DNA of 64,000 bases from NCBI GenBank assembly GCA_937916515.1, contig CALFSX010000171.1, positions 1 to 64,000 of the forward strand, written 5' to 3'. This DNA is from an uncultured Planctomycetaceae bacterium (lineage in GTDB: Bacteria > Planctomycetota > Planctomycetia > Planctomycetales > Planctomycetaceae). A model generated the notes under the pieces. The model did no database searches. It was not told the DNA's origin and saw only the letters and a program-made list of their open reading frames with translations. Positions 1 through 64,000 of the stretch are shown piece after piece. How positions within the stretch are numbered: position 1 is the first letter of the stretch; every line of letters starts with the position of its first letter. Both the position numbers and the translations under genes were made by a program.

Positions 1-358
1 GGACTGACACCACTGAATCAAACTATCAGCACTTGCCGTGCCGAACAGTATTGCCGCCGTTCCTGATTGGTTAACCGAAATCGTTTCCGGTCCAGGCTTC
101 GTGCTGTTTCAGCGGGCTGAGCCAAGATAAGGCTGATTTGCGAACAATCAGCCCGGTTTTCTTCCGGACTTGCGTTTGGCTGGAGTTCCATGGATGCAAC
201 CACCATACTCAGCGTTTGGCACAGCGATTGAATGTGTATTGGGATAGTCGTTGGCGGCTTATTGCTGCGAAAACGAATTTTATCGTCTGGGCTGGATTCG
301 CTCGAAGCAGCGTTGCTTCTGCGTTTCAGTGATCTGTTTTGAGGAGTTTCTGGTACCG
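1..358. other. Non-coding lead-in to the first sulfatase
   Basis: No convincing gene is seen here; the short open frames lack a recognisable product or ribosome site. The one clear signal is the hairpin at 131-153, listed separately, which probably ends a transcript entering from the left. A GAGGAG ribosome-binding sequence near 341-346 belongs to the following sulfatase. Confidence 0.5.
131..161 (+). terminator. Terminator-like hairpin
   Basis: An 8-bp perfect stem (GGCTGATT at 131-138, AATCAGCC at 146-153) with a 7-nt loop is followed by CGGTTTTC. It looks like a factor-independent terminator for a gene lying left of the window. The T-tract is short, so this is moderate. Confidence 0.45.
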
Positions 359-2212
359 ATGATCTGTAGATTACGTGCTTGTGTTTTTGTGTTGTTAAGC
401 CTGGTTGCCATCAAGTCGACGTTTGCCGTTGAACGCCCGAACGTGGTGTGGTTGGTTTCCGAAGACAATTCGATTCACTTTATGAAACTGTTTCACGAAC
501 ACGGAGCGGAAACACCTCGTATCGCACAGCTTGCGGCACACGGCTTGATTTATGATCACGCTTTCTCAAACGCTCCCGTTTGCAGTGTTGCTCGTACAAC
601 GCTGGCGACGGGTTGTTATGGTCCTCGGATTGGTACTCAATATCATCGCCGATCCGTGGAGGTGCCGATGCCGGACGGTGTGCGAATGTTTCCTGAATAT
701 CTGCGAAACGCAGGTTACTATACCGCCAACAACAGAAAGACAGACTACAACGCCACTGCTGGAAAAAACGTGTGGGATGAATCGTCTGGGAAAGCTTCCT
801 GGCGTGCTCGTAAAGAAGGTCAGCCGTTTTTCTACATGGAAAGCTTCGCTGTCTGCCATGAGAGTTCGTTGCATTTTTCGCCAAAAATAATGGCGTCGGA
901 AAAAACAAGCACCGATCCTGATTCCGTTTTCGTAGCTCCATATCACCCGGACACTCCCACGTTTCGCTACACCTATGCTCGGTACTATGATCGCATGATG
1001 CAGATGGATCAGCAGATCGGTAACGTAGTTGATGAGCTGACGAAAGATGGGCTGCTGGAAGATACATTCATCTTCTATTTTGGCGACCACGGTGGAGTTC
1101 TGCCTCGTGGAAAAGGTTACGCCTATGAAAGTGGATTGCACGTGCCGCTCGTGGTGCGAGTTCCGGATAGGTGGAAGCATCTTGTTGATGCGGAAATAGG
1201 TGGTCGGCAACAGGGGTTTGTCAGCTTTGTCGACTTTGGCCCGACGGTTTTGAATCTGGCAGGTGTTGAAGTTCCTTCAGGCGTTGACGGTCAGCCATTT
1301 TTGGGTGAAGGCGTGACACAGTTGGAAGTTGATCAACGTGATGAAGCGTTTGGCTACGCAGATCGATTTGATGAAAAATATGACTTCGTTCGTACGCTTC
1401 GGAAGGGGCGTTTTGAATATGTCCGCAATTATCAACCATTCAATTCCGATGGTCTTTACAACTTTTATCGCTACAAAATGCTGGCCTATCAGGAGTGGCG
1501 GGAACTGTTCGATGCTGGCAAGCTGAATGATGTTCAGAGCCATTTTTTCAGGGCTCGACCAGCAGAGCAATTGTTCGATATTGAAGCGGATCCGCATGAA
1601 GTGAACGATCTGTCGAAGAATCCGGAATATGCGGACTCTCTGAAAACGCTGCGGGCTTCGTTAGTCGCCAGGGAGAAGGCTATGCCGGACCTGAGCTTTT
1701 ATCCTGAGAGCGTTTTAGCTGAAAAAGCGTTTGGTAATCCAGTGGCGTTTGGGCAACGAATGCAGGATGATATTGGTAAGCTTGTCGATATTGCAGACTT
1801 AAGTCTTGAGTCTTTCAATACAGCGAAAGGTCGGATCGCTGCGGCTTTGGAATCTGCTGATCCAATGACTCGATACTGGGGATTGATCGTCTGCAGTGCT
1901 CACGGGGCAGCTGCTGAAACGTTTGTCGAAAAGGCAAAGCAGATCGCGGAAAACGATGAAGTCATTCTTGTAAGAATCAGAGCTGCAGAATTCCTTGGAC
2001 TGTTGCGCGCTGCGGAGCCGCAGGCAGTGTTCGCGAAAGCTCTTCAGGAATCGGATTCCGGCATTGAAGCTGGCTTAATTCTTAATTCTGTCGCACTTTT
2101 GCGTGACGCAAAACCAGGCTACGATTTCCCCATTACGGCACAAATGCTAAAGCCGTCGGTCAGGAAGAACGACTCCGTTCAAAGACGATTGGAATATCTG
2201 TTGGTGCCGTAG
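359..2212 (+). CDS. Secreted sulfatase (heparan N-sulfatase-like)
   Basis: A 617-residue sulfatase of the alkaline-phosphatase superfamily, probably cleaving sulfate esters or sulfamates from polysaccharides outside the cytoplasm. An N-terminal signal peptide (about residues 1-22, ending TFA) precedes the core, which starts PNVVWLVSEDNS. The formylglycine site is Cys75 in CSVAR followed by TTLATG, a variant of the usual C-x-P-x-R with Val in the Pro place. The first metal-binding motif is SEDN rather than the common DD. FGDHGG near residue 240 is the second metal-binding block. A C-terminal HEAT-like helical tail follows the sulfatase fold. The frame is open upstream to 251, but 359 is preferred because the signal peptide starts there and GAGGAG lies about 12 nt upstream. 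Neighbour: the ThuA-like gene, same strand. The substrate is unknown. Confidence 0.88.
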   Translation: MICRLRACVFVLLSLVAIKSTFAVERPNVVWLVSEDNSIHFMKLFHEHGAETPRIAQLAAHGLIYDHAFSNAPVCSVARTTLATGCYGPRIGTQYHRRSVEVPMPDGVRMFPEYLRNAGYYTANNRKTDYNATAGKNVWDESSGKASWRARKEGQPFFYMESFAVCHESSLHFSPKIMASEKTSTDPDSVFVAPYHPDTPTFRYTYARYYDRMMQMDQQIGNVVDELTKDGLLEDTFIFYFGDHGGVLPRGKGYAYESGLHVPLVVRVPDRWKHLVDAEIGGRQQGFVSFVDFGPTVLNLAGVEVPSGVDGQPFLGEGVTQLEVDQRDEAFGYADRFDEKYDFVRTLRKGRFEYVRNYQPFNSDGLYNFYRYKMLAYQEWRELFDAGKLNDVQSHFFRARPAEQLFDIEADPHEVNDLSKNPEYADSLKTLRASLVAREKAMPDLSFYPESVLAEKAFGNPVAFGQRMQDDIGKLVDIADLSLESFNTAKGRIAAALESADPMTRYWGLIVCSAHGAAAETFVEKAKQIAENDEVILVRIRAAEFLGLLRAAEPQAVFAKALQESDSGIEAGLILNSVALLRDAKPGYDFPITAQMLKPSVRKNDSVQRRLEYLLVP

Positions 2213-2284
2213 TTTCAATCAGGCCGCTTGCGGGTGAGTGAGCTATTTGCCGAATGACTGTTTGTTACAGTTTGATATTGTGTT

Positions 2285-2357
2285 TTGATGAGCGACCACG
2301 GAGTGTTTCCGCAGGTTAGCTCGATTTTGGGTCAGGGGCCGCGCCCTTGTTGGAATA
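2285..2357 (+). repeat. Diverged partial copy (E) of the PR1 dispersed repeat
   Basis: The segment keeps the repeat's core (GCGACCACGGAG) and its tail (GGGTCAGGGGC, then CGCCCTTGTTGG), but most of the middle is lost or diverged. It ends 8 nt before the ATG of the ThuA-like gene, so the repeat forms that gene's leader. Better copies are at about 3612, 22786, 31279 and 53185. Confidence 0.5.
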
Positions 2358-2364
2358 ATCTACC

Positions 2365-3420
2365 ATGAAGTTGACTACTGTTTTTGCAATCATCGCCTCC
2401 GTTTGTGCAGGCAACCTGTTTGCTGATGATACTCTGGTTTTTGAAGCAAAGAACGTTCAGGGTGATGCTCCACATGCCGTGTTGATTGCGGGCGATGAAG
2501 AGTATCGAACCGAAGAAACGATGCCGATGCTGGCCAAATTGCTTAGCCAAAAGCATGGTTTCAAGTGTACGGTTTTGTTTGCGTTTGGGCCTGACGGGGC
2601 AAGCCATATCGATCCGAATAATTCGAAGGGGCTACGCGGACTTGAGGCACTGGATTCTGCTGACTTGATGATTATTGGTACTCGATTTCGTCAGCCCGAT
2701 GAAACTCAGGCGGCTCACATTGCGAAATTTCTGAACGCCGGGAAACCAGTCATTGGTATCCGAACAGCCACGCATGCGTTCAACGGCAACGGATCGTTTG
2801 GAGGCATTGGTTTTGGTGAATTTGGTCGAAAAGTGCTGGGTGAGCAATGGGTGAGTCACCATGGACATCACAAAAAAGAAGGCTGTCGCGGAGTGATTGA
2901 GGAAGCGAATGCTTCACACGCTATTCTAAACGGAGTTGCCGACGTGTTTGCTCCCAGTGACGTTTATGGTGTGACACATCTCACCGATTCAGACACCGTC
3001 CTGATGCGCGGTGCGGTTACTGAAACGCTTGATCCTGCTTCAAAGATTGTGGAAGGTGAAAAGAACGAGCCTATGCAGGCTCTGGCGTGGTTGCACACTT
3101 ACAAAACGCCCGATGGAAATGGGGAAGGACGTTCGTTTTGTACGACAGCCGGAGCGTCCGTAGACTTCGTTTCTGAAGACCTGCGACGTATCGTCGTTAA
3201 TGCCGCCTATTTCCTGTTGGATAAGGAAGTGCCCAGGAAGGCAGACGTTGATTTTGTTGATCCATACTATCCCAGTTTCTACGGTTTCATTAAGGAACAG
3301 GGATATTGGCAAAATCTTGGTCTGACAACCGACCAACTGAAGCTCGGCCATTCAACGCAAACGCCCGATCCGAAAGGCAGCCCGGAATGGAACTTCCGTC
3401 CGACTCCACCTGCAAAATAA
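2365..3420 (+). CDS. Secreted ThuA-like domain protein
   Basis: A 351-residue protein with a signal peptide (residues 1-20, ending LFA) and one ThuA-like, class I glutamine-amidotransferase-fold domain. Visible family features are the opening strand HAVLIAGDEEYRTEET, the strand DLMIIGTRFRQP, the GKPVIGIRTATHAF segment and a HHGHH histidine cluster near residue 170. ThuA-like domains are linked to trehalose or other sugar use, and in planctomycetes they often occur in secreted proteins next to sulfatases and cytochromes; the reaction is not known. The gene follows the sulfatase on the same strand by about 150 bp, so it may be co-expressed or driven from the repeat-containing leader. A strong terminator follows at 3549. 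Confidence 0.82.
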   Translation: MKLTTVFAIIASVCAGNLFADDTLVFEAKNVQGDAPHAVLIAGDEEYRTEETMPMLAKLLSQKHGFKCTVLFAFGPDGASHIDPNNSKGLRGLEALDSADLMIIGTRFRQPDETQAAHIAKFLNAGKPVIGIRTATHAFNGNGSFGGIGFGEFGRKVLGEQWVSHHGHHKKEGCRGVIEEANASHAILNGVADVFAPSDVYGVTHLTDSDTVLMRGAVTETLDPASKIVEGEKNEPMQALAWLHTYKTPDGNGEGRSFCTTAGASVDFVSEDLRRIVVNAAYFLLDKEVPRKADVDFVDPYYPSFYGFIKEQGYWQNLGLTTDQLKLGHSTQTPDPKGSPEWNFRPTPPAK

Positions 3421-3548
3421 CTGCAGTTTCGGCAAGCGTTCTTCAGCTAAATTGATTTGCATCAGTTTTTTGGTGGGGTGTCGCGGTCACTCGGTTTTGG
3501 TTAAGCGGCGGATTGCCGTACCAGTTGTTTTGGTAAGTTGAATTGATG

Positions 3549-3581
3549 CACCTCGGCGATGTTGACGCCGAGGTGTTTTTT
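3549..3581 (+). terminator. Rho-independent terminator after the ThuA-like gene
   Basis: A 10-bp perfect GC-rich stem (CACCTCGGCG at 3549-3558, CGCCGAGGTG at 3566-3575) with a 7-nt loop is followed directly by six T. It lies about 130 nt after the ThuA-like stop codon. Confidence 0.85.
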
Positions 3582-3611
3582 GTGTTGACTTTGTGCGTTT
3601 TTGAGTCTTGC

Positions 3612-3730
3612 TGAATATGATGCGCGCACGGTGCTCGCAGCGACAACGGAGCGTCTGGGCGGTTAGAGCGTTCCAAGTCTTTCTGCGTCCCATGCCACTG
3701 GGTGAAGGGCGAAGCCCTTGTTGGGGAAAC
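3612..3730 (+). repeat. PR1 dispersed repeat, copy A
   Basis: About 115 bp matching copies near 22786, 31279 and 53185. Shared blocks are GATGCGCGCACG, GCGACAACGGAGCG, a degenerate middle containing GTCCCATG, CCACTGGGT, and the tail AAGGGCGAAGCCCTTGTT. The tail is a small perfect hairpin (AAGGGC-GAA-GCCCTT). It lies between converging genes. Confidence 0.8.
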
Positions 3731-3902
3731 AGCGGCTTCTGTGCGCGGCCGCGTTTTGTGCGCGTGCCAGCGTGCGATACGGAAGAGTCAGATTGCCCGC
3801 GTGGAAGGTGAACTTCAGCAGGAAGCTTATCGCCTGCGACAGACTTCTGGTTCAATTCGTGGTGCCATCCGCATTATGTCCGGCTGTCTGCGGACAGTGC
3901 CA

Positions 3903-4802
3903 TTATCGCGTAGGGGTTGTATGGCTGGCGAATTCGATACCGCGCGACATGTTGGACACATGAGACAACATACCGTCGTAGTATGATGGAGCTGCTTTTT
4001 CCAGCAGTGGCAGAAGTTTGCCAGGGACTGTTCTTGTTTCCAGTTCGGCAAGGTAGTTAATCAGTACCTGTCGTGTCTGCTCGTTTGTGTGCAACATGAA
4101 GTGCACCCATCCCCATGATTCTGCGTAGTCCTGCTGAGTCATCTTCTGGAAGTCAGACATCTGCTCCAGTTTATACAAAGACGGTGTCCAGCCGTTGACT
4201 CGTGCTGTTTGCAGATACTTCACGTGTCCGGAATGTTCTCGCCCGACTTCTCGCCCGCGAACTTCGAAGTATTCTGCCAGTCCTTCGTCCAGCCACAACG
4301 GTACTGTGTTTAATGATGCATGCAGCAGACCGTGAGTAAATTCGTGACGCAGGTCTTCCTGTATTGTTTCGCTGTGGAATGAGTAAACTGCGAGTTCTCG
4401 ACTGGTTCCCACAAAATACGCGCGTCTGGCCGGAAGAGTTGGCCATGTGGTCTGCATGTAGTTTCGGTAAGTCTGTTCGTCTGAAAACAGATACACAACC
4501 ACCGGGTCTCTTTGCTTTGGTAACTGCAGGGCGGAGGTAATCTGCTTTTGCAGTTCTTCCAGTTCCAGCACCAGCGGCGAATCTTTCGCGATGCGGAAAT
4601 CGCTGCGGATTTCGAAGTGATCGGTTGCAGTACGATGAGAGCGTGGTTTATCAACGGAGAAGGTCTTTTGTGCCATATGACACCCGGGCAGGCAAGCAGC
4701 GATCACCAGGACGAAAAGTCGTCGCAGCAACGGGAGCTTGAATGTGTTGAGGTCCGGAGTAGGCAAATGACTCTTCCGTCGTCCGTTGACGAAATGGGAC
4801 AT
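3903..4802 (-). CDS. Lipoprotein zinc metallopeptidase-like protein (DUF1570-type)
   Basis: A 299-residue probable lipoprotein. A hydrophobic stretch around residues 27-40 ends in LPGC, a lipobox with Cys41. The active-site motif HEFTH is at 153-157, and LDEGLAEYFE (about 171-180) supplies the expected third zinc ligand Glu. This HExxH plus DEGLAE arrangement is typical of the gluzincin-like peptidase_MA/DUF1570 proteins frequent in planctomycetes, so cell-envelope proteolysis is likely; the substrate is unknown. The first Met would leave a rather long n-region, so a start nearer the hydrophobic stretch is possible. The gene is divergent from the PSD1 cytochrome gene, with about 90 bp between them. 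Confidence 0.75.
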   Translation of the reverse strand: MSHFVNGRRKSHLPTPDLNTFKLPLLRRLFVLVIAACLPGCHMAQKTFSVDKPRSHRTATDHFEIRSDFRIAKDSPLVLELEELQKQITSALQLPKQRDPVVVYLFSDEQTYRNYMQTTWPTLPARRAYFVGTSRELAVYSFHSETIQEDLRHEFTHGLLHASLNTVPLWLDEGLAEYFEVRGREVGREHSGHVKYLQTARVNGWTPSLYKLEQMSDFQKMTQQDYAESWGWVHFMLHTNEQTRQVLINYLAELETRTVPGKLLPLLEKAAPSYYDGMLSHVSNMSRGIEFASHTTPTR

Positions 4803-4895
4803 GTTTCAGGAAATGCACGAGCGACGGATGGCGCACGTTGCGTTTGGCGGAAAATCCTCAGACAATTGAGGCTTCATAATGAGGTGGGACCGACA

Positions 4896-7412
4896 ATGGT
4901 CTCAAAAATCCTGAACTCAGGCAATATCGCTCTGGTCATGCTAAATCGCCTTAAAGAACTGATGTTTAAAGCAAAAAATGGCCTCCGTAAGGCGGTTTCT
5001 GGTCCCATTCAGCTTGGTTTGCTGTGCAAGGCACTGGCGGTTTGCGTCATTTTTCTTGCGTTTTCTGACGTTTTGACGGCCTTTGGACCTCCGGATTTCA
5101 ATCGTGAAGTGCGGCCTTTGCTGTCCGATCGTTGTTTGTCCTGCCACGGCCCCGACGCAAAACACCGTGAAGCTGATCTGAGGCTGGACGATTCCGGCAG
5201 TGCCACAGCGGATCGAGGTGGATATCAGGTTGTAAAGCCCGGCGATCCGGCTCACAGCGAACTGATGCAAAGGATTACCAACTCAGACCCTGATGTTGTT
5301 ATGCCGCCGGCTCATTTGGGAAAGCAACTGAACGCATCGGAAGTTGATATCCTGCGGCGCTGGATCGAATCGGGGGCGGAATTTCGAAAGCATTGGGCTT
5401 ATGTTGAGCCTCAGAATGTACCGGCTCCCAACGTGAAGCAAATCGGCTGGGCTCACAATTGGATCGATCAGTTTATTCTGGCTCGCCTTGAGCAGGAAAG
5501 TCTTCGACCTTCGCCGGATGCTGATCCGGTGACTCTTGTTCGACGTTTGCACTTCGACCTGACTGGCCTGCCACCAAAGCCGCAGACGGTTGCTGCCTTT
5601 CTTGCGGCCCCTTCAGAAGCGGCGTATGCCAAACTTGTTGACGACCTGTTGCAAACAGACGCCTTTGCAGAGCGGCTGGCAATGTACTGGCTGGATCTGG
5701 TTCGTTTTGCCGACACAGTTGGTTACCACGGGGATCAGGATCATAACATTTCACCGTATCGCGATTGGGTGATCGACGCATTCGCCGATGGTATGCCATT
5801 TGACGAGTTCACGCGTGCTCAGTTGGCAGGAGACCTGCTTCCGGAATCAACGATCGATGACAAAATCGCGTCTGGATACAACCGACTGCTGCAGACGTCT
5901 CATGAAGGTGGCTTGCAGCCCAAAGAATACCTTTCAATCTATGCGGCAGATCGAGTTCGCAACGTTTCCGCCGTTTGGATGGGAGCGACTGTCGGCTGTG
6001 CTCAATGTCACGATCACAAGTTCGATCCCTATACAGCGAAAGATTTTTATTCCCTGGCGGCGTTCTTTGCAGACCTTGATGAAGATGGCCACTTTAAAGT
6101 TGGCACCAACGCTCTTCCTACAAAACGCCCGCCTGAGATCAAAGTTCATTCCAGACGAGAACGTGAACAGTTGTCTGAGCTTCGAGAACAAATGGCCACG
6201 CTGGACTCACAATTGAAGTTGGCTCCCGACGATGCCGGGCTGATTGAACAGCAGAAGCAAATGGGTTTTGCAATTGAAGACCTGGAACGGTCTGCTCGCC
6301 TGACCATGATCAGCGTCGCCAAAGAACCTCGAATTATGCGGCTGTTGCCCCGAGGAAACTGGATGGATGATAGTGGTGAAATAGTGAACGCGGCGATACC
6401 GGAATTCATGGGAAGTGTGGATTCCGGCGGCAAACCGCGAGCGACTCGAATTGACCTGGCAAACTGGCTTGTCGATTCAGATCACGGCGCTGGCAAACTT
6501 ACAGCGAGAGTATTCGCGAATCGGTTTTGGTATTTGATGTTCGGCAACGGGATATCACCTGTGCTTGATGATTTTGGCGGTCAAGGGATGGCCCCGGAAC
6601 ATCCGGAATTGCTGGATCAGCTGGCTTTGGAATTCGTCAAGAGCGGTTGGGATGTTCGACATGTTATTCGGCTGATCGTCAACAGCAGGACCTATCAGCA
6701 GGCATCTTACTGGACGCCCGAACTTCGACTGAAAGATCCGGGCAACGTACTTTATGCTCGACAGTCAACTTACCGATTGCCGGCTGAAGTGATTCGAGAT
6801 TCGGCTTTGGCGGTTTCTGGCCTGCTGGTCGATAAGGTTGGTGGCCCCAGTGTTAAGCCTTATCAGCCGGAAGGTTATTATCGGCATTTGAATTTTCCTG
6901 TTCGGAAATATTCGCATCACACAGATGAGCGGCAATGGCGTCGAGGATTATACGTGCACTGGCAGCGTCAATTTCTGCATCCAATGTTGAAGGCATTTGA
7001 TGCTCCATCTCGAGAAGAATGTACGGCTCAGCGTCCCCGCAGCAACACGCCTCTGGCCGCCTTGACTTTATTAAACGATCCTACTTTTCTGAAAGCCGCC
7101 AATGGATTGGCGCAGCGAATAATCAGGGAATCTTCGGCAACGACCTTTGACACAAGATTGGCGTTTGCAATGGAGGTTGTGCTTAGTCGCGAGCCGGATG
7201 AAAAAGAGGTTGCCGTGTTTAAGGAACTGTTCGAAAGTTCTTTCGCTTTTTACAGGTCTTCGCCTGATGCTGCGAACGAATTGCTGATCGCTGGCCAATC
7301 AAAAAGTAGTTCCACAGAACACCAGCCTGTATCGGATCACGTTGAAGCTGCTGCCTGGATTTCAGTCTCTCGCGCGCTATTAAATCTTGACGAAGCGATC
7401 ACACGCAACTGA
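4896..7412 (+). CDS. PSD1 / planctomycete cytochrome C protein (PSCyt1-DUF1549-DUF1553)
   Basis: An 838-residue envelope protein of a planctomycete-specific architecture. A membrane or signal segment is near 38-60. A c-type haem motif CLSCH (80-84) sits in the PSCyt1 domain, the DUF1549 (PSCyt2) region follows with LHFDLTGLPP, and a second motif CAQCH lies at 368-372. The C-terminal half is DUF1553 (PSD1), including FANRFWYLMFGNGI. The function is unproven; redox or surface-bound roles have been suggested from the haem motifs. The frame is open to 4548, but that would overlap the divergent lipoprotein gene. ATG 4896 is preceded by GAGGTGG at 4881 and gives a sensible N-terminus; 4938 is an alternative. 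The DUF1501 partner often found next to such genes is absent: a sigma factor gene on the other strand follows. Confidence 0.85.
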   Translation: MVSKILNSGNIALVMLNRLKELMFKAKNGLRKAVSGPIQLGLLCKALAVCVIFLAFSDVLTAFGPPDFNREVRPLLSDRCLSCHGPDAKHREADLRLDDSGSATADRGGYQVVKPGDPAHSELMQRITNSDPDVVMPPAHLGKQLNASEVDILRRWIESGAEFRKHWAYVEPQNVPAPNVKQIGWAHNWIDQFILARLEQESLRPSPDADPVTLVRRLHFDLTGLPPKPQTVAAFLAAPSEAAYAKLVDDLLQTDAFAERLAMYWLDLVRFADTVGYHGDQDHNISPYRDWVIDAFADGMPFDEFTRAQLAGDLLPESTIDDKIASGYNRLLQTSHEGGLQPKEYLSIYAADRVRNVSAVWMGATVGCAQCHDHKFDPYTAKDFYSLAAFFADLDEDGHFKVGTNALPTKRPPEIKVHSRREREQLSELREQMATLDSQLKLAPDDAGLIEQQKQMGFAIEDLERSARLTMISVAKEPRIMRLLPRGNWMDDSGEIVNAAIPEFMGSVDSGGKPRATRIDLANWLVDSDHGAGKLTARVFANRFWYLMFGNGISPVLDDFGGQGMAPEHPELLDQLALEFVKSGWDVRHVIRLIVNSRTYQQASYWTPELRLKDPGNVLYARQSTYRLPAEVIRDSALAVSGLLVDKVGGPSVKPYQPEGYYRHLNFPVRKYSHHTDERQWRRGLYVHWQRQFLHPMLKAFDAPSREECTAQRPRSNTPLAALTLLNDPTFLKAANGLAQRIIRESSATTFDTRLAFAMEVVLSREPDEKEVAVFKELFESSFAFYRSSPDAANELLIAGQSKSSSTEHQPVSDHVEAAAWISVSRALLNLDEAITRN

Positions 7413-7482
7413 TTCATTTTGCAGTTGGCTGATGTCAGGCCATTGTGCGACCACACTTATTGCGACGTTCGGGCTGGTTGCT

Positions 7483-8361
7483 CTATTCCGTCAGTGCAGC
7501 ATTGCCGATTTGGTTTCTGAGTGATTTTAAGGCGTGCATTTCGATTTGTCGTACTCGTTCTTTGGAGACGCCGAATTGTTTGCCGACGTCTTTGAGTGTC
7601 ATTGGGGCGTGATCATCCTGAAGACCAAAGCGAAGGCTAAGGATGGATTGCGATCTTTGGTCAAGTGTGTCAAGCAATCGGTTTACTGTCTGAACTGTTG
7701 ACTTGTGCCGGATTTCCTCTGCAGTCACGCTTTCTTTGTCTTCGGGAAGTGCGACCATGCTGGCGTTTTCTGTGGGCGTGAATCGGCTTCGGTCGCGATG
7801 GTTCCGTCGGCCGAGAGTTTGCAAAGACCGTTTGATGGCCCAGGTTGCGTACGTTGAAAAACGGAAGCCTCGCTTATAGTCAAACCCATTGACCGCACGC
7901 ATGAGCGCAGAGTTGCCTTCGCTTATGCCGTCCCAGCGAGGAATATCGAAGCGTTCTGCTTTGATTGCCAACGGGATGACAAGTCGGAGGTTGTGTTCGA
8001 TGATATGCTGAAAGTCCTGTTTGGCGAGATTCAGGTCAGCGTTGATTTGTTTTAGTTTTTTCACAGATGGACGATTGATGCTTAACGAACGTCGAAGCAT
8101 TTCAGCTCGCCATTTAAGATAGTTCATCCGTCGGAAGTAGAACTGTTCCTGCTCGGCGGTGAGCAGCGGTAAACGACATTTATCGCCCAGATAAACGCCA
8201 AGTTCGTTGTTGCTGGGACTCAGCTTTCGATTTGGCAGCGAAGCTGGAGGCGAACTTAGAATTTTTTTCTGAGCATCGGGTTTGCTGAAGTCTGTCGAGT
8301 CAATGAATTCAATTGGTGTGGTTGCGATCGTTTTCAGATCTGCAAGAGGTGTCGCAATCAT
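7483..8361 (-). CDS. RNA polymerase sigma-70 family factor (group 2/3-like)
   Basis: A 292-residue sigma factor that would direct core RNA polymerase to a promoter class. Region 2 runs about 118-190 (HNLRLVIPLA, SEGNSALMRAVNGFDYKRG, then FRFSTYATWAIKRS). Region 4 is about 225-285, with a helix-turn-helix ending GVSKERVRQIEMHALKSLR. The long acidic region 1.1 of housekeeping RpoD is missing, and the usual STYATWWIRQ is STYATWAIKR, so an alternative, stress-type role is more likely. AAGGAG lies 8 nt before the ATG. It follows the HtrA gene on the same strand, separated by a strong hairpin at 8486. No anti-sigma gene is visible next to it. Confidence 0.85.
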   Translation of the reverse strand: MIATPLADLKTIATTPIEFIDSTDFSKPDAQKKILSSPPASLPNRKLSPSNNELGVYLGDKCRLPLLTAEQEQFYFRRMNYLKWRAEMLRRSLSINRPSVKKLKQINADLNLAKQDFQHIIEHNLRLVIPLAIKAERFDIPRWDGISEGNSALMRAVNGFDYKRGFRFSTYATWAIKRSLQTLGRRNHRDRSRFTPTENASMVALPEDKESVTAEEIRHKSTVQTVNRLLDTLDQRSQSILSLRFGLQDDHAPMTLKDVGKQFGVSKERVRQIEMHALKSLRNQIGNAALTE

Positions 8362-8485
8362 TCTTAGCTCCTTAGATTTTTGAGGGGCGTTCGTTCACGG
8401 TCTGCGAGCTACTGTTGTGCTTGTTTTAGCTTGTCCGGACAGTGTCGCTGGTGTGACAACGACAAATCACGTGAGCAGCCTGTGT

Positions 8486-8511
8486 ACCGCCCGCAAAAGG
8501 TTGCGGGCGGT
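8486..8511 (-). terminator. Strong hairpin between the HtrA and sigma factor genes
   Basis: ACCGCCCGCAA (8486-8496) pairs perfectly with TTGCGGGCGGT (8501-8511) around a 4-nt loop. It lies 18 nt after the HtrA stop codon on the minus strand. No T-tract follows, so it may be an RNA-stabilising or weakly terminating hairpin. Confidence 0.55.
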
Positions 8512-8528
8512 GCAGAACATCTGGATGG

Positions 8529-10061
8529 TTATTTTCTAACCACAACAAACCGAGCTGACTCGCCAGACTTGACCAACATCAGGATTCCGTCGCTGTCGGA
8601 TGCGGCATCAATGGCCGCCTTGAAGTCTGCCAGACTTTTTACGGACACCTGGCCGACTTTCAGAATCACCATTCCATCGCTCAGGCCCGCTCTGTCCGCT
8701 GGGCTTCCGGACTTGACGCCAGTGACGACCAGTCCGTTCGTGCCTTCGATACCAAGTTGACTGGCAACATCCGCTGTCAGTTCTGACAACTGCAGGCCCA
8801 GTGCACTTGATGACGGATCGGAACTGCTTTCCTGAGACTGACCGATAGACGCCACGTTGTCGGGCATAGCTTGAACAGTAACGGATAGCTTTGTTCGTTT
8901 GCCGTCGCGAATGACCACGACTTCATGTGCTTCAGTCAAAGACGCACGCTCAACCTGACCTTGCAGGTCTCTGGGACGGCGAATTGCAGTTCCATCAAAT
9001 TCGACAATCACATCACCACTTTGCAGGCCGGATTTTGCCGCTGGACTTCCACTTCGGACGTCTGTCACAACCGCTCCCTTGACAGTATCGAGCCCCAGTT
9101 GCTTTGAAAGCGTATCGTCGATGGCTTGAATGCCGACTCCAAGAAATGCTCGTTGAACCGTTCCGTGCGCCATTAGTTCATCACCGACCCAGCGAGCCAG
9201 GTTAACTGGAATCGCAAAACCAATTCCCTGATAGCCTCCGCTTGTGGTGGAGATTGCTGTGTTGATGCCAACAACCGCTCCATCAAGATTTACCAACGGA
9301 CCGCCACTGTTTCCCGGATTTATCGCAGCATCTGTCTGCAGAAATTCTTCACGATCCGTAATGCCAATGCCGCGTGATTTCGCACTGATGATGCCTGCGG
9401 TTACGGTTTCATCAAGACCAAACGGTGCTCCCACGGCAATGACCCAGTCGCCGATTTCCAGTCCATCACTGTTGCCAATCGTGGCCGCTGGAAGACTTGT
9501 TTTTGATTCGATTTTAACAACGGCAATATCGGTTTTAGGGTCGGTCTTCCATTCTGTGGCTTCAAACTCGCGACCATCGTGAATTTTTACCAGCAGCTTG
9601 TCGGCTCCATTCACAACATGGTTGTTTGTTAGAATGATGCCCGACGAATCAATGATCACTCCGGACCCCATGCCAGACTGTTCGCGACCACGAGGAGCTA
9701 GACGGCTTTCGGGCATGTCTTCGAAGAAGCGTTTGAACATCGGATGGTTGCGAAGTTCTTCCGGAAGATTTCCTTCCTGCATAACGTTGCCGGTTTTAGA
9801 AGCGGATGCAGTCGACCGAATCGTAACAACCGAAGGCAGCACTTTTCCGGAGGCACTGCGGAACGCGTTCGAAAGCGATTTCGCGTGGCTTTGAGATACT
9901 GAGTCGTTGGCGACGGCAGTGGTTGATGTGGCGGCTGTATTCCAGTTGATTGCGGTGCCAGCGTTTGCTTGTCCACTTTCGTGGTTAAACAAAGTGGCTC
10001 CGACGGCAATGGCCGACAGCACTAGTGCTGCCACGATCCAATTTCTTGAGTTACGTTTCAT
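8529..10061 (-). CDS. HtrA/Deg-family periplasmic serine protease with two PDZ domains
   Basis: A 510-residue trypsin-like protease of the Do/DegQ type, handling misfolded proteins in the envelope. A signal or anchor segment spans about 8-25. The catalytic triad is visible: His148 in TNNHVV, Asp178 in TDIAVV and Ser252 in GNSGGPL. PDZ1 is about 285-375 and PDZ2 about 410-505, the second ending with a FVVVRK strand. ATG 10061 is chosen over the upstream 10085 because AGGAG lies 11 nt before it and the hydrophobic segment then starts normally. The sigma factor gene follows on the same strand, which suggests, but does not show, a shared envelope-stress role. Confidence 0.92.
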   Translation of the reverse strand: MKRNSRNWIVAALVLSAIAVGATLFNHESGQANAGTAINWNTAATSTTAVANDSVSQSHAKSLSNAFRSASGKVLPSVVTIRSTASASKTGNVMQEGNLPEELRNHPMFKRFFEDMPESRLAPRGREQSGMGSGVIIDSSGIILTNNHVVNGADKLLVKIHDGREFEATEWKTDPKTDIAVVKIESKTSLPAATIGNSDGLEIGDWVIAVGAPFGLDETVTAGIISAKSRGIGITDREEFLQTDAAINPGNSGGPLVNLDGAVVGINTAISTTSGGYQGIGFAIPVNLARWVGDELMAHGTVQRAFLGVGIQAIDDTLSKQLGLDTVKGAVVTDVRSGSPAAKSGLQSGDVIVEFDGTAIRRPRDLQGQVERASLTEAHEVVVIRDGKRTKLSVTVQAMPDNVASIGQSQESSSDPSSSALGLQLSELTADVASQLGIEGTNGLVVTGVKSGSPADRAGLSDGMVILKVGQVSVKSLADFKAAIDAASDSDGILMLVKSGESARFVVVRK

Positions 10062-10590
10062 AACACTTGTCTCCTGTTGGTACATTTTTTTTGTGTTTGG
10101 GTAGTCTTATGGAAGGTCGGTTTCGTCATTCGTGCTGGTGTTGGGCTGATGAGTTCGGCGTTACCAGATGTCTCATCAGTTATTGACAGCGGCATTGTCA
10201 GGCCTGTTCCGAACATCCTGTCTCAGCACACAACTTTGCTGACTGGCAGATTGAATAAGCACACGTTATGCCAAAGTCGGATTTTGCCGGAACCTAAGCA
10301 AAATTCGGACATTGCCGGTTTTCGAAGCGGAGTTCAGGACGTGGCAGATGGCCCCGTTCTTGCTAATAGGTTGTCGCGATCAGCGTTTTTCCGGTGAATC
10401 CGCGTCGTTGGCTGCAGGTCGTCAGCAGTTTCAGGTTTAGCGAGGCATTTTGCCCCACGGGGAAAAATGTCCCGTTGAACAGGCGGTGGTCAAAATTCGT
10501 TCACGCTGCAAGCTGGATGATCGGCTGGGTTTTCCACGTGGCGTTGTGATGAGTTTTTCTTTCGGTGAGATTCCGGCTACAGTGGTCTGG
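10062..10590. other. Divergent intergenic region, HtrA / VIT transporter
   Basis: About 530 bp. Short open frames here have no recognisable product. A 24-nt imperfect palindrome at 10446-10469 (CATTTT and CCCC paired with GGGG and AAAATG, one mismatch per arm) is the only clear structure. Promoters for both flanking genes should lie here, but I cannot place them with confidence. Confidence 0.4.
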
Positions 10591-11283
10591 ATGATACATA
10601 AAGAAAATCACCGCTCAGACCGCATTGGCTGGTTGCGAGCATCCGTGCTTGGTGCGAATGATGGCATTCTTTCCGTGGCCAGTTTGGTTGTTGGAGTTGC
10701 CGCCGCAGACGCTGATCCCAAGGGCATTTTACTGGCTGGCATTGCTGGACTGACAGCGGGAGCCATGTCGATGGCTGCTGGCGAATATGTTTCGGTGAGT
10801 TCTCAGGCTGACACGGAAAACGCGGATCGGGCGCGAGAAGCGAAAGAGCTGGAAGAAACACCGGAAGCGGAACTTATCGAACTGACGAACATCTACATTG
10901 GTCGTGGTCTGGACGAAGATCTTGCAAAACAGGTGGCCATCAAGTTTACGGAATTTGATGCACTCGGAACCCATCTGCGCGATGAATTAGGAATTACCGA
11001 AGAGCTTGCGGCAAGACCTATTCAGGCCGCCTTTGCTTCAGCAATTTCGTTTGCAGTAGGAGCCGCTTTGCCATTGCTGGTTGTTGTGTTTGTACCTCGT
11101 TCGTACATGGTGAGCAGTGTTGTGGTGGCGACAGTTGCTTCACTTGGAGTGTTGGGTGGACTCTCGGCCTGGGCTGGCGGGGCGGGAGTGTTGAAAGCCG
11201 CGTCGCGAGTTGCATTCTGGGGGCTGGCTGCCATGGCAACCACATCGCTGATTGGTTGGCTGTTTGGCGTTTCTGTTGAATAG
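10591..11283 (+). CDS. VIT1/CCC1-family iron/manganese transporter
   Basis: A 230-residue inner-membrane protein of the vacuolar iron transporter family, expected to move Fe2+ or Mn2+ out of the cytoplasm. The N-terminus HKENHRSDRIGWLRASVLGANDG is close to the family signature. It is followed by TM1-2 (SVASLVVGVAAA, then GIAGLTAGAMSMAAGEYVS), a cytoplasmic Glu-rich metal-binding region (about 80-135) and three C-terminal TM segments. The start is uncertain. The frame opens at 10450, with an ATG at 10549. ATG 10591 is chosen because the family motif begins just after it and the length matches the usual 230 residues; neither ATG has a strong ribosome site. Confidence 0.88.
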   Translation: MIHKENHRSDRIGWLRASVLGANDGILSVASLVVGVAAADADPKGILLAGIAGLTAGAMSMAAGEYVSVSSQADTENADRAREAKELEETPEAELIELTNIYIGRGLDEDLAKQVAIKFTEFDALGTHLRDELGITEELAARPIQAAFASAISFAVGAALPLLVVVFVPRSYMVSSVVVATVASLGVLGGLSAWAGGAGVLKAASRVAFWGLAAMATTSLIGWLFGVSVE

Positions 11284-11454
11284 CCGCTTTTCAGCGACAC
11301 TCAGGCATGCTGGAAATCTGTGGAGAAACACGTCTCCAACTCCAGCCGGGCAGTCCGTTTCGAAAACCTGCTGTCGGAACTTTTAAAGGTTCTTGCACTT
11401 GATGACGTTACGGCGACCTGCGATCAGCTATAACTCTGTGAAATTCAATCACGG

Positions 11455-12765
11455 ATGGATGATGATATGTCTGAGATTTCCGGTAAACAAACACGATACC
11501 ACGAAACCGTTCGGCAGCTGTCGGACCGACTTGTTCGCGCCCAGCAGGAAATTCGAGTACTGGATGCGATTAAGTGGGATGAAACCATAGAGCAGCAGTT
11601 CTTCGCTCAGAAGTGTCGAGAACTACCTGCCGTCAATCAGCAGTACTACGTCGATCGACCACTGCCATTTGACGTGGAAAAGAAGCTGACGGAACTGGAA
11701 GAACTGGAGCTCGACATCCAGAGGCAGCTGGGTGAGTACAACCCGATTGCCGTGATTATGCGGCGGATGTGTCGCGAGTATGAAATCGTTATTGAGATGT
11801 TGGCAGCGCGAGGAACTCCGGCCTTCACTCGCAAGTCTCGAGACTTGTACGGCAGCGCAGACGATGTGTTTTACGCTGGTGAGCCAACGCTGGCAGACCT
11901 TGGCCGGATGATGTCGGAGGCTCTGGATTCTATTGAACAGCATAGTCCGGAGCTAACAGAACAACGATCGATTCCGGCTGAAGATGCGGTTCAGATGCTG
12001 CAGCAGCGGCTGAACGAATCGATGCCAAACACAGATCAGCCAATTCGCGTGCAGCTAAGCGACGGGATTGTGGCAGATGCTGCGGCGGGGGCAGACTACA
12101 TCAAACTGCGCAAGGGAGCGATGTTTAATGTTCGCGATATACGCCTGCTGGAAGTTCATGAAGGATGGGTGCATTTGGGCACAACGTTAAACGGAGTTCA
12201 GCAGCCGTATTGTACGTTTCTAAGCAAGGGGCCGCCGTCTTCCACAGTGACTCAGGAGGGGCTGGCGATCCTTACGGAGCTTGTTACGTTGAGCTCTTTT
12301 CCTGACCGAGTTCGCAGAGTGACCAACCGAATTCGCGGAGTTGCCATGGCGGAAAATGGGGCCGACTTCCTGCAGGTTTACGAATTCTTTCGCAGTCAGA
12401 ACTATCAGGAACATGACAGCTTCAGCCTGGCTTCCCGCATCTTCCGGGGTAGTATACCAGCGGGTGGCCCCTTTACGAAGGACCTGAGCTACAGTAAAGG
12501 GTTCGTGCTGGTGTATAACTACATCAGCATTGCCGTGCGACGGGGGCGACTAAACCGCATTCCAATGTTGTTTTGCGGCAAGGCAACTCTGGCCGACTTA
12601 AAGCCACTTCAAAACGCAGTGGAAGAGGGATTGGTGATTCCTCCCAAATTTGTCCCCGCTCAGTTTGCAGACGTGCATGCTTTGAGCGCCTGGATGTGCT
12701 ATTCCAATTTTCTGCGTCATCTGGATCTGACGCGAATTGAAAAAGATTACGAAAGCATTCTGTAG
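11455..12765 (+). CDS. QEGLA-motif (DUF1704/MATCAP-like) metallopeptidase
   Basis: A 436-residue protein of the family once named flavohemoglobin expression-modulating QEGLA-motif proteins. The family is related to eukaryotic MATCAP tubulin carboxypeptidases. The zinc-peptidase signature HEGWVH is at 235-240 and the naming motif QEGLA at 267-271; together they would supply two His and a Glu for zinc plus the catalytic Glu. The N-terminal part has helical, Glu-rich stretches (about 10-110) and no signal peptide, so it is cytoplasmic. The bacterial substrate is unknown. A second in-frame ATG at 11467 is an equally plausible start. The FMN glutamate-synthase-like gene follows after about 60 bp on the same strand and may be co-transcribed. 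Confidence 0.85.
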   Translation: MDDDMSEISGKQTRYHETVRQLSDRLVRAQQEIRVLDAIKWDETIEQQFFAQKCRELPAVNQQYYVDRPLPFDVEKKLTELEELELDIQRQLGEYNPIAVIMRRMCREYEIVIEMLAARGTPAFTRKSRDLYGSADDVFYAGEPTLADLGRMMSEALDSIEQHSPELTEQRSIPAEDAVQMLQQRLNESMPNTDQPIRVQLSDGIVADAAAGADYIKLRKGAMFNVRDIRLLEVHEGWVHLGTTLNGVQQPYCTFLSKGPPSSTVTQEGLAILTELVTLSSFPDRVRRVTNRIRGVAMAENGADFLQVYEFFRSQNYQEHDSFSLASRIFRGSIPAGGPFTKDLSYSKGFVLVYNYISIAVRRGRLNRIPMLFCGKATLADLKPLQNAVEEGLVIPPKFVPAQFADVHALSAWMCYSNFLRHLDLTRIEKDYESIL

Positions 12766-12827
12766 TCGTGTTTTTCGGTTTAGTTTGAATTGTGATTGAG
12801 TGCCATCCTGTTGCTGGGTAGTTGGAC

Positions 12828-14363
12828 ATGTTTTGGATGACTGTTGCCGGGATTTTTTTCACGATTGTTCTGCTGGTTGCGATCTACGATGTCACGCAGA
12901 AGAAGCACGCGATTCTTCGCAATTTTCCGGTGCTGGGACACTTCCGATTTTTGATTGAATCGGTGGGTCCGGAATTTCGTCAGTACATTGTTGCCAGTAA
13001 TGATGAAGAGCGTCCTTTCACTCGCGACCAGCGTAGTTGGGTTTATGCATCTGCAAAAGCGGAGAACAACTATTTCGGGTTCGGTTCAGACAGCGAGATG
13101 GAGCGATCGTCGAACTATCTGATTATCAATCACAACACCTTTCCGATGTTGGCGCCGCACAAAGGCGACCCGGGCTACGATCCCGAATACAGGCTTCCCT
13201 GCGCTAAGGTTTTGGGAGGCTATCGGCAGCGAAGGAAAGCGTTTCGACCAGCATCTGTCGTGAACATCTCGGGCATGAGTTATGGATCGCTAAGTGCGCC
13301 GGCGGTGGCGGCTTTGAATAAGGGAGCAGCATTGGCCGGTTGTCTGCAAAGCACCGGTGAAGGCGGAATTTCACCCTATCATCTCCACGGCGGCGACCTT
13401 GTCTGGCAGATCGGCACTGGCTATTTCGGCTGTCGATCCTCTGACGGCAGCTTCAACTTAGACAAGTTGCGAGAAACGATCGCCAGGTGTCCTCAGGTGA
13501 CATCGATTGAAATAAAGCTAAGCCAGGGCGCAAAGCCAGGAGCTGGGGGAATTCTTCCGCAGTCGAAGATCACCAAAGAGATTGCTGAAATTCGTGGCAT
13601 TCCCATGGATCGCGATTGTGTCAGCCCGGCGGCTCATACGGCCTTTCGCAATGCCGATGGGCTGCTTGATTTTGTTGAACAGATCGCCGATGAGACCGGC
13701 TTGCCAGTTGGCATAAAGTCTGCCGTCGGGCAAATGAGCTTTTGGTACGATCTTGCCAGGTTGATTGATACAACTAATCGTGCTCCTGATTTTATTACAA
13801 TTGATGGTGGAGAGGGTGGCACTGGTGCGGGGCCGCTGGTGTTCGCTGATCATGTTGCTCGCCCGTTTAAAAAGGGGTTTAGCCTGGTCGAACGAACGCT
13901 GCGTGAACGTGGCGTTTCAGAGAAGATTGTCATGATCGGTTCTGGGAAACTGGGGTTCCCGGAATCTGCGTTGTTTGCGTTTGCTTTGGGGTGTGACATG
14001 GTGAATGTCGCCCGAGAAGCCATGCTGGCTGTTGGCTGCATTCAGGCTCAAAAGTGTCAAACCAATCATTGCCCAACGGGTGTTGCCACACAGAATCGCT
14101 GGCTGATTCGTGGCCTCGATCCGACTCTCAAGTCAGCTCGGGTTGCCAACTATGTGCTGAATCTTCGTAAAGAAATCATCGCGCTAAGTCGAGCCTGCGG
14201 AGTTCCTCACCCCGCACTGGTGACGGCTGACGATCTGGAAATCATGGACGGGCATTTTGGAGCTCGCACGGTTACCGATCTGTTCGGCTATGAGAACGGT
14301 TACGGTCTGCCTTCGGAAGCGGACCGTCAACAAATTGTTGAACTGATGCAATCACGCCGCTGA
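12828..14363 (+). CDS. FMN-binding glutamate synthase family protein
   Basis: A 511-residue, membrane-anchored protein with a glutamate-synthase FMN/Fe-S domain (GltB central-domain type). A TM helix lies near residues 2-20. The barrel shows MSYGSLSAPAVAALNKGA, STGEGGISPYH, the long loop KLSQGAKPGAGG and IDGGEGGTGAGP. The C-x5-C-x4-C pattern in CIQAQKCQTNHC matches the [3Fe-4S] ligands of glutamate synthase. The glutaminase domain is absent, so it is a stand-alone oxidoreductase, possibly using ammonia or acting on another substrate; its role is not established. The start is ATG 12828; a TTG at 12822 is in frame. The M41-type gene follows after 17 bp, consistent with an operon. Confidence 0.88.
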   Translation: MFWMTVAGIFFTIVLLVAIYDVTQKKHAILRNFPVLGHFRFLIESVGPEFRQYIVASNDEERPFTRDQRSWVYASAKAENNYFGFGSDSEMERSSNYLIINHNTFPMLAPHKGDPGYDPEYRLPCAKVLGGYRQRRKAFRPASVVNISGMSYGSLSAPAVAALNKGAALAGCLQSTGEGGISPYHLHGGDLVWQIGTGYFGCRSSDGSFNLDKLRETIARCPQVTSIEIKLSQGAKPGAGGILPQSKITKEIAEIRGIPMDRDCVSPAAHTAFRNADGLLDFVEQIADETGLPVGIKSAVGQMSFWYDLARLIDTTNRAPDFITIDGGEGGTGAGPLVFADHVARPFKKGFSLVERTLRERGVSEKIVMIGSGKLGFPESALFAFALGCDMVNVAREAMLAVGCIQAQKCQTNHCPTGVATQNRWLIRGLDPTLKSARVANYVLNLRKEIIALSRACGVPHPALVTADDLEIMDGHFGARTVTDLFGYENGYGLPSEADRQQIVELMQSRR

Positions 14364-14380
14364 TTTTGTAACCTTGCGCA

Positions 14381-14920
14381 ATGAATGACGATCACTCTAT
14401 CCCGAATCCCAGCGACAGTCTGGTTTCAAAATCGGAACTCATGGCCCTGAAGGCGACCGCCTATCACGAAGCGGGGCATGCCGTGATGGCCTATCTGATC
14501 GGTCGTCCGGTTGAAAAGGTGACGATTTCTCCCGCACAACTACAGACTGGCGGCAGTCGGTTGGGGGCCTGCAAGATTCAGAAGGGACGCACCAAATCGT
14601 CGAAAGATGAACTGGAAGATGAAGTTTTGATTCTGCTGGCAGGCATGGTGGGCGAAAGTCATGTAACAAATCGCTATTGCCAGGAAGGTGCATCGCAGGA
14701 TTTGCGAGCCGTACGACGCCTGTTGGAAAAGCGAGCGACCAGCGAACGTCAATTGGACAAGCTGGCTCGCCGGATGTTGGATAAGACCGAACACGTTCTG
14801 AATGACGAATCGAACGCAAGGGCAATTCAATTGATTGCTGACGCACTGATGAACGACGAAACGATCAGCGGTCGAGCTGTGAAGCATCTGTTTGAACAGG
14901 CTGTGAGGTCTGTTCGTTAG
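14381..14920 (+). CDS. Stand-alone M41 (FtsH-type) peptidase domain protein
   Basis: A 179-residue protein containing only the zinc-peptidase half of FtsH. HEAGH is at 29-33, and Asp107 in GASQDLRAVRRLL stands where FtsH places its third zinc ligand. Helices resembling the FtsH C-terminal bundle follow. There is no AAA ATPase domain and no membrane segment, so if active it would be a soluble, ATP-independent protease or would dock on a separate unfoldase. It begins 17 bp after the glutamate-synthase-like gene, on the same strand, and probably shares its mRNA. It converges with the OleC-like gene. The assignment to M41 is firm at motif level; the function is inferred. Confidence 0.8.
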   Translation: MNDDHSIPNPSDSLVSKSELMALKATAYHEAGHAVMAYLIGRPVEKVTISPAQLQTGGSRLGACKIQKGRTKSSKDELEDEVLILLAGMVGESHVTNRYCQEGASQDLRAVRRLLEKRATSERQLDKLARRMLDKTEHVLNDESNARAIQLIADALMNDETISGRAVKHLFEQAVRSVR

Positions 14921-14976
14921 CTAAACTGCTTAGCATGTTGGGTGCGATTTCCAAAAGGCTCTCGCGGGCACCGTAT

Positions 14977-16644
14977 CTAGCTGATCGGCTGCTTTGCCGC
15001 CCATTCGCCCAGGGCTTCTCTGTTGATTTTAACGTTGTGTCGAGTATCAACGGGCAGTGATCTGTGGAACAGAATCTTCTGGATACCCTGCGTTAGTTTA
15101 TTTTCCGAGCCGAGTTCAAGCAGTTGTGTGCGCAGCAGATTTTCCGCGGCTGAGTCTTGTGGGAAGGCACCCTTTTCTGGTTCCGCAACAATCACGGGAA
15201 CTTGCTGCCCGTATTCACCGATGCCGACCAACGCACAACGGTAGATGCTCTGGTGCTGATTAAAAATCGCTTCACAGCGGACGGAATACAGAGGCCCATT
15301 GGACGTGAATACGATGTGTGCCTTTCTTCCGCAAAACCAAAGTCGTTGCTGTTGGTCGAAGTAGCCCGTGTCACCCATGCGATGCCAAAACGTGTCGCCA
15401 TCTTTGATTTTGGCGAGCGTCGTTCCTTCGGGTCTGCGGAAGTATTCTCGAGTCGCCACTGGGCCTTTGACGATGATCTCACCGATTTCTCCATGACTGC
15501 ATTGCTGTGCGTCAGTGATGTTTTCGATCCGTTCGAACGTGACTTTCACGATTCGGACTTCCATGCCATCAAACACCGTGCCAACGCATGTGCCAGCACC
15601 GGTCGCTGTTTGTTGAGCCGTTTCCTTTAATACCTGTCGACCTCCAATAGACGCCACCGGAAGGCATTCCGTCGCGCCGTACGGTGTGAAGATATCAGCG
15701 TCTTCCGATAATGCATTCGTCATGCGCCGCAGTACATGATTGGGGACAGGTGCTCCGGCTGACAGAACTCGACGAAGTGTAGGCAGTTTTATAGCGTGCT
15801 TTTCGCAGTATCTTCCAACCGTGTTCCACAGTGCGGGAGACCCGAACGCCTGTGTGACGTGCTGATTGTTGATGGCTTCCAGAATTTTAACGGGATCAAC
15901 CAGCGCTGGCTTTGTCGGATTCATATCCGGAATCACCGTTGTGACCTGCATTGCGGTATTGAACAAGGCGAACAATGGGAAGCCAGGCAGATCGACTTCC
16001 CCCGGCTCTATTCCAAATCGATCGCGAATCAGGTCAACCTGGGCATCGAACATGCCGTGTTCGTACTGAACTCCTTTGGGTGGCCCGGTGCTGCCGCTGG
16101 TGAAGATGATGGCAGCCGGATCTGTTGCCAGTGTTTGCGGTAGTTCGACGTGAGACGTTTGTCCAAGCTTGACCAGTTCGCAATACGAGGGGCAGCCGAG
16201 TCGCCTGTTTTTGGGGCCCACAACGATATTAAGCCGTGCCTTGGCGTAACGTCGAAATTTCAGGCGACGAACAAAGTGAACCAACGGAATGGCGATGAAC
16301 CCATGTGGTTCTGACTGATCCAGGCAGTGGAACACGTTGGATCGACCCATGCCCGGATCAATCAACGTGCACACTGCTCCGGAGCGAAAAATTCCGAACG
16401 TAAGTGCGATTGATTCCAGCGATGGCGGTACAAACATCGCCAGGCGGTTTCCTGGCCGTACTCCCAGACTGATCAGTCCTTTGGCAATATGGTCGGCTTC
16501 CTGATCGAGTTGCGAAAACGTCAGGTGAGTGTAGGAGACTCTGCCAGCCGAATCGCGACCTTCCGGAAAGACAACCGCCTTTTGATGCGGTGTGGCCAGG
16601 GCGGCATGACGAAGGCGGTCGGCGATATTTTTAGCTTGGGGCAT
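14977..16644 (-). CDS. OleC-like AMP-dependent synthetase/ligase
   Basis: A 555-residue adenylate-forming enzyme of the ANL superfamily. The ATP-binding loop is [12 protein letters not shown] (about 183-194). The motif YGATECLP and the later GDTGYFD and GRK segments are the usual adenylation core motifs. The N-terminus ([17 protein letters not shown]) and [17 protein letters not shown] most resemble OleC, the beta-lactone synthetase of long-chain olefin biosynthesis, rather than a classical fatty-acyl-CoA ligase. The usual partners OleA, OleB and OleD are not in this window, so a different acyl-activating role remains open. No clear ribosome site precedes the ATG. It converges with the M41 gene and is divergent from csrA. 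Confidence 0.75.
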
Positions 16645-17200
16645 GGTTCAGTTCAGTTCGCAAATCTGCTTTGAGTTGCCGGATTGTACTAAGAACAGGT
16701 CCAGCTGGACGGGCTCATGGCATTTATGCTCAATAGACGGTTCGTTTTCAACGTCGGAGTGCGTCCGAGTTTCATTGACGGAATCAAACAGTCCTTCGCA
16801 TGAGCGTGCCACGATCGTTTATTGATGTACCTACGGTTAGCTGTTGCCTGATTTCGAGGGCATCAGGAGTAGTCAGTACAGGCTGAATTTTCCAAAACGG
16901 AATTGCCGTCACCATTGTTACATTTAGTACATCAGGATGCGTCAAAGGCGTTGCTGTAGGAACAAACCGGCACAACTTGCAGGGATAGAGTTCGCAGTGC
17001 GGCAATTTTCGCAGAAAGCCATCGCGTCTGACCGAATTAGTGCCTTAGACTCAAACGCGACGGACGGATGGCGTCCATAACAGACGGACACTGCGTTCTT
17101 AATTTGGCACGGCTTGCCCTGTTGACTGCGACTGTAGCAGTTGACGATGCTGGGGACGGGCGGCGATCGTTCAAGAAGAAAGATTGACCGGGGACTTGAA
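16645..17200. other. Divergent intergenic region, OleC-like / csrA
   Basis: About 555 bp with no supportable gene. The last 50 bp form the csrA leader, with two GGGGAC motifs (near 17153 and 17191). Nothing else was recognised. Confidence 0.5.
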
Positions 17201-17389
17201 ATGCTTGTACTTAGTCGAAAAAAAGATGAGAAGATTGTAATCGGCGATTCCATCACATTGATGGTAATTGAAATTCGAGGCGACAAAGTTCGTCTTGGAA
17301 TCGATGCTCCCCGAGACGTGACAGTCCACCGTGAAGAAATTTATGAGGCGATCAAACGCGAATCGTCTGAGCAACCTAAAGCTGAATAG
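17201..17389 (+). CDS. csrA: Carbon storage regulator CsrA
   Basis: A 62-residue RNA-binding post-transcriptional regulator. The family start [16 protein letters not shown] is near-perfect, followed by the strand [22 protein letters not shown]; Arg44 in the APRDV-HREE region matches the RNA-binding residue of characterised CsrA proteins. It binds GGA motifs in mRNA leaders and usually blocks translation. The frame is open back to 17141, but ATG 17201 matches the family exactly. Its own leader has GGGGAC overlapping the ribosome site, which would allow self-repression. No fliW or flagellar gene is adjacent. A structured palindrome follows at 17410. Confidence 0.95.
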
Positions 17390-17409
17390 AGTTGCCCGCT
17401 GAATCTGAT

Positions 17410-17459
17410 GCGACTGGCATGTTGCCGCTTCTGATAGCGGAATTCTGACAGCAGTCGCG
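17410..17459 (+). other. Nested stem-loop after csrA
   Basis: An outer pair GCGACTG (17410-17416) / CAGTCGC (17453-17459) encloses an inner CCGC/GCGG hairpin whose 3' side continues into GGAATT. No T-tract follows. It could end the csrA transcript or be a structured 3' end. The call is weak. Confidence 0.3.
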
Positions 17460-17630
17460 ATGCTGATTCTGCACGGAAAACAATTAACTCGGCTTAATGC
17501 GGCGCAGTGCTGTGAGCTCGTTTTTTGCCGAGTAGTGATTGCCTCCCCAAACGTCACGCATTTTCGCATGCACGTAGTTGCAATTGACGTGCGAGCGTGA
17601 AACCTGAAGAGTTATTGCCTTAGGCTTGTT

Positions 17631-19319
17631 CTATTGATGTGGCGGCGGCGGCGTAACAGCCTTTTCGACTTCCGTTAGCAGTTGCTCTCTGCGAAACGGC
17701 TTGTACAGCACGGACTTTAAGCCTCGTTGACGCGATTTGACAATTGAGTGCCCGCTGTCGTAACCAAAACCCGTCATTAAAATAACGGGTAAGTGGTCAT
17801 GGATATCCTGAATCTTGCAAAAGCAATCGTACCCGTTCATGTCGGGTAAATGGATGTCCGTAAGCACGACGTCGTAGGGATGGCTGCGAGCCATTTGGCA
17901 GGCTGCTTCGCCCGACCGAACCGTTTCGACGATGCAGCTGTGCTGCTCCAGAAGTTCGTGAGCTGAAGTGAGCACCGATTCGTCGCTATCCACAACCAGA
18001 ATTCGTTTTCCCTGAAGAGCCGGACGCTCAATCCTTGTTCGGATGGCGCAACTGCGAAATCCGGTCTCCGCGGAGTCTGTGTTTTCTGAAACGCGTTCGA
18101 TCTGGCCGCGAATCTTGCGAGTATTATCAACGATTCGCTGCAGCTTTTCGCAAACGTCCGGATCGTGTCCGATGTACTTTTCCAGAATCGCCGTTGCGGT
18201 GGAAAGTATATCGTCCGTTGGAAGAGCGACCTCTCTACGAAGTCGCACAGAGCTTTCGGCTGCCGTTACCACTTTTTCGGCAACCAACAGCTGCAACTGG
18301 TTAACGGCCATAGCGACAACTCCACCAAAGACCTCAAGGAAATCCAGGTCTTTCCGGTCGAAGCTTTTCGCGCCGGGGCTTTCTACGTTAAACGTGCCCA
18401 GAACTTCTTCATGCATGACCAAAGGCACGGTGAGTGAACTGCGGGCATCTGCGGCTCCGCTAAGGTACATTGCGTCCCGCTTGGTATCTTCGCAAAGATA
18501 GCTTTGCCGAGTTGCGGCGACAAACCCTGTGACTCCGTTGCCAGTCTGTGCGGCAAAAAGTTTTCTTGTGGCGGCTTCCTGCTGCATGCCGATTTCCAGC
18601 AGCGGAAGCAGCTCAGCGGTATCCGGATTCAGTACTCGAATTTCGATGGTTTCGAAGCCCAGAATGTCCTGGGAGTATTCCAGAATTTTTTCTTTCAGCA
18701 GATCAGTACGATCCGCGTGTGACATTTGAGTGACTTCATCAGGAGACAGGTCCCCAAGTTCGATGCCGGCTTTGTAAATCGCCTCGCGTTTTTGGTTTTC
18801 CAGAATCTCTTCAGAGACGTCGCGAATAACAATCGCAGTGAAGTTTTTCGATGAGTCAGCGTCAGACCACTCAGTTGATCGGGCCGCTCGGATCGAAACA
18901 AATGTACGTTCGCCCGTTTTGTAGATGGCCTTTACAGTTTCGTCAGGCTGTGGCTGAAGTGAAACTGGCAGCGGGCTGAGCAATTCAGGTGATCCCAGAG
19001 AATTCAAAAATGTCTGACCAACCACGCTTTGGTCAACACCAGTAAATTGCTGAAACCTTGCATTGTGCCACACAATGACGCCGTTGGAATCGATCAGTAC
19101 AAGCCCATCAGGAACAGCATCAAGAAAGCCGTCCAGACATAGCTGAATGTCTCGAAACCGGCCCTTGGCGCTTCCCAGCAACAGCAGGCCCTCAGCATCC
19201 TCTGCGCCGGGAGTCTCCGGTAGGACAACATCGATTGTGTCGCCCAAAATTTCGCAGAACTGTGTTCTGGCGTCGTCCGGTGTTCCGGACACAACTAATC
19301 GCGGGCGCGAGGAATCCAC
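17631..19319 (-). CDS. PAS-GAF-receiver signalling protein
   Basis: A 562-residue cytoplasmic signalling protein. After a short N-terminal region come a PAS domain (about 60-175; GLVLIDSNGVIVWHNARFQQFTG) and a GAF domain (about 205-345; DARSSLTVPLVMHEEVLGTFNVES). A helical linker follows (about 350-420), and then a C-terminal receiver domain (about 435-560) with phospho-acceptor Asp in LTDIHLPDMNG and the conserved Lys in VLYKPF. The linker sits where a histidine kinase would have its DHp helices, but no H-box and no HATPase domain are visible. It may therefore be a kinase-derived, phosphorylation-receiving sensor. The start is GTG 19319, with AGGA 9 nt upstream. It appears monocistronic. Confidence 0.85.
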   Translation of the reverse strand: MDSSRPRLVVSGTPDDARTQFCEILGDTIDVVLPETPGAEDAEGLLLLGSAKGRFRDIQLCLDGFLDAVPDGLVLIDSNGVIVWHNARFQQFTGVDQSVVGQTFLNSLGSPELLSPLPVSLQPQPDETVKAIYKTGERTFVSIRAARSTEWSDADSSKNFTAIVIRDVSEEILENQKREAIYKAGIELGDLSPDEVTQMSHADRTDLLKEKILEYSQDILGFETIEIRVLNPDTAELLPLLEIGMQQEAATRKLFAAQTGNGVTGFVAATRQSYLCEDTKRDAMYLSGAADARSSLTVPLVMHEEVLGTFNVESPGAKSFDRKDLDFLEVFGGVVAMAVNQLQLLVAEKVVTAAESSVRLRREVALPTDDILSTATAILEKYIGHDPDVCEKLQRIVDNTRKIRGQIERVSENTDSAETGFRSCAIRTRIERPALQGKRILVVDSDESVLTSAHELLEQHSCIVETVRSGEAACQMARSHPYDVVLTDIHLPDMNGYDCFCKIQDIHDHLPVILMTGFGYDSGHSIVKSRQRGLKSVLYKPFRREQLLTEVEKAVTPPPPHQ

Positions 19320-19755
19320 GCGTTTTATCCTGAGTGAGGAAGTGCAACTCTTAGGATCGCTAAAAAACGTACGCCGCAGCGACGAACGCCAAGAGTTTCG
19401 GAAGTAGTCTGCAGGGCAATGCTATGCTGAAATTGCTTGCGGATAACCTGACTTTGATGGTTCGCGTACCTGGCCGCAAATTCAACGTCACCGTCCACCG
19501 ATTAAACCTCATGCGGATTGCTGCGAAAAGGCCAACCTTTCAAATTCCGCTCAGAACCTGAAAACTCTTGAGACCCGGAAGTCTGCTAAGCGTGGTCAGT
19601 GCGTCGCCCATGTGTCCAACATGGGTTTGTTCGCAATCGGGTGACTGCTGATCGACTTGCCCAGGGGGAGGTTGGCTGCGAAACAGCGAACGTTGTTTTG
19701 GCCGCATTACTTCCTTCTTCAGCGTCTGGTTCCACCATCGTCCGCTGCTGGAAAA
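19320..19755. other. Intergenic region upstream of the PAS-GAF-receiver gene
   Basis: About 435 bp between two minus-strand genes. I see no gene, strong hairpin or repeat here. It should contain the promoter of the PAS-GAF-receiver gene. Confidence 0.4.
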
Positions 19756-20514
19756 CTAAGCCGCGTCCTTGAATATCTTCAGGTCAGCTTCGTTGGGCAA
19801 TCGGTCATTTGGATAGACGCCAATTTGCGGTATCAAAGGCGTTACGGATTCGTCGCCGCGAATCAGCCTGTGTCCCAACAGGTGAAGCCTGTCCATTTCT
19901 CGTTGAACTTCCTCGGTCAGGCGTGTGATTTCCTGCCGACTGATTTCCGCCGGAATTTCGATCGGTGCGCCGGCAATCATCAGCAGTCGGGAAAACGGTT
20001 TGGGAATCATCATGTCCGACCATCCGCCGGGAATCGACCAATACTTTGTGGAGACCAGTGTTGTCGGAACGATCGGGCGACCGGTGCGAGATGCGAGGTA
20101 CACGATTCCGTCTTTCATAACTCGCCGAGGACCTCGGGGGCCATCGGGAGTAATGCAGACGTGCAGGTCTGGTTGATCAATCAGTTGGCGAGTCGCCTGA
20201 GCTCCACCACGACTGGCGGAACCTCTAACAGGCGTTATTCCAACAAGTTTAACCGCGTGAGTCAGATAGGACCCGTCCTGGTGACGGCTGATGAGGCCTG
20301 CCAGTTTATGGGTCTTCAGGGAAAACACGGCGGCAACAATTGCGTCATGCCACATGCAGAAACAGTAGCGAGTGCTGCCGACTGCCGCCTTGTAGGGCGT
20401 ACCGTCTTCGACCACTTTCCGATGGTCGACGTGAACGGTCAAAAACAAGGCTTTCAAAGCCCATGTTCCGAATCTGGCGATCAGCCAGTTCGCAATTCCA
20501 CTTCGAATTTTCAT
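19756..20514 (-). CDS. DUF374 / lysophospholipid acyltransferase-like protein
   Basis: A 252-residue protein of the DUF374 acyltransferase group, related to enzymes of lipid A and phospholipid synthesis. Family features are FCMWHDAIVAAVF (a His-based HX4D-like block), SRHQDGSYLTHAVKLVGITPVRGSASRGG, and ITPDGPRGPRRVMKDGIVYLASRTGRPIVP. It probably transfers an acyl or sugar-acid group to a lipid at the inner membrane; the exact acceptor is not known. ATG 20514 is preceded by AAGGA 8 nt upstream and is preferred over the in-frame TTG at 20535. It stands alone, with no lipid A genes adjacent. Confidence 0.82.
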   Translation of the reverse strand: MKIRSGIANWLIARFGTWALKALFLTVHVDHRKVVEDGTPYKAAVGSTRYCFCMWHDAIVAAVFSLKTHKLAGLISRHQDGSYLTHAVKLVGITPVRGSASRGGAQATRQLIDQPDLHVCITPDGPRGPRRVMKDGIVYLASRTGRPIVPTTLVSTKYWSIPGGWSDMMIPKPFSRLLMIAGAPIEIPAEISRQEITRLTEEVQREMDRLHLLGHRLIRGDESVTPLIPQIGVYPNDRLPNEADLKIFKDAA

Positions 20515-21405
20515 GGTGGCATCCTTGCCGATCAACGAGATTCACTGGCGAAACGGATCTTCGCACACGCATCTTAGGCCATCGGAGTGCAAACGGGAAT
20601 CGCAGACTGTCGTGAAGAAGGCATCTTGTCATGAGTTGAAATAGGCAGATTGGTGTCGCTGGGTCGCGGTGGAAGCGTTCGGGGAATTGCCGCAAAGCAG
20701 CCCCATTTGTTGTGCATTTCGCAACACTTCCGCAATTTGGGCCGCGCACATTGCGGCAAATGCTTTTCGATGTTGTCCTTGGGGTGACTTAGGTTTCCTG
20801 CACTTCTGGCACGTTCTGATTTCGGCCAGATCATGTTTTGCTGGATTTTTGATTCAAATTTGAATCTGACCCGCGAATGTGTTTGAACAATTTTCCGTTT
20901 TCATCAATTATTCTCAAAATGGCACACGAGCTGCTAATTCAATCGCTGTCCGGCGACTGCAATCATTTCCAGCTGCTTACTTGCACTGGGCGTATTTTCC
21001 AAACCAATTCCAATTCGAAAGTTCCGGACAAGACTCGCGTATTCATATGGAGATGACGTTAGTTCTTCTCAAGCTTCTTTCTGCGAGTCAACTTTCCTAA
21101 GGGCTCCGTTTGTCATCAGGCAGGCGGAGTCTTTTTTGTTTACTCGCGCGCCTGATCAGTTTAATGAACTGTTTCCAAGTTCAACGTGCCTGCTGCTGAA
21201 GTACGTACATCCTGCGGCCAGAATCCATCAGCGGTCGTCTGGTTTAAACAGCATCGCGTTTAAGACGCTGTTGTCGCAATTCTGAGGCCACGCTTTGATT
21301 TCAACATCGGCTTCCGTACGATTTTGAGGTTCAGGCGACTTCTTCTTCGCGGTGGCTACCGCGATATTTGCAATATAAGCCACGCAGGCCAGGAGCATTT
21401 CAGAT
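20515..21405. other. Long intergenic region with possible small RNA or leader peptide
   Basis: About 890 bp. Most of it shows no supportable gene. At its right half a 17-codon frame (21047-21100) ends 3 nt before a terminator hairpin (21104-21136). A weak promoter-like pair (TTGAAC near 20883, AATTAT 17 bp later) could start a transcript of about 225 nt that ends there. All of this is tentative. Confidence 0.3.
21104..21136 (+). terminator. Rho-independent terminator
   Basis: GGCTCCG pairs with CGGAGTC (7 bp, one G-T pair) across a roughly 16-nt loop and is followed by TTTTTTG. No annotated gene directly precedes it, so it points to an unannotated short transcript. Confidence 0.55.
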
Positions 21406-22491
21406 ATGACGCACAAAAACCAAAGGACTCGTCGGCAATTCATTTCTTCGGCAGCTGCCGGGGCGGCTATTATCGCCGGGGCTCCCATGGCATTCACCGC
21501 CAGTCGGACAAGCGACGAAGTAATTGTGGGAGAAGGCGAGTACAAGTTTCGAGTTCGCCACGATTGGCCCATGCTGCCCGACAAATACAACTGGCAGACG
21601 ACTCACAACGTCGCCGTCGATAAGGCTGGAAACCTGTATGTCATTCATGAAGGTCGCAAAGAGCAGAAAGATCATCCGTCAATCTTTGTTTTCGATGCAA
21701 ATCGAAAGTTCGTCCGGGCCTTTGGCAGCCAGTTTCAGGGCGGTGGCCATGGTATCGAAGTTCGCGACGAAGGCGGCGAAGAGTTTTTGTACGTAGCTGC
21801 TTATCAGCAGGTCAAGTGTTTCGCCAAGATGACGCTAACTGGCGAAATTGTCTGGTTCCGCAAAGCTCCTATGGAATCCGGCGTTTACGCAGCGGGTGAA
21901 GATACCAGCACACAGGCAACATGGAACCGAAAAGGGTTTCTGCCCACAAACTTTGGCTTCCTTGATGACGGCGGATTTCTGCTGGCAGACGGCTATGGTT
22001 CATTCCAGATTCATCGCTACGACAAAGATGCCAACTGGGTCAGCTGTTTTGGCGGTGCTGGCGAAGGTGAAGGCAAGTTTGCGACGGCTCACGGTTTGTG
22101 GGTGGATAAACGCCCCGGAAGAGTGCCATCCATTGTTGTGACGGACCGAGCTCATAACACTCTGCAGATTTTTGACATGGACGGAAAGTACCAGGAAACG
22201 TTGACCGGATTCGGCCTGCCCGCTAATATCGACACCTGGAAAAATTTGATGCTGGTGCCGGAACTAAAAGCCAGAGTAACCTTGCTGAACGAAAAGAACG
22301 AAGTGGTTGCTCACCTTGGAGCTGCCGTTGATCGACTTGGCAAGGTGAAGGATTTGCGGACGAAGCCTGACCAATGGCTGGCCGGTCAATTCGTTCATCC
22401 ACACGACGCCTGCTTTGCTGAAAACGGCGATATCTATGTTGCTGAATGGGTTGGCACTGGACGTGTTTCGAAGCTTGAGCGTGTTTCGTGA
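21406..22491 (+). CDS. Tat-exported NHL/six-bladed propeller protein
   Basis: A 361-residue exported protein. The N-terminus TRRQFISSAAAGAAIIAG is a twin-arginine signal. The mature part contains NHL-type propeller repeats: HNVAVDKAGNLYVIHEG, HGIEVRDEGGEEFLYVA, HGLWVDKRPGRVPSIVVTDR and HPHDACFAENGDIYVAEW. Such proteins resemble the lyase domain of peptidylglycine alpha-amidating monooxygenase, and in planctomycetes they are often annotated that way; catalytic activity cannot be judged here. AGGAG lies 11 nt before the ATG. The downstream 480 bp is repeat-rich and ends at a bidirectional terminator. Confidence 0.82.
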   Translation: MTHKNQRTRRQFISSAAAGAAIIAGAPMAFTASRTSDEVIVGEGEYKFRVRHDWPMLPDKYNWQTTHNVAVDKAGNLYVIHEGRKEQKDHPSIFVFDANRKFVRAFGSQFQGGGHGIEVRDEGGEEFLYVAAYQQVKCFAKMTLTGEIVWFRKAPMESGVYAAGEDTSTQATWNRKGFLPTNFGFLDDGGFLLADGYGSFQIHRYDKDANWVSCFGGAGEGEGKFATAHGLWVDKRPGRVPSIVVTDRAHNTLQIFDMDGKYQETLTGFGLPANIDTWKNLMLVPELKARVTLLNEKNEVVAHLGAAVDRLGKVKDLRTKPDQWLAGQFVHPHDACFAENGDIYVAEWVGTGRVSKLERVS

Positions 22492-22570
22492 CGTTCGCGA
22501 GGGGGGCAGGCATTGGATTAGCTGGATAACCCCGGTTTGATGAAACGTCATTTTTCTGTGATCCACATGA

Positions 22571-22633
22571 GCCGCAGGGCGTTAGTCCCGGTTCCTGCGA
22601 ATCAGGGGAAAACCGAGGCTAACGCCTTGCGGC
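22571..22633. repeat. PR2 palindromic repeat, copy 1
   Basis: Arms of about 23 bp (GCCGCAGGGCGTTAG... at 22571-22593 and ...CTAACGCCTTGCGGC at 22611-22633) are nearly self-complementary around a 17-nt loop. A second copy lies at 53051-53114. Both are followed within about 200 bp by a PR1 copy. Confidence 0.85.
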
Positions 22634-22761
22634 TTATAGAGACTTGGCCCAGTCCAGTTAGACTACTTTTGCAGGGAACATGTTCACGTTGAGTCAAGTT
22701 TTCAGAGCGACAGCGGAGCATTTCCGAGCGGCACCTCGAATGGTCTGAGGCACCGCTTCGT

Positions 22762-22884
22762 TAGAGTCTTACTAAAAAAGATGCGAGCATGATTCTCGTA
22801 GCGACAACGTAGCGGCTCGGCGATTCCAGCGTCCTACGTCTTTCCGTCAACCACGCCACTGGGTCAAGGGCGAAGCCCTTGTTT
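22762..22884 (+). repeat. PR1 dispersed repeat, copy B
   Basis: Matches copies A, C and D. It shares the upstream piece GTCTTACTAAAAA with copy D, and the blocks GCGACAACGTAGCGGCTCGG, CCACGCCACTGGGTCAAGG and the tail hairpin AAGGGC-GAA-GCCCTT. Confidence 0.8.
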
Positions 22885-22896
22885 TGAGCTATCAAT

Positions 22897-22937
22897 AGAA
22901 GCGGCAGGTGCACGAGGCTGTGCCTGCCGCTTTTTCT
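22897..22937. terminator. Bidirectional rho-independent terminator
   Basis: GCGGCAGG (22901-22908) pairs with CCTGCCGC (22923-22930), extended by CAC/GTG. TTTTTCTT follows on the plus strand and TTCTATT on the minus strand. It probably ends the SGNH hydrolase transcript (stop 22969) and could also serve the plus-strand side. Confidence 0.8.
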
Positions 22938-22968
22938 TGTGCCATAACTGTACGTCGGATTGATTCGC

Positions 22969-24495
22969 TTATTTGTGCTGTTGCGATAGCGGCGGACCGT
23001 CGCCTCGGCCCTGTGTCCAGAGTTTCAATGTTTCCAGTGTACGTCGCCCACTCAGGAAATACATGTTTTCCAAAGACTGCACGTGATTTTCAAAGTCGCT
23101 GGTGGCGGCAATTCTCCACTCGGAATTGATGATTTCGATCCAGTTGTTCGCTTCCATCATATCTATCAACGCCATAGCGATGTTCTGATGGCTTCCAAAC
23201 GAAGGGTGTACGTGATCAACCAACACGGCGTCGCCCGGAATTCCGTTTCTTGACTGAGCGCTCAGTAGCTTTTCTGCGTCCATCAGCGGGATCTGGTAGC
23301 TGCTGGCAACGTTTAGCAGTGTTGTTTTTAGATCAGACGTCATGCGCAGTGGGCAAACGTCTTCGTTTCTGGCTCTTATGAATGCAGCGTGAGCTTCTTC
23401 GATTCGATTTTGCTGAATGAGGGCTCGACCAAGCTGATACCATGAAATTGCAAACGCAGGGTCATCTTCCGTTGCCGATATCAGCAGTCTTACGGCTGAT
23501 GTGGTGTCCGTTGAAATTAGTTCGAACGCCTGATTCAGTTTCTCTGAAATCTTTTGTTGAGTCGTCGCGTCGGTCGCTGCGGAAAACTCAGATTTAAACG
23601 GCGGGCAGTCTCGCAGGTTGGACGGTGGAGCAATAAACATCAGTGGCACGTTGGCAGCGTCTGCGATCGCAATCATTCGGACCAGGTTGGATTCAAACCC
23701 CAATTCGATTTCTTCGGCATGTAGTGCAGAGCGGTGATAAGCATCAAGGCCGCCCTGATGGTCCAGCATTGCGTCAACTTCATTCGATAGGAAGTTGGGC
23801 GTGTCTGTTGAGGGTGGCTTCCGCGTGACAAAGTTGAATGCGTTTTGCAGAAGGTGAAAACTGTTGAGCTGATTCAGCCGGCCGTAGCTGTCGGCAAGTA
23901 TGCCGGATGCGTGTCTGGCGTCGGTGTATGTAATGCATTCCAGAAACTCATTGTGCCCGGAACACACAATGTAAAGGTCTGGCTGATAGTTCAGGCATTC
24001 TTTGACAATCGGAAGCAATCGATAGCTGGCATACGAGATGCCTCCACAGTTAATGACTTCCCATTTGATGGACGGATTGATCTGTCGCAGCGCGATTTCC
24101 AGAAAGGTCGTAAACGACGTGGAAATCGAAAACGGACGACCTTGAACGGTCGATCCACCAAACACGAAGATTCTAAATTCGTTGGCTTGTTTAACGGCGG
24201 GAAACGATTCTTTGGCGAAGTACAAGCGCCGGTTATCGGCAACTTGAAATTCCGCACTATCGTCTGACCGGACAAACAGAGGGCGTTTGTCGGCGAATTC
24301 AGCAAAGTCACTGGTCGCAGCAGATTCCGCTCCCCAACCCGTTATGCGGCACAGTCCTTCGAAAACAGCAAACGCCGAAAGCCCCAGCAAAACCGCCGCA
24401 GCGCGCATTTTCCAGCTTCTGTTTTTCCGCAATGCAGGCTCCGATGACACATGAATCTCTTGTCTTTTGGGTGCTGAGGATAAATGAAGCCCCAT
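22969..24495 (-). CDS. SGNH/GDSL-type hydrolase with signal anchor and TPR-like segment
   Basis: A 508-residue membrane-anchored hydrolase. A TM segment lies at about 31-50. SGNH blocks are visible: FVFGGST (Ser115 as likely nucleophile), a Gly near 151 in NCGGISYASYR, GHNEF (Asn182), and DHVHPS near residue 434 giving the catalytic Asp and His. Between blocks III and V is an inserted region containing a TPR-like helical pair (FAISWYQLGRALIQQNRIEEAHAAF). Members act as esterases or acetyl-esterases, often on polysaccharides; the substrate is unknown. The gene is single and divergent from the PQQ-like propeller gene, and is terminated by the hairpin at 22897. Confidence 0.82.
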   Translation of the reverse strand: MGLHLSSAPKRQEIHVSSEPALRKNRSWKMRAAAVLLGLSAFAVFEGLCRITGWGAESAATSDFAEFADKRPLFVRSDDSAEFQVADNRRLYFAKESFPAVKQANEFRIFVFGGSTVQGRPFSISTSFTTFLEIALRQINPSIKWEVINCGGISYASYRLLPIVKECLNYQPDLYIVCSGHNEFLECITYTDARHASGILADSYGRLNQLNSFHLLQNAFNFVTRKPPSTDTPNFLSNEVDAMLDHQGGLDAYHRSALHAEEIELGFESNLVRMIAIADAANVPLMFIAPPSNLRDCPPFKSEFSAATDATTQQKISEKLNQAFELISTDTTSAVRLLISATEDDPAFAISWYQLGRALIQQNRIEEAHAAFIRARNEDVCPLRMTSDLKTTLLNVASSYQIPLMDAEKLLSAQSRNGIPGDAVLVDHVHPSFGSHQNIAMALIDMMEANNWIEIINSEWRIAATSDFENHVQSLENMYFLSGRRTLETLKLWTQGRGDGPPLSQQHK

Positions 24496-24757
24496 GTGAT
24501 GGAAAGTGAAATGTCTCGGAATTACTTTCGCCCGTGCATGCGATTGTCTGAGATCTGTTTATGAGTTTTGTTGTCCGAAGCTTCTGATCGCCTGTGTTTT
24601 TTAACTGTTGCTGCGTCAAATTCCTGAAGTGCCGTGTTTAATGTGGCTTGCACGGGGTTTGTATTTGTGACTTTTGTTCACATAATCTGCGCATAATCCC
24701 CATGACGTTATCTGCCTTCCGTCTACCCTGCCCCACCTTCCCTCCGGGATCTTTTTG

Positions 24758-26050
24758 ATGCGATTTCGATTTGTGTTGCTTAACCTGATTGCCGCGCTGT
24801 TGTTGTTTAGCAGTTCGCGAAGTCTGGCGGAAAACTGGCCATGCTGGCGGGGGCCTCGCGGAGACGGCACATCAGCGGAACAAAGCATTCCAACTTCATG
24901 GAAAGGCGAAACGGGCGATAATATTGCCTGGAAAGTTGCCGTGCCGGGTACCGGGCATTCGTCGCCAATCGTTTGGGGCGATCGTATTTTTCTGTCCAGT
25001 TGTCTGGAAGATCAGGAAGCTCGAGTTCTGCTTTGCTTGGATCGAGCAACTGGCAAAACGTTGTGGCAGAAGACCGTTGTAAAGTCTGTTCTGGAGACCA
25101 AACACCGTTTGAACAGCCATGCTTCCGGAACGCCAGCCACTGACGGAAAGATCGTTTATGTGACGTTTCTGGAAGTCGATGGGCATGAAGTGGATGCCGC
25201 TAACGTTGGCAAGCCTCGACCGGTGACTCCCGGTGAGATCGTTGTGGCAGCCTATGACTTCGCTGGAGAAAAACTTTGGCAAACAACAACGGGTGCTTTC
25301 GTCAGCGTTCACGGGTTCTGTTCGTCGCCGGTAATTCATGAAGGTCTTGTGATCATCAACGGAGATCATGACGGCGATTCGTATGTCGCCGCGCTGGATC
25401 GATTCACCGGCAAGCAGGTTTGGCGAACTCCTCGAGAAGAAAAGACTCGCAGCTATTGCACGCCGTTAATCCGCACAATCGATGGCAAGACACAGATGGT
25501 TATGTCCGGCAGCAAGCGAGTCGTGAGCTTAAATCCAAATACTGGCGAACGAATGTGGCTGGTTGAAGGCCCAACCGAACAGTTTGTGGCGTCGATGGTG
25601 TTTGATGGATCAAAGTTTTACATGGCGGCTGGCTTTCCAACTCACCATGTTCTTGGAATTCGCCCGGATGGCACCGGAGATGTTTCAGGAACTCATGTGG
25701 CATGGCACAGCAAACAGGCGGCTTGTTACGTGCCGTCACCTGTTGTTGTTGGAAAACACCTGTTTGTCGCTGATGACCGAGGCACCGCCAATTGCTTCGA
25801 CACAGAAACCGGTGATCGACTATGGCAGGACCGAGTCGGCAACCACTTCAGTGCATCACTGGTGACTGCCAACGGTCTGGTGTACTTCATCGCCGACGAC
25901 GGCACGACAAAAGTTGTTCGCCCTGGATCGAAGCTTGACGTCGTCAACGAAAATCCGCTGGGGGAATTTACATTCGCTTCGCCAGCAATCTCCAACGGCC
26001 AAATCTTCATCCGAGGCGAAAAGCACCTGTTCGCGATCGGTAAGCCATAA
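24758..26050 (+). CDS. Secreted PQQ-like beta-propeller protein
   Basis: A 430-residue secreted protein with a signal peptide (about 1-25, ending SLA) and an eight-bladed quinoprotein-like propeller. Repeated blade motifs are LLCLDRATGKTLWQKT, VAALDRFTGKQVWRT, VVSLNPNTGERMWLV and ANCFDTETGDRLWQDR. The mature start NWPCWRGPRGDGTS is the signature of the PQQ-binding-like or BamB-like proteins expanded in planctomycetes. PQQ dehydrogenase catalytic residues are not obvious, so it is more likely a binding or scaffold protein. ATG 24758 is used; the codon before it, TTG, is also in frame. It lies upstream of the ars operon but is separated by about 235 bp with its own promoter. Confidence 0.85.
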   Translation: MRFRFVLLNLIAALLLFSSSRSLAENWPCWRGPRGDGTSAEQSIPTSWKGETGDNIAWKVAVPGTGHSSPIVWGDRIFLSSCLEDQEARVLLCLDRATGKTLWQKTVVKSVLETKHRLNSHASGTPATDGKIVYVTFLEVDGHEVDAANVGKPRPVTPGEIVVAAYDFAGEKLWQTTTGAFVSVHGFCSSPVIHEGLVIINGDHDGDSYVAALDRFTGKQVWRTPREEKTRSYCTPLIRTIDGKTQMVMSGSKRVVSLNPNTGERMWLVEGPTEQFVASMVFDGSKFYMAAGFPTHHVLGIRPDGTGDVSGTHVAWHSKQAACYVPSPVVVGKHLFVADDRGTANCFDTETGDRLWQDRVGNHFSASLVTANGLVYFIADDGTTKVVRPGSKLDVVNENPLGEFTFASPAISNGQIFIRGEKHLFAIGKP

Positions 26051-26228
26051 AACAGAGGCTTCCTTCGCTCACATGTTTTTGATTGAGTCCTGATTTAAGT
26101 GGTTCACATGTCAGCAGGAACTTCGATTTTGTAATGTTCTTTGAAGAGCAATGAGAAACCGCACCAGCAATACGAACATTCTATGTGTCTTCCATTTTCA
26201 TTATGTGTTCGGATTCGCAATAAGCGTA

Positions 26229-26274
26229 TTGACACGTTCAGAGTTCATGGCTATCGTTGATCGTAGATGAACGA
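26229..26274 (+). promoter_or_regulatory. Promoter and candidate ArsR operator of the ars operon
   Basis: TTGACA (26229-26234), a 17-bp spacer and TATCGT (26252-26257) form a good sigma-70-type promoter 30 nt before arsR. GTTCAT (26243-26248) and ATGAAC (26267-26272) make an inverted repeat around the -10 element, with TCGTT/AACGA nested inside. This is a plausible ArsR binding site. The operator role is inferred from position and symmetry only. Confidence 0.55.
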
Positions 26275-26286
26275 TGCGGGGCAAAG

Positions 26287-26613
26287 ATGGCAAAGCGATT
26301 AACACAACGGAAGCCATGTGATTCGACGCCGGTGAAGCTGATGGCTGATCCGACGGCGGAGGAGTTTGCCAATTTGGCCTGGGCGATTGCTCACCCGGCT
26401 CGGGTGCAGATCGTTCGATTATTGATTGGGCGAGAAGCATGCGTGTGTGGTGAAATTGTGGCCTGTTTGCCGTTGGCACAATCGACCGTTTCACAACACC
26501 TGAAAATTCTCAAAGAGTCCGGATTGATTCAGGGCGAAGTTAATGGACCGAAGGTGTGTTACTGCATCAATCGCGTTCAGCTTGAGAGGCTGAAGGCGCT
26601 GGTCACGGGATTA
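26287..26613 (+). CDS. arsR: ArsR/SmtB-family arsenite-responsive repressor
   Basis: A 108-residue winged-helix repressor. The recognition helix is in LPLAQSTVSQHLKILKESGLI. The sequence CVCGEIVACL places a Cys-Val-Cys pair in helix 3, the As(III)-binding position of E. coli ArsR. A further Cys lies near residue 10, and CYC occurs in the wing strand. It should release the operator on binding arsenite and derepress arsD-arsA-arsC. The frame is open from 26257, but ATG 26287 gives the normal length and lies after the promoter and a GGGG ribosome-like run. It is the first gene of the ars operon. The stop codon ends at about 26616. Confidence 0.9.
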
Positions 26614-26701
26614 TAGGTGTCTGTTTTTTTGCCCAGATTAATCGTTATTCGTCGATGGGCGATTTTGTGTTGGCAGAAAGATTCTTGAAAGGAATGTGAC
26701 A

Positions 26702-27073
26702 ATGAGCAAAGTCCTGATTTACGACAAAGCCATGTGCTGTTCGACAGGTGTTTGCGGCCCACAGGTCGACCCGGTACTGCCGCGTTTTGCAGCCGATCTG
26801 GACTGGCTGAAGTCTCATGGAAACGTGGTCACGCGGTTCAATCTGTCTCAAAACCCGGCGGAATATGTGAGCAACGAAGTTGTGAAGAAAATGCTTGCCG
26901 ATGACGGTGTTGATTGCCTGCCGCTGGTGATTGTGGACGACCGCGTGGTTAGTCGCGGTGACTATCCGTCTCGTGAGAACCTTGCGATGTGGACTGGTAC
27001 GACGATGAAACCGAAAGCAACTCTACCGGTAGTCGACTCCGGCGGATGCTGTGGCGATTCTGGATGCTGCTGA
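26702..27073 (+). CDS. arsD: ArsD arsenic metallochaperone
   Basis: A 123-residue protein that carries As(III) or Sb(III) to the ArsA ATPase. The key N-terminal cysteines Cys12, Cys13 and Cys18 (AMCCSTGVCGPQVDP) match E. coli ArsD exactly. The C-terminal vicinal pairs (Cys116-117 and Cys122-123 in GGCCGDSGCC) are also kept. The fold is thioredoxin-like, with LPLVIVDDRVVSRGDYP near the cis-Pro region. AAGGA lies 9 nt before the ATG. It follows arsR by about 85 bp and precedes arsA by 33 bp. Confidence 0.95.
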   Translation: MSKVLIYDKAMCCSTGVCGPQVDPVLPRFAADLDWLKSHGNVVTRFNLSQNPAEYVSNEVVKKMLADDGVDCLPLVIVDDRVVSRGDYPSRENLAMWTGTTMKPKATLPVVDSGGCCGDSGCC

Positions 27074-27106
27074 TTGAGTGACTCAACCATTAAACGGAGA
27101 ACAGCA

Positions 27107-28879
27107 ATGCAATTCTTAATGAAGCCGACGCGAAACCTGTTCTTTACGGGCAAAGGCGGTGTCGGAAAGACGTCCATGGCGTGTGCGGCGGCGGTTCAGT
27201 TGGCCGATCGCGGGTTGCGTGTGTTACTGGTTTCAACCGATCCGGCTTCCAACCTTGATGAAGTTCTTCAGACGCCGCTGGCGAATAAGCCGACCGCGGT
27301 TGAGTGTGTGCCAGGACTATTCGCGATGAATATCAATCCCGAGGAGTCCGCTCGGGAGTATCGCGAACGAATGGTAGGGCCGTACCGTGGCGTGTTGCCA
27401 GACACAGCCGTCGCCAGCATGGAAGAACAGTTTTCCGGTTCGTGTACGTTGGAGATAGCGGCTTTTGACGAGTTCGCAAAGTTGCTTGGCGACAAACAAG
27501 CGACAAGTCATTTCGACCACGTAGTATTTGACACGGCACCGACCGGCCACACGCTGCGATTGTTGACGCTGCCGTCTGCATGGTCAGGATTTATGGAAAC
27601 AAATACATCAGGAACGTCTTGCCTTGGACCGCTTGCCGGCTTGCAGGCACAGCAGGCGATCTATAAGCAAACCGTCAATGCCCTTGGCGATGCGGCGGGA
27701 ACGACTTTAGTATTGGTTACTCGCCCGGATAAGTCGGCGTTTCGCGAAGCGAACAGAACAAGTGAAGAGCTGCGAAAGCTTGGTGTCAGCAATCAGCATT
27801 TGATCGTCAACGGAGTCTTCCAAAGCCAAACGCCCTCCGATCCCGTGGCCGTTGCGATGCAGCAACGGGGTGACCATGCGATCGCTGCTATGCCGGAATC
27901 AATCGGCAGGCTTCCCCGGACGACGATTCCGTTGGCGGGCGCTGGATTATTGGGAATCGCATCATTGCGTCAGGTGGGCCAGTTTTCGGCAGAGACAACT
28001 GAAGTAGAACACGATGTTCCTGACGCGGATTCTTTTCCTCGCGGGCTTGGTTGTTTGATCGGCGAATTATCGGCCGTTCGTCATGGTGTGATTTTGGCCA
28101 TGGGCAAAGGAGGCGTTGGTAAAACGACTGTTGCGGCAGCTGTGGCAGTCGCTTTGGCCGAACGTGGATTCGACGTGCATCTATCAACGACCGATCCGGC
28201 GGCTCATATTGCTGCGACGATCGCTGCGGATACGATTGCGAGTTTAACGGTGGGCCGAATTGACCCGGCGAAAGAAACGGCTGACTATGCCAGCGAAGTC
28301 ATGCAAGCGGCTGGACAAGATTTGGATTCCGCAGGAAAGGCACTGCTGGAAGAAGACTTGCGATCGCCCTGTACGGAAGAAATTGCCGTTTTCCGAGCAT
28401 TCGCGAATGCCGTGGCTGAAGGGGCCAATCGCTTTGTGGTGTTGGACACAGCTCCTACGGGGCACACCATTTTGTTGCTTGATTCGGCTCTGGCATATCA
28501 CCGGGAAGTGTCTCGTCAATCTCATGAGATTCCTGAATCGGTTGAGAATCTGCTGCCGCGTTTGCGTGATTCCAGTTTTACGCGTGTCTTGATTGTGACT
28601 CTGCCGGAAGCTACGCCTGTACACGAAGCCGCGCGGTTGCAGGAAGACCTTCGACGAGCACAGATCGAACCGTTTGCGTGGGTGATTAATCAAAGTCTTG
28701 CCACACTTAATGTTACCGATCCGACGCTTCAGCGCCGTCAGCACCACGAATTGCCATTTATTGAGGAAGTTCGTTCTCAGCTTGCTGATCGCGTCGCACT
28801 TATTCCCTGGCAGACCGATCCACCGATTGGGATCGATGCGTTGCGACGAATCACGCAGCTAAGCGAATCACCAGCCTGA
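27107..28879 (+). CDS. arsA: ArsA arsenite-stimulated ATPase
   Basis: A 590-residue tandem ATPase that normally energises the arsenite pump. Both halves carry a deviant Walker A (GKGGVGKT at 15-22 and again near 333) and the switch motif DTAPTGHT. The three cysteines that bind As(III) in E. coli ArsA (Cys113, Cys172, Cys422) have clear equivalents in GSCTLEIAAFDEF, TSCLGPLAGL and SPCTEEIAVFRAF, so allosteric activation should be intact. Start is ATG 27107 with GGAG upstream; the frame is open to 27074. No ArsB or Acr3 gene is present in the operon, so its membrane partner must be elsewhere. Confidence 0.95.
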   Translation: MQFLMKPTRNLFFTGKGGVGKTSMACAAAVQLADRGLRVLLVSTDPASNLDEVLQTPLANKPTAVECVPGLFAMNINPEESAREYRERMVGPYRGVLPDTAVASMEEQFSGSCTLEIAAFDEFAKLLGDKQATSHFDHVVFDTAPTGHTLRLLTLPSAWSGFMETNTSGTSCLGPLAGLQAQQAIYKQTVNALGDAAGTTLVLVTRPDKSAFREANRTSEELRKLGVSNQHLIVNGVFQSQTPSDPVAVAMQQRGDHAIAAMPESIGRLPRTTIPLAGAGLLGIASLRQVGQFSAETTEVEHDVPDADSFPRGLGCLIGELSAVRHGVILAMGKGGVGKTTVAAAVAVALAERGFDVHLSTTDPAAHIAATIAADTIASLTVGRIDPAKETADYASEVMQAAGQDLDSAGKALLEEDLRSPCTEEIAVFRAFANAVAEGANRFVVLDTAPTGHTILLLDSALAYHREVSRQSHEIPESVENLLPRLRDSSFTRVLIVTLPEATPVHEAARLQEDLRRAQIEPFAWVINQSLATLNVTDPTLQRRQHHELPFIEEVRSQLADRVALIPWQTDPPIGIDALRRITQLSESPA

Positions 28880-28909
28880 TTCATACATGAACCAACAAAG
28901 GAAACGAAA

Positions 28910-29338
28910 ATGGCGAAGAAGAACGTTCTGTTCTTGTGTACTGGGAATTCATGCCGTAGCCAGATGGCTGAAGGTTGGACGCGACATTTCCACGGTGACA
29001 CGATCGAAGCCTATTCAGCTGGCATCGAAGCTCACGGCATGAATCCCAATGCCATACAGGTCATGAAAGAAGCAGGCGTGGATATCTCGGGGCAATCCTC
29101 AAAGCTTGCCAGTTCCCTTGCGGATGTTCCGCTGGATTTGGTGATGACCGTCTGCGGGCACGCTGATGAAAATTGCCCCGCGTTTCTGACGAAGGCGAAG
29201 GTCGTTCATGTCGGCTTTGACGACCCGCCAAAGCTTGCAAAAGAAGCAGCCAGCGAAGAAGCGGCGCTGGACTGCTATCGTCGTGTGCGGGATGAGATCC
29301 GTGAGTTTGTTGACTCCAGACTTGCCACGCTTTTGTGA
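28910..29338 (+). CDS. arsC: ArsC arsenate reductase (thioredoxin-coupled, LMW-PTP type)
   Basis: A 142-residue enzyme that reduces arsenate to arsenite in the cytoplasm. The P-loop C10-TGNS-C15-R16 (C-x5-R) is followed by Cys82 and Cys89 in VCGHADENCP. This is the same cysteine set and numbering as the S. aureus pI258 and B. subtilis ArsC, so recycling is by thioredoxin rather than glutaredoxin. AAAGGA precedes the ATG. It is the last gene of the arsR-D-A-C operon, 30 bp after arsA. A perfect 22-bp palindrome follows at 29403. Confidence 0.95.
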   Translation: MAKKNVLFLCTGNSCRSQMAEGWTRHFHGDTIEAYSAGIEAHGMNPNAIQVMKEAGVDISGQSSKLASSLADVPLDLVMTVCGHADENCPAFLTKAKVVHVGFDDPPKLAKEAASEEAALDCYRRVRDEIREFVDSRLATLL

Positions 29339-29645
29339 GCGTCCGCTGATAATGATCGAACGCTATACGTTGCGCGGTTGAAAATAAGGGGTTCCCTGTT
29401 AACCGTCCTCCTCGAGGAGGACGGCGGCGGGTTGCGCCCGACCTTCTCTACGAATCGGGTTAAACTTATCAATCCAGGTTGGGTGCAGGGTAATCAGGGA
29501 GACTGTCCGTCGATGGGAAGGGGCCATCCGGATGAATTGCAAGGTTCAGCGTTTTCCTCTGCACTTCTGCGATGAAATTGCGATTGCCGTTATTCTGTCG
29601 TCGTGATTGCCCACCATTCAACGGTGCTGATTCAGCGGTGTTGAT
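29339..29645. other. Convergent intergenic region after arsC
   Basis: About 307 bp. It contains a 22-bp perfect palindrome (29403-29424) and an imperfect 14-bp tandem repeat (GGTGCTGATTCAGC then GGTGTTGATTCAGC, 29622-29649), which overlaps the sulfatase stop codon. No acr3 or arsB gene is present. Confidence 0.6.
29403..29424. other. Perfect 22-bp palindrome after arsC
   Basis: CCGTCCTCCTC followed directly by its complement GAGGAGGACGG. There is no loop and no T-tract. As RNA it would form a hairpin at the 3' end of the ars transcript; as DNA it would be a symmetric protein site. Confidence 0.6.
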
Positions 29646-31232
29646 TCAGCGAGTGACGCTCCGACCGCTGCTGCGAATGTGTTCCAACTGCTCGGTCATG
29701 TGTTCCACGATTTCCGGGTGTGCTGCTGCAACGTCGTTGGATTCCGCAAGGTCTGATTGCAGGTCGAACAGCTGATACGGCTTTTCAAAAGGCTTGCCTT
29801 TCGGGATCGCTCGTCCACCGGAACCGGTGCCTGCTACAAGTTTCCATTTGCCATCTCGAATCGCGAACATCCCGCTGATCGAATGGTTAATCACCGGAGC
29901 ATGACGTTTGACGTTTTTTCCCTGAATCATTTCCAGTAACGACAGACTGTCTTCGGCTTCATTCGATGACAGCTTTGCGCCGACAACCTGTGCGCAGGTT
30001 GCGTAAATGTCTGTCAGGCAAACGGGTTCGTCGCAACGGGTGCCCGCTTTCACAGTGGCTGGCCACCGGACCAGAAAAGGAACTCGATGACCGGCTTCCC
30101 AGACGTCTGACTTGGTGCCACGCAATTGACCATTCGCCATATGGTGTTCGGCTCGATAACCCTGTACGCTGACATCATCGACGTGGTCTTTTTTGTCGGC
30201 CTCGTCGTAGCGGTACATGTATGATCCGTTGTCGGAGGTATAGACTACAATCGTGTTGTCTGCTTCGTTGCTGGCATCGATCGCGTTCAGGATTTCTCCC
30301 ACAGTCCAGTCAACCTGATGGACGAAGTCGCCGTATTCTTTCAACGACGTTTTTCCGCGAAACCGATCGTGTGGCAAAGCTGGCTTATGCGGCCCTGTCA
30401 ACGGCAGGTACAGAAAATACGGTGCATCCTGCTTCGCCGCTGAGGTAACATAAGAGACGGCTTCATCCTTCAGCTTGTCCAGAACTTCATCAAGCACAAA
30501 GTCTTCGGCTCGCGGCCCCTTTCTGACGAAGTGCGGAAACTCCATCGCCTGCTGTTGAATCATCGGCAACATTGTAAATCGATCGTTGCGGACATAAACA
30601 TACGGAGCCATATCAAGAGACGCCGTCACGCCGAAGTAGGAATCAAATCCGTGATGAATGGGGCTGTCAGTGATTTGGCCTGAAAAATCAATTCCCGGAT
30701 CTCCATCCCACGCTTTTGTATTGGTGTCCTTCGATTTCAATGGCAGTGCCAATCCCAAATGCCACTTGCCAACAGCGGCTGTGTTGTAGCCGCTTTTTTT
30801 CAGCATGTTGGCGACAGTCGGTCTGTCAGGTTCCAGCAACGGTTCGCTGTATCCGCCCAGCACACCTTGTTTCAATCGACTTCGCCAGCAATAACGCCCC
30901 GTCAGCAAGCCATAGCGAGTTGGAGTGCAAACTGCTGATGGAGAGTGGCCGTCGGTAAACGTCAGGCCTTCAGTCGCCATACGATTCAGGTTTGGAGTCG
31001 GGATCGTTGATTTCTTATTCAATGCCTGAATGTCACCGTAACCCATGTCGTCCGCCAGTATCACGACGATGTTGGGAAGTGAGGCTTGCTCGGCAACGAG
31101 TGGACGGCAATCAAGCAAGTGTGCGGCAAATAGAGTCAAAAGAAGGGTGAGACGACAAATGGCTTTTCCAGGCAGCGTGAAGAATAAGTCTCGACTCGCG
31201 GCGGTTGGCAATTCAGGAAGTGGACGAAGCAT
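29646..31232 (-). CDS. Secreted arylsulfatase
   Basis: A 528-residue sulfatase. The signal region is about residues 25-48. The core begins PNIVVILADDMGYGD (metal ligands Asp61-Asp62). The formylglycine site is Cys102 in CTPTRYGLLTGR, a canonical C-x-P-x-R. VGKWHLGL and the SDNG block (YTSDNGSY) complete the active site. It should hydrolyse aryl or carbohydrate sulfate esters outside the cytoplasm; the substrate is unknown. The frame runs on to 31400 through repeat copy C, but ATG 31232 has AAGG upstream and gives a plausible N-terminus. The extension is repeat-derived and not likely translated. Confidence 0.9.
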   Translation of the reverse strand: MLRPLPELPTAASRDLFFTLPGKAICRLTLLLTLFAAHLLDCRPLVAEQASLPNIVVILADDMGYGDIQALNKKSTIPTPNLNRMATEGLTFTDGHSPSAVCTPTRYGLLTGRYCWRSRLKQGVLGGYSEPLLEPDRPTVANMLKKSGYNTAAVGKWHLGLALPLKSKDTNTKAWDGDPGIDFSGQITDSPIHHGFDSYFGVTASLDMAPYVYVRNDRFTMLPMIQQQAMEFPHFVRKGPRAEDFVLDEVLDKLKDEAVSYVTSAAKQDAPYFLYLPLTGPHKPALPHDRFRGKTSLKEYGDFVHQVDWTVGEILNAIDASNEADNTIVVYTSDNGSYMYRYDEADKKDHVDDVSVQGYRAEHHMANGQLRGTKSDVWEAGHRVPFLVRWPATVKAGTRCDEPVCLTDIYATCAQVVGAKLSSNEAEDSLSLLEMIQGKNVKRHAPVINHSISGMFAIRDGKWKLVAGTGSGGRAIPKGKPFEKPYQLFDLQSDLAESNDVAAAHPEIVEHMTEQLEHIRSSGRSVTR

Positions 31233-31261
31233 TCGGAAACCTTGATGCTGTGTTAACGTTT

Positions 31262-31396
31262 GGATTTTTACTGAAATTGATGCGTGCACGGTGCGCCAGT
31301 TGGTCGCAGCGACAACGGAGCGGCTCGGCGATTCGGACGTCCCATGTCTTGCCGCCCACCACGCCACCGGGTCAAGGGCGCAGCCCTTGTTGGGAA
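31262..31396 (+). repeat. PR1 dispersed repeat, copy C
   Basis: Contains GATGCGTGCACGGTG, GCGACAACGGAGCGGCTCGG, GACGTCCCATG, CCACGCCACCGGGTC and the tail hairpin AAGGGC-GCA-GCCCTT. It lies between the stop of the propeller gene and the start of the arylsulfatase gene (both on the minus strand), so it is part of the sulfatase promoter or leader region. Confidence 0.8.
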
Positions 31397-31412
31397 TCAA
31401 CTGATGAGTACG

Positions 31413-31444
31413 AAAAAGCCTCGGACAGTTTGGCAGTCCGAGGC
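31413..31444 (-). terminator. Rho-independent terminator of the propeller gene
   Basis: On the minus strand, GCCTCGGAC pairs with GTCCGAGGC (9 bp, 9-nt loop) and is followed by TTTTT. It starts about 40 nt after the stop codon of the gene at 31484-32545. Confidence 0.88.
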
Positions 31445-31483
31445 TCTGATCACTTTCGATTTACTGTCGTTCAGCAGTGTCGG

Positions 31484-32545
31484 CTATTTGGCCTTCTTTG
31501 GCTCAAACTTCTTGATGCCAGAGATCGCAATGATCTGGCCTTTGTCTTTGTCAAATTCAGCGCCCAGCTGAGCGATGTACAAATCGCCATCGGGACCAAA
31601 CGCACAGGAAACCGGGCCGTGAAGACCTTCAGAAATGATGTTCACCTTGGCTTCGTCAGCGTCTTTAACAAGGCTGACTCGAGCCAGGCGGCCGGCCTTT
31701 ACTTCCGTCAGTGCCCAGTTGTTGTCGACAACAACAAGCCCTCGACCATCTGGCAGTTTGGCAAAGCCCATTGGGTCTGTCAGGCCAGGCAGAGTCCATT
31801 TCTTGATGACTTTGCCGGTTTCTACATTCCACTGAACAATCAGACCGTCGTCTTTGCCGCCAGCTCCTGAGTACAATGCCAGAATCGATTGCTTGTTCCA
31901 CGGAATAGTCGCCATCGGCGAATTGATTTCGATGCCCGCTTCGTCAGCAGAAGCAAGACCGGCAAGTTTCTTAGTGGCTACATCTACGGCAAGAACCCAT
32001 GTCTTTGTATCAGCTCCCTGACCAGCGACGTAGATTGTGCTGCCGTCTTCAGACAGGCTAAGACCCGTCAGATTGCCTTCACCCTTGTCTTTGGGATCGT
32101 CTGATGTTGGTCCGACAGCATTGGTTGCCTTGCCGTCTGCTGCAGTGCCCGGACCGGTGAAGAACAGAATGTTTTCTTCGCCGTCTGCCAGGCCGGCATT
32201 AGCAACGGCCAAAGTTTTGTCGTCTACCCAAACGGATGAAAGAGGTCCCAGCTTGAATCTCTTGGCACCGGTTTCGGCGTCGACTTTCCAATATTCCGTT
32301 GTGAAGCCGGTGATGTATTTTTCGGCTTTGCCATCTTTCACTAAAAGTACCTGACCGTTGGCCGAATCGCAGACGGTGAGTACTCCAGCAGGGCTGAAGC
32401 TCACTGAAGACGGATTGCTGAGACCATCCAGTACAAGGCGAGCCTTATACATTTTGCCCTTCAGGCCAAGATCCAGATCTTCAGCCATTCCTGGTGCTGC
32501 AATTGCCAATAAAAGCAGGCCAGCTGCAAGTTTTCGAACGTTCAT
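31484..32545 (-). CDS. Secreted beta-propeller (SMP-30/NHL-like) protein
   Basis: A 353-residue secreted protein with a signal peptide (residues 1-21, ending GMA). Propeller-blade strands recur through the protein: LSNPSSVSFSPAGVLTVCDS, NLTGLSLSEDGSTIYVAGQG, PMGFAKLPDGRGLVVVDNN and PVSCAFGPDGDLYIAQLG. It belongs to the broad six-bladed TolB/NHL/gluconolactonase-like group. No catalytic metal site could be assigned, so ligand binding or lactonase activity are both possible. GAGAGGA lies about 8 nt before the ATG. It is followed by its own terminator. Confidence 0.72.
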   Translation of the reverse strand: MNVRKLAAGLLLLAIAAPGMAEDLDLGLKGKMYKARLVLDGLSNPSSVSFSPAGVLTVCDSANGQVLLVKDGKAEKYITGFTTEYWKVDAETGAKRFKLGPLSSVWVDDKTLAVANAGLADGEENILFFTGPGTAADGKATNAVGPTSDDPKDKGEGNLTGLSLSEDGSTIYVAGQGADTKTWVLAVDVATKKLAGLASADEAGIEINSPMATIPWNKQSILALYSGAGGKDDGLIVQWNVETGKVIKKWTLPGLTDPMGFAKLPDGRGLVVVDNNWALTEVKAGRLARVSLVKDADEAKVNIISEGLHGPVSCAFGPDGDLYIAQLGAEFDKDKGQIIAISGIKKFEPKKAK

Positions 32546-32964
32546 TCTTATCCTCTCTAAAGAGTTCTTGATTGATGTGTCTTGCCCAAAACGTGAGCAG
32601 AATACAGATTCCAGCCATTTCCTGGTGACTTTGCAAGCCGCGAAGTCGAATGACGTTCGCCATTCGGGTACATAACGCCGAATGAACGAATTCGATAAGA
32701 TCTGTTAACACCAAAGTGCGTTGATGACGCTGCGGAAACTTCACACTTCCACTTCAAACGCGGTTTTGAGTGTCAAAGCATGAAATACGCGATCACACCC
32801 TGAAATGTCGCAACGGCCGGGGCCTTGCCCTTAAGTCGCGATGAAGTTTGAAGCACAGCTGTGTCGCGTCGGCAACGTTGATTCAACGTCAGCGGGTTTG
32901 ATGCAATAATTCGAATTCCTCAACGCAGGTATTTTATTAACGTCTGGTTCATAGGAACTTTACT
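32546..32964. other. Divergent intergenic region without recognised features
   Basis: About 420 bp between the propeller gene (-) and the DUF4432 gene (+). It should hold both promoters. I found no repeat, hairpin or small gene that I can support. Confidence 0.4.
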
Positions 32965-34155
32965 GTGCCCAAGTCTTTCACTTTGCTGAATGTCGATAGA
33001 GCGATCCACGATACGGAAACCATTATTGACGCCCCGTCAACCGGGATTGGTCGGTCTGACGGCGACTGGAGCGTCCGCATGCAACGGCTGTGCGGCGGCC
33101 TGTCGGATGGCGTGGATGTGATCTGGCTGGATAATGGCTGCACAAAGCTGGCGATTTTGCCGACTCGCGGAATGGGTGTTTGGAAAGGTTCTGTGGCTGG
33201 AGTTCCGCTGGAATGGAAGTCGCCCGTTGAACGCCCCGTTAACCCGGCTTTCGTCGATCAGATGCGTCGAGGAGGAATTGGCTGGCTGGACGGATTCAAC
33301 GAGCTGATTTGCCGCTGCGGCCTGTCTTGGCATGGAGCCCCGGGCACAGACGTGATTAAAGATGCGGCCGGAAACGTAGTGTCCGAACAGTTTCTGCCGC
33401 TGCATGGCCGAATTGCGAATCTGGCCGCTCACGAAGTGAAAGTGTACATTTCTGAGGGCGGTGAAATTCGCATTGTCGGCACCATCGACGAATGCAGTAT
33501 GTTCGGCGGTCGGTTGCGACTGACGTCCACATTAACAACGTACATTGGCAGCAGTTCGTTTGAAATCAGCGACGCCGTGCAGAATCTGGGTTCGTCAGCA
33601 GCGGAAGTTGAAATGTTGTACCACTGTAATTTCGGCAGACCGTTTTTGGGCGAAGGCAGCACGTTTCATATTGCCGCAGAAGAAATAGCGCCTCGCGACG
33701 CGCGAGCCAGCGAAGACGTTGCCACATGGGAAACCTATGCCGGGCCGGTTTCCGGATACGCAGAACAGTGCTATCTGGCAAAACCCATCGCTGGCGAAGA
33801 TGGACGTTCAACAGCTGTTCTGAAAAGTGCGGACGCATCAATGGCCGTCGCTATTCGCTTCGACACAGCACAGCTACCCTGGTTTACGTTGTGGAAGAAC
33901 ACTCAAGCGGAAGAAGATGGCTATTGCACCGGACTTGAACCCGGCAGCAGCTTTCCGAATCTTCGAATGTTTGAACGCGAACAGGGGCGAGTCATCAGTC
34001 TGGGATCTAAACAGGAAGTGAAGTTCGAATTTTCTGTGTCCGTTGCTCTGGCTGAAGACGACGTCGCCTCGCTGGTGGCTGAAGTTGACGAAATACAGGG
34101 TGGCACCGTTCCAGTTGTCCATGCACAACCCAAAGGGGAATGGAGCGCAAGCTAG
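32965..34155 (+). CDS. DUF4432 family (aldose-epimerase-like) protein
   Basis: A 396-residue cytoplasmic protein with the galactose-mutarotase-like beta-sandwich of the DUF4432 group. Visible family features are GVDVIWLDNGCTKLAILPTRGMGVWKG near the N-terminus, GFNELICRCGLSWHGAP, LPLHGRIANL, and the C-terminal GYCTGLEPGSSFPN with a likely catalytic Glu. It would epimerise or bind an aldose, but the sugar is not known. The start is GTG 32965 with AGGA 10 nt upstream; no in-frame ATG is nearby. It is probably monocistronic, with RecQ about 290 bp downstream. Confidence 0.82.
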   Translation: MPKSFTLLNVDRAIHDTETIIDAPSTGIGRSDGDWSVRMQRLCGGLSDGVDVIWLDNGCTKLAILPTRGMGVWKGSVAGVPLEWKSPVERPVNPAFVDQMRRGGIGWLDGFNELICRCGLSWHGAPGTDVIKDAAGNVVSEQFLPLHGRIANLAAHEVKVYISEGGEIRIVGTIDECSMFGGRLRLTSTLTTYIGSSSFEISDAVQNLGSSAAEVEMLYHCNFGRPFLGEGSTFHIAAEEIAPRDARASEDVATWETYAGPVSGYAEQCYLAKPIAGEDGRSTAVLKSADASMAVAIRFDTAQLPWFTLWKNTQAEEDGYCTGLEPGSSFPNLRMFEREQGRVISLGSKQEVKFEFSVSVALAEDDVASLVAEVDEIQGGTVPVVHAQPKGEWSAS

Positions 34156-34443
34156 TTTTGCGTCTCGAAAGTTCCATCGTCTAACCCGTGGTTGAAAGGC
34201 CGACGTTTCGTTGTTTGTGGCGTGTTCGCCACAGGCTAAACTGAACAGGGCTTGATGCTGAATAGCTCAACAGCTGAACAGGCAAACAGCCGTGCCAGCA
34301 CGAACTAGCACAACATAGCTCAGCCGCCTTTCCCGTTGAGGCCCGTCAGTTGAAAACTCATCCGCCGGGCAGATTCACTTACCCGCAGATGTCAGCGACA
34401 CCGACCGCGTCCACAGAATGCGGGTTCGTTACGAAGAAGATTC

Positions 34444-35898
34444 ATGGCCAATACAAACGAGATTTTGAAAACCTATTTCGGCTACGACACGTTTCGTGGT
34501 CCGCAACAGCAGATCATTGAACACGTGCTGGCAGATAAGCACGCTCTGGTGATTATGCCAACCGGAATGGGCAAATCGCTGTGTTTTCAGATTCCAGCTT
34601 TGGCAATTGACGAAGACAGTTCTAAGTCTGCTGAGAAACCGCCCATCACGTTGGTGTTGTCACCATTGATTGCCTTGATGAAAGATCAGGTTGATTCGCT
34701 GCAGAAACGCGGAATCAAGGCGACGTTTATCAATTCTTCTCTGGGAAAACAGGAGCGACTTTCACGGTACAAGGCAATCGCTGAAGGTCGATATGCTTTG
34801 CTGTATGTGACTCCGGAACGCTTTCGCAAGCAGGAATTTCTGGACGTGCTTGCTCACCGCGACGTGCGTCTGCTGGCGGTCGATGAAGCTCATTGTATCA
34901 GCGAATGGGGCCACGACTTTCGCCCCGACTATACTCGGCTGGCCGAACTGCGAGCCATCATGGGCAATCCAACCACGATTGCGCTAACCGCAACGGCGAC
35001 TCCCGAAGTACAGGTTGATATCGTCAAGCAGCTTGGATTACAGCCTGACGATGTCACCATGTTCCACGAAGGCATCGATCGACCGAACCTCGACTTGCGA
35101 GTTATTGATGTGTGGGATAGCGATGAAAAACTCGATTCCATTCACGCCGTTGTTGAAGAGTGGATCACGCCGGAATCCACAGGTAGTGGCATCGTTTACT
35201 TTACGCTGATTCGTACTCTGGAAGAATTCAGCGAGAACCTGCGCAAAGAAGGCGTTTCACATGTTTGCTATCATGGAGATCTGGATCGTCGCACGCGAAA
35301 AGCCATTCAGGATGACTTCATGAAAGGTCGTAACCGCATTGTGCTGGCCACGAATGCCTTTGGGATGGGGGTCGACAAAGAAGACATTCGCTTTGTGATT
35401 CATGCCGATGTGCCAGGTTCGATGGAATCGTATTATCAGGAAATTGGCCGAGCCGGACGCGACGGAGAACCGTCTGAATGCGTGCTGTTGTACGACCAGC
35501 GAGATTTGAATACTCAGATGGAGTTTCTGCGCTGGAGCAATCCTGACGCCGACTTCTACCATCGAGTTTACGGTCACCTGGTGAACGACGCTGAACAGAT
35601 TCAGGCTTTTGGCATCGACTGGTTGCGAGAACGCCTATGCGATCGACAACGGCACGATCGCCGTGTTGAGACGACACTGGCCATGTTTCAACGATACGGT
35701 GTGATCGAAGACGAAGTTGATCTTAGCAGCGTCAAAGTGCTGGGGCCCATGCCGGAAAAGCTGGCCGATGAAGAACTGCGTGCCGCCAAGCTTTTGCGAG
35801 ATCAAAAAAAACTTTATGCATTGGTGCAGTACGTCCAGGCAACAGACGATCGCAAAAAGTTCATTCACGAATACTTCGGCCTGCAGGTTCCTGAATGA
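34444..35898 (+). CDS. recQ: RecQ-family ATP-dependent DNA helicase (short form)
   Basis: A 484-residue superfamily 2 DNA helicase for recombination and repair. Walker A is MPTGMGKSLCF (Lys44), the aromatic-rich RecQ loop follows VDEAHCISEWGHDFRPDY (about 145-162), and motif VI is QEIGRAGRDGEPSECV. The zinc-binding and winged-helix region seen in E. coli RecQ is abbreviated: the usual Cys cluster after motif VI is not evident, and there is no HRDC domain. This is about 120 residues shorter than E. coli RecQ. Short RecQ-like helicases of this kind are known in other bacteria. No operon partner is visible. Confidence 0.88.
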   Translation: MANTNEILKTYFGYDTFRGPQQQIIEHVLADKHALVIMPTGMGKSLCFQIPALAIDEDSSKSAEKPPITLVLSPLIALMKDQVDSLQKRGIKATFINSSLGKQERLSRYKAIAEGRYALLYVTPERFRKQEFLDVLAHRDVRLLAVDEAHCISEWGHDFRPDYTRLAELRAIMGNPTTIALTATATPEVQVDIVKQLGLQPDDVTMFHEGIDRPNLDLRVIDVWDSDEKLDSIHAVVEEWITPESTGSGIVYFTLIRTLEEFSENLRKEGVSHVCYHGDLDRRTRKAIQDDFMKGRNRIVLATNAFGMGVDKEDIRFVIHADVPGSMESYYQEIGRAGRDGEPSECVLLYDQRDLNTQMEFLRWSNPDADFYHRVYGHLVNDAEQIQAFGIDWLRERLCDRQRHDRRVETTLAMFQRYGVIEDEVDLSSVKVLGPMPEKLADEELRAAKLLRDQKKLYALVQYVQATDDRKKFIHEYFGLQVPE

Positions 35899-36119
35899 GC
35901 GTATTCCCTACGTCGGGTTTTGTTTGGTGTGTTCGTTGTAATCGGTACTTTCATTAAGGTTTGCCCGACCGGGGCGCTGATTTGCTGATTCATTTCTGAT
36001 TCACGTGATGACGTCCTTCAACCAGTTGAATTCGAACCAAACTTGCGGCGTTAGGTCAGCAAACTTGGGAGTCTTCCCGGCGGGAAGATCGCAACTGGAT
36101 AACAGAAGAAGGGCCATCG

Positions 36120-37007
36120 ATGTTTCAGGACGGTTGGGAAGAAACCATTACCGCGAATACGGTTTTGCGCGCGGCAGATGCAGGAGAAGGCTGTTTACTA
36201 CAGATTCACCCTCTGGCTGTCAGCGGCAATCTGATTGAACTGGTTCAGGCGGAAACGACGATCGGGCGTGAAGTGACATGCGGCCTGTGTCTTCCGGATT
36301 CGTCCGTCTCACGCAGACATGCGTTGATCGAGCGAATTGACGATCAGTATCAGATTACGGATCTGGGCAGTACAAACGGTATCTGCGTTAACGAATGCCG
36401 CCTGCAGTCAGCCGTGCTTAGCCCTGGAGATCGTATCCAGATTGGCGGCTTCATCTTTAAGTTTCTGTCTACAAATCATATCGAAACGCAATACCACGAA
36501 GCCGTCTATTCAATGATGACTCGTGACGGACTGACGGGCACACTTAACAAGCGTTCGTTTCTGGACATCATCGGGCGCGAGTTCCATCGTGCCGTTCATC
36601 GTCATGTACCGCTGTCTCTAATTCTGTTTGACATCGACCACTTTAAGTCGGTTAACGATACTCATGGTCATCTGGCGGGTGACGAAGTTCTGCAGGAAAT
36701 AGGTCATCGAATCGGTGGCTGTGTGGCCGAACACGATGTATTCGCGCGATACGGCGGCGAAGAGTTCGCCATACTGCTGGCAGGAGTACCACTTGCCGAA
36801 GCCTGTTTGCTTGCGGAAACCTGTCGCAGTGAGGTTGAGCGCAAGGCGTTTACAACGTGTTGTGGCGAACTGCCGATCACCATCAGTGTTGGTGTGGCCG
36901 ACATGACACAATTGCCGCAACACGACGCTGCTTCTCAGTTGGTGCAGGCCGCTGACATGAAGTTATACGAAGCCAAGCACGGCGGGCGAAATCGTGTCTG
37001 CAGTTAA
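36120..37007 (+). CDS. FHA-GGDEF diguanylate cyclase
   Basis: A 295-residue protein that should make cyclic di-GMP from two GTP. An FHA domain (about 40-108; TIGREVTCGLCLPDSSVSRRHA, then TDLGSTNGICVNE) would bind phosphothreonine. The GGDEF domain (about 135-292) has FDIDHFKSVNDTHGHLAGD and the active-site motif GGEEF at 212-216. The inhibitory I-site RxxD is replaced by AEHD, so product feedback at that site is not expected. The 3' end overlaps the GTG start of the Ser/Thr kinase gene by 14 bp. The pair therefore looks translationally coupled, and the kinase may phosphorylate the FHA ligand. Confidence 0.9.
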   Translation: MFQDGWEETITANTVLRAADAGEGCLLQIHPLAVSGNLIELVQAETTIGREVTCGLCLPDSSVSRRHALIERIDDQYQITDLGSTNGICVNECRLQSAVLSPGDRIQIGGFIFKFLSTNHIETQYHEAVYSMMTRDGLTGTLNKRSFLDIIGREFHRAVHRHVPLSLILFDIDHFKSVNDTHGHLAGDEVLQEIGHRIGGCVAEHDVFARYGGEEFAILLAGVPLAEACLLAETCRSEVERKAFTTCCGELPITISVGVADMTQLPQHDAASQLVQAADMKLYEAKHGGRNRVCS

Positions 37008-40000
37008 ACCACCTGCCGATGATCTTGATCTGGTCGCCATGTTGTTTGAAGGTGGCCGACAGGCAGCCGTACCTTCGGATGCGGTTTTAGACGTGTTGCT
37101 GGAATCGATAAAATCCGGTCGTAGCGTGAGCGATGTTATCGACGATCACGAAGTTTTGTCGCGCAGTCAGCGCGAATCGATTCATCGTTTCGTTACGGAA
37201 AAGTCGCAATCTGTCGGTTCTCAATTGAATACGCTGGGGCCGAAAAGTCAGGCAAGGTCGGTTGGCGGTCGATCTGCGGCATCGCATTCCCGGCCCGCCA
37301 ATGCACAGCAGACCTCAAGCCGCCAGTCCGGCAGAGACTACTCAGGCAAACTACCCACCGGTTCCGATCGCTACGCTGCCGAACAGGAAATTGGACGTGG
37401 TGGTTGGGGAGTCGTTGTGCGAGCAATAGACCGGCAACTTGATCGTCATGTTGCCGTCAAGAAGCTAACACAGGCCACAAACGCCGATCCGGAACTTGCT
37501 CGCCGTTTTTTACACGAAGCCGGAATAACGGGGCAACTGCAGCATCCTGGTATCGTTCCGGTGTACGAACGAGGCATCTGCCCGCGCGACAATCAGCCTT
37601 TCTATGCAATGAAGCTATTGGATGGCGTCACCCTGCGAGACGTTATTCGCGACTATCATGCGTTGCCGGAAGGTGTCGGCAAACGCACTCAGTTTTTATC
37701 GCTGCTGAATTCGTTTGTTGATGTGTGCCACGCAATCGCGTATGCCCATAGCAAGAACATCATCCACAGAGACATTAAGCCGTCCAACGTGGTGATCGGA
37801 GAATTCGGCGAAACAGTTGTTGTCGACTGGGGCCTTGCGAAGCAGATTGATATTGCTTCCAGGGAACCTGCGGGAAGCGAAGCGACGGTCCGCGGCGGCA
37901 CGCCGATGATTCAGGTTGCGAATTCAGCCCCAGCTGGATTGTTTGACCCTGTTGCAACGCAAAATGGTTCCGTGATCGGGACGCCTGCGTTTATGGCGCC
38001 GGAACAGGCCAGAGGTGCAACTCACGAACTCGACCGTCGCAGCGACACGTATGCTCTTGGAGTAATTCTGTACGTAATCCTGACCGGTCGTCCGCCGTTT
38101 CATGGCGACGATGTTCAAACGACTCTGAACCAGGTGGTCAGAGGAAAGTTCGACCATCCGAGATCCATTGATCGAAAATTACCATCTGCCCTGGCGTCAA
38201 TTTGCGTGAAGGCAATTTCACTTGCTCCGGAAGATCGATATCAAACAGCGTCCGAACTGGCCGATGATGTTTCACGGTACCTTGCCAATGAAGCCGTAGC
38301 CGCTCACAAGGACTCTGTACTGGAACGCGTGGCAAGATTCTGTCGTCGTCGACCTGCGACCGTCGTGGGTGCATTGGTTTCGACGATTGTTATCACCGTT
38401 GCCAGTTTGACCACAACCGCAATTGTCAGAAAGGCTCATCAGCAGGAACGCCTGGCCCGGGAAGCTGCCACTACTGCTCATGCAAACGAAGTGCTGGCTC
38501 GAAAGGAAGAAAGTCTGGCAAAAGTACAGGCACTGGATCGCCTGGAAGACGCGCGCACCGCAGCAGATGCGTGGTTGATCGGACTCAGCGGCACATTGGA
38601 TCGCTTTCCTGGCCTGCATGCCGTAAGGCAGGATTTGCTTGTTCGTGCAAAACAGCAGTATCAGCAGTTGTATGAATCCAGTGCTGACGATCCCGGGTTA
38701 AAGCTGGAAACCGCACGCAGCCTGTTGAGACTCGGTGACGTGTATCTGCTGACGAACGAAGACACGAACGCCCGCAACGCTTTTGAGAAAGCTGCTGACG
38801 CTTTCGAAAGCCTAAGCGTGTCCGCGAGTGGTATTCAGGTGGCCCATCTGGTGATTCTGCAACGTGAACAACTGAATGCAGAAATTGGTCTTGCCCTGTG
38901 TGCGATTCGTGATGGAAGCTTCAACGCCGACTACGCTACGAAGTTGCTGCAGGCCGTGAATTCAATGAGAGACTTCACGGCTAACGATTCAAGCGACGAG
39001 TTTCGAAACACGATTGCCAGAGGATTTCTGGTGGTTGGTCGAGGCTATCAGGACATCGGCCAAAATTCGGATGCGGTTGCCAGCCTTGAGTCCGCTTTGG
39101 ATTGGGCAGAGCACATTTCAACACATCATGCGGATTCACGCACGGAGTTATTGCTGGGAACGGTGCGTGAAGATCTTTCCGCGGCCTATGTCACAATCGG
39201 CCAGCATTCGAAGGCGGCTCGGGTGCTGCAACGTCACGCAGATGCAATAACCGTTCGGCTGGAAACGAATCCCAATCGCCCGGACCTGCTGGAAACTCGC
39301 GCCATTGCCAGAATGCATTGGGCGGACGAAGAACGGCAATTGGGAGATGACTGGGCAGCCGAAGAAGGCTATCGCATGGCCGTTGCTGATCTGTCTCAAT
39401 CCCGCCAGATACTGTTTGGCGAATACAATTTCAGTGAAAACCTTGCGATTGCTCAGGCAAATCTCGGGCAAATGGCGTTGAAAGTGAACCGACTGGCTGA
39501 AGCTGAAAGTATGCTGAGAAACGCCGTAACGGAACTGACCGGTTTATTGCAGGAAGGTCAGGGAGATCGCCAAACTGCCACTCGGCTGGCGTCCTGCAAT
39601 GTTTCACTGGGGCACGTACTTGTTATGATTGGTGACGCTGCAGCGGAAGATCAGATTCGCCGCTCGCTTGATATTTTCAAATACCTTGAGCAGGAATCTG
39701 CAGCCAGTACTGCGGACCACCTGGCACACGGACATGCTCTTGTAAACCTTGGGCACTGCATGATGAGCAAAGCCGATAAAGCCGCCAGCGTTCAGTGTTT
39801 TGCCGAAGCCCATGCTCATCTTATGGCACGCATGGAAGACAATTCACCGCCGCAGTTTCGACATGCAATTGCAATGACTCAGTTTGAACTCAGTCAGGCG
39901 TTGATTGCCGTTGGAGACCTTGACGCTTCCGTCGAACATTACAACGCCGCTGTTGCTGAGCTGACGAAGCTTTCTCAGGCTGAGTCGGTAGCAAGCAGCA

Positions 40001-40428
40001 GTCGAAGTGATTCGGCCACGAGTTCTTTAATTCAATGTCTGCTGGAATGCGATGAAAGTCATCGCGATGTGAAACGAGCGGCCGACACGCTTAGCCGTAT
40101 TGACGTATCATCTGTTTCCTCACCCGACCTTCATTGCACGGCAGCGATCGCTGCTTACTTCAATGGAGAAGGCACAGCCGCTCAAAGTATCAGAACAGCG
40201 ATGGCCAATCGGCGATTTCCAAACGGCGTGGACGATGCAGTGCTGGGCTGCATCCTGGCAAACGGGGATTCCGCCGATGTTGCTCAGGCTGAACTACAGC
40301 TGGAAAGAGCCCGGAATATTCATCTGACTTGCTCTGGAAATCGACGTTTGTGCTGGTGGGTTGCCGAATTGGAACGGTTGCTAAAACCGAATGGTCTGAC
40401 GGCTGATCAGTTAATTAAGAGCGAATAA
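36994..40428 (+). CDS. Transmembrane Ser/Thr protein kinase with C-terminal TPR-like region
   Basis: An 1144-residue Hanks-type kinase. After a variable N-terminus the kinase domain spans about 127-430, with IGRGGWGVVVRA, the catalytic loop HRDIKPSNV, DWGLAK in place of DFG and an APEQARG substrate-loop motif. Asp-Trp-Gly is common in planctomycete kinases. A TM helix at about 455-477 is followed by a coiled stretch and a roughly 650-residue TPR-like repeat region that would lie on the far side of the membrane. Start is GTG 36994, inside the end of the FHA-GGDEF gene. A terminator-like hairpin follows at 40463. A shared phosphothreonine/c-di-GMP circuit is inferred from gene order. Confidence 0.92.
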   Translation: MSAVKPPADDLDLVAMLFEGGRQAAVPSDAVLDVLLESIKSGRSVSDVIDDHEVLSRSQRESIHRFVTEKSQSVGSQLNTLGPKSQARSVGGRSAASHSRPANAQQTSSRQSGRDYSGKLPTGSDRYAAEQEIGRGGWGVVVRAIDRQLDRHVAVKKLTQATNADPELARRFLHEAGITGQLQHPGIVPVYERGICPRDNQPFYAMKLLDGVTLRDVIRDYHALPEGVGKRTQFLSLLNSFVDVCHAIAYAHSKNIIHRDIKPSNVVIGEFGETVVVDWGLAKQIDIASREPAGSEATVRGGTPMIQVANSAPAGLFDPVATQNGSVIGTPAFMAPEQARGATHELDRRSDTYALGVILYVILTGRPPFHGDDVQTTLNQVVRGKFDHPRSIDRKLPSALASICVKAISLAPEDRYQTASELADDVSRYLANEAVAAHKDSVLERVARFCRRRPATVVGALVSTIVITVASLTTTAIVRKAHQQERLAREAATTAHANEVLARKEESLAKVQALDRLEDARTAADAWLIGLSGTLDRFPGLHAVRQDLLVRAKQQYQQLYESSADDPGLKLETARSLLRLGDVYLLTNEDTNARNAFEKAADAFESLSVSASGIQVAHLVILQREQLNAEIGLALCAIRDGSFNADYATKLLQAVNSMRDFTANDSSDEFRNTIARGFLVVGRGYQDIGQNSDAVASLESALDWAEHISTHHADSRTELLLGTVREDLSAAYVTIGQHSKAARVLQRHADAITVRLETNPNRPDLLETRAIARMHWADEERQLGDDWAAEEGYRMAVADLSQSRQILFGEYNFSENLAIAQANLGQMALKVNRLAEAESMLRNAVTELTGLLQEGQGDRQTATRLASCNVSLGHVLVMIGDAAAEDQIRRSLDIFKYLEQESAASTADHLAHGHALVNLGHCMMSKADKAASVQCFAEAHAHLMARMEDNSPPQFRHAIAMTQFELSQALIAVGDLDASVEHYNAAVAELTKLSQAESVASSSRSDSATSSLIQCLLECDESHRDVKRAADTLSRIDVSSVSSPDLHCTAAIAAYFNGEGTAAQSIRTAMANRRFPNGVDDAVLGCILANGDSADVAQAELQLERARNIHLTCSGNRRLCWWVAELERLLKPNGLTADQLIKSE

Positions 40429-40462
40429 TTAAACGCTCAGGGAGGTGGAAAACCCCCATATG

Positions 40463-40490
40463 GGAGGACTTACTCCGTTTTTTTGCTCAG
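40463..40490 (+). terminator. Terminator-like hairpin after the kinase gene
   Basis: A perfect CCCATATGGG dyad runs into GGAG-gactta-CTCC, followed by seven T. The two stems overlap, so alternative folds are possible. It lies about 30 nt after the kinase stop codon. Confidence 0.55.
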
Positions 40491-40503
40491 CCAGGCGAAA
40501 TTG

Positions 40504-40620
40504 CCGACGATCAAAAGACGGTGCACCTTCGTGAAAGAGTGGTGCGGGCCCCACTGTTATTCATAAGAAAATAAGAATCCGGATCTCACGGAAGTGATCC
40601 ATGATCCGGCAGTTCACGGA
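40504..40620 (+). other. Structured leader upstream of the TonB-dependent receptor
   Basis: Three potential stems lie in about 115 nt: AGTGG/CCACT flanking GC-rich sequence (near 40540-40556), TTATT/AATAA (near 40558-40576) and CCGGATC/GATCCGG (40579-40585 with 40603-40609). The last ends 9 nt before the GGAGG ribosome site. It may be a cis-regulatory leader; I could not match it to a known riboswitch class. Confidence 0.35.
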
Positions 40621-40631
40621 GGATTGAATCG

Positions 40632-42952
40632 ATGCGCCATCGATTAAGGTTGCCGCGCGCCGGTATTGTCGCATTGCTGATGGGGATTGCCGGCACCACG
40701 GCTGCTCAGTCGGATCATATTGAGTACCCCGCGGAGCAGCAGATTCAGCAGGTGCAGTTTGGCCAGCCAGCTCCCATGGCCCCCATTGATCGGCGTCCTC
40801 AACAAGCCGAGGATCCGGCTGATCGCAAATATAAGCTGACCGCGCCAGAAGACCTGTTCGGTACAGTCAATCAAGTAGACCGATTGTCTGAAAGTCGCCG
40901 CAGACTGGCTCATAGTCCCGCTGCTGATGCTGTTTTTGGGGCCGAATCCAAAGGACGCGTTTCCAACGACGTGGGCGACCTGTTACGCAAGGCGATTTCA
41001 TCACACGGCATTTCAACTCAGGAACGCACGCCGATCGTCACTGACACTCGAGTTCGCGGACAGAAAGCCGGTCAGGTTCTGGCATCGGGATCGTACTGGA
41101 CGCCCGTTCGTTCTGACCTGGACACCATGATGAACAAGATCGACTCGCGACTGATCGACGATATCATTCTGATCAAGGGGCCATACAGCACTCGCTACGG
41201 CCCCGGCTTTCGATTTGTCGATTTCGATCTGATCCAAACGCCTCGCTATGAAAACTATGAGTCACACGGTGCCGCCAGCTTTGACTACGATTCTAATGGT
41301 AAGCAATCGTATGGCCGCCAATCGCTGTGGGGCGGTGCTGATGATTGGGGCTACCGAGTCAGCTATGGACACCGAACCGGAACTGACTACGAAACAGGTG
41401 CCGGTACGAAGATTCCGTCCAGTTATAAGTCTCGCGATCTGTTTGTCGCCTTTGGCGTGGACCTCTGTCCTCACAAGAGTCTGGAATTCAATTACCTGAG
41501 ACTCGACCAGACAGATCTTGAATTTCCGGGTCTGGTCTACGACATCAACTATCTGGTCACGGATGGATACGAAGTCAAGTACAAGGATACGGCTCCTGCA
41601 ATCGGAGATCAGGTTGATGCCGAAGTGTGGTACAACGCAACTCGCTTTGAAGGCGACACTTTGAAATCCGGCAAGGCGTATCAAATCCCTTCTCTGTCGC
41701 AAACGTTGTATTCACTGTCGGGCAACGATGGTTTTGCCGTGACGGACGCTGAAGGCAGTTCTATGGGGTTTCGGTGGGAGACCACTTTTGGCCTCACCGG
41801 AGAAGTGCAGAATTCTTTCGGTATCGACCTGACTCACGTTCGTCAGGAACTGAACGACATTGAACCACTTCTGGATATCGATTATCCGGGAGACTACAAC
41901 TTTCCCATTCCCCCATCGTACTCTTCTGACGTGGGCTTTTACTGGGAGGAACTCGCACCAGTGACTGACACACTGACACACTGACGCTTAGTGCCGGTGC
42001 CCGGTTTGATGTAATTTCGGCGACTGCTGACAGTTATGTTGACGGTGTGCCAGGAAGTGTGGAAGACTATTTTGAAGTTGATTCGCTTGATCGCGACTTC
42101 TATCTGTGGTCCCTGTTCCTGTCCGCTGAACAAAAACTTAACAACAACTGGACGATGACTTTGGGAGCCGGTCATGGTCAGCGTCCTCCCACGCTGACGG
42201 AGCTCTACGCGATGTCATCGTTTATCGGCAGTCTGCAACGAGGGCTGACGGCTCTTAACGGAGATCCGTTACTAAAAGAAGAGCGGCTGACTCAGATCGA
42301 CTTTGGCTTGCAGGGCAACTTCGACAAAGCGCGGTTTGGTGCTCATTCGTATTTCTCGTGGATCGACGACATGATCACCTACGACAGTCTTTCTCCATCA
42401 GGCGGAGCCGGTGGCGTTGGGGGCTTTCCCGTGTCGGCTCAATTCGTCAACACAGATCACGCGATTCTTGCCGGCTTCGAAACCTATGGCGAAGTGGATC
42501 TACTGCCGTGTCTGACTTCTTTTGGCACGATTAGTTATATCGAAGGACGAGACCTGGGGCGCAACAAATCGTCACGATTCGGCGGCAGCGGCGATGATCG
42601 CAGCGGGATTACTGATCGAAGTCATGAATCGCTGCCGGGCATCACGCCTTTGGAATCGCGTTTGGGGCTTCGACTGCACGATCCTACTCCGAAACAAACG
42701 TGGGGCCTGGAATTAGCGGCCAGAATTGTTGATCGTCAGAATCGAGTGGCGACGTCGTTGGAGGAAATTCAAACACCAGGGTTCACAACCTACGACATGC
42801 GATTCTTCAAACGTCATGGTCCCTGGTTGTTCACTGCTGGTATCGAAAACATCACCAATAAATATTATCGAGAACACCTCGACTATCGCAGCGGTCGAGG
42901 CGTGTTTAGGCCCGGTGTGAATTTCTACTCGGGTGTCGAACTGACTTATTGA
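40632..42952 (+). pseudogene. TonB-dependent receptor, frame broken by an 8-bp tandem duplication
   Basis: An outer-membrane receptor gene of about 770 codons, read in two frames. The first part (40632-41984, 450 residues) has a signal peptide ending TAAQS, a plug domain (IDDIILIKGPYSTRYGPGF) and early barrel strands. The second part resumes in another frame after about 41969 and ends with ENITNKYYREHLDY, then a C-terminal Tyr, as barrel proteins do. The break is at ACTGACAC repeated in tandem (41964-41985). Removing one 8-nt unit restores a continuous reading (TDTLTLSAGARFDV). GGAGG lies 10 nt before the ATG. It could be a decayed gene, a phase-variable gene, or a sequencing or assembly error. 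The ligand (siderophore, B12, metal or glycan) cannot be told from the sequence. Confidence 0.78.
41964..41985 (+). repeat. 8-bp tandem repeat ACTGACAC, 2.75 copies
   Basis: Two full ACTGACAC units and a final ACTGAC. Loss of one unit would put the TonB receptor back in frame; as written it leads to TGA at 41982-41984. Confidence 0.95.
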
Positions 42953-43027
42953 TTTGCATCGCGTTGCTTGTGAGAAGTATTAAGAGCCCGGTGTTTCAAG
43001 AGTCAATCGCTCATTGAGCAGGTCCGG

Positions 43028-46000
43028 CTATGGCAATGGTTTCAAGTCTTGGTCCGGGACAAGTTCGACTTCCCATATTACGGGTTGCGAAGCTCCGCCG
43101 ACGATTGATAAGCTCGTAAGTCCTGTGATAGGAGGTTTCATTTGGTAGCCGCCACCGGGCAGCATCGTAATCTTTGTGCCTTTGATGGCGGCTCCATCAA
43201 CGTGGCCGGTGTATTCGATCGGTTCCAGACTGTTGAAGTGGAATTTTCCTTTGGCGTCACTTGTTGTGCGGATATTCTGTTTGAATGACGCTGCTTCGAA
43301 ATCTCGCGGGTAGACTCGGATTGCTGCGTTGGGCACCGGACGGCCCGTTGCCGCATCGATCAAAATGCCACTGGCCGACACCGCGGGCTGCAGCGATAAC
43401 TCATAAACTCCGTCGCGTTTGCTGAGTTCACTTAGTTCTGCCGAAAAGCCGATATGCCTGGGCACGTTAGACACGGACACTCGACCGGTGATGGTCAGTG
43501 GACCGACGCTGTCTTCCGGCATCGCGCTGGCAAAGCGAGCGATGCCGTTTGAGTTTGTGAAAGTAATCAGCGAGAAGCTGCTGGTACCTGTGATTCCTTC
43601 GCATTTCATACTGATGGTGAATTCGACATCGGCGGTTGTGATTGGGTTTCCATCTTGCCCCTGCAATCGGATCGTAACCGGTTTGCCAGCCTGCAGTTGC
43701 AGATCCAGTTGCTTGACCGGATGAGCCCCGTCGATGGTGAATGGTTCGCTGACAGCCCACTGCAGACTGTCCGCATTGGTCATTCGTGCGAACACAACGT
43801 AAGTGCCGCCAAACGGTAGAGAACGAAAGAACTTTGAACCGCCGGATTGGGAAGATGGATTCAAAGATTTAGCGTCGCCATTCCAGCTTTCCAGCCACGA
43901 AACGCTGGCCGGATACGCGTTGATGAACCCACCTGCCGCTGGCTGTCCATCCACGCCGATCAGCTGTCCATGCACGGCACCGGCTGGTTCGGCGGGAATG
44001 TCAATTACCTGAGCTCCGCTACCGGCTTCGATGTTGACGGACTGCCCTTTCAGTTCGACGAAATACCCAACCATGCCGTGAGCTTCATAACGCAGCGGTA
44101 CACCCACCGGAACGCTGAGCTTGATCTGGTTGTCAACGAATGGCTCGTCCGTGCCCGGTTGAATCAATCCCGGTTCTGCGCCGTGCCATGACACTCGCAG
44201 AAACCCGCGAGCCGCTGCCGTTTTGTTGACACCCGTCAATCGCAGAACAACATCCCTCATCGGCACATTGGCGATATCCGATTGCGGCATTGGCTGAGGT
44301 GCGGCAATCTGAAGTTCAACGTCGTCCATTGAGTCCGTGACGGTTATCCGTTGTCGTGATTCGCTGCCCGGCAGGTCGAATTCGATAACCCCGCGAACAA
44401 TATCGTTGATGACAAATCGGCCCTCCGCATCAACTGTCGTCGATAGAATACTTGCCGTCCGTGTTTCTTCGCCACCGAGCGGATTTCTGTAACGAAGCGT
44501 GAACTTATCCGGCGAACTTCTGTCCTTCTGCAGTTGAGTCAGATTGCCGGTGATTCTTCCCGATACGGTGATCGGTTTGTGCAGCCGAATTTCACGTTCC
44601 GGAATGCCAGCTTCCAGATTGCTGATGCCAAACGTGCCGTAACCTTCCGCCGAAATGGCGACAGTATATTTCATGTCGTCTCGCATTTGGTCGACACTCA
44701 TGATGCCGTCGGAGTCTGATTCGCTCAGGATGACCCATTCTTTACGAGGACGGTCACGTGGATCAGTCGACCACATGCTCTGACTGTTGTTCGATGACTT
44801 GGTTTCGCGAAACTGCTCAACACACACCGCACCTCGGACAAGTTCCCCCGTTCCATCATCAACGACTTTCAGTATCGTTGGCCGAGCTTTTTTGAGTGTC
44901 AACAGTGTGGGAGCATCCGGCTGCACATGGACTTCAAAGCTTTCGTGCTGATAGCCAGCTGCTCGAACTCGCAGGCTGTACAGCAACTCACCACAGTTAG
45001 TCAGCTGAACTGCGCCGTCCGCATCGGCAACTTCCTGCAAGCTGTTCGCGCCGGTGGATGAACCGTCGAGTTTCACCAGCGCCCCGCCCGTCAACGCGGC
45101 GCCGGGAATTGGCTGGCCGTCTTCGTTCTGCACAACGACTTTGGCATCAAAACCTTTCGTCAGCGTGATTTCGATGGCCGCCGCATCGGCCGCTTCATAG
45201 ATCGTCCGCGGTGCCGTAGCAAACGCCGCATACCCCGGCGCTGATCCACCAATCACAAATTCGGATTGCGGCAACTTGACTGATGTTTCGTAAACCGGCA
45301 CACCTTCATCAATCCCCGAAGTGACGGTTCCTGAGGACGAATACGATGACGTCGAATTCCTGCGAGTATGATACGTCGAACGCAGCAGAAGTCCTTTCGG
45401 CACAGGTTCGCCGTCGTTTGTGCGGACGATGATCTTGACTTCAAACATCGTCTTCGGGGCTTCGACAGCGTCGACGTTGGAGTCAGTTTCTTCAGTCGCC
45501 GCTGCACCGTTCGCAGTGCCGGATTTCACAAACACGCCGGATTGTTCTGCCTGCAGGCGAGCCAGCGTTTCGACTCGTTCTGCCGGAGTCATCAGTTCGG
45601 CAACTTTCTGCACAGCGAAGTCGGTTCCCCTTTGCAATGCGAAGCCCGTTCCAATCAACGCCAAAAACGCCACGGCTAATCCGGCTTTCGTAAACCGAGG
45701 CGCGGATTTGCGATTCGGATCGGCCAGCCGAGTGACTCGATCACGCACAGAACCCGAATGAGTTTCATCGGCCAGCGACATTGTCAACGCCAGCGAAGTC
45801 TGCATGGCCGGCGGGCGTTCGATTGCCGCTGAAGCCTGGGTGGCGTTGTGTTGCCAATCGCCGGATGCGACGTTCAGCAGCATGCGAGCGAATTCGATGG
45901 ACTGACCTGTCACCTTCGCAGCCATCGCATCGCAACAGGCTTCGCGTTCAATGCGCACCTGACGACTAATCCACCACACGGCAGGGTTAAAAAACAGAGC

Positions 46001-46831
46001 CGATTCAATCAGCATCTGCATCAGGTTGACGATGGCATCAAAGCGGCGGACATGAGCCAGTTCGTGCGCCAAAATTAACTGCCAGTGTTCCGGTGGAATT
46101 CCGGTCATCATGGCCGGCGGAATCAGTATCACGGGCTTAAAAAAGCCCAACACCGCGGGATGCGTCGTGTTGGCGTTCATGACCAGCGTCACCAGCCGAC
46201 GCAGTTGCATGCGTTCGCAAAGGTGATTGGCCATCGCCTGCAAGTCGGTCAGATCAACGCCATCGCCCACTTCGGAAGCTCGTTGCAGCTGACGCAAACC
46301 CAGCAACGCATTCAGAGTTCTCAGCACCATCAACCCCACGCCGATCATCCAGACCATCAACAACCAGCGACTGATCTCCTGCCACTGCAAGGCCGCGACA
46401 CTCGGCACTGAGCCTTGCATGCCGACTGCCGTTTCAGTTCCCTGGCCATCTTTCGAAGGTGTTGGTGTGCTGACAATCGCTTTCGAATTTGATGACGGCG
46501 GCAAAGACGTCGTGGCACGTTCTGCAACGACTGATTCTGATTGGCTATTGACCTGTGATACGCCGGTCTGAGTTTCTTCAGGTTGCGACAGTTCGGCGAC
46601 CGGCTGCGATCGAAGGCGATGAACGCTGGACGCGGCCGCAAACGTGCCCACAACCGTCAGCAGCAAACCGCTGAGCGCGATGGCATAGCGCAGGTTGCTG
46701 TGCTTCACAGACAACTGCCGCAGTGCCAGCCAAACCAACAGCCCGACAACCGAACTGATCCACAGCGAATGCAGCAGGGCTTCCACCACAATTTGAGAAT
46801 GATCTGTCAGCCAATGAACAATGCGAGACAT
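43028..46831 (-). CDS. BlaR1-type M56 membrane metallopeptidase with large carboxypeptidase-regulatory-like extension
   Basis: A 1267-residue sensor-protease. The N-terminal third is the M56 domain: several TM helices (for example VEALLHSLWISSVVGLLVWLAL) and the zinc motif HELAH at 256-260. After TM helices near residue 390, the C-terminal 800 residues are repeated beta-sandwich modules of the carboxypeptidase-regulatory or Cna-B type. They replace the penicillin-binding sensor of classical BlaR1, so the ligand is unlikely to be a beta-lactam. ATG 46831 has GGAG 7 nt upstream; the frame is open to 46891 but that part is a repeat. It is downstream of blaI and should cleave it on signalling. 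Confidence 0.88.
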   Translation of the reverse strand: MSRIVHWLTDHSQIVVEALLHSLWISSVVGLLVWLALRQLSVKHSNLRYAIALSGLLLTVVGTFAAASSVHRLRSQPVAELSQPEETQTGVSQVNSQSESVVAERATTSLPPSSNSKAIVSTPTPSKDGQGTETAVGMQGSVPSVAALQWQEISRWLLMVWMIGVGLMVLRTLNALLGLRQLQRASEVGDGVDLTDLQAMANHLCERMQLRRLVTLVMNANTTHPAVLGFFKPVILIPPAMMTGIPPEHWQLILAHELAHVRRFDAIVNLMQMLIESALFFNPAVWWISRQVRIEREACCDAMAAKVTGQSIEFARMLLNVASGDWQHNATQASAAIERPPAMQTSLALTMSLADETHSGSVRDRVTRLADPNRKSAPRFTKAGLAVAFLALIGTGFALQRGTDFAVQKVAELMTPAERVETLARLQAEQSGVFVKSGTANGAAATEETDSNVDAVEAPKTMFEVKIIVRTNDGEPVPKGLLLRSTYHTRRNSTSSYSSSGTVTSGIDEGVPVYETSVKLPQSEFVIGGSAPGYAAFATAPRTIYEAADAAAIEITLTKGFDAKVVVQNEDGQPIPGAALTGGALVKLDGSSTGANSLQEVADADGAVQLTNCGELLYSLRVRAAGYQHESFEVHVQPDAPTLLTLKKARPTILKVVDDGTGELVRGAVCVEQFRETKSSNNSQSMWSTDPRDRPRKEWVILSESDSDGIMSVDQMRDDMKYTVAISAEGYGTFGISNLEAGIPEREIRLHKPITVSGRITGNLTQLQKDRSSPDKFTLRYRNPLGGEETRTASILSTTVDAEGRFVINDIVRGVIEFDLPGSESRQRITVTDSMDDVELQIAAPQPMPQSDIANVPMRDVVLRLTGVNKTAAARGFLRVSWHGAEPGLIQPGTDEPFVDNQIKLSVPVGVPLRYEAHGMVGYFVELKGQSVNIEAGSGAQVIDIPAEPAGAVHGQLIGVDGQPAAGGFINAYPASVSWLESWNGDAKSLNPSSQSGGSKFFRSLPFGGTYVVFARMTNADSLQWAVSEPFTIDGAHPVKQLDLQLQAGKPVTIRLQGQDGNPITTADVEFTISMKCEGITGTSSFSLITFTNSNGIARFASAMPEDSVGPLTITGRVSVSNVPRHIGFSAELSELSKRDGVYELSLQPAVSASGILIDAATGRPVPNAAIRVYPRDFEAASFKQNIRTTSDAKGKFHFNSLEPIEYTGHVDGAAIKGTKITMLPGGGYQMKPPITGLTSLSIVGGASQPVIWEVELVPDQDLKPLP

Positions 46832-46853
46832 CGGTTGCTCCGAAACTTTTTTA

Positions 46854-46917
46854 TGTAGCACAGCGGTCTCCGCTGTGATTCGCTGCGACAACTCTCAGTG
46901 GGGACCACTGAGCTACA
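46854..46917. repeat. Inverted pair of REP-like hairpins (BIME-like) between blaI and blaR1
   Basis: Two hairpin-forming units in opposite orientation: TGTAGCACAGCGGTCTCCGC (from 46854) and one ending GACCACTGAGCTACA (to 46917), each with an internal stem around CAGCGG or CAGTGG. The type differs from the REPs near the RAYT gene. It may dampen read-through from blaI to blaR1. Confidence 0.75.
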
Positions 46918-46933
46918 ATCCATCACCAACGCT

Positions 46934-47362
46934 CTACGACTTTTTCTTCCGAGGCTTTCCTCGAGCTTCCACTTCATCCAGCAGGCTGCGAAGTTCGCTG
47001 ATTTCGTCCGGGTCGACTTTGTCTTCATGCAGAAGATGTTGCAACGCCGCCTTGCGACTACCGCCAAACAGCTTCGTCACCAGACCCTGCAGCATAGGCA
47101 CCACCACTTTCTCGCGACTGACCACGGCTTCAAAAATATTGGCCAGGCCATCGCGGCCATTCACGGCCAGCAGGCCCTTCTTTTGCATCACCTGCATCAC
47201 AGACAACACCGACGTGTAGGCTCGATCTTTGCCGTCGGTCAATCGTTCCATGACCTGCCGCACCGTGCCCGGCCCGTGTTCCCAGATAACGCCCAGAATC
47301 TGCATTTCAAATTCGGCCGGCTGACCACTATCGCCCGCCGCCACCGTCGATTTCTTTGTCAT
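46934..47362 (-). CDS. BlaI/MecI/CopY-family transcriptional repressor
   Basis: A 142-residue winged-helix repressor. The DNA-binding part (about 18-85) has FEMQILGVIWEHGPGTVRQVMERL and a recognition helix in YTSVLSVMQVMQKKGLL, followed by a dimerisation helix bundle. A basic RGKPRKKKS tail ends the protein. BlaI proteins repress their own operon until cut by the partner M56 protease. Here the partner gene lies about 100 bp downstream, and two perfect dyads cover the promoter. AGGAGG sits 7 nt before the ATG. It is most likely the regulator of an envelope or nutrient response, not of beta-lactam resistance; no beta-lactamase is near. Confidence 0.9.
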   Translation of the reverse strand: MTKKSTVAAGDSGQPAEFEMQILGVIWEHGPGTVRQVMERLTDGKDRAYTSVLSVMQVMQKKGLLAVNGRDGLANIFEAVVSREKVVVPMLQGLVTKLFGGSRKAALQHLLHEDKVDPDEISELRSLLDEVEARGKPRKKKS

Positions 47363-47384
47363 GTCGTCCCTCCTGTTCTCAACG

Positions 47385-47418
47385 TACTGTATCGACAGTA
47401 TCTACTGTGTCAACAGTA
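47385..47418 (-). promoter_or_regulatory. Promoter and double BlaI-type operator
   Basis: Two perfect dyads, TACTGT-n4-ACAGTA, lie at 47385-47400 and 47403-47418, 2 bp apart. On the minus strand TTGACA (47413-47408), a 16-bp spacer and TACAGT (47391-47386) form the promoter, so the dyads cover both elements. The arrangement matches autoregulated BlaI/MecI operons. Confidence 0.85.
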
Positions 47419-47654
47419 AGTGAGTCAGGAAATCTTACAACAGGCGGGAAATGCATCTGAAAGACGGCGTCGCTGACAAGTAAAGGGCGCTGGCGGAACA
47501 GGCAATGGAAACGGAATTCCGGCAGCCATTCGCGTGCCAGACAAGCAGGCGAAGGTGCGGGGATGTTGCGTTTCGGGGGAGGGGATATTCACAATCGCCA
47601 TCTGTGCGGTTTGGAGGCAGCAGCAGTGGTCGAATTCATTCAGGGCGGTGGTCT

Positions 47655-48527
47655 CTATTCTGTTTTCACAACGGCAAGTTCCAACAGTTGCTTCAACCGC
47701 GTTGGATCTGTTGTTGTGACTTTTGCGACAAAGCCTTTCTTGTGTGCAAATCGGACTTCGTCGAGTGATTCGATTTGCGAAAAGTTCAATCGCTGGCTGT
47801 CGTCGTATCGCGTCAATCCGTAGCCGTCACCTCGCCGATCTGGATAGACCAGCGCCTGAATCTCGCTTGCTTTTCCTTCGCTTTCGATGAATGCGTAGAT
47901 CCCAAACGAAGGGTCATTGGAAATTGTATCGCTGTGCGCCAGAAACAATGCGCCAATCGGTTCACCGTCTGTTTCAATCGTCCAGTATTGACCGTGCTGT
48001 TTTAGGTAGTCCAGCCGTTCACGTAGCGTCCGCAGGTAGTTGACGATATCTTCGCCCACCATGCACATGACCTGGTAAATCGGGCTTTCGGGACCAATTT
48101 CTTGGTGGCTTGCAAAGCGGTTAAGCATCGTCATATCGACAGGCGAATTGAGTGCTCCCAACGCCGATCGAGGAATCTCCATTAACCGAGCCGCTTCGTT
48201 TGGTCCCAGCGTATCGAGCCATTCGGCCGGACGAAGCCATGGGCAGAATGCCAACGCGTCTTCGTAAAGACCGATACTTTGCAGCACAAGTGATAGCGCA
48301 CACAGTGGCGGAGCATCGCGAGGGAACTGATGATGGTCAAAATTGTTCAGGTCGGCATCATGAATATCGCCAACATCGACGACGCAGATTGATGGATCCG
48401 CCAAATCCTCATCCGTTGGTTCACGTCGCTGAATCGGCACCCCGTGTAAATGTGCCAACAAGCAACAGGCCAGAAAATCGTCTTTGTGGGCTCCGCCCGG
48501 ATGAGTCACTATCAGCTGAATGTTCAT
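47655..48527 (-). CDS. MYG1 family protein (UPF0160, DHH-like)
   Basis: A 290-residue cytoplasmic protein of the MYG1 group, related to DHH phosphoesterases; the eukaryotic member is reported as a 3'-5' RNA exonuclease. The N-terminal metal-binding signature THPGGAHKDDFLACCLL and the DHH-type motif FDHHQ (about 63-67) are intact. Asp52-Val-Gly-Asp in CVVDVGDIHD adds further metal ligands. The bacterial role is not established. No obvious ribosome site precedes the ATG at 48527. It neighbours the blaI operon on the same strand, with the operator region between them. Confidence 0.88.
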   Translation of the reverse strand: MNIQLIVTHPGGAHKDDFLACCLLAHLHGVPIQRREPTDEDLADPSICVVDVGDIHDADLNNFDHHQFPRDAPPLCALSLVLQSIGLYEDALAFCPWLRPAEWLDTLGPNEAARLMEIPRSALGALNSPVDMTMLNRFASHQEIGPESPIYQVMCMVGEDIVNYLRTLRERLDYLKQHGQYWTIETDGEPIGALFLAHSDTISNDPSFGIYAFIESEGKASEIQALVYPDRRGDGYGLTRYDDSQRLNFSQIESLDEVRFAHKKGFVAKVTTTDPTRLKQLLELAVVKTE

Positions 48528-48876
48528 GAAGCCGCGGTATTCGAATTTCGGATCAAGGTAAAATCAATCTGCCCACCCGCAACATACACGCAAGACGCCT
48601 GAATGGAACGCGCAAGACGGCGAAGAAAATCAGAAAGCCCCGACGCGGATTGTCGTTTTCCAGCCTTGCCCACCGATATTCAAGAATCAACAATCTGCGA
48701 TTGGCGACAACCCGTCAACGCACCCGTCACCGTCGCCATTCTGGAATTGCGTGGATATGTCGCGACAGTTGTGGCAAACTACACGGCTGGCTCACGTTTG
48801 TCCCTGGCCACTCAACGCACTTTGTTTGGCGATGACCACCGGGGCAAATTAATCAAATCGCTTTGCCAAAGAAAAC
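48528..48876. other. Divergent intergenic region, MYG1 / VF530 genes
   Basis: About 349 bp. An open frame (48603-48935, +) runs through it, but its composition is Arg-rich, it has no recognisable motif, and it overlaps the VF530 gene start by about 59 bp. I do not call it. No repeat or terminator is evident. Confidence 0.4.
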
Positions 48877-49185
48877 ATGAATCAATCACAGCCTGCAAAT
48901 CCGCTACATGGCGTCACGCTAAAAGCAATCCTTGAGTACCTGATTGCTGAGTATGGTTGGGAGAAGTTGGGTGAGCGCATCAACATCAAATGTTTTAACG
49001 ACCAGCCCAGCATCAACAGCAGTTTGAAGTTTCTTCGAAAAACACCCTGGGCTCGCGAAAAAGTTGAGACGCTATATGTGTACTCAATCAGTTACGACCA
49101 GCGACATGGTAAGAGCAAAGCAGTTGCCGACGAGAAACAGGTTGAAACGGAAAGTGTTTGGGACAAAGCACGCCGGAAGCAATGA
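48877..49185 (+). CDS. VF530-like (DUF2132) DNA-binding protein
   Basis: A 102-residue protein matching the VF530 family closely: [30 protein letters not shown], then [17 protein letters not shown]. The Vibrio fischeri member is a small helical protein with homology to DNA-binding folds; the function is unknown. The last 30 residues are charged and not part of the family. No ribosome site is clear before the ATG. It stands alone, followed by a REP pair. Confidence 0.88.
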
Positions 49186-49553
49186 GGCTGGTCTAAGGAA
49201 CGCCCGCTTGAACGCATAGCGGGCAGGTGCCGAGCAGGGATTTTTCTCCGCAGCGTCTTCTATTGCTTTTCACGCGATTTGGGCGACGAACAAGTAAGGC
49301 CGCCGCGACCATAATTTCGCCGTCGTATATTTGACGATATCATGTTGCCGCAAGAATGGTTATTTTTGCTAGAACTCATTTCAAAACTGATGGTGATCTG
49401 TAGGGCCGGTTCCTACCGGCCACATTCGCAGCGGTTTATCCAGTGGGAACCGGACCTACAGGAAACAAAGCCCGGTTTTGAAACTGCCTCTAACAACCTG
49501 TGGAATGTCGCTACTTAGCAAATAGGTAATATCAGCAACAGAAAACCTTCGAC
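49186..49553. other. Intergenic region with an inverted REP pair
   Basis: About 368 bp between two plus-strand genes. The only recognised element is the REP pair at 49400-49462. The promoter of the secreted hydrolase gene should lie to its right. Confidence 0.5.
49400..49462. repeat. REP pair (GTAGGGCCGG type), inverted
   Basis: A REP GTAGGGCCGGTTCCTACCGG (from 49400) and an inverted partner GTGGGAACCGGACCTAC (to about 49459), separated by 20 nt. It is the same family as the REPs flanking the RAYT gene at 50921 and 51633. Confidence 0.85.
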
Positions 49554-50924
49554 ATGAATTCATTCCTCTCACGATCAACTCAGCTGATCGTCGTTACCTT
49601 TGCGTTTGCCACAACCGCCGCGATGGCTCAGCAGGCTCCGTACGATACGTTTCCCGCAGCGGAAGCTCCGTACCATCGCGTTCGATACGAAGCATCCGAG
49701 CTACCCGGCGAGCTGATCTTTGCCGTGAATTACACCGTCTGGATTCCGGAAGGCGTTCAGACACTTCGCGGCGTTATCGTCCACCAGCATGGTTGCGGAG
49801 AAGGATCGTGCAGTTCCGGTTTGACGGGCGCTTACGACCTGCACTGGCAGGCCTTGGCCAAGAAGCATGGTTGTGCTCTGTTGTCGCCATCGTACGAACA
49901 GCCTCAAAACGCCGACTGTCAAATGTGGTGCGACCCCAGAAACGGTTCGGCCGCCGCGTTTGATAAAGCCCTTAAAGATCTCGGCAAAATGTCTGGGCAC
50001 CCGGAACTCGCCGATGCTCCCCTTGCACTTTGGGGACACAGCGGCGGTGGGCATTGGTGCGGCGGCATGGTGATGACTCAGCCCGAACGTATCGCTGCGG
50101 CGTGGCTTCGATCTGGTGTGCCGATGTTTGAAGCGAACCCTGATCGAACAGGGATTAAGCCGCACTCACTTCCGGACGCGGCGCTGCAAGTTCCCATGAT
50201 GTGCAATCCGGGGACCAAAGAAGGCGTCACCGTGAAGGATGGTCGGTTCGCCGGCGTATGGCCCTCCAATCTCGCGTTCTTCAACAAGGTTCGAGCAAGC
50301 GGCGGATTACTGGGAGTTGCCATCGATCCCTTGACGGCTCACGAATGTGGAAATTCTCGCTACATGGCGATTCCCTGGCTGGACAAATGCCTTGAACTAA
50401 GATTGCCGGAACAGCCGGGCGAAGCGTTGAAGACGATTTCACAGGAAACTGCCTGGCTGGCCGAACCCACTGGAACGACGGCGGTGCCCGCGGCAACGTT
50501 CGACGGGGATCCGCTGACCATGAGTTGGCTGCCGGACGAAAGCATCGCCAAGGCGTGGATGCAGTTTCGCCAGGACACAAACGTCGCCGATTCAACGGCA
50601 CCGCCCGCACCGACGGCGGTTGAAATCAAAGGCAGCCGTTTGACCTGGCGTGCGGAAGCGGACCTGGAAAGTGGCATTGAAAAATTCATCGTCATCCGTG
50701 ACGGTAAATTTCTGGCTGAGGTCACCGGCAGCGGCATAAATCGCTATGGCCGCCCACTGTTTCAAAACCTGCAATACAGCGATACTCCCACGCAACCGCT
50801 GGCCAAAATGGAATTCACGGACACAACGGCTGGCGACGCGCCGCACAAGTATGAAGTCATCACGGTCAACACCGTGGGCGTGAAATCAAAGCCAACGGCT
50901 GCCACCCGAAGCACAGCCAAGTAG
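49554..50924 (+). CDS. Secreted alpha/beta hydrolase with C-terminal fibronectin-like region
   Basis: A 456-residue secreted protein. The signal peptide is about residues 1-25 (ending AMA). The hydrolase core shows [13 protein letters not shown] (oxyanion region), [12 protein letters not shown] and the nucleophile elbow GHSGGG near residue 163. A His in [13 protein letters not shown] is a candidate for the catalytic His. Residues from about 345 ([19 protein letters not shown]) look like a fibronectin type III-like module. The fold is that of the PHB-depolymerase or feruloyl-esterase-like group; the substrate is not known. The TAG stop codon (50922-50924) lies inside a REP element. Confidence 0.82.
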
Positions 50925-50942
50925 GGCCGGTTCCTACCGGCC
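50921..50942 (+). repeat. REP, left of the RAYT gene
   Basis: GTAGGGCCGG-TTCCTACCGG-CC forms a short GGCCGG/CCGGCC hairpin. Its second to fourth bases are the stop codon of the upstream hydrolase gene. Confidence 0.88.
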
Positions 50943-51025
50943 GTTCGAAGTTGTTTCGCAACCTATTTCCGATCGGAATGCGGGATTAAATGTGTTTCGT
51001 CCACCATTGATTTGAATATCCTGAC

Positions 51026-51592
51026 ATGCCGAATTGGAGACGAGCCGTTGTTCCTGGTGGAACCTTCTTCTTTACCGTTGTGACCGACCAACGTCGGCCA
51101 GTCTTCACAACGCCGAACGCGCGAACGATTCTGGGCAATGTGATTCGAGAATGCCAACAAACACATCCATTTGAGATTCGTGCTCTCGTGTTGCTACCAG
51201 ATCATCTCCACGCCATCTGGTGCATGCCATCTGGAGATGCCAACTACTCTGGCCGATGGCAGTGGATCAAGACGCAGTTTACTCAGCGGTGGCTTGCTGC
51301 CGGTGGCACCGAATGTGCTGTCACCGATGGGAGGAAGAACGATGGCCGCCGTGGAGTTTGGCAACCGAAGTTCTGGGAACACACCATCGAAGAGGAAGAC
51401 GACTTCCAGAACCACTTTGATTACATCCATTACAATCCAGTAAAACATGGCTACGTCCACTGCCCGACTGATTGGCCATGGTCGAGCTTTCATCGTTGGG
51501 TTGAAGCCGGTGTGTATCCCGAGCGTTGGGCGTGTGGAGATCGAGATGAAGTTCCTTGTTTCGATCGAATCAAAAATACGGTTGGTGAGTAG
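51026..51592 (+). CDS. REP-associated tyrosine transposase (RAYT, Y1_Tnp)
   Basis: A 188-residue HUH single-strand nuclease of the IS200/IS605-like RAYT group. The two metal-binding His are His60 and His62 in PDHLHAIW, and the catalytic Tyr is probably Tyr133 in FDYIHYNPVKHG. RAYTs cut and join REP hairpins and are thought to spread them. REPs of one family lie 84 bp upstream (50921) and 41 bp downstream (51633) in opposite orientation, the usual RAYT setting. It is full length and intact by motif. It is transcribed like its neighbours and is likely a resident, domesticated gene. Confidence 0.93.
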   Translation: MPNWRRAVVPGGTFFFTVVTDQRRPVFTTPNARTILGNVIRECQQTHPFEIRALVLLPDHLHAIWCMPSGDANYSGRWQWIKTQFTQRWLAAGGTECAVTDGRKNDGRRGVWQPKFWEHTIEEEDDFQNHFDYIHYNPVKHGYVHCPTDWPWSSFHRWVEAGVYPERWACGDRDEVPCFDRIKNTVGE

Positions 51593-51632
51593 GGGGTAAA
51601 CCTCAAGACAATGACAGCTTATCGATAAGCAA

Positions 51633-51655
51633 CGGCCGGTGGGAACCGGCCCTAC
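51633..51655 (-). repeat. REP, right of the RAYT gene (inverted)
   Basis: CGGCCGGTGGGAACCGGCC followed by CTAC, the reverse complement form of the REP at 50921 with a slightly different loop (GGTGGGAACC). Confidence 0.88.
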
Positions 51656-51711
51656 GTTGTTCCATTCAACTTGTCGTAGCATTGGGGCCGTTTGGAGGCT
51701 AGAATTTAGGC

Positions 51712-53001
51712 ATGACAAACTTAACCAATTTCAATCGTCGTCGATTCGTGATTCGCACTCTTGCCGGATCGTTTGCTCTGCCTGGACTTCCGTCTTTGAT
51801 GGGGAAGTCGTTTGGGCGTGATTCGGCCATTCAACAGGCTCGCGGAGCTGGCGCGGGGGCTCGTCGCTTTGTGGCCGTCGGGAATTTGCTTGGCTTTCAG
51901 CAGAAGCATTTTTTTCCGGAAACCACCGGCAGCGAATTCGAACAAACGACCCTGCTGAAGCCGCTTGAGGCAAATCGTGATCAGATCACCGTCTACCGAG
52001 GACTCGATCACGGACTGCGCGGTGGACACTTTGCCGTGCATACGTTCCTGTCGGGCGTGCTGCATCACGAATCGAAAAATCGCCGCGATGGCAATGTTAC
52101 CATTGACCAGTTCATCGCCGATGAAGTGGGCATTCAAACGCGGTTTCCTTCGCTGACTGTCGGCTCCGAAGGCGGCATTCACGGCGGTTGCCAGATGTCG
52201 TGGACAAGGTCGGGTGTGCGAGTTCCGCCGATTACTGGCCCGGCCGAATTGTTCAGCAAGTTGTTTGTGACGGAATCGAAGGAACGCCTGGCTCAGCAGG
52301 TTAAAGAAAATTCGCTGCAGGCTTCGATTCTGGATTCTATTCGAGAAGAAGCGGGATCGCTTTCCAAACGCGTCAACCAGGAAGACAAGACCAAACTGGA
52401 CGAATACTTCAGTTCAATCCGCGACGTTGAAAAACGGCTCGAAGGTCGTCGGCAGTGGTCTGATCAGCCCAAGCCGAAAGCGCCGTTTGAACAACCGGCC
52501 GACACCAACACGGTTGACGATCTTCCGATGCTGTACGAACTGATCGCGCTGGCGTTGCAAACCGATTCGACTCGAGTGGCGACTCTGGAAATCGGCGGCA
52601 GCTTTTTGCCTCAGAATCTGGGAATCGATAAGTCTTACCACAGCCTTTCGCATCACGGCAACGATGAAGAAGCAGTCGCGAATTTGATTACCCTGGAAAC
52701 TTATCAGCTGGAACAATTCGGTAAATTTCTGACTCGGCTTGCTGGTATGCAGGATGGCGAACACAGCTTGCTGGATTCCACGGCGGTGTTGTTCGGCAGC
52801 GGTATGGGCAACGGCAGTTCGCACACTAACAGCGACCTGCCCATCGTTCTGGCCGGTGGTGGTTACGGCAAGGGGCAGTTCAAGAAGGTTGCTTCCGACG
52901 GTGTCGGCAAGGTTCCGCTATGCAATCTGTTTGTCGATATCGCTCAGCGCATGGGCATCGAGAAAGAATCGTTCGGAACCAGCACTGGCACCTTTTCGTA
53001 A
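51712..53001 (+). CDS. DUF1552 domain protein (Tat-exported)
   Basis: A 429-residue protein of DUF1552, found in planctomycetes and relatives as partner of the DUF1592 cytochrome. A twin-arginine signal (RRRFVIRTLAGSFALPGLPS) directs export. Family features include NLLGFQQKHFFPE, HFAVHTFLSGV, IDQFIADEVG, the long helix RVNQEDKTKLDEYFSSIRDVEKRLE, and GSGMGNGSSHTNSDLPIVLAGGGYG, which resembles alkaline-phosphatase or DUF1501-type active-site loops. Enzymatic activity is unproven. It is the likely first gene of a pair with the DUF1592 protein downstream, although repeats PR2 and PR1 lie between them (about 250 bp). Confidence 0.9.
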   Translation: MTNLTNFNRRRFVIRTLAGSFALPGLPSLMGKSFGRDSAIQQARGAGAGARRFVAVGNLLGFQQKHFFPETTGSEFEQTTLLKPLEANRDQITVYRGLDHGLRGGHFAVHTFLSGVLHHESKNRRDGNVTIDQFIADEVGIQTRFPSLTVGSEGGIHGGCQMSWTRSGVRVPPITGPAELFSKLFVTESKERLAQQVKENSLQASILDSIREEAGSLSKRVNQEDKTKLDEYFSSIRDVEKRLEGRRQWSDQPKPKAPFEQPADTNTVDDLPMLYELIALALQTDSTRVATLEIGGSFLPQNLGIDKSYHSLSHHGNDEEAVANLITLETYQLEQFGKFLTRLAGMQDGEHSLLDSTAVLFGSGMGNGSSHTNSDLPIVLAGGGYGKGQFKKVASDGVGKVPLCNLFVDIAQRMGIEKESFGTSTGTFS

Positions 53002-53050
53002 ACCCGATCGTCATGCACGCATCTAGCTGGAGAGCGCCAAATCGCAATCT

Positions 53051-53114
53051 GCCGCCGGGCGTTAGCCCCGGTTTTTACGGGTCATTTGGAGGAACCGGGG
53101 CTAACGCCCTGCGG
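53051..53114. repeat. PR2 palindromic repeat, copy 2
   Basis: Arms GCCGCCGGGCGTTAGCCCCG... (53051-53073) and ...GGGCTAACGCCCTGCGGC (53092-53114), about 23 bp each with an 18-nt loop. Same family as 22571-22633. It lies between the DUF1552 and DUF1592 genes. Confidence 0.88.
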
Positions 53115-53165
53115 CTCATGAAGACAACAAATCGGCAGCAGTTTTGTTCAACCGGGCGCTGTTCA

Positions 53166-53302
53166 GTTAGCGTCTTACTAAAAATGATGTGCACATGTTG
53201 CGCGCATGTTGGTCGTCGCGACAACGGAGCGGCTCGGCGGTTCGAACGTCCCATGCTATTCCGCCTGCCACGCCACTGGGTCAAGGGCGGAGCCCTTGTT
53301 GT
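53166..53302 (+). repeat. PR1 dispersed repeat, copy D (runs into the DUF1592 gene)
   Basis: Contains GTCTTACTAAAAA, GATGTGCACATG, GCGACAACGGAGCGGCTCGG, GTCCCATG, GCCACGCCACTGGGTCAAGG and the tail GGGC-GGA-GCCC. Its last 50 bp (53253-53302) are in frame with the DUF1592 protein and include the apparent start codon. Confidence 0.85.
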
Positions 53303-55769
53303 CGCGTTTGCGGCTTGCCTGCTCGCCGGCCGCATGCCTGTCGTGGCTGACGACGGTGCGAAACCGAACACGGTGGCGATTGACTTCATTGGAAAGTACT
53401 GCATCCAGTGCCATGAGGGTGATACGGCCGAAGGCGAGCGAGCGTTTGATTCGTTTGTTCTGCCTTTGAAGTCCGTGCAGCAGTTGATCGCGGCTGACGA
53501 AATCATCGACCAGGTGACGCTGAAGTCGATGCCTCCCCAAGATGCCGATCAACCGACTGACGACGAACGTGTTGCCGTGGTGACCGAATTGCGTGAGCAT
53601 ATTCAGCAGGCTCGTGATAAGGTGAAAAGCACGGGCGGCCGCACTGTGATGCGACGGCTTTCCAACCGTGAATATGAAGTGACTCTGGCGGCGTTGTTTG
53701 ATCGCCGAGTCGACACGTTGGGGCTGACGGCCGATTTTCCGAAAGACAACACCAGTGAGCACGTTGACACGATTGGTGAATCGTTGGTGACGTCCGGCTT
53801 TCTGCTGGATCAGTACTTTCAAGCCGCTTCTCGCTTGGTAGAAGCTCGACTGGGCAAGCCGGCCACAAAGCCGGAATCGTGGCACTTCACTGACAATTTT
53901 CGTCAGTACGAAGAATTGACGAACTCGCACCAAAGCGTGTTCAAATTCAAGTTTCTGTGCCTGTATGAGCAGCCAAATACGGATACGCGTCAGGGCGGTT
54001 ACGGGCACATTGAAGATTTTCTTGGCGGCGTGCCGGTGTCCGGGCTTTACGATATTGAAGTGAATGCTCAGGCCATGCACCGCGATACTCACTACGATCC
54101 GAAGATCTTTCGCATCGATTTTTCTGAACCGTTTCAGATTGGTGTCGTACCGGGCGACGTGACAAAAGGCCACATTCATTATCCACAAGCGATTGAACCG
54201 GTTCTGGCAACCGCCATCGTGCCCGACGATCAGCCCGAATGGTTAACCTTTCGAGTTTGGCTGGAAGCTGGTCAGACACCGCGGTTCATTTTCCCTAACG
54301 GCCCGTACGAATCACGGGCGTCGGTGATCGAAACGAACAAACGTTACAAAGATGAATTCAAGAAGCCACAGGATGGTGTCAGCCGCACGACTCTGCTTCG
54401 CGAAGGCAAGTTGCCTCATATCAGAATCGGCGAAATCAAGGTTCACGGTCCCATCGAAGAAGTGGGCGGAGGCAACGAAGAACTGGCCGTGTTTGGCAGC
54501 GCAGGGTTTCAGCCGGATTCAGCATTGGAGCAACTGTATGCGTTCGGTCAGAAAGCTTACCGACGTCCGCTGGATGAATCTGATCGCAAACGGATCGAAA
54601 CCATTTACCAGAAACGCCTGGCCGAAGAAGCCACGCCACGGCAGGCAGCTTTGGACGCGTTGAAGATGATTCTGTGCTCGCCTTCGTTTCTGTACCTCAG
54701 CGAAATCACGCCGGAAGACGAACGAGCCCTCCGGCCGTTCGATCTTGCATCCCGACTTTCGTACGCTCTGTGGGCCGCGCCGCCTGACGACGCGTTGTTC
54801 GCGGCAGCTGAATCGGGCCGGTTGACTGAGTCTGCGGAATTGACGACGCAGATTCAACGTATGCTTAGCGATGATCGGTCGTATGAATTTGTGAACGGGT
54901 TTCTGGACAGCTGGCTGAACCTGCGAGACATCGGCAACCTGCCTCCGCCTCGCAAAGCGGCTTGGGAGTATTATTCAGAGAACCTGCCGGAGTCGATGAA
55001 GCAGGAAGCTCGTTTGTTCTTCACGAATCTGCTTCAGGAAAACGGCCCGGTGACAGACTTCATCGACGCCGACTACGCGTTTGTCGACAAACGCCTGGCG
55101 AAGCTTTACCAGTTGCCCGAACGCGACACTTTGCGTCTTGCGGATGGTTTCCAACGTGTGAGCGTGGCCGAGAGCAAGCAACGCGGCGGTGTGCTGGGGA
55201 TGGCCGGCGTGTTGACCGTCAGTGCGAATGGAGTTGACACATCACCGGTCACTCGAGGTGTCTGGGTTTCAGAAAACATTCTCGGCGTCACGCCTCCCCC
55301 GCCACCCGACGTAGTGCCCGCTCTGGATTCCGATGTCAGCGGAGCCACCACGATTCGTGAAAAGCTGGCGAAACACAGCGCCGACAAAACCTGCGTGGTG
55401 TGCCATCGCAACATCGACCCGCTCGGCTTTGCCCTCGAAACCTTCGACCCCATCGGACGCTGGCGAACAAAATATCCCAAGTCCAATAGTAAGTCAGAAG
55501 CGGCCAGGATTGATCCATCAGGAGAATTCCCTTCCGGCGAAACCTACGCAGACTTTGAAAGCTTCAAACAAGTTCTCGCCAAAGATCGCCGTGACGGGTT
55601 CGCTCGCAACCTGATCGAAAAGCTGCTGACCTATTCAACCGGGCGTCACATGGAGCGCGGCGATCGATACGAGATCGACGACATTCTTGCTCGCGTCAAA
55701 GCCGATAACTTCGGTCTGCGAACCATGGTGGTTGAGGTTTTAACCAGCGAGATCTTTCGTTCGCGGTAG
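53253..55769 (+). CDS. DUF1592/DUF1588/DUF1585 cytochrome-like protein
   Basis: An 838-residue envelope protein of the DUF1587-DUF1592-DUF1588-DUF1585 architecture. A haem motif CIQCH lies near residue 50 in a PSCyt1-like segment, with RRLSNREYEVTLAALF (DUF1587) after it. The C-terminal half has DLASRLSYALWAAPPD (DUF1592), then GVLTVSANGVDTSPVTRGVWV with CVVCHRNIDPLGFALE, a second CxxCH (DUF1588/1585). The partner is the DUF1552 gene. Start: the frame is open to 52920, but upstream sequence is repeat. ATG 53253 gives MLFRLPRHWVKGGALV plus a good hydrophobic core ending VVADD, and these first residues are encoded by repeat copy D. No clear ribosome site precedes this ATG. Confidence 0.88.
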   Translation: MLFRLPRHWVKGGALVVAFAACLLAGRMPVVADDGAKPNTVAIDFIGKYCIQCHEGDTAEGERAFDSFVLPLKSVQQLIAADEIIDQVTLKSMPPQDADQPTDDERVAVVTELREHIQQARDKVKSTGGRTVMRRLSNREYEVTLAALFDRRVDTLGLTADFPKDNTSEHVDTIGESLVTSGFLLDQYFQAASRLVEARLGKPATKPESWHFTDNFRQYEELTNSHQSVFKFKFLCLYEQPNTDTRQGGYGHIEDFLGGVPVSGLYDIEVNAQAMHRDTHYDPKIFRIDFSEPFQIGVVPGDVTKGHIHYPQAIEPVLATAIVPDDQPEWLTFRVWLEAGQTPRFIFPNGPYESRASVIETNKRYKDEFKKPQDGVSRTTLLREGKLPHIRIGEIKVHGPIEEVGGGNEELAVFGSAGFQPDSALEQLYAFGQKAYRRPLDESDRKRIETIYQKRLAEEATPRQAALDALKMILCSPSFLYLSEITPEDERALRPFDLASRLSYALWAAPPDDALFAAAESGRLTESAELTTQIQRMLSDDRSYEFVNGFLDSWLNLRDIGNLPPPRKAAWEYYSENLPESMKQEARLFFTNLLQENGPVTDFIDADYAFVDKRLAKLYQLPERDTLRLADGFQRVSVAESKQRGGVLGMAGVLTVSANGVDTSPVTRGVWVSENILGVTPPPPPDVVPALDSDVSGATTIREKLAKHSADKTCVVCHRNIDPLGFALETFDPIGRWRTKYPKSNSKSEAARIDPSGEFPSGETYADFESFKQVLAKDRRDGFARNLIEKLLTYSTGRHMERGDRYEIDDILARVKADNFGLRTMVVEVLTSEIFRSR
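55734..55769 (+). repeat. Gene-end repeat, copy 1 (3' end of the DUF1592 gene)
   Basis: The final 36 nt of the DUF1592 gene (coding EVLTSEIFRSR and stop) recur at 56612-56647 with two mismatches. The last 25 nt, from CAGCGAGATC to the TAG, are identical. Confidence 0.92.
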
Positions 55770-55776
55770 TTCCAAG

Positions 55777-55860
55777 CCACAGATGAAACACAGATTTTCA
55801 CAGATAGGCTCAAGCATTGAACCTCGCAACATCTGTGCAAATCTGTGTTTCATCCGTGGC
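55777..55860. repeat. CACAGAT-type palindromic repeat, unit 1
   Basis: GCCACAGATGAAACACAGAT and following bases (55777-55806) are inverted at 55831-55860 (ATCTGTG...ATCTGTGTTTCATCCGTGGC), arms of about 30 bp with a 24-nt loop. It begins 7 nt after the DUF1592 stop codon. Confidence 0.9.
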
Positions 55861-55890
55861 TTAGAAATAACAAGTCAGATACGGCTCTGC

Positions 55891-56259
55891 TCAAAGCACC
55901 ATCCGTTTGAACTCAACTTTTTCACGGCCAAAATTGATCAGCAGCCCAAACTTAATTCCGGTTGCCTTCAGTTCGTTCAATAATTGTGCTTCGTCCGCAG
56001 CCTGGTATGTCTTTGCGATTTTCAGTTCAGCGATTACCAGCTCTTCCACGAACAGATCCGCGAAATATTCTCCTACCAGGATGTTCTTGTAACGTACTTT
56101 GATTTGCGCCTCCGTTTCGCACCCGTGGCCCCTTTGAATCAGTTCTGCCTGCATCGCTTTCCGATAGACCTTCTCAAGAAATCCGTACCCAAGGACGTTG
56201 TGAACCTCGAACGCAGCTCCAATGATCGCTTCCGTAATTTCTTTGTGCTCAAACGACAA
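55891..56259 (-). CDS. GxxExxY protein (PD-(D/E)XK nuclease-like)
   Basis: A 122-residue protein of the GxxExxY family (Pfam PDDEXK_3), widespread but of unknown role. The name motif GFLEKVY is at 26-32. The nuclease-like active site is visible as Asp68 (in YFADLF) and Glu78-Leu-Lys80 (ELK), with Lys also close in KIAKTYQ. Start: TTG 56259 has GGAGG 4 nt before it and gives the usual family N-terminus SFEHKEITEAIIGA. The longer frame from 56325 would translate part of a CACAGAT repeat and is rejected. The gene lies between palindromic repeats and between two copies of a DUF1592 3' end, which suggests a mobile or repeat-linked unit. Confidence 0.88.
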   Translation of the reverse strand: MSFEHKEITEAIIGAAFEVHNVLGYGFLEKVYRKAMQAELIQRGHGCETEAQIKVRYKNILVGEYFADLFVEELVIAELKIAKTYQAADEAQLLNELKATGIKFGLLINFGREKVEFKRMVL

Positions 56260-56278
56260 GGTTCCTCCATCATTTATC

Positions 56279-56308
56279 GCCACAGATAAAACACAGATTT
56301 TCACAGAT
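56279..56308 (+). repeat. CACAGAT-type repeat, single arm
   Basis: GCCACAGATAAAACACAGAT and following bases match the left arm of the palindrome at 55777 at nearly every position. No inverted partner follows directly. It lies just upstream of the GxxExxY start. Confidence 0.88.
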
Positions 56309-56525
56309 GCTGCACTCTCCCGCAATCAGTTTACCCTGAACTACTGACGCCGCTCGATGAAGTGCTCAACCAAGCGGCCGAATCAACTCGCCGCCCGTAC
56401 AAGTATCGGTCGTATTGAACGCTGCTTCTGTGGTGTAATCGAGATCTGCGAAGACTCTGATTTGCATAACCGATTAGCTCGTCGCCTGCGCGCGGCATCA
56501 AGTAGAGCGACAGAGAAAAGTTCTT

Positions 56526-56590
56526 AGCCACAGATGGAACACAGATAGGCCCAATCATTGATCCGCGTCACATCTGTGTTTCATCTGTGG
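56526..56590. repeat. CACAGAT-type palindromic repeat, unit 2
   Basis: GCCACAGATGGAACACAGAT (from 56524) is inverted as ATCTGTGTTTCATCTGTGGC (to 56590). It is shorter than unit 1, and a gene-end remnant follows at 56606. Confidence 0.88.
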
Positions 56591-56605
56591 CAGAAGAATT
56601 CACCG

Positions 56606-56647
56606 GTCGTCGAGGCTTTAAGCAGCGAGATCTTTCGTTCGCGGTAG
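56606..56647 (+). pseudogene. Remnant of a DUF1592 gene 3' end
   Basis: Codes VVEALSSEIFRSR and stop, against VVEVLTSEIFRSR at the end of the intact DUF1592 gene. The DNA matches 34 of 36 nt, with further synonymous differences upstream (GTCGTC for GTGGTT), so it may derive from a paralogue or an old duplication. It starts within 16 nt of the palindrome end at 56590. Confidence 0.75.
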
Positions 56648-56849
56648 ACGAAGCACCAAAGCCGCCGTTGCCTCGAACGACAAGATTCAATACTCGTCGC
56701 TTAAAGCTACACCCAAATGCGACCTATAGAAGTCGGTCGCTGGGTTCTGGATCTGGATGTTTCCGTCTCGATGGCTCGAAACATTATTGTGTCTCCATGT
56801 ACAATGTTCAGATCGGCCCCGATTCATTTACATAACTGGAGTGATAGTC

Positions 56850-57350
56850 GTGAAAAGCAGTGGTTTGGTGCTTCAAATTGTGTGTTTCGGAGTTTGGCTT
56901 TGTGGAGTTTTATTCTTGAACGGAATTGTCGAAGCTGAGGACCATCCTGCATTTCAACCGGTGAAAGAACTGTTTGCCGCAATGTCCAAACACGATGGCA
57001 AGGCGATGCAGGAGACTTCAACAGAGGACTTCCAATTACTCGAACATGGCGAAGACTGGACGATGCAGCAGCTCGTGGACGCCGTTCAGCCCAAGGGCCA
57101 ACCGTATGAGCGCAAGAACTTCTTCAGGCAGATTCGAGCTCGACACAAAGGCGACGTGGCCTGGGTGAGCTACTGGAATAAGGCAGAGATTCGTCGTGAC
57201 AGCGGGCTGCGGACCGTCGTTTGGCTCGAAAGTGCAGTGATGGTCAAAGAAGACGACCGCTGGAAAGTCCAACTGATGCATTCGACTCGTTTAGAACCAG
57301 ACAAATTTCCAAAGAATATTGAATGGGTTCAGTTTGAACCGACTCCATAA
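56850..57350 (+). CDS. Secreted NTF2-like (DUF4440/SnoaL-type) protein
   Basis: A 166-residue protein with a signal or anchor segment (about 6-26, LVLQIVCFGVWLCGVLFL) and a single NTF2-like cone fold: PVKELFAAMSKHDGKAMQETSTEDFQLLEHG, then a strand pair RTVVWLESAVMVKEDDRWKVQLMHSTRL. Such domains bind small molecules or serve as enzymes; no catalytic residue can be assigned. The frame is open to 56757; GTG 56850 is chosen because GGAG lies 8 nt upstream and it gives a normal signal peptide. GTG 56841 is an alternative. It is separate from the repeat region to the left. Confidence 0.72.
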   Translation: MKSSGLVLQIVCFGVWLCGVLFLNGIVEAEDHPAFQPVKELFAAMSKHDGKAMQETSTEDFQLLEHGEDWTMQQLVDAVQPKGQPYERKNFFRQIRARHKGDVAWVSYWNKAEIRRDSGLRTVVWLESAVMVKEDDRWKVQLMHSTRLEPDKFPKNIEWVQFEPTP

Positions 57351-57362
57351 CCATCCTGTGTA

Positions 57363-57410
57363 TACGTTTTCTGCAACTCGTTCCCAAGCTCCAGCCGGGT
57401 AACGAGGAAC
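57363..57410 (+). repeat. CTCGTTCCC-type repeat, copy 1
   Basis: ACGTTTTCTG then CTCGTTCCCAAGCTCCAGCC and GGTAACGAGGAAC. A second copy in the same orientation lies at 58170-58215. CTCGTT/AACGAG can pair. Confidence 0.82.
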
Positions 57411-57475
57411 AGAGCGCAGAGAAGCAGACAGCATGTCGGGGCGAGGCATCATCTGTCGTTGGCACTCTTGCCTGT

Positions 57476-58120
57476 TCAGGGATCAATTAACCTGGCATCT
57501 TCAGCGGTTTTTACGCGGCGGCAGCGGCCATCTAGTTGGCAGACCCACGCGCTGCCATCTCGATGATTGCTCGATACGGAATGCCCTGGGCTGTTGACGA
57601 CGAAGCTTAGTTCTGTCATGGCCGGATCGCTGGGTTTGGTCCACGGAATGTCGGAGTGGGAGCATTCAATCAGCAATAGCTCGCTGACCCGTTCTTTGGC
57701 GTATACGGGTCTGTCTTCCGCATAGAAGTAGTTTGTGCAGAAGCCGCTTTTCTGTTCGACCGAGCAGTCAATGCACTGAAAATAGGGCAGCATTCGCGGC
57801 AGTAAACTAATGTTGTGTTCGCTGTCCCACGTCTCATCCAAATGAAATTCGTCGAACAGTTCCTTTGCGTTTAGGTAGGGCAGTATCTTTATGCGCCAGC
57901 TGAGCAACGGTGTTCCGTCCTCGTCGACCACATCGTGAGGAAATTCGCCGTACGCTTCAAGATAAACATGTAGTGCAAAACCAACCTGGAAAATGTGGGA
58001 CTTGCATTGAGTACAGCGGGCAGCGGCACGCGCTTGTGCGACGAACTCATACAGCAAGGCTCCTGCGAGGATCACTACGCTGGAAGCAATAATGAATAAA
58101 GCTCGTTTTCGAAACATCAT
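57476..58120 (-). CDS. DUF1559-like protein with N-terminal TM helix
   Basis: A 214-residue protein resembling the pseudopilin-like DUF1559 family that is expanded in planctomycetes. ARAAARCTQCKSHIFQVGFALHVYLEAYGEFP and LLSWRIKILPYL match the family core, and a C-terminal segment DGSAWVCQLDGR is close to the usual end. The N-terminal helix (about 6-28) lacks the GFTLIE prepilin cleavage site, so it is probably a simple TM anchor. Two ATG codons lie in a row (58120, 58117), with GGAG just upstream. The gene sits between two direct copies of the CTCGTTCCC repeat. Confidence 0.75.
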   Translation of the reverse strand: MMFRKRALFIIASSVVILAGALLYEFVAQARAAARCTQCKSHIFQVGFALHVYLEAYGEFPHDVVDEDGTPLLSWRIKILPYLNAKELFDEFHLDETWDSEHNISLLPRMLPYFQCIDCSVEQKSGFCTNYFYAEDRPVYAKERVSELLLIECSHSDIPWTKPSDPAMTELSFVVNSPGHSVSSNHRDGSAWVCQLDGRCRRVKTAEDARLIDP

Positions 58121-58169
58121 TTCTCCGCCATAGTCTGGTCGAACAACTCTTTCGGCGAATTGAAGTGTA

Positions 58170-58215
58170 CGTTTTCTTTATCTCGTTCCCAAGCGCCAGC
58201 CTGGTAACGAGGAAC
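58170..58215 (+). repeat. CTCGTTCCC-type repeat, copy 2
   Basis: ACGTTTTCTTTAT then CTCGTTCCCAAGCGCCAGCC and GGTAACGAGGAAC, same direction as copy 1. It is followed by a further stretch with GAAGACAGCACGACGGGG that resembles sequence after copy 1. Confidence 0.82.
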
Positions 58216-58246
58216 AAAACGCATTAAGCGCAGAGGTTCGCAGAGA

Positions 58247-58897
58247 TCAGGAGTTGCTTTCATGAAAACTATGCGAGCCTCTGCTTCTGTGCGGTCTCTG
58301 CGATAAAGAAGACAGCACGACGGGGTTAACATGCAGACAAGCAGGCCGGATTGCGGTAAGCGAAAGCCGGCAACGGTTCTGAATCTCGCAGGCAAAGCGA
58401 AGCCGGGTCTTCCAGCCAATGCTCGCTTTGACAGGAATCAGAAACGGATGCTGCAACCAGAGCCCGCCAACGAAACACGGCAGAAGCACAAGAGTTGCCG
58501 CGCCATGCCACGTATCCAGGTAACCGTATCCCAGATAGGTGAGGAAACTACCGAAGCCCGCAATGCCACTGGCGATAAGCGTCCACCACGCCCATGGTTC
58601 ATGGCTTTGCAGCGGGAATTCGGCCAGCCAAAGGTACAGAAAGGCGATCGCGACCAGCGATCCACCAAAACTGATGCGGTCATGAATCATAAAATGCACG
58701 ATGCGGCATTCGTTGATACTGCAAAGTTCTTCCGCTGCCATCTGCAGAAACTCTACGTCATGCGGCAGAAAGTGTCCGGTGAGCGACTGAAAAATTGCGA
58801 ACAGGCCCGCCAGTGCCAGGCAGATTCCGCAAAATGAAATCAGCGACCGTCCATCACCGACAAACGTCTCCCAAAGTCCGCGATGATGATGTTGCAT
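58247..58897 (-). CDS. Membrane protein, probably truncated at its C-terminus
   Basis: A 216-residue integral membrane protein. The first 150 residues are convincing: VGDGRSLISFCGICLALAGLFAIFQSLTGHFLPHD, HFMIHDRISFGGSLVAIAFLYLWLAEFPL, GIAGFGSFLTYLGYGYLDTWHG. I recall this as the first half of a larger family of unknown function in which the block repeats (a second HDR-x-FGG unit). Here the second half is missing and the last 60 residues are Arg/Ser-rich and run into repeat sequence (58180-58330). It may be a truncated gene. No strong ribosome site precedes the ATG. Confidence 0.65.
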   Translation of the reverse strand: MQHHHRGLWETFVGDGRSLISFCGICLALAGLFAIFQSLTGHFLPHDVEFLQMAAEELCSINECRIVHFMIHDRISFGGSLVAIAFLYLWLAEFPLQSHEPWAWWTLIASGIAGFGSFLTYLGYGYLDTWHGAATLVLLPCFVGGLWLQHPFLIPVKASIGWKTRLRFACEIQNRCRLSLTAIRPACLHVNPVVLSSLSQRPHRSRGSHSFHESNS

Positions 58898-59249
58898 GAA
58901 GAACGTTCTTTCTATTCGACAGCGCCGCAGTTCGCGGTTGCGTACATTCTGAGCTGAGGAACGTCGTCAGACTACTGTAGTCGATGTATATTTGTTTACT
59001 GGAGCCACTGCAAGGTATTGACGTGACCAGAAAAAGTCTAATCGTGGCTATTTGCAAGGCGTTCAAAGTCAAAGTGGTCAAGTGTTCGCAATTTTCAAAA
59101 GACAGGCGAACTTCGCCTGCGTTAGAAGAGCAGATCGCGACTCGTTGATTGCTGAATAGTCGACATGTCGTTAGCTTAAGCGTTTGGCGAGAAATTTACC
59201 GTCGGGTTTCGGCGGATGTTGTGATGCTCAAATATAGAGGACATGAAAC
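58898..59249. other. Divergent intergenic region, membrane protein / CDGSH gene
   Basis: About 350 bp. A 12-bp perfect palindrome AAGAACGTTCTT is at about 58900-58911, right at the membrane protein gene's start. AGAGG at 59235 serves the CDGSH gene. Nothing else is supported. Confidence 0.45.
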
Positions 59250-59456
59250 GTGTCAGAAGCTAAAATTGTTGTGCGAGATAATGGTCCGTTTTTGGTCACG
59301 GGGCCTGCGGTCGTGGAAGATGCCAATGGAAACAAGTTCGATCTGAAAGGCAAAGAAACGTTTGCGCTGTGTCGTTGCGGAGCTTCTGCCAACCGTCCGT
59401 TTTGTGATGGTGCTCATAATCGCTGTGGCTTTGAATCTGCTGAACGAGCGTCGTAA
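59250..59456 (+). CDS. CDGSH iron-sulfur domain protein
   Basis: A 68-residue [2Fe-2S] protein. The cluster ligands Cys41, Cys43, Cys52 and His56 sit in CRCGASANRPFCDGAH, an exact CDGSH-type motif. It is a single-domain form like those often found in bacteria, probably an electron- or cluster-transfer protein in the cytoplasm. The start is GTG 59250 with AGAGG 11 nt upstream. It is probably monocistronic; a terminator-like hairpin lies about 100 nt downstream. Confidence 0.92.
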   Translation: MSEAKIVVRDNGPFLVTGPAVVEDANGNKFDLKGKETFALCRCGASANRPFCDGAHNRCGFESAERAS

Positions 59457-59559
59457 GGTTCAGGCTGTTGAGATAGTTAACGCTTGTTCTTACGTCCTGT
59501 TCTTTGCGATTTTTGTTCAGGGCTGTTTCTCAGTCCGTTAATCAATAAACCTGATGTGT

Positions 59560-59584
59560 GCCCGTGGCGATTGCGCGGGCTTTT
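59560..59584 (+). terminator. Terminator-like hairpin after the CDGSH gene
   Basis: GCCCG (59560-59564) pairs with CGGGC (59576-59580) over an 11-nt loop, followed by TTTTCTT. The stem is short. Confidence 0.5.
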
Positions 59585-59646
59585 CTTCTGCGCGGCTGGA
59601 TATATTTTTGCATCACTTTTTTCTGAGCGATTCCGGGGTTACGAAA

Positions 59647-61620
59647 ATGTGTTGGGCAAGTCATCTTCGAACAGTATTGTGGATGTGTCTGTGCTTTACT
59701 TTGGTTGCGGACGTCTCTTCGGCTCAGGGGCCGGACCCCAAAGTTGTTGCGGGATTGCAGGCGGGCTTGAAGGGCTTGCAGGCAACTCTGGCGGATTTAC
59801 AGCAGGCCCCGCAAACGCAGACTCGAGACGGAAAGTTGCTGTTTGCTGACGTTGCTGTTTTTGCGAAGGCGGTTGAATGGATGCTGCGGCATAACGAATT
59901 CCCGAAGAAGGAATACGCAAAGCAGGCGGTTGCGGCCTTGCGAATCGGTGACGAACGAGCGGCGGAATTGAAGGCTGGCAACGCATCGTGGGAATGGCGC
60001 AGCGGGCAATCGATTCGAGGCTATGTGTCGGGCGTCGACGGATCGGTGCAGCCCTATGCTGTGACTTTGCCGGAAGGTGTGAATCTGACTTCCGGAGATC
60101 GCTGGCCTTTGCAGGTTGTGTTGCACGGTCGTTCCAACGATATGAACGAAGTGAATTTCATTTCAAAGCACGAAGGCAAAGCTTTGCCAGAAGGCCAGAA
60201 TTGGATTCAGCTGGACGTTTATGGTCGAGGAAACAATGCGTATCGTTGGGCGGGCGAATCCGATGTGTTTGAAGCGATGTCTGATGTTCGCCGGAGGTTT
60301 CGGATTGACGATCATCGCATTACGCTTCGAGGTTTTTCGATGGGTGGAGCGGGGGCGTGGCATCTTGGGCTGCATCATCCGGCGACCTGGTCATCGGTTG
60401 GACCTGGTGCTGGCTTTGTCGATTTTTACAAGTATCAGAAACAGACCGAACGACTTCCGGAATGGCAACACCAAACGCTTGGCATTTACGATGCGTTGGA
60501 CTATTCACTTAATGCGGCTAACGTGCCCGTGTGTGCTTATGGCGGCGAACTTGATCCTCAGGCAGCTTCGGCCATTCGAGTGACAGAAGCGGCTAAAGCT
60601 CTGGACGTCGACGTAAAACTTTTGATCGGCCCGGGCATGGGACATAAGTTTCATCCGGATAGTTTTAAAGAGTACATGGCGTTTCATAAAGAGAAGTCCG
60701 ACGCTGGCAGGCTTCGCAACATGGGCCGTCGGCAAATTCGTTTTACAACTCGAACTTTAAAATACAACAAATGCGATTGGGCGACGATTGAAGAAATGGA
60801 GCAGGTTTACGAACCAGCTACCATTGAAGCCACAATCGGGGATAATGGAATTGTGAAAATTAGTGTGACCAACGTCGCCGTGTTCAGTATTGCTCGAGAC
60901 ATCGCTCAGTTTGTTGACATTGATGACCAGTTGCTTCCTTGCAGTGACGCAGCAGACGGCTTGCTGCCGAACGTTTATTACGAAAAAACAAGCAACGGTT
61001 GGACGGCTCAAACTTATGATGAGTCTCGAGCATTTTCTGACAATCCGGATCTGAATAAACGTCACGGATTACAGGGCCCCATCGATGATGCCTTCATGTC
61101 ACCGTTTGTGTGTGTCGTCGGCAGCGGCGGCTTTGGTGTAGACGATCACGGTCAATGGGCCAACTGGACGTTTAACCGCTTTCAAACGGAATTCGACAAG
61201 TGGATGCGAGCGGCCATACCTGTTGTGGAGGCTGCCGATGTCAGCGAAGACGATTTGCCAGGGAAGAATCTGATCTTGTTCGGCGATGCAACGTCGAACC
61301 CGATGATTCAAAAAGTGCTTCCTGAGCTGCCTGTAGAATGGACGACTGAACACATCAAAATCGGCGACAGAAGTTTTGATGCGAAGACTCACGGGCTTAG
61401 CATGATCTTCCCAAACCCGTTGAATCCTCGGAAGTATGTCGTGATCAATTCCGGCCACACGTTTCACGAACAGGATTTCAAGAATTCCAACAGCTGGTTG
61501 TTTCCTCGATTGGGAGACATCGCTGTTCAGAAGTTCACGAAGAATGCCGACGGTGGTTTTGACGAAGAAATCGTTTGGGCGGCCAACTTCAATTCTGGCT
61601 GGGTACTACCCGGGAAGTAA
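59647..61620 (+). CDS. Secreted PHB-depolymerase/prolyl-oligopeptidase-like esterase
   Basis: A 657-residue exported serine hydrolase. A signal peptide (about 1-25, ending VSSA) is followed by an N-terminal helical domain and a hydrolase domain. The nucleophile elbow GFSMGGAG has Ser231. LQVVLHGR carries the oxyanion strand, and the acid and His lie in GGELDPQA and GMGHKFHPDS. A C-terminal region from about 390 continues for 270 residues (SGGFGVDDHGQWANWTF and later VVINSGHTFHEQD) and may be a second domain. Close relatives in planctomycetes are annotated as prolyl oligopeptidase or esterase; the substrate is not known. ATG 59647 is chosen as the signal peptide begins there; the frame opens at 59554. 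Confidence 0.82.
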   Translation: MCWASHLRTVLWMCLCFTLVADVSSAQGPDPKVVAGLQAGLKGLQATLADLQQAPQTQTRDGKLLFADVAVFAKAVEWMLRHNEFPKKEYAKQAVAALRIGDERAAELKAGNASWEWRSGQSIRGYVSGVDGSVQPYAVTLPEGVNLTSGDRWPLQVVLHGRSNDMNEVNFISKHEGKALPEGQNWIQLDVYGRGNNAYRWAGESDVFEAMSDVRRRFRIDDHRITLRGFSMGGAGAWHLGLHHPATWSSVGPGAGFVDFYKYQKQTERLPEWQHQTLGIYDALDYSLNAANVPVCAYGGELDPQAASAIRVTEAAKALDVDVKLLIGPGMGHKFHPDSFKEYMAFHKEKSDAGRLRNMGRRQIRFTTRTLKYNKCDWATIEEMEQVYEPATIEATIGDNGIVKISVTNVAVFSIARDIAQFVDIDDQLLPCSDAADGLLPNVYYEKTSNGWTAQTYDESRAFSDNPDLNKRHGLQGPIDDAFMSPFVCVVGSGGFGVDDHGQWANWTFNRFQTEFDKWMRAAIPVVEAADVSEDDLPGKNLILFGDATSNPMIQKVLPELPVEWTTEHIKIGDRSFDAKTHGLSMIFPNPLNPRKYVVINSGHTFHEQDFKNSNSWLFPRLGDIAVQKFTKNADGGFDEEIVWAANFNSGWVLPGK

Positions 61621-61930
61621 GGGAATGTTGCGATCGGCTTTCGAATTAGACACGTGGTGCGTTTCAAGTTTGGTGTTCGACAAAAACATTTTTTGATCGA
61701 ATTCAGCTGAAACGATCGATCACGATGAATTCTTCAGCCTGACTGGCGGTGTCGTCGTGGCGAGCTGGCGATTCGCGCGGTTCAGGACTTGACGTCGTGG
61801 GCAGTTCGTTACACTGTCGGCATGAAGCTGGTTGTCATGCCAGAAACATCATCGATCCGGTTGCAGCCGCTGCGGCTTCGCAGTAGTCTCCCGCCCCGCA
61901 AAAAGCCTTTCTTCCAACGTTTTCGGACCT
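61621..61930. other. Intergenic region before the UvrD-like gene
   Basis: About 310 bp between two plus-strand genes. It ends with the leader of the helicase gene. I see no repeat or hairpin that I can support. Confidence 0.4.
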
Positions 61931-63991
61931 ATGCTGAACCTTTCTGGACTCAACCCGCCTCAACGAGAAGCAGTGGAAACGCTGTCCGGCCCAATGCTCG
62001 TTCTGGCGGGGGCCGGTACCGGGAAGACACGCGTCATCACGTATCGTATGGCGAACCTGATTCGCCACGGAACTCGCGCGGACCGCATTCTGTCGGTGAC
62101 GTTTACCAACAAAGCGTCCAAAGAAATGCGAGAGCGTGCTTTGGCGTTGTTGGGGGCACGGGCAACTTTGAAGCCGGTTGTTTCCACATTTCATGCCTAC
62201 TGCGTTCGCGTACTTCGTGAAGACATTAACGCGCTGGGGTATCCCAAGAAGTTTGTGATTTACGACCGAGGCGATCAGGAAGCGGCGGCTCGCACGGCAC
62301 TGCGTGAAATTCGCGTGGGCGACAAAGCGATGAAGCCCGGTGATCTGCTGAACAAGATCAGCAGCTGGAAGATGTCGGCTATCACAGAGAACGAAGCCAG
62401 TAATCATGTGACGGCAGACTTCGACTTTCTGGCGTCGATGGCTTATCGACGTTATCAAAAACAATTGCGAGCATCCGGTGCGGTCGATTTCGACGACCTG
62501 CTGGTTTTGACCAACCGATTGTTTTTGGAGTTTCCAGAGATCCGCAGGAAACATCAGAATTGCTTCGATCACGTTCAGGTTGACGAGTACCAGGATACCA
62601 ATGGAGTTCAGTTTCAACTGATCGAACAATTGGTGGCTGGGCATCACAACATCTGTGTGGTGGGCGACGACGATCAATCGATTTATGGTTGGCGCGGTGC
62701 TGAGGTTACTCACATTCTGAACTTTGGCCATCACTTTGCAGGCACCAAAACCATTCGCCTGGAAAGTAACTATCGCTGTACCGACAAGATCATCGATTAC
62801 GCCAACAGGTTGGTGAAGAACAACAAAGATCGTCACGACAAGACTTTGATTGCTCACAAGCCCGGTGGATCTCCCGTTCGCATTTTGGCCTACGAAGACG
62901 AAACGCTGGAAGCGGAAAGCGTTGTTCAGGAAATTCAATACCTGATTACCGAACTTGGCGTGCGTCCGAGAGACATTGCGATTTTGTTTCGTACCAACGA
63001 ACAACCTCGATTGTTCGAAACGGAGATGCGTCGTCTGAATGTGCCCTACGTTTTGCTGGGCGGTCAGTCGTTCTTTGATCGCAAAGAAATTCGCGACCTG
63101 CTGGCGTATTTGAAAGTGTTGTGTTCGCCTACCGATGAAGTATCGCTGCTGCGAATTATTAATACTCCGACTCGAGGAATCGGTGCTTCGACCACAGAGA
63201 AGCTGGTTCAGTTGGCGGTTTCGGAAGGGAAAAGTCTATGGGAAGTTGTTCCTCAGGGAATTGCTGACGGGCACGTTTCGAAGAAAGCCCAGATCGCTCT
63301 TAGCGACTTTCAAAACCTGTTGAATCGCTTTCGCGAAGAGACGATTGAACATCCCGAGCGCCTTGCAGACACCACCAAACGGCTGTTGCAGGCGATTAAC
63401 TATAACGGTGAAATTGACCGTCAGTACAAAGAAGAAACTCAAGCCGAACAGCGCAAGCAGGTGTTGGAAGATCTTGTGAATTCGATCGGTCAATACACTG
63501 AGAAAACCAGAAAGCCATCGCTGGAAGGGTTTCTGGAAACGACCGCTTTGATGGATCGAGGCGACCAGAATGACAAAGAATCGGAACTGGCCGACAACGC
63601 CGTGCGGCTGATGACTCTGCATAGTGCGAAAGGGTTGGAATTTCCCCGCGTCTATCTGGTCGGCATGGAAGAGAACCTGCTGCCTCACAAACGCAGCGTC
63701 GAAAGTGATCTGGCCAAGGACATTGCGGAAGAGCGACGTCTGGCATATGTGGGCGTGACCCGAGCGATGGATTATCTGACACTTACGCGAGCAAAAACTC
63801 GTATGAAGTGGGGTAAGCGTCGTGAATCTGTGGCATCGCGGTTTCTGTTTGAGATGCAGAAAGAACCGGGCGAGGCGCTTGTAGAAGAACACTTTGGCGG
63901 CGACGACGAAGATGACGATGAATTTGATGCACCTCCCGCGCGAAAAACGTTGACCAGTTTGTTCGACGCTGACGATAGTCCGCCATTTTAA
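61931..63991 (+). CDS. UvrD/PcrA/Rep-family ATP-dependent DNA helicase
   Basis: A 686-residue superfamily 1A 3'-5' helicase for repair or replication restart. Motif I is AGAGTGKTR (Lys32), motif Ia FTNKASKEM, motif II VDEYQDTN, motif III GDDDQSIYGWRGA, motif IV RLESNYRC, motif V TLHSAKGLEFPRVYLVG and motif VI EERRLAYVGVTRA. The C-terminal tail is acidic (GGDDEDDDEFDAPP). Start is ATG 61931, giving the typical MLNLSGLNPPQREAV; the frame is open to 61832. It is complete within the window, with the stop codon 9 nt before its end. Confidence 0.95.
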   Translation: MLNLSGLNPPQREAVETLSGPMLVLAGAGTGKTRVITYRMANLIRHGTRADRILSVTFTNKASKEMRERALALLGARATLKPVVSTFHAYCVRVLREDINALGYPKKFVIYDRGDQEAAARTALREIRVGDKAMKPGDLLNKISSWKMSAITENEASNHVTADFDFLASMAYRRYQKQLRASGAVDFDDLLVLTNRLFLEFPEIRRKHQNCFDHVQVDEYQDTNGVQFQLIEQLVAGHHNICVVGDDDQSIYGWRGAEVTHILNFGHHFAGTKTIRLESNYRCTDKIIDYANRLVKNNKDRHDKTLIAHKPGGSPVRILAYEDETLEAESVVQEIQYLITELGVRPRDIAILFRTNEQPRLFETEMRRLNVPYVLLGGQSFFDRKEIRDLLAYLKVLCSPTDEVSLLRIINTPTRGIGASTTEKLVQLAVSEGKSLWEVVPQGIADGHVSKKAQIALSDFQNLLNRFREETIEHPERLADTTKRLLQAINYNGEIDRQYKEETQAEQRKQVLEDLVNSIGQYTEKTRKPSLEGFLETTALMDRGDQNDKESELADNAVRLMTLHSAKGLEFPRVYLVGMEENLLPHKRSVESDLAKDIAEERRLAYVGVTRAMDYLTLTRAKTRMKWGKRRESVASRFLFEMQKEPGEALVEEHFGGDDEDDDEFDAPPARKTLTSLFDADDSPPF

Positions 63992-64000
63992 TTGTGCTGG

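Follow-up and report, generated by a model that had tools for sequence, protein, structure and literature searches.

Subfamily-specific heptamer arrays around GxxExxY nuclease genes suggest a selfish, REP-like nuclease-repeat unit in bacteria and archaea

The 64,000-nucleotide stretch of an uncultured Planctomycetaceae bacterium analysed in this work (hereafter, the window) carries a GxxExxY gene lying among CACAGAT palindromes and between two copies of the end of a DUF1592-type gene, an arrangement described in the initial annotation and confirmed here (Table 1). CACAGAT occurred 24 times in the window (8.6 copies expected; 0 of 100 shuffles reached 24), and 12 of these copies were located at 55778-56589. 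The arms of the first palindrome (P1) form part of a 39-nt inverted repeat (90% complementary, 25-nt loop). The final 25 of the 43 nt of the duplicated gene end were all identical; copy 2 had no DNA match elsewhere in its own genome at E ≤ 1, a search that a diverged paralogue could escape, and the stretch separating the single arm from the second palindrome (P2) had no whole second copy among the own-genome DNA matches. The synteny search of this interval against a genome of the same genus (G073) gave no usable match. A RAYT gene is located at 51026-51592, 4 kb upstream of the unit.

Table 1. Features of the GxxExxY locus in the window.
Feature	Position	Strand	Remarks
DUF1592-type gene (52920-55769) 3' end, copy 1 of the duplicated end	55727-55769	+	39/43 identical to 56605-56647
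P1, complete CACAGAT palindrome	55767-55869		arms 55776-55805 / 55831-55860
GxxExxY gene (PF13366/TIGR04256), 122 aa	55891-56259	-	TTG start with GGAGG; putative minimal PD-(D/E)XK nuclease (from sequence and model)
Single CACAGAT array arm, close upstream of the nuclease start	56279-56308	+	29/30 identical to P1 left arm
218-nt stretch separating the single arm from P2	56309-56526		
P2, second complete CACAGAT palindrome	56527-56591		arms 56527-56546 / 56572-56591, 95% complementary
DUF1592 gene end, copy 2, remnant	56605-56647	+	39/43 identical to copy 1

The protein matched PF13366 (E 6.9e-36; 123.6 bits vs. the Pfam cut-off of 22) and TIGR04256 (E 2.4e-37; 127.8 bits vs. the NCBIfam cut-off of 35); these were its sole Pfam and NCBIfam matches at E ≤ 0.001, and a Y1 (HUH) transposase domain was absent. 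The PD-(D/E)XK-like family assignment made beforehand on the basis of Asp68 and an ELK motif holds, with Asp68 and E78-L-K80 conserved: among 97 proteins D68 was invariant, and E29, E78, K80 and Q92 were present in 90% or more. We take E29, D68, E78-x-K80 and Q92 to be the PD-(D/E)XK catalytic residues. The AlphaFold model (pLDDT 95.5) retrieved nucleases of the PD-(D/E)XK fold, the best match being SSO0001 (4ic1, Z 9.9), presumably a Cas4 protein, with Hjc matching at Z 7.7, where values below 8 may reflect no more than a shared arrangement. The sequence itself had no match in the PDB at E ≤ 1, and the PADLOC Cas4b profile reached E 0.0016 with the window protein and did not match the GxxExxY protein of another locus (L010).

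The longest open reading frame of the nuclease gene starts at 56325 and reads through the CACAGAT array. Judged by eye, the TTG at 56259, preceded by GGAGG, is the likely start, and the array would therefore lie upstream of the coding region. Annotated GxxExxY proteins often have repeat-encoded N-terminal extensions, which the link between gene and array may explain. Eight plasmid records matched GxxExxY, and in the four examined the annotated starts do not read through an array; no phage record matched at E 1e-5. A subfamily-A nuclease occurs on a plasmid of Bacteroides finegoldii (L350).

GxxExxY genes are linked to matched inverted repeats, which were found across the gene in 64 of 91 loci of the class (the 91 being mostly the best-scoring of 145 matches, with lower-scoring rows and fragments left out) and in 53 of the 76 loci that could be used from archaea and a wide range of bacterial phyla (80, minus 4 whose contig ended close to the gene). 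The remaining 27 and 23 loci, respectively, fall under a threshold of our own choosing. The same measure gave 0/129 for other ORFs of the class (at least 250 aa, only in the 55 loci of at least 5 kb), 0/103 for other ORFs of the pan-phylum sample (at least 200 aa) and 0/30 for PIN genes; mispaired flanks reached the threshold in 18/452 (class) and 32/377 (pan-phylum) cases, and in 27/284 for PIN, a high value probably due to orthologous PIN loci not being oriented alike. One of the 30 PIN loci had a CRCRRAK pair in its flanks. RAYT genes, the positive control, scored 23/30. RAYT was rejected as the owner of the heptamer arrays described below, which were found at 0 of 30 RAYT loci.

Enrichment of repeats within 500 bp of GxxExxY genes, proposed as a check in the initial annotation, was found: in 94 loci array pairs peaked at 150 nt or less on either side of the gene (1.05 and 1.30 per locus) and fell to about 0.02 per 150 nt at more than 600 nt. 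The median length of the unit is 492 nt, about 0.5 kb. Chance, or a general abundance of palindromes between genes, is a negligible explanation: palindromes are indeed abundant in the genomes studied, but the ORF and PIN controls are all zero and the distance peak at GxxExxY is sharp.

With few exceptions, each arm consisted of several copies of a degenerate heptamer, CRCNNAN, in a short array with a spacing of mostly 8-9 nt (non-CRC arrays in 2 of 117 passing loci, L057 and L237). The heptamer word varied among loci, yet agreed between both arms of one locus. CACAGAT as a general repeat word, the initial proposal, is to be abandoned, since the word differs with the nuclease and the exact triple was present in 1 of 118 class genomes. 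Among the 66 labelled class loci (of 91), the last letter was G with nuclease subfamily A (34 of 35) and T or A with the other subfamilies (28 of 31; Fisher 3.5e-14), under a labelling rule that presets C-R-C and the A at position 6 and leaves only the other positions free. Mapped on the protein tree, the word required 9 changes, vs. a mean of 25.6 and a minimum of 21 in 200 shuffles, and the rule held inside 9 of the 10 genomes carrying both subfamilies. Fifty-three of the 76 pan-phylum loci, found by a subfamily-A query, could be labelled, and all 53 words end in G, although 6 of these loci fail the C-terminal rule for subfamily A. One exception (G038) has arrays of the subfamily-A type but non-A nucleases only. 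Enzyme and repeat co-vary, as described for RAYT/REP (PMC2817692).

Triple arrays numbered 2966 in the 118 genomes, vs. 98 for a reversed-pattern control, with a median per genome of 13 where GxxExxY was present (two per gene subtracted) and 1 where it was not; 8 of the 53 GxxExxY-free genomes hold at least 10 arrays. Array number correlated with GxxExxY (rho 0.48), but equally with an unrelated four-helix-bundle family (rho 0.53), and the reversed-pattern control likewise correlated with GxxExxY (rho 0.27, p 0.003). In one genome (G034), palindromes too short for the GxxExxY gene carry a near-copy of the array of the genome's own unit, L028 (24 of 25 letters at L330), and nine palindromes of another genome (G086) have arms 93-94% alike around loops only 58% alike (44% when shuffled). 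Two arms were present at 18 of 20 palindrome places, hand-picked among the matches listed, mostly arrays on both strands, and this figure is not a rate.

The correlation with four-helix-bundle genes and the presence of the RAYT gene upstream in the window would suit arrays that are the ends of an element moved by RAYT or another transposase, with GxxExxY carried along. We regard this as very unlikely, however: these arrays were seen at none of the 30 RAYT or 28 four-helix-bundle loci, the unit has space for little beyond the GxxExxY gene, and the word tracks the GxxExxY subfamily. Operators or RNA hairpins, by which the nuclease would control itself or process its own transcript, the dispersed palindromes being by-products or binding sites, would agree with arrays directly adjoining the gene on both sides and with a regular spacing that could fit a bound oligomer. 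Such a role is improbable: the two sides are used about equally (of 171 loci, 103 have an array pair upstream and 107 downstream), arrays away from GxxExxY genes number in the thousands, and the whole bracketed unit is found again at different positions.

This last observation comes from two genomes of one genus, in which two loci (L047 and L075) share about 529 nt at 86% at different positions; at the site of L075 in the other genome (G084) the gene is absent and an array relic is kept. Sequence comparison thus points to a unit that is gained, lost or moved. A clean empty site was not found at the compared loci, several loci of one genus (g3) have common flanks, some copies being old, and one comparison (L045 vs. 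G115) was unusable because of rearranged flanks. Direct repeats beside the unit ends scored at least 10 in 3 of 117 loci (2.6%) vs. 10 of 1162 controls (0.9%), a slight excess, so the target duplication expected at the flanks is not a general rule, and the 43-nt DUF1592 duplication accordingly looks like a peculiarity of the window locus. In 7 of 9 pairs of related loci, the arms of one locus were on average more alike than arms compared across species; both within-locus values exceeded both across-species values in only 4 of 9, and because the pairs overlap and arms were selected by mutual match, this is only a hint of concerted evolution.

The array relic, the rarity of target duplication and the gene-less palindromes too short for the gene would also be compatible with homing, in which a GxxExxY endonuclease-like parasite copies itself into the loops of pre-existing palindromes of the host or another system, and the arms match as halves of one older palindrome. 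This is unlikely in our opinion: the word tracks the nuclease even between loci within one genome, so that homing would need a subfamily-wise choice of host repeats, and 16 of the 119 loci with a label have gene-nearest arms that point outward, so that there the gene is not in a palindrome loop.

The explanation we consider probable is that GxxExxY genes and inverted heptamer arrays constitute a cognate nuclease-repeat unit working like RAYT/REPIN, with enzyme and repeats unrelated to those of that system, and that the window contains such a unit in its CACAGAT version, with some rearrangement. The nuclease would most likely recognise its own version of the array, as duplex, hairpin or cruciform, and would cut there, and cutting would drive the spread and upkeep of both the unit and the gene-less array palindromes. 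Copying would proceed by repair or gene conversion and not by cut-and-paste transposition with target duplication, since target duplication is rare, palindrome arms far outmatch loops and presence is scattered. A more far-reaching version, quite conceivable if short of an even chance, is that of a mobile or self-converting selfish unit whose only enzyme, a minimal PD-(D/E)XK nuclease, reads subfamily-specific heptamer arrays, equalises its own arms and has seeded thousands of gene-less palindromes in bacteria and archaea. The REP/RAYT-like system with a PDDEXK nuclease envisaged in the initial annotation stands in that arrays bracket GxxExxY and follow the enzyme, more widely than claimed, but not in its repeat word, nor in target duplication as a general feature; movement driven by the nuclease and insertion at gene ends are putative features of it.

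In the literature searched (subscription papers and preprints not included), no description of the GxxExxY-repeat link was found, GxxExxY being named in only two papers and in both just in passing, with no role found; the annotation is widespread. If the array is the substrate of the nuclease, an orphan nuclease family acquires a DNA target open to immediate bench work, and intergenic palindromes, a large class, can be assigned to an owner.

Among known nucleases, the Cas4/RecB-type and Hjc enzymes are alike in fold, which does not imply function; the PDB gave no sequence match. The window nuclease is a clear member of TIGR04256/PF13366, a family for which cognate repeats were not found described in the literature searched. 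MITEs and insertion sequences with terminal inverted repeats likewise have a short unit, inverted ends and gene-less relatives, whereas GxxExxY units show hardly any target duplication, their ends vary by locus while matching each other, and the G086 palindromes differ in having arms far more alike than their loops.

A close parallel is RAYT/REP/REPIN, in which, according to PMC2817692, a single small gene for a DNA-cutting enzyme lies between inverted repeats and dispersed gene-less copies vary in abundance with the gene; the same source reports no large target duplication for the IS200/IS605 family. In both systems the gene is found between two inverted repeats, but the RAYT/REP enzyme is HUH/Y1 and GxxExxY is PD-(D/E)XK, and REP is one imperfect palindrome whereas the GxxExxY repeats are heptamer arrays. 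Qualifying RAYTs came solely from gammaproteobacteria in that survey, whereas the GxxExxY pattern extends over many phyla and archaea. The four-helix-bundle genes of 23S rRNA intervening sequences (PF05635) also lie between matched inverted short-unit arrays in 18 of 28 loci (30, minus 2 whose contig ended close to the gene), with an unrelated protein, a period of 7 nt and other words. If the array is the GxxExxY substrate, the RAYT/REP design would have been invented twice in unrelated form, and perhaps a third time with the four-helix-bundle genes, so that selfish DNA may quite generally take the form of single-gene units tied to repeats.

The initial annotation had placed a GxxExxY gene (a small PD-(D/E)XK nuclease family, PF13366/TIGR04256) amid CACAGAT palindromes and beside a repeated DUF1592 gene end, and this was borne out: two complete palindromes (P1 and P2), a single arm and the repeated end were located. 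CACAGAT occurred 24 times in the window (8.6 expected), 12 of them within 0.8 kb around the gene.

Position of the features at the GxxExxY locus of the window
Feature	Position	Strand	Remarks
DUF1592-type gene	52920-55769		one border of the GxxExxY interval
P1, complete CACAGAT palindrome	55767-55869		
GxxExxY gene	55891-56259	minus	from TTG start, GGAGG in front
Single CACAGAT arm	56279-56308		
P2, second CACAGAT palindrome	56527-56591		
Repeated DUF1592 gene end	56605-56647		39 identities with the gene's last 43 nt
DUF4440 gene, small	56757-57350		other border of the GxxExxY interval

In the protein tree, the window nuclease clustered with those of four loci (L062, L068, L083 and L092) whose arrays are CACGGAT, CACGGAA or CACAGAT; its CACAGAT arrays are thus of the expected type. 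The arms adjoining the gene were directed outward, an orientation shared by 16 of the 119 labelled loci and by none of those four, so the window locus looks rearranged; it is perhaps two palindromes around a gene. The duplication of the DUF1592 end is real and may be either an insertion trace or a leftover paralogue. The nuclease's longest ORF (window 55891-56325) reads through an array, a possible origin of the repeat-encoded N-termini in annotation. At 51026-51592, 4 kb upstream of the GxxExxY locus, lies a gene for a REP-associated tyrosine transposase (NF047646, E 1.4e-55); the 3 kb on either side of this gene contain no CACAGAT.

The window's own genome contained three GxxExxY genes, each amid inverted arrays of a short word (read by eye), and three different words: CACAGAT at the window locus, CGCAGAG at L001 on contig C78 (degenerate, with a score of only 11 in the flank measure described below) and CACGAAT at L003 on contig C306, a broken copy. 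The link of the gene is therefore to the form of the array; of the association initially proposed, the inverted repeats stood and CACAGAT as the word did not. The form common to GxxExxY loci is a seven-letter word, CRCNNAN, repeated about three times and inverted on the opposite side. Start-to-start distances between words were 8 (172 cases), 9 (143), 10 (60) or 11 nt (23), others being rare, and the outer end of the arms was often TTMAC, then CRC. In genome G000 (C138, L006 1276-1600), two CACAGAT palindromes 225 nt apart had, on visual inspection, nearly identical loops, the whole palindrome having been duplicated.

PF13366 matches were present in 65 of the 118 class genomes. Ninety-one GxxExxY loci of the class were scored with a fixed measure: the best ungapped inverted match between the 220 nt upstream and the 220 nt downstream of the domain, 14 or more being a pass. 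Sixty-four passed, versus 0 of 129 other ORFs (from the 55 loci at least 5 kb long), 0 of 30 PIN-domain genes (another small-gene family) and 18 of 452 pairings of flanks from different class loci; this low mispaired rate means that the two arms of one locus match each other but not the arms of other loci. REP-associated tyrosine transposase genes, flanked by inverted REPs at least in the gammaproteobacterial cases described in PMC2817692, were the positive control: 23 of 30 passed, and within the 1.5 kb analysed a CRCRRAK array pair was absent from all 30. Array pairs per GxxExxY locus (94 loci) numbered 1.05 upstream and 1.30 downstream in the first 150 nt, versus about 0.02 per 150 nt past 600 nt; in 171 loci, pairs lay upstream in 103, downstream in 107 and on both sides in 86.

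A genome-collection scan with ten subfamily-A proteins as queries gave at least 586 loci, the best 80 of which came, by record titles, from many bacterial phyla and archaea. Flanks were sufficient in 76 of these 80: 53 scored at least 14 and 34 at least 20, compared with 0 of 103 other ORFs and 32 of 377 mispaired flanks at 14 or more. One passing locus (L237) had no array. Two of three archaeal loci passed (L199, Methanothrix; L224, Methanosarcinales) and L187 failed. Among eight plasmid records with a GxxExxY match, four were inspected: flank scores were 18 to 22.5 in Bernardetia, Bacteroides finegoldii and Sphingomonas parapaucimobilis, and 0 in the record of Fusobacteria. The unit of S. 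parapaucimobilis L351 (NZ_CP155749.1), with TTCACGCGAAG arrays, lies between fabD and fabG.

The array word varied with the enzyme. Among the labelled loci of the class, its last letter was G in 34 of the 35 with a subfamily-A nuclease, which is marked by a C-terminal DG insertion, and in 28 of the 31 others it was T or A (Fisher 3.5e-14); it was G in all 53 labelled pan-phylum loci, a set found with subfamily-A queries. On the protein tree, which rests on few columns and leaves many forks open, the last letter changed 9 times (mean 25.6, minimum 21 in 200 shuffles), and letter 2 within subfamily A changed 7 times versus 11.9 (0 of 200 shuffles that low). Where one genome had both kinds labelled, the word went with the nuclease in 9 of 10 cases (exception: L086 of G100), so genome relatedness does not explain the co-variation. 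The AlphaFold2 model of the window nuclease, made with 97 relatives, had a pLDDT of 95.5; the solved folds nearest to this predicted structure were SSO0001 (a Cas4 protein; Z 9.9), restriction-type domains and archaeal Hjc (Z 7.7, where values below 8 may reflect a mere common arrangement). The conserved E29, D68, E78, K80 and Q92 are presumably the catalytic set; QxxxY is a motif of RecB/Cas4 nucleases.

Arrays also occurred away from the gene: a triple-array pattern gave 2966 matches in the 118 genomes (83 with at least one), versus 98 for the reversed control. In 20 places of two genomes, picked among the matches listed, both arms were present in 18 and a single arm in two; most loops measured 30 to 170 nt, which leaves no room for a nuclease gene. 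Nine palindromes of G086, a genome with no GxxExxY match, had arms 93-94% alike and loops 58% alike (shuffled loops, 44%). In G034, some palindromes had an array almost equal to that of L028, a unit of the same genome, agreeing with it in 24 of 25 letters at L330. The median array number, two per gene subtracted, was 13 in genomes with GxxExxY versus 1 without (p 1e-4); the unrelated four-helix-bundle family PF05635 correlated equally and the reversed control weakly, so genome-level abundance is not specific to GxxExxY. Eight genomes had at least 10 triple arrays and no GxxExxY match (G086, G109, G050, G065, G016, G085, G039, G081); these arrays are orphan repeats or have another owner.

The bracketed unit was short (median 492 nt, 117 loci). 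L047 and L075, from two genomes of one genus (G084 and G111), had about 529 nt in common at 86%; both flanks of L075 matched contig C206 of G084 and L047 lay on C151, so the two copies occupy different sites (for L047, the upstream comparison covered 0.3 kb, much of it array). At the G084 counterpart of the L075 site, the flanks were contiguous and 90-91% identical across 2.9 and 3.7 kb, and the unit was absent; in its place lay 159 nt of different sequence, and an array relic, TTTTACGCAGAAACGCG, was left. This is presence/absence within a genus with no clean empty site, and gain and loss are not separable. Matches were likewise confined to the unit for L029/L036 (556 nt at 78%) and for L062/L068 of one genome (447 nt at 76%); several loci of genus g3, older copies, have flanking genes in common. 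Target duplication, suggested initially, did not hold as a rule: direct repeats lay outside the ends of 3 of 117 loci versus 10 of 1162 controls. Two other repeats were noted: one of about 160 nt (L075:7308-7470) in more than 30 of the matches listed for G084, and a palindromic one of about 125 nt (L045:608-731) in several places of G115, matched on both strands.

For the linkage, inverted arrangement, matched arms, enzyme co-variation, gene-less relatives and scattered presence observed, the best explanation is probably a cognate nuclease-repeat unit whose spread would be driven by the nuclease; our confidence is slightly lower because the reversed control also correlated and the loops are partly conserved. 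The nuclease would recognise the array and cut there, and cellular repair would then copy or convert sequence from array to array, by which the unit as well as the gene-less palindromes would multiply and the arms would stay alike. A hairpin or cruciform substrate is attractive because the arrays form stems and the fold is common to junction resolvases; duplex recognition is equally possible.

Matched inverted arrays were also found at PF05635 (23S rRNA IVP) genes (18 of 28, L099-L128), but of another type: the best period was 7 nt in 16 of the 18, and no CRCRRAK pair occurred in the 220-nt flanks of the 28 loci. In the literature searched, GxxExxY was named in two papers, in passing only, with no link to arrays found, and TIGR04256 was not mentioned. 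GxxExxY units have a design in common with RAYT/REP but a different enzyme and different repeats; if nuclease-driven spread is shown, there is a fair chance that they are a new kind of system.
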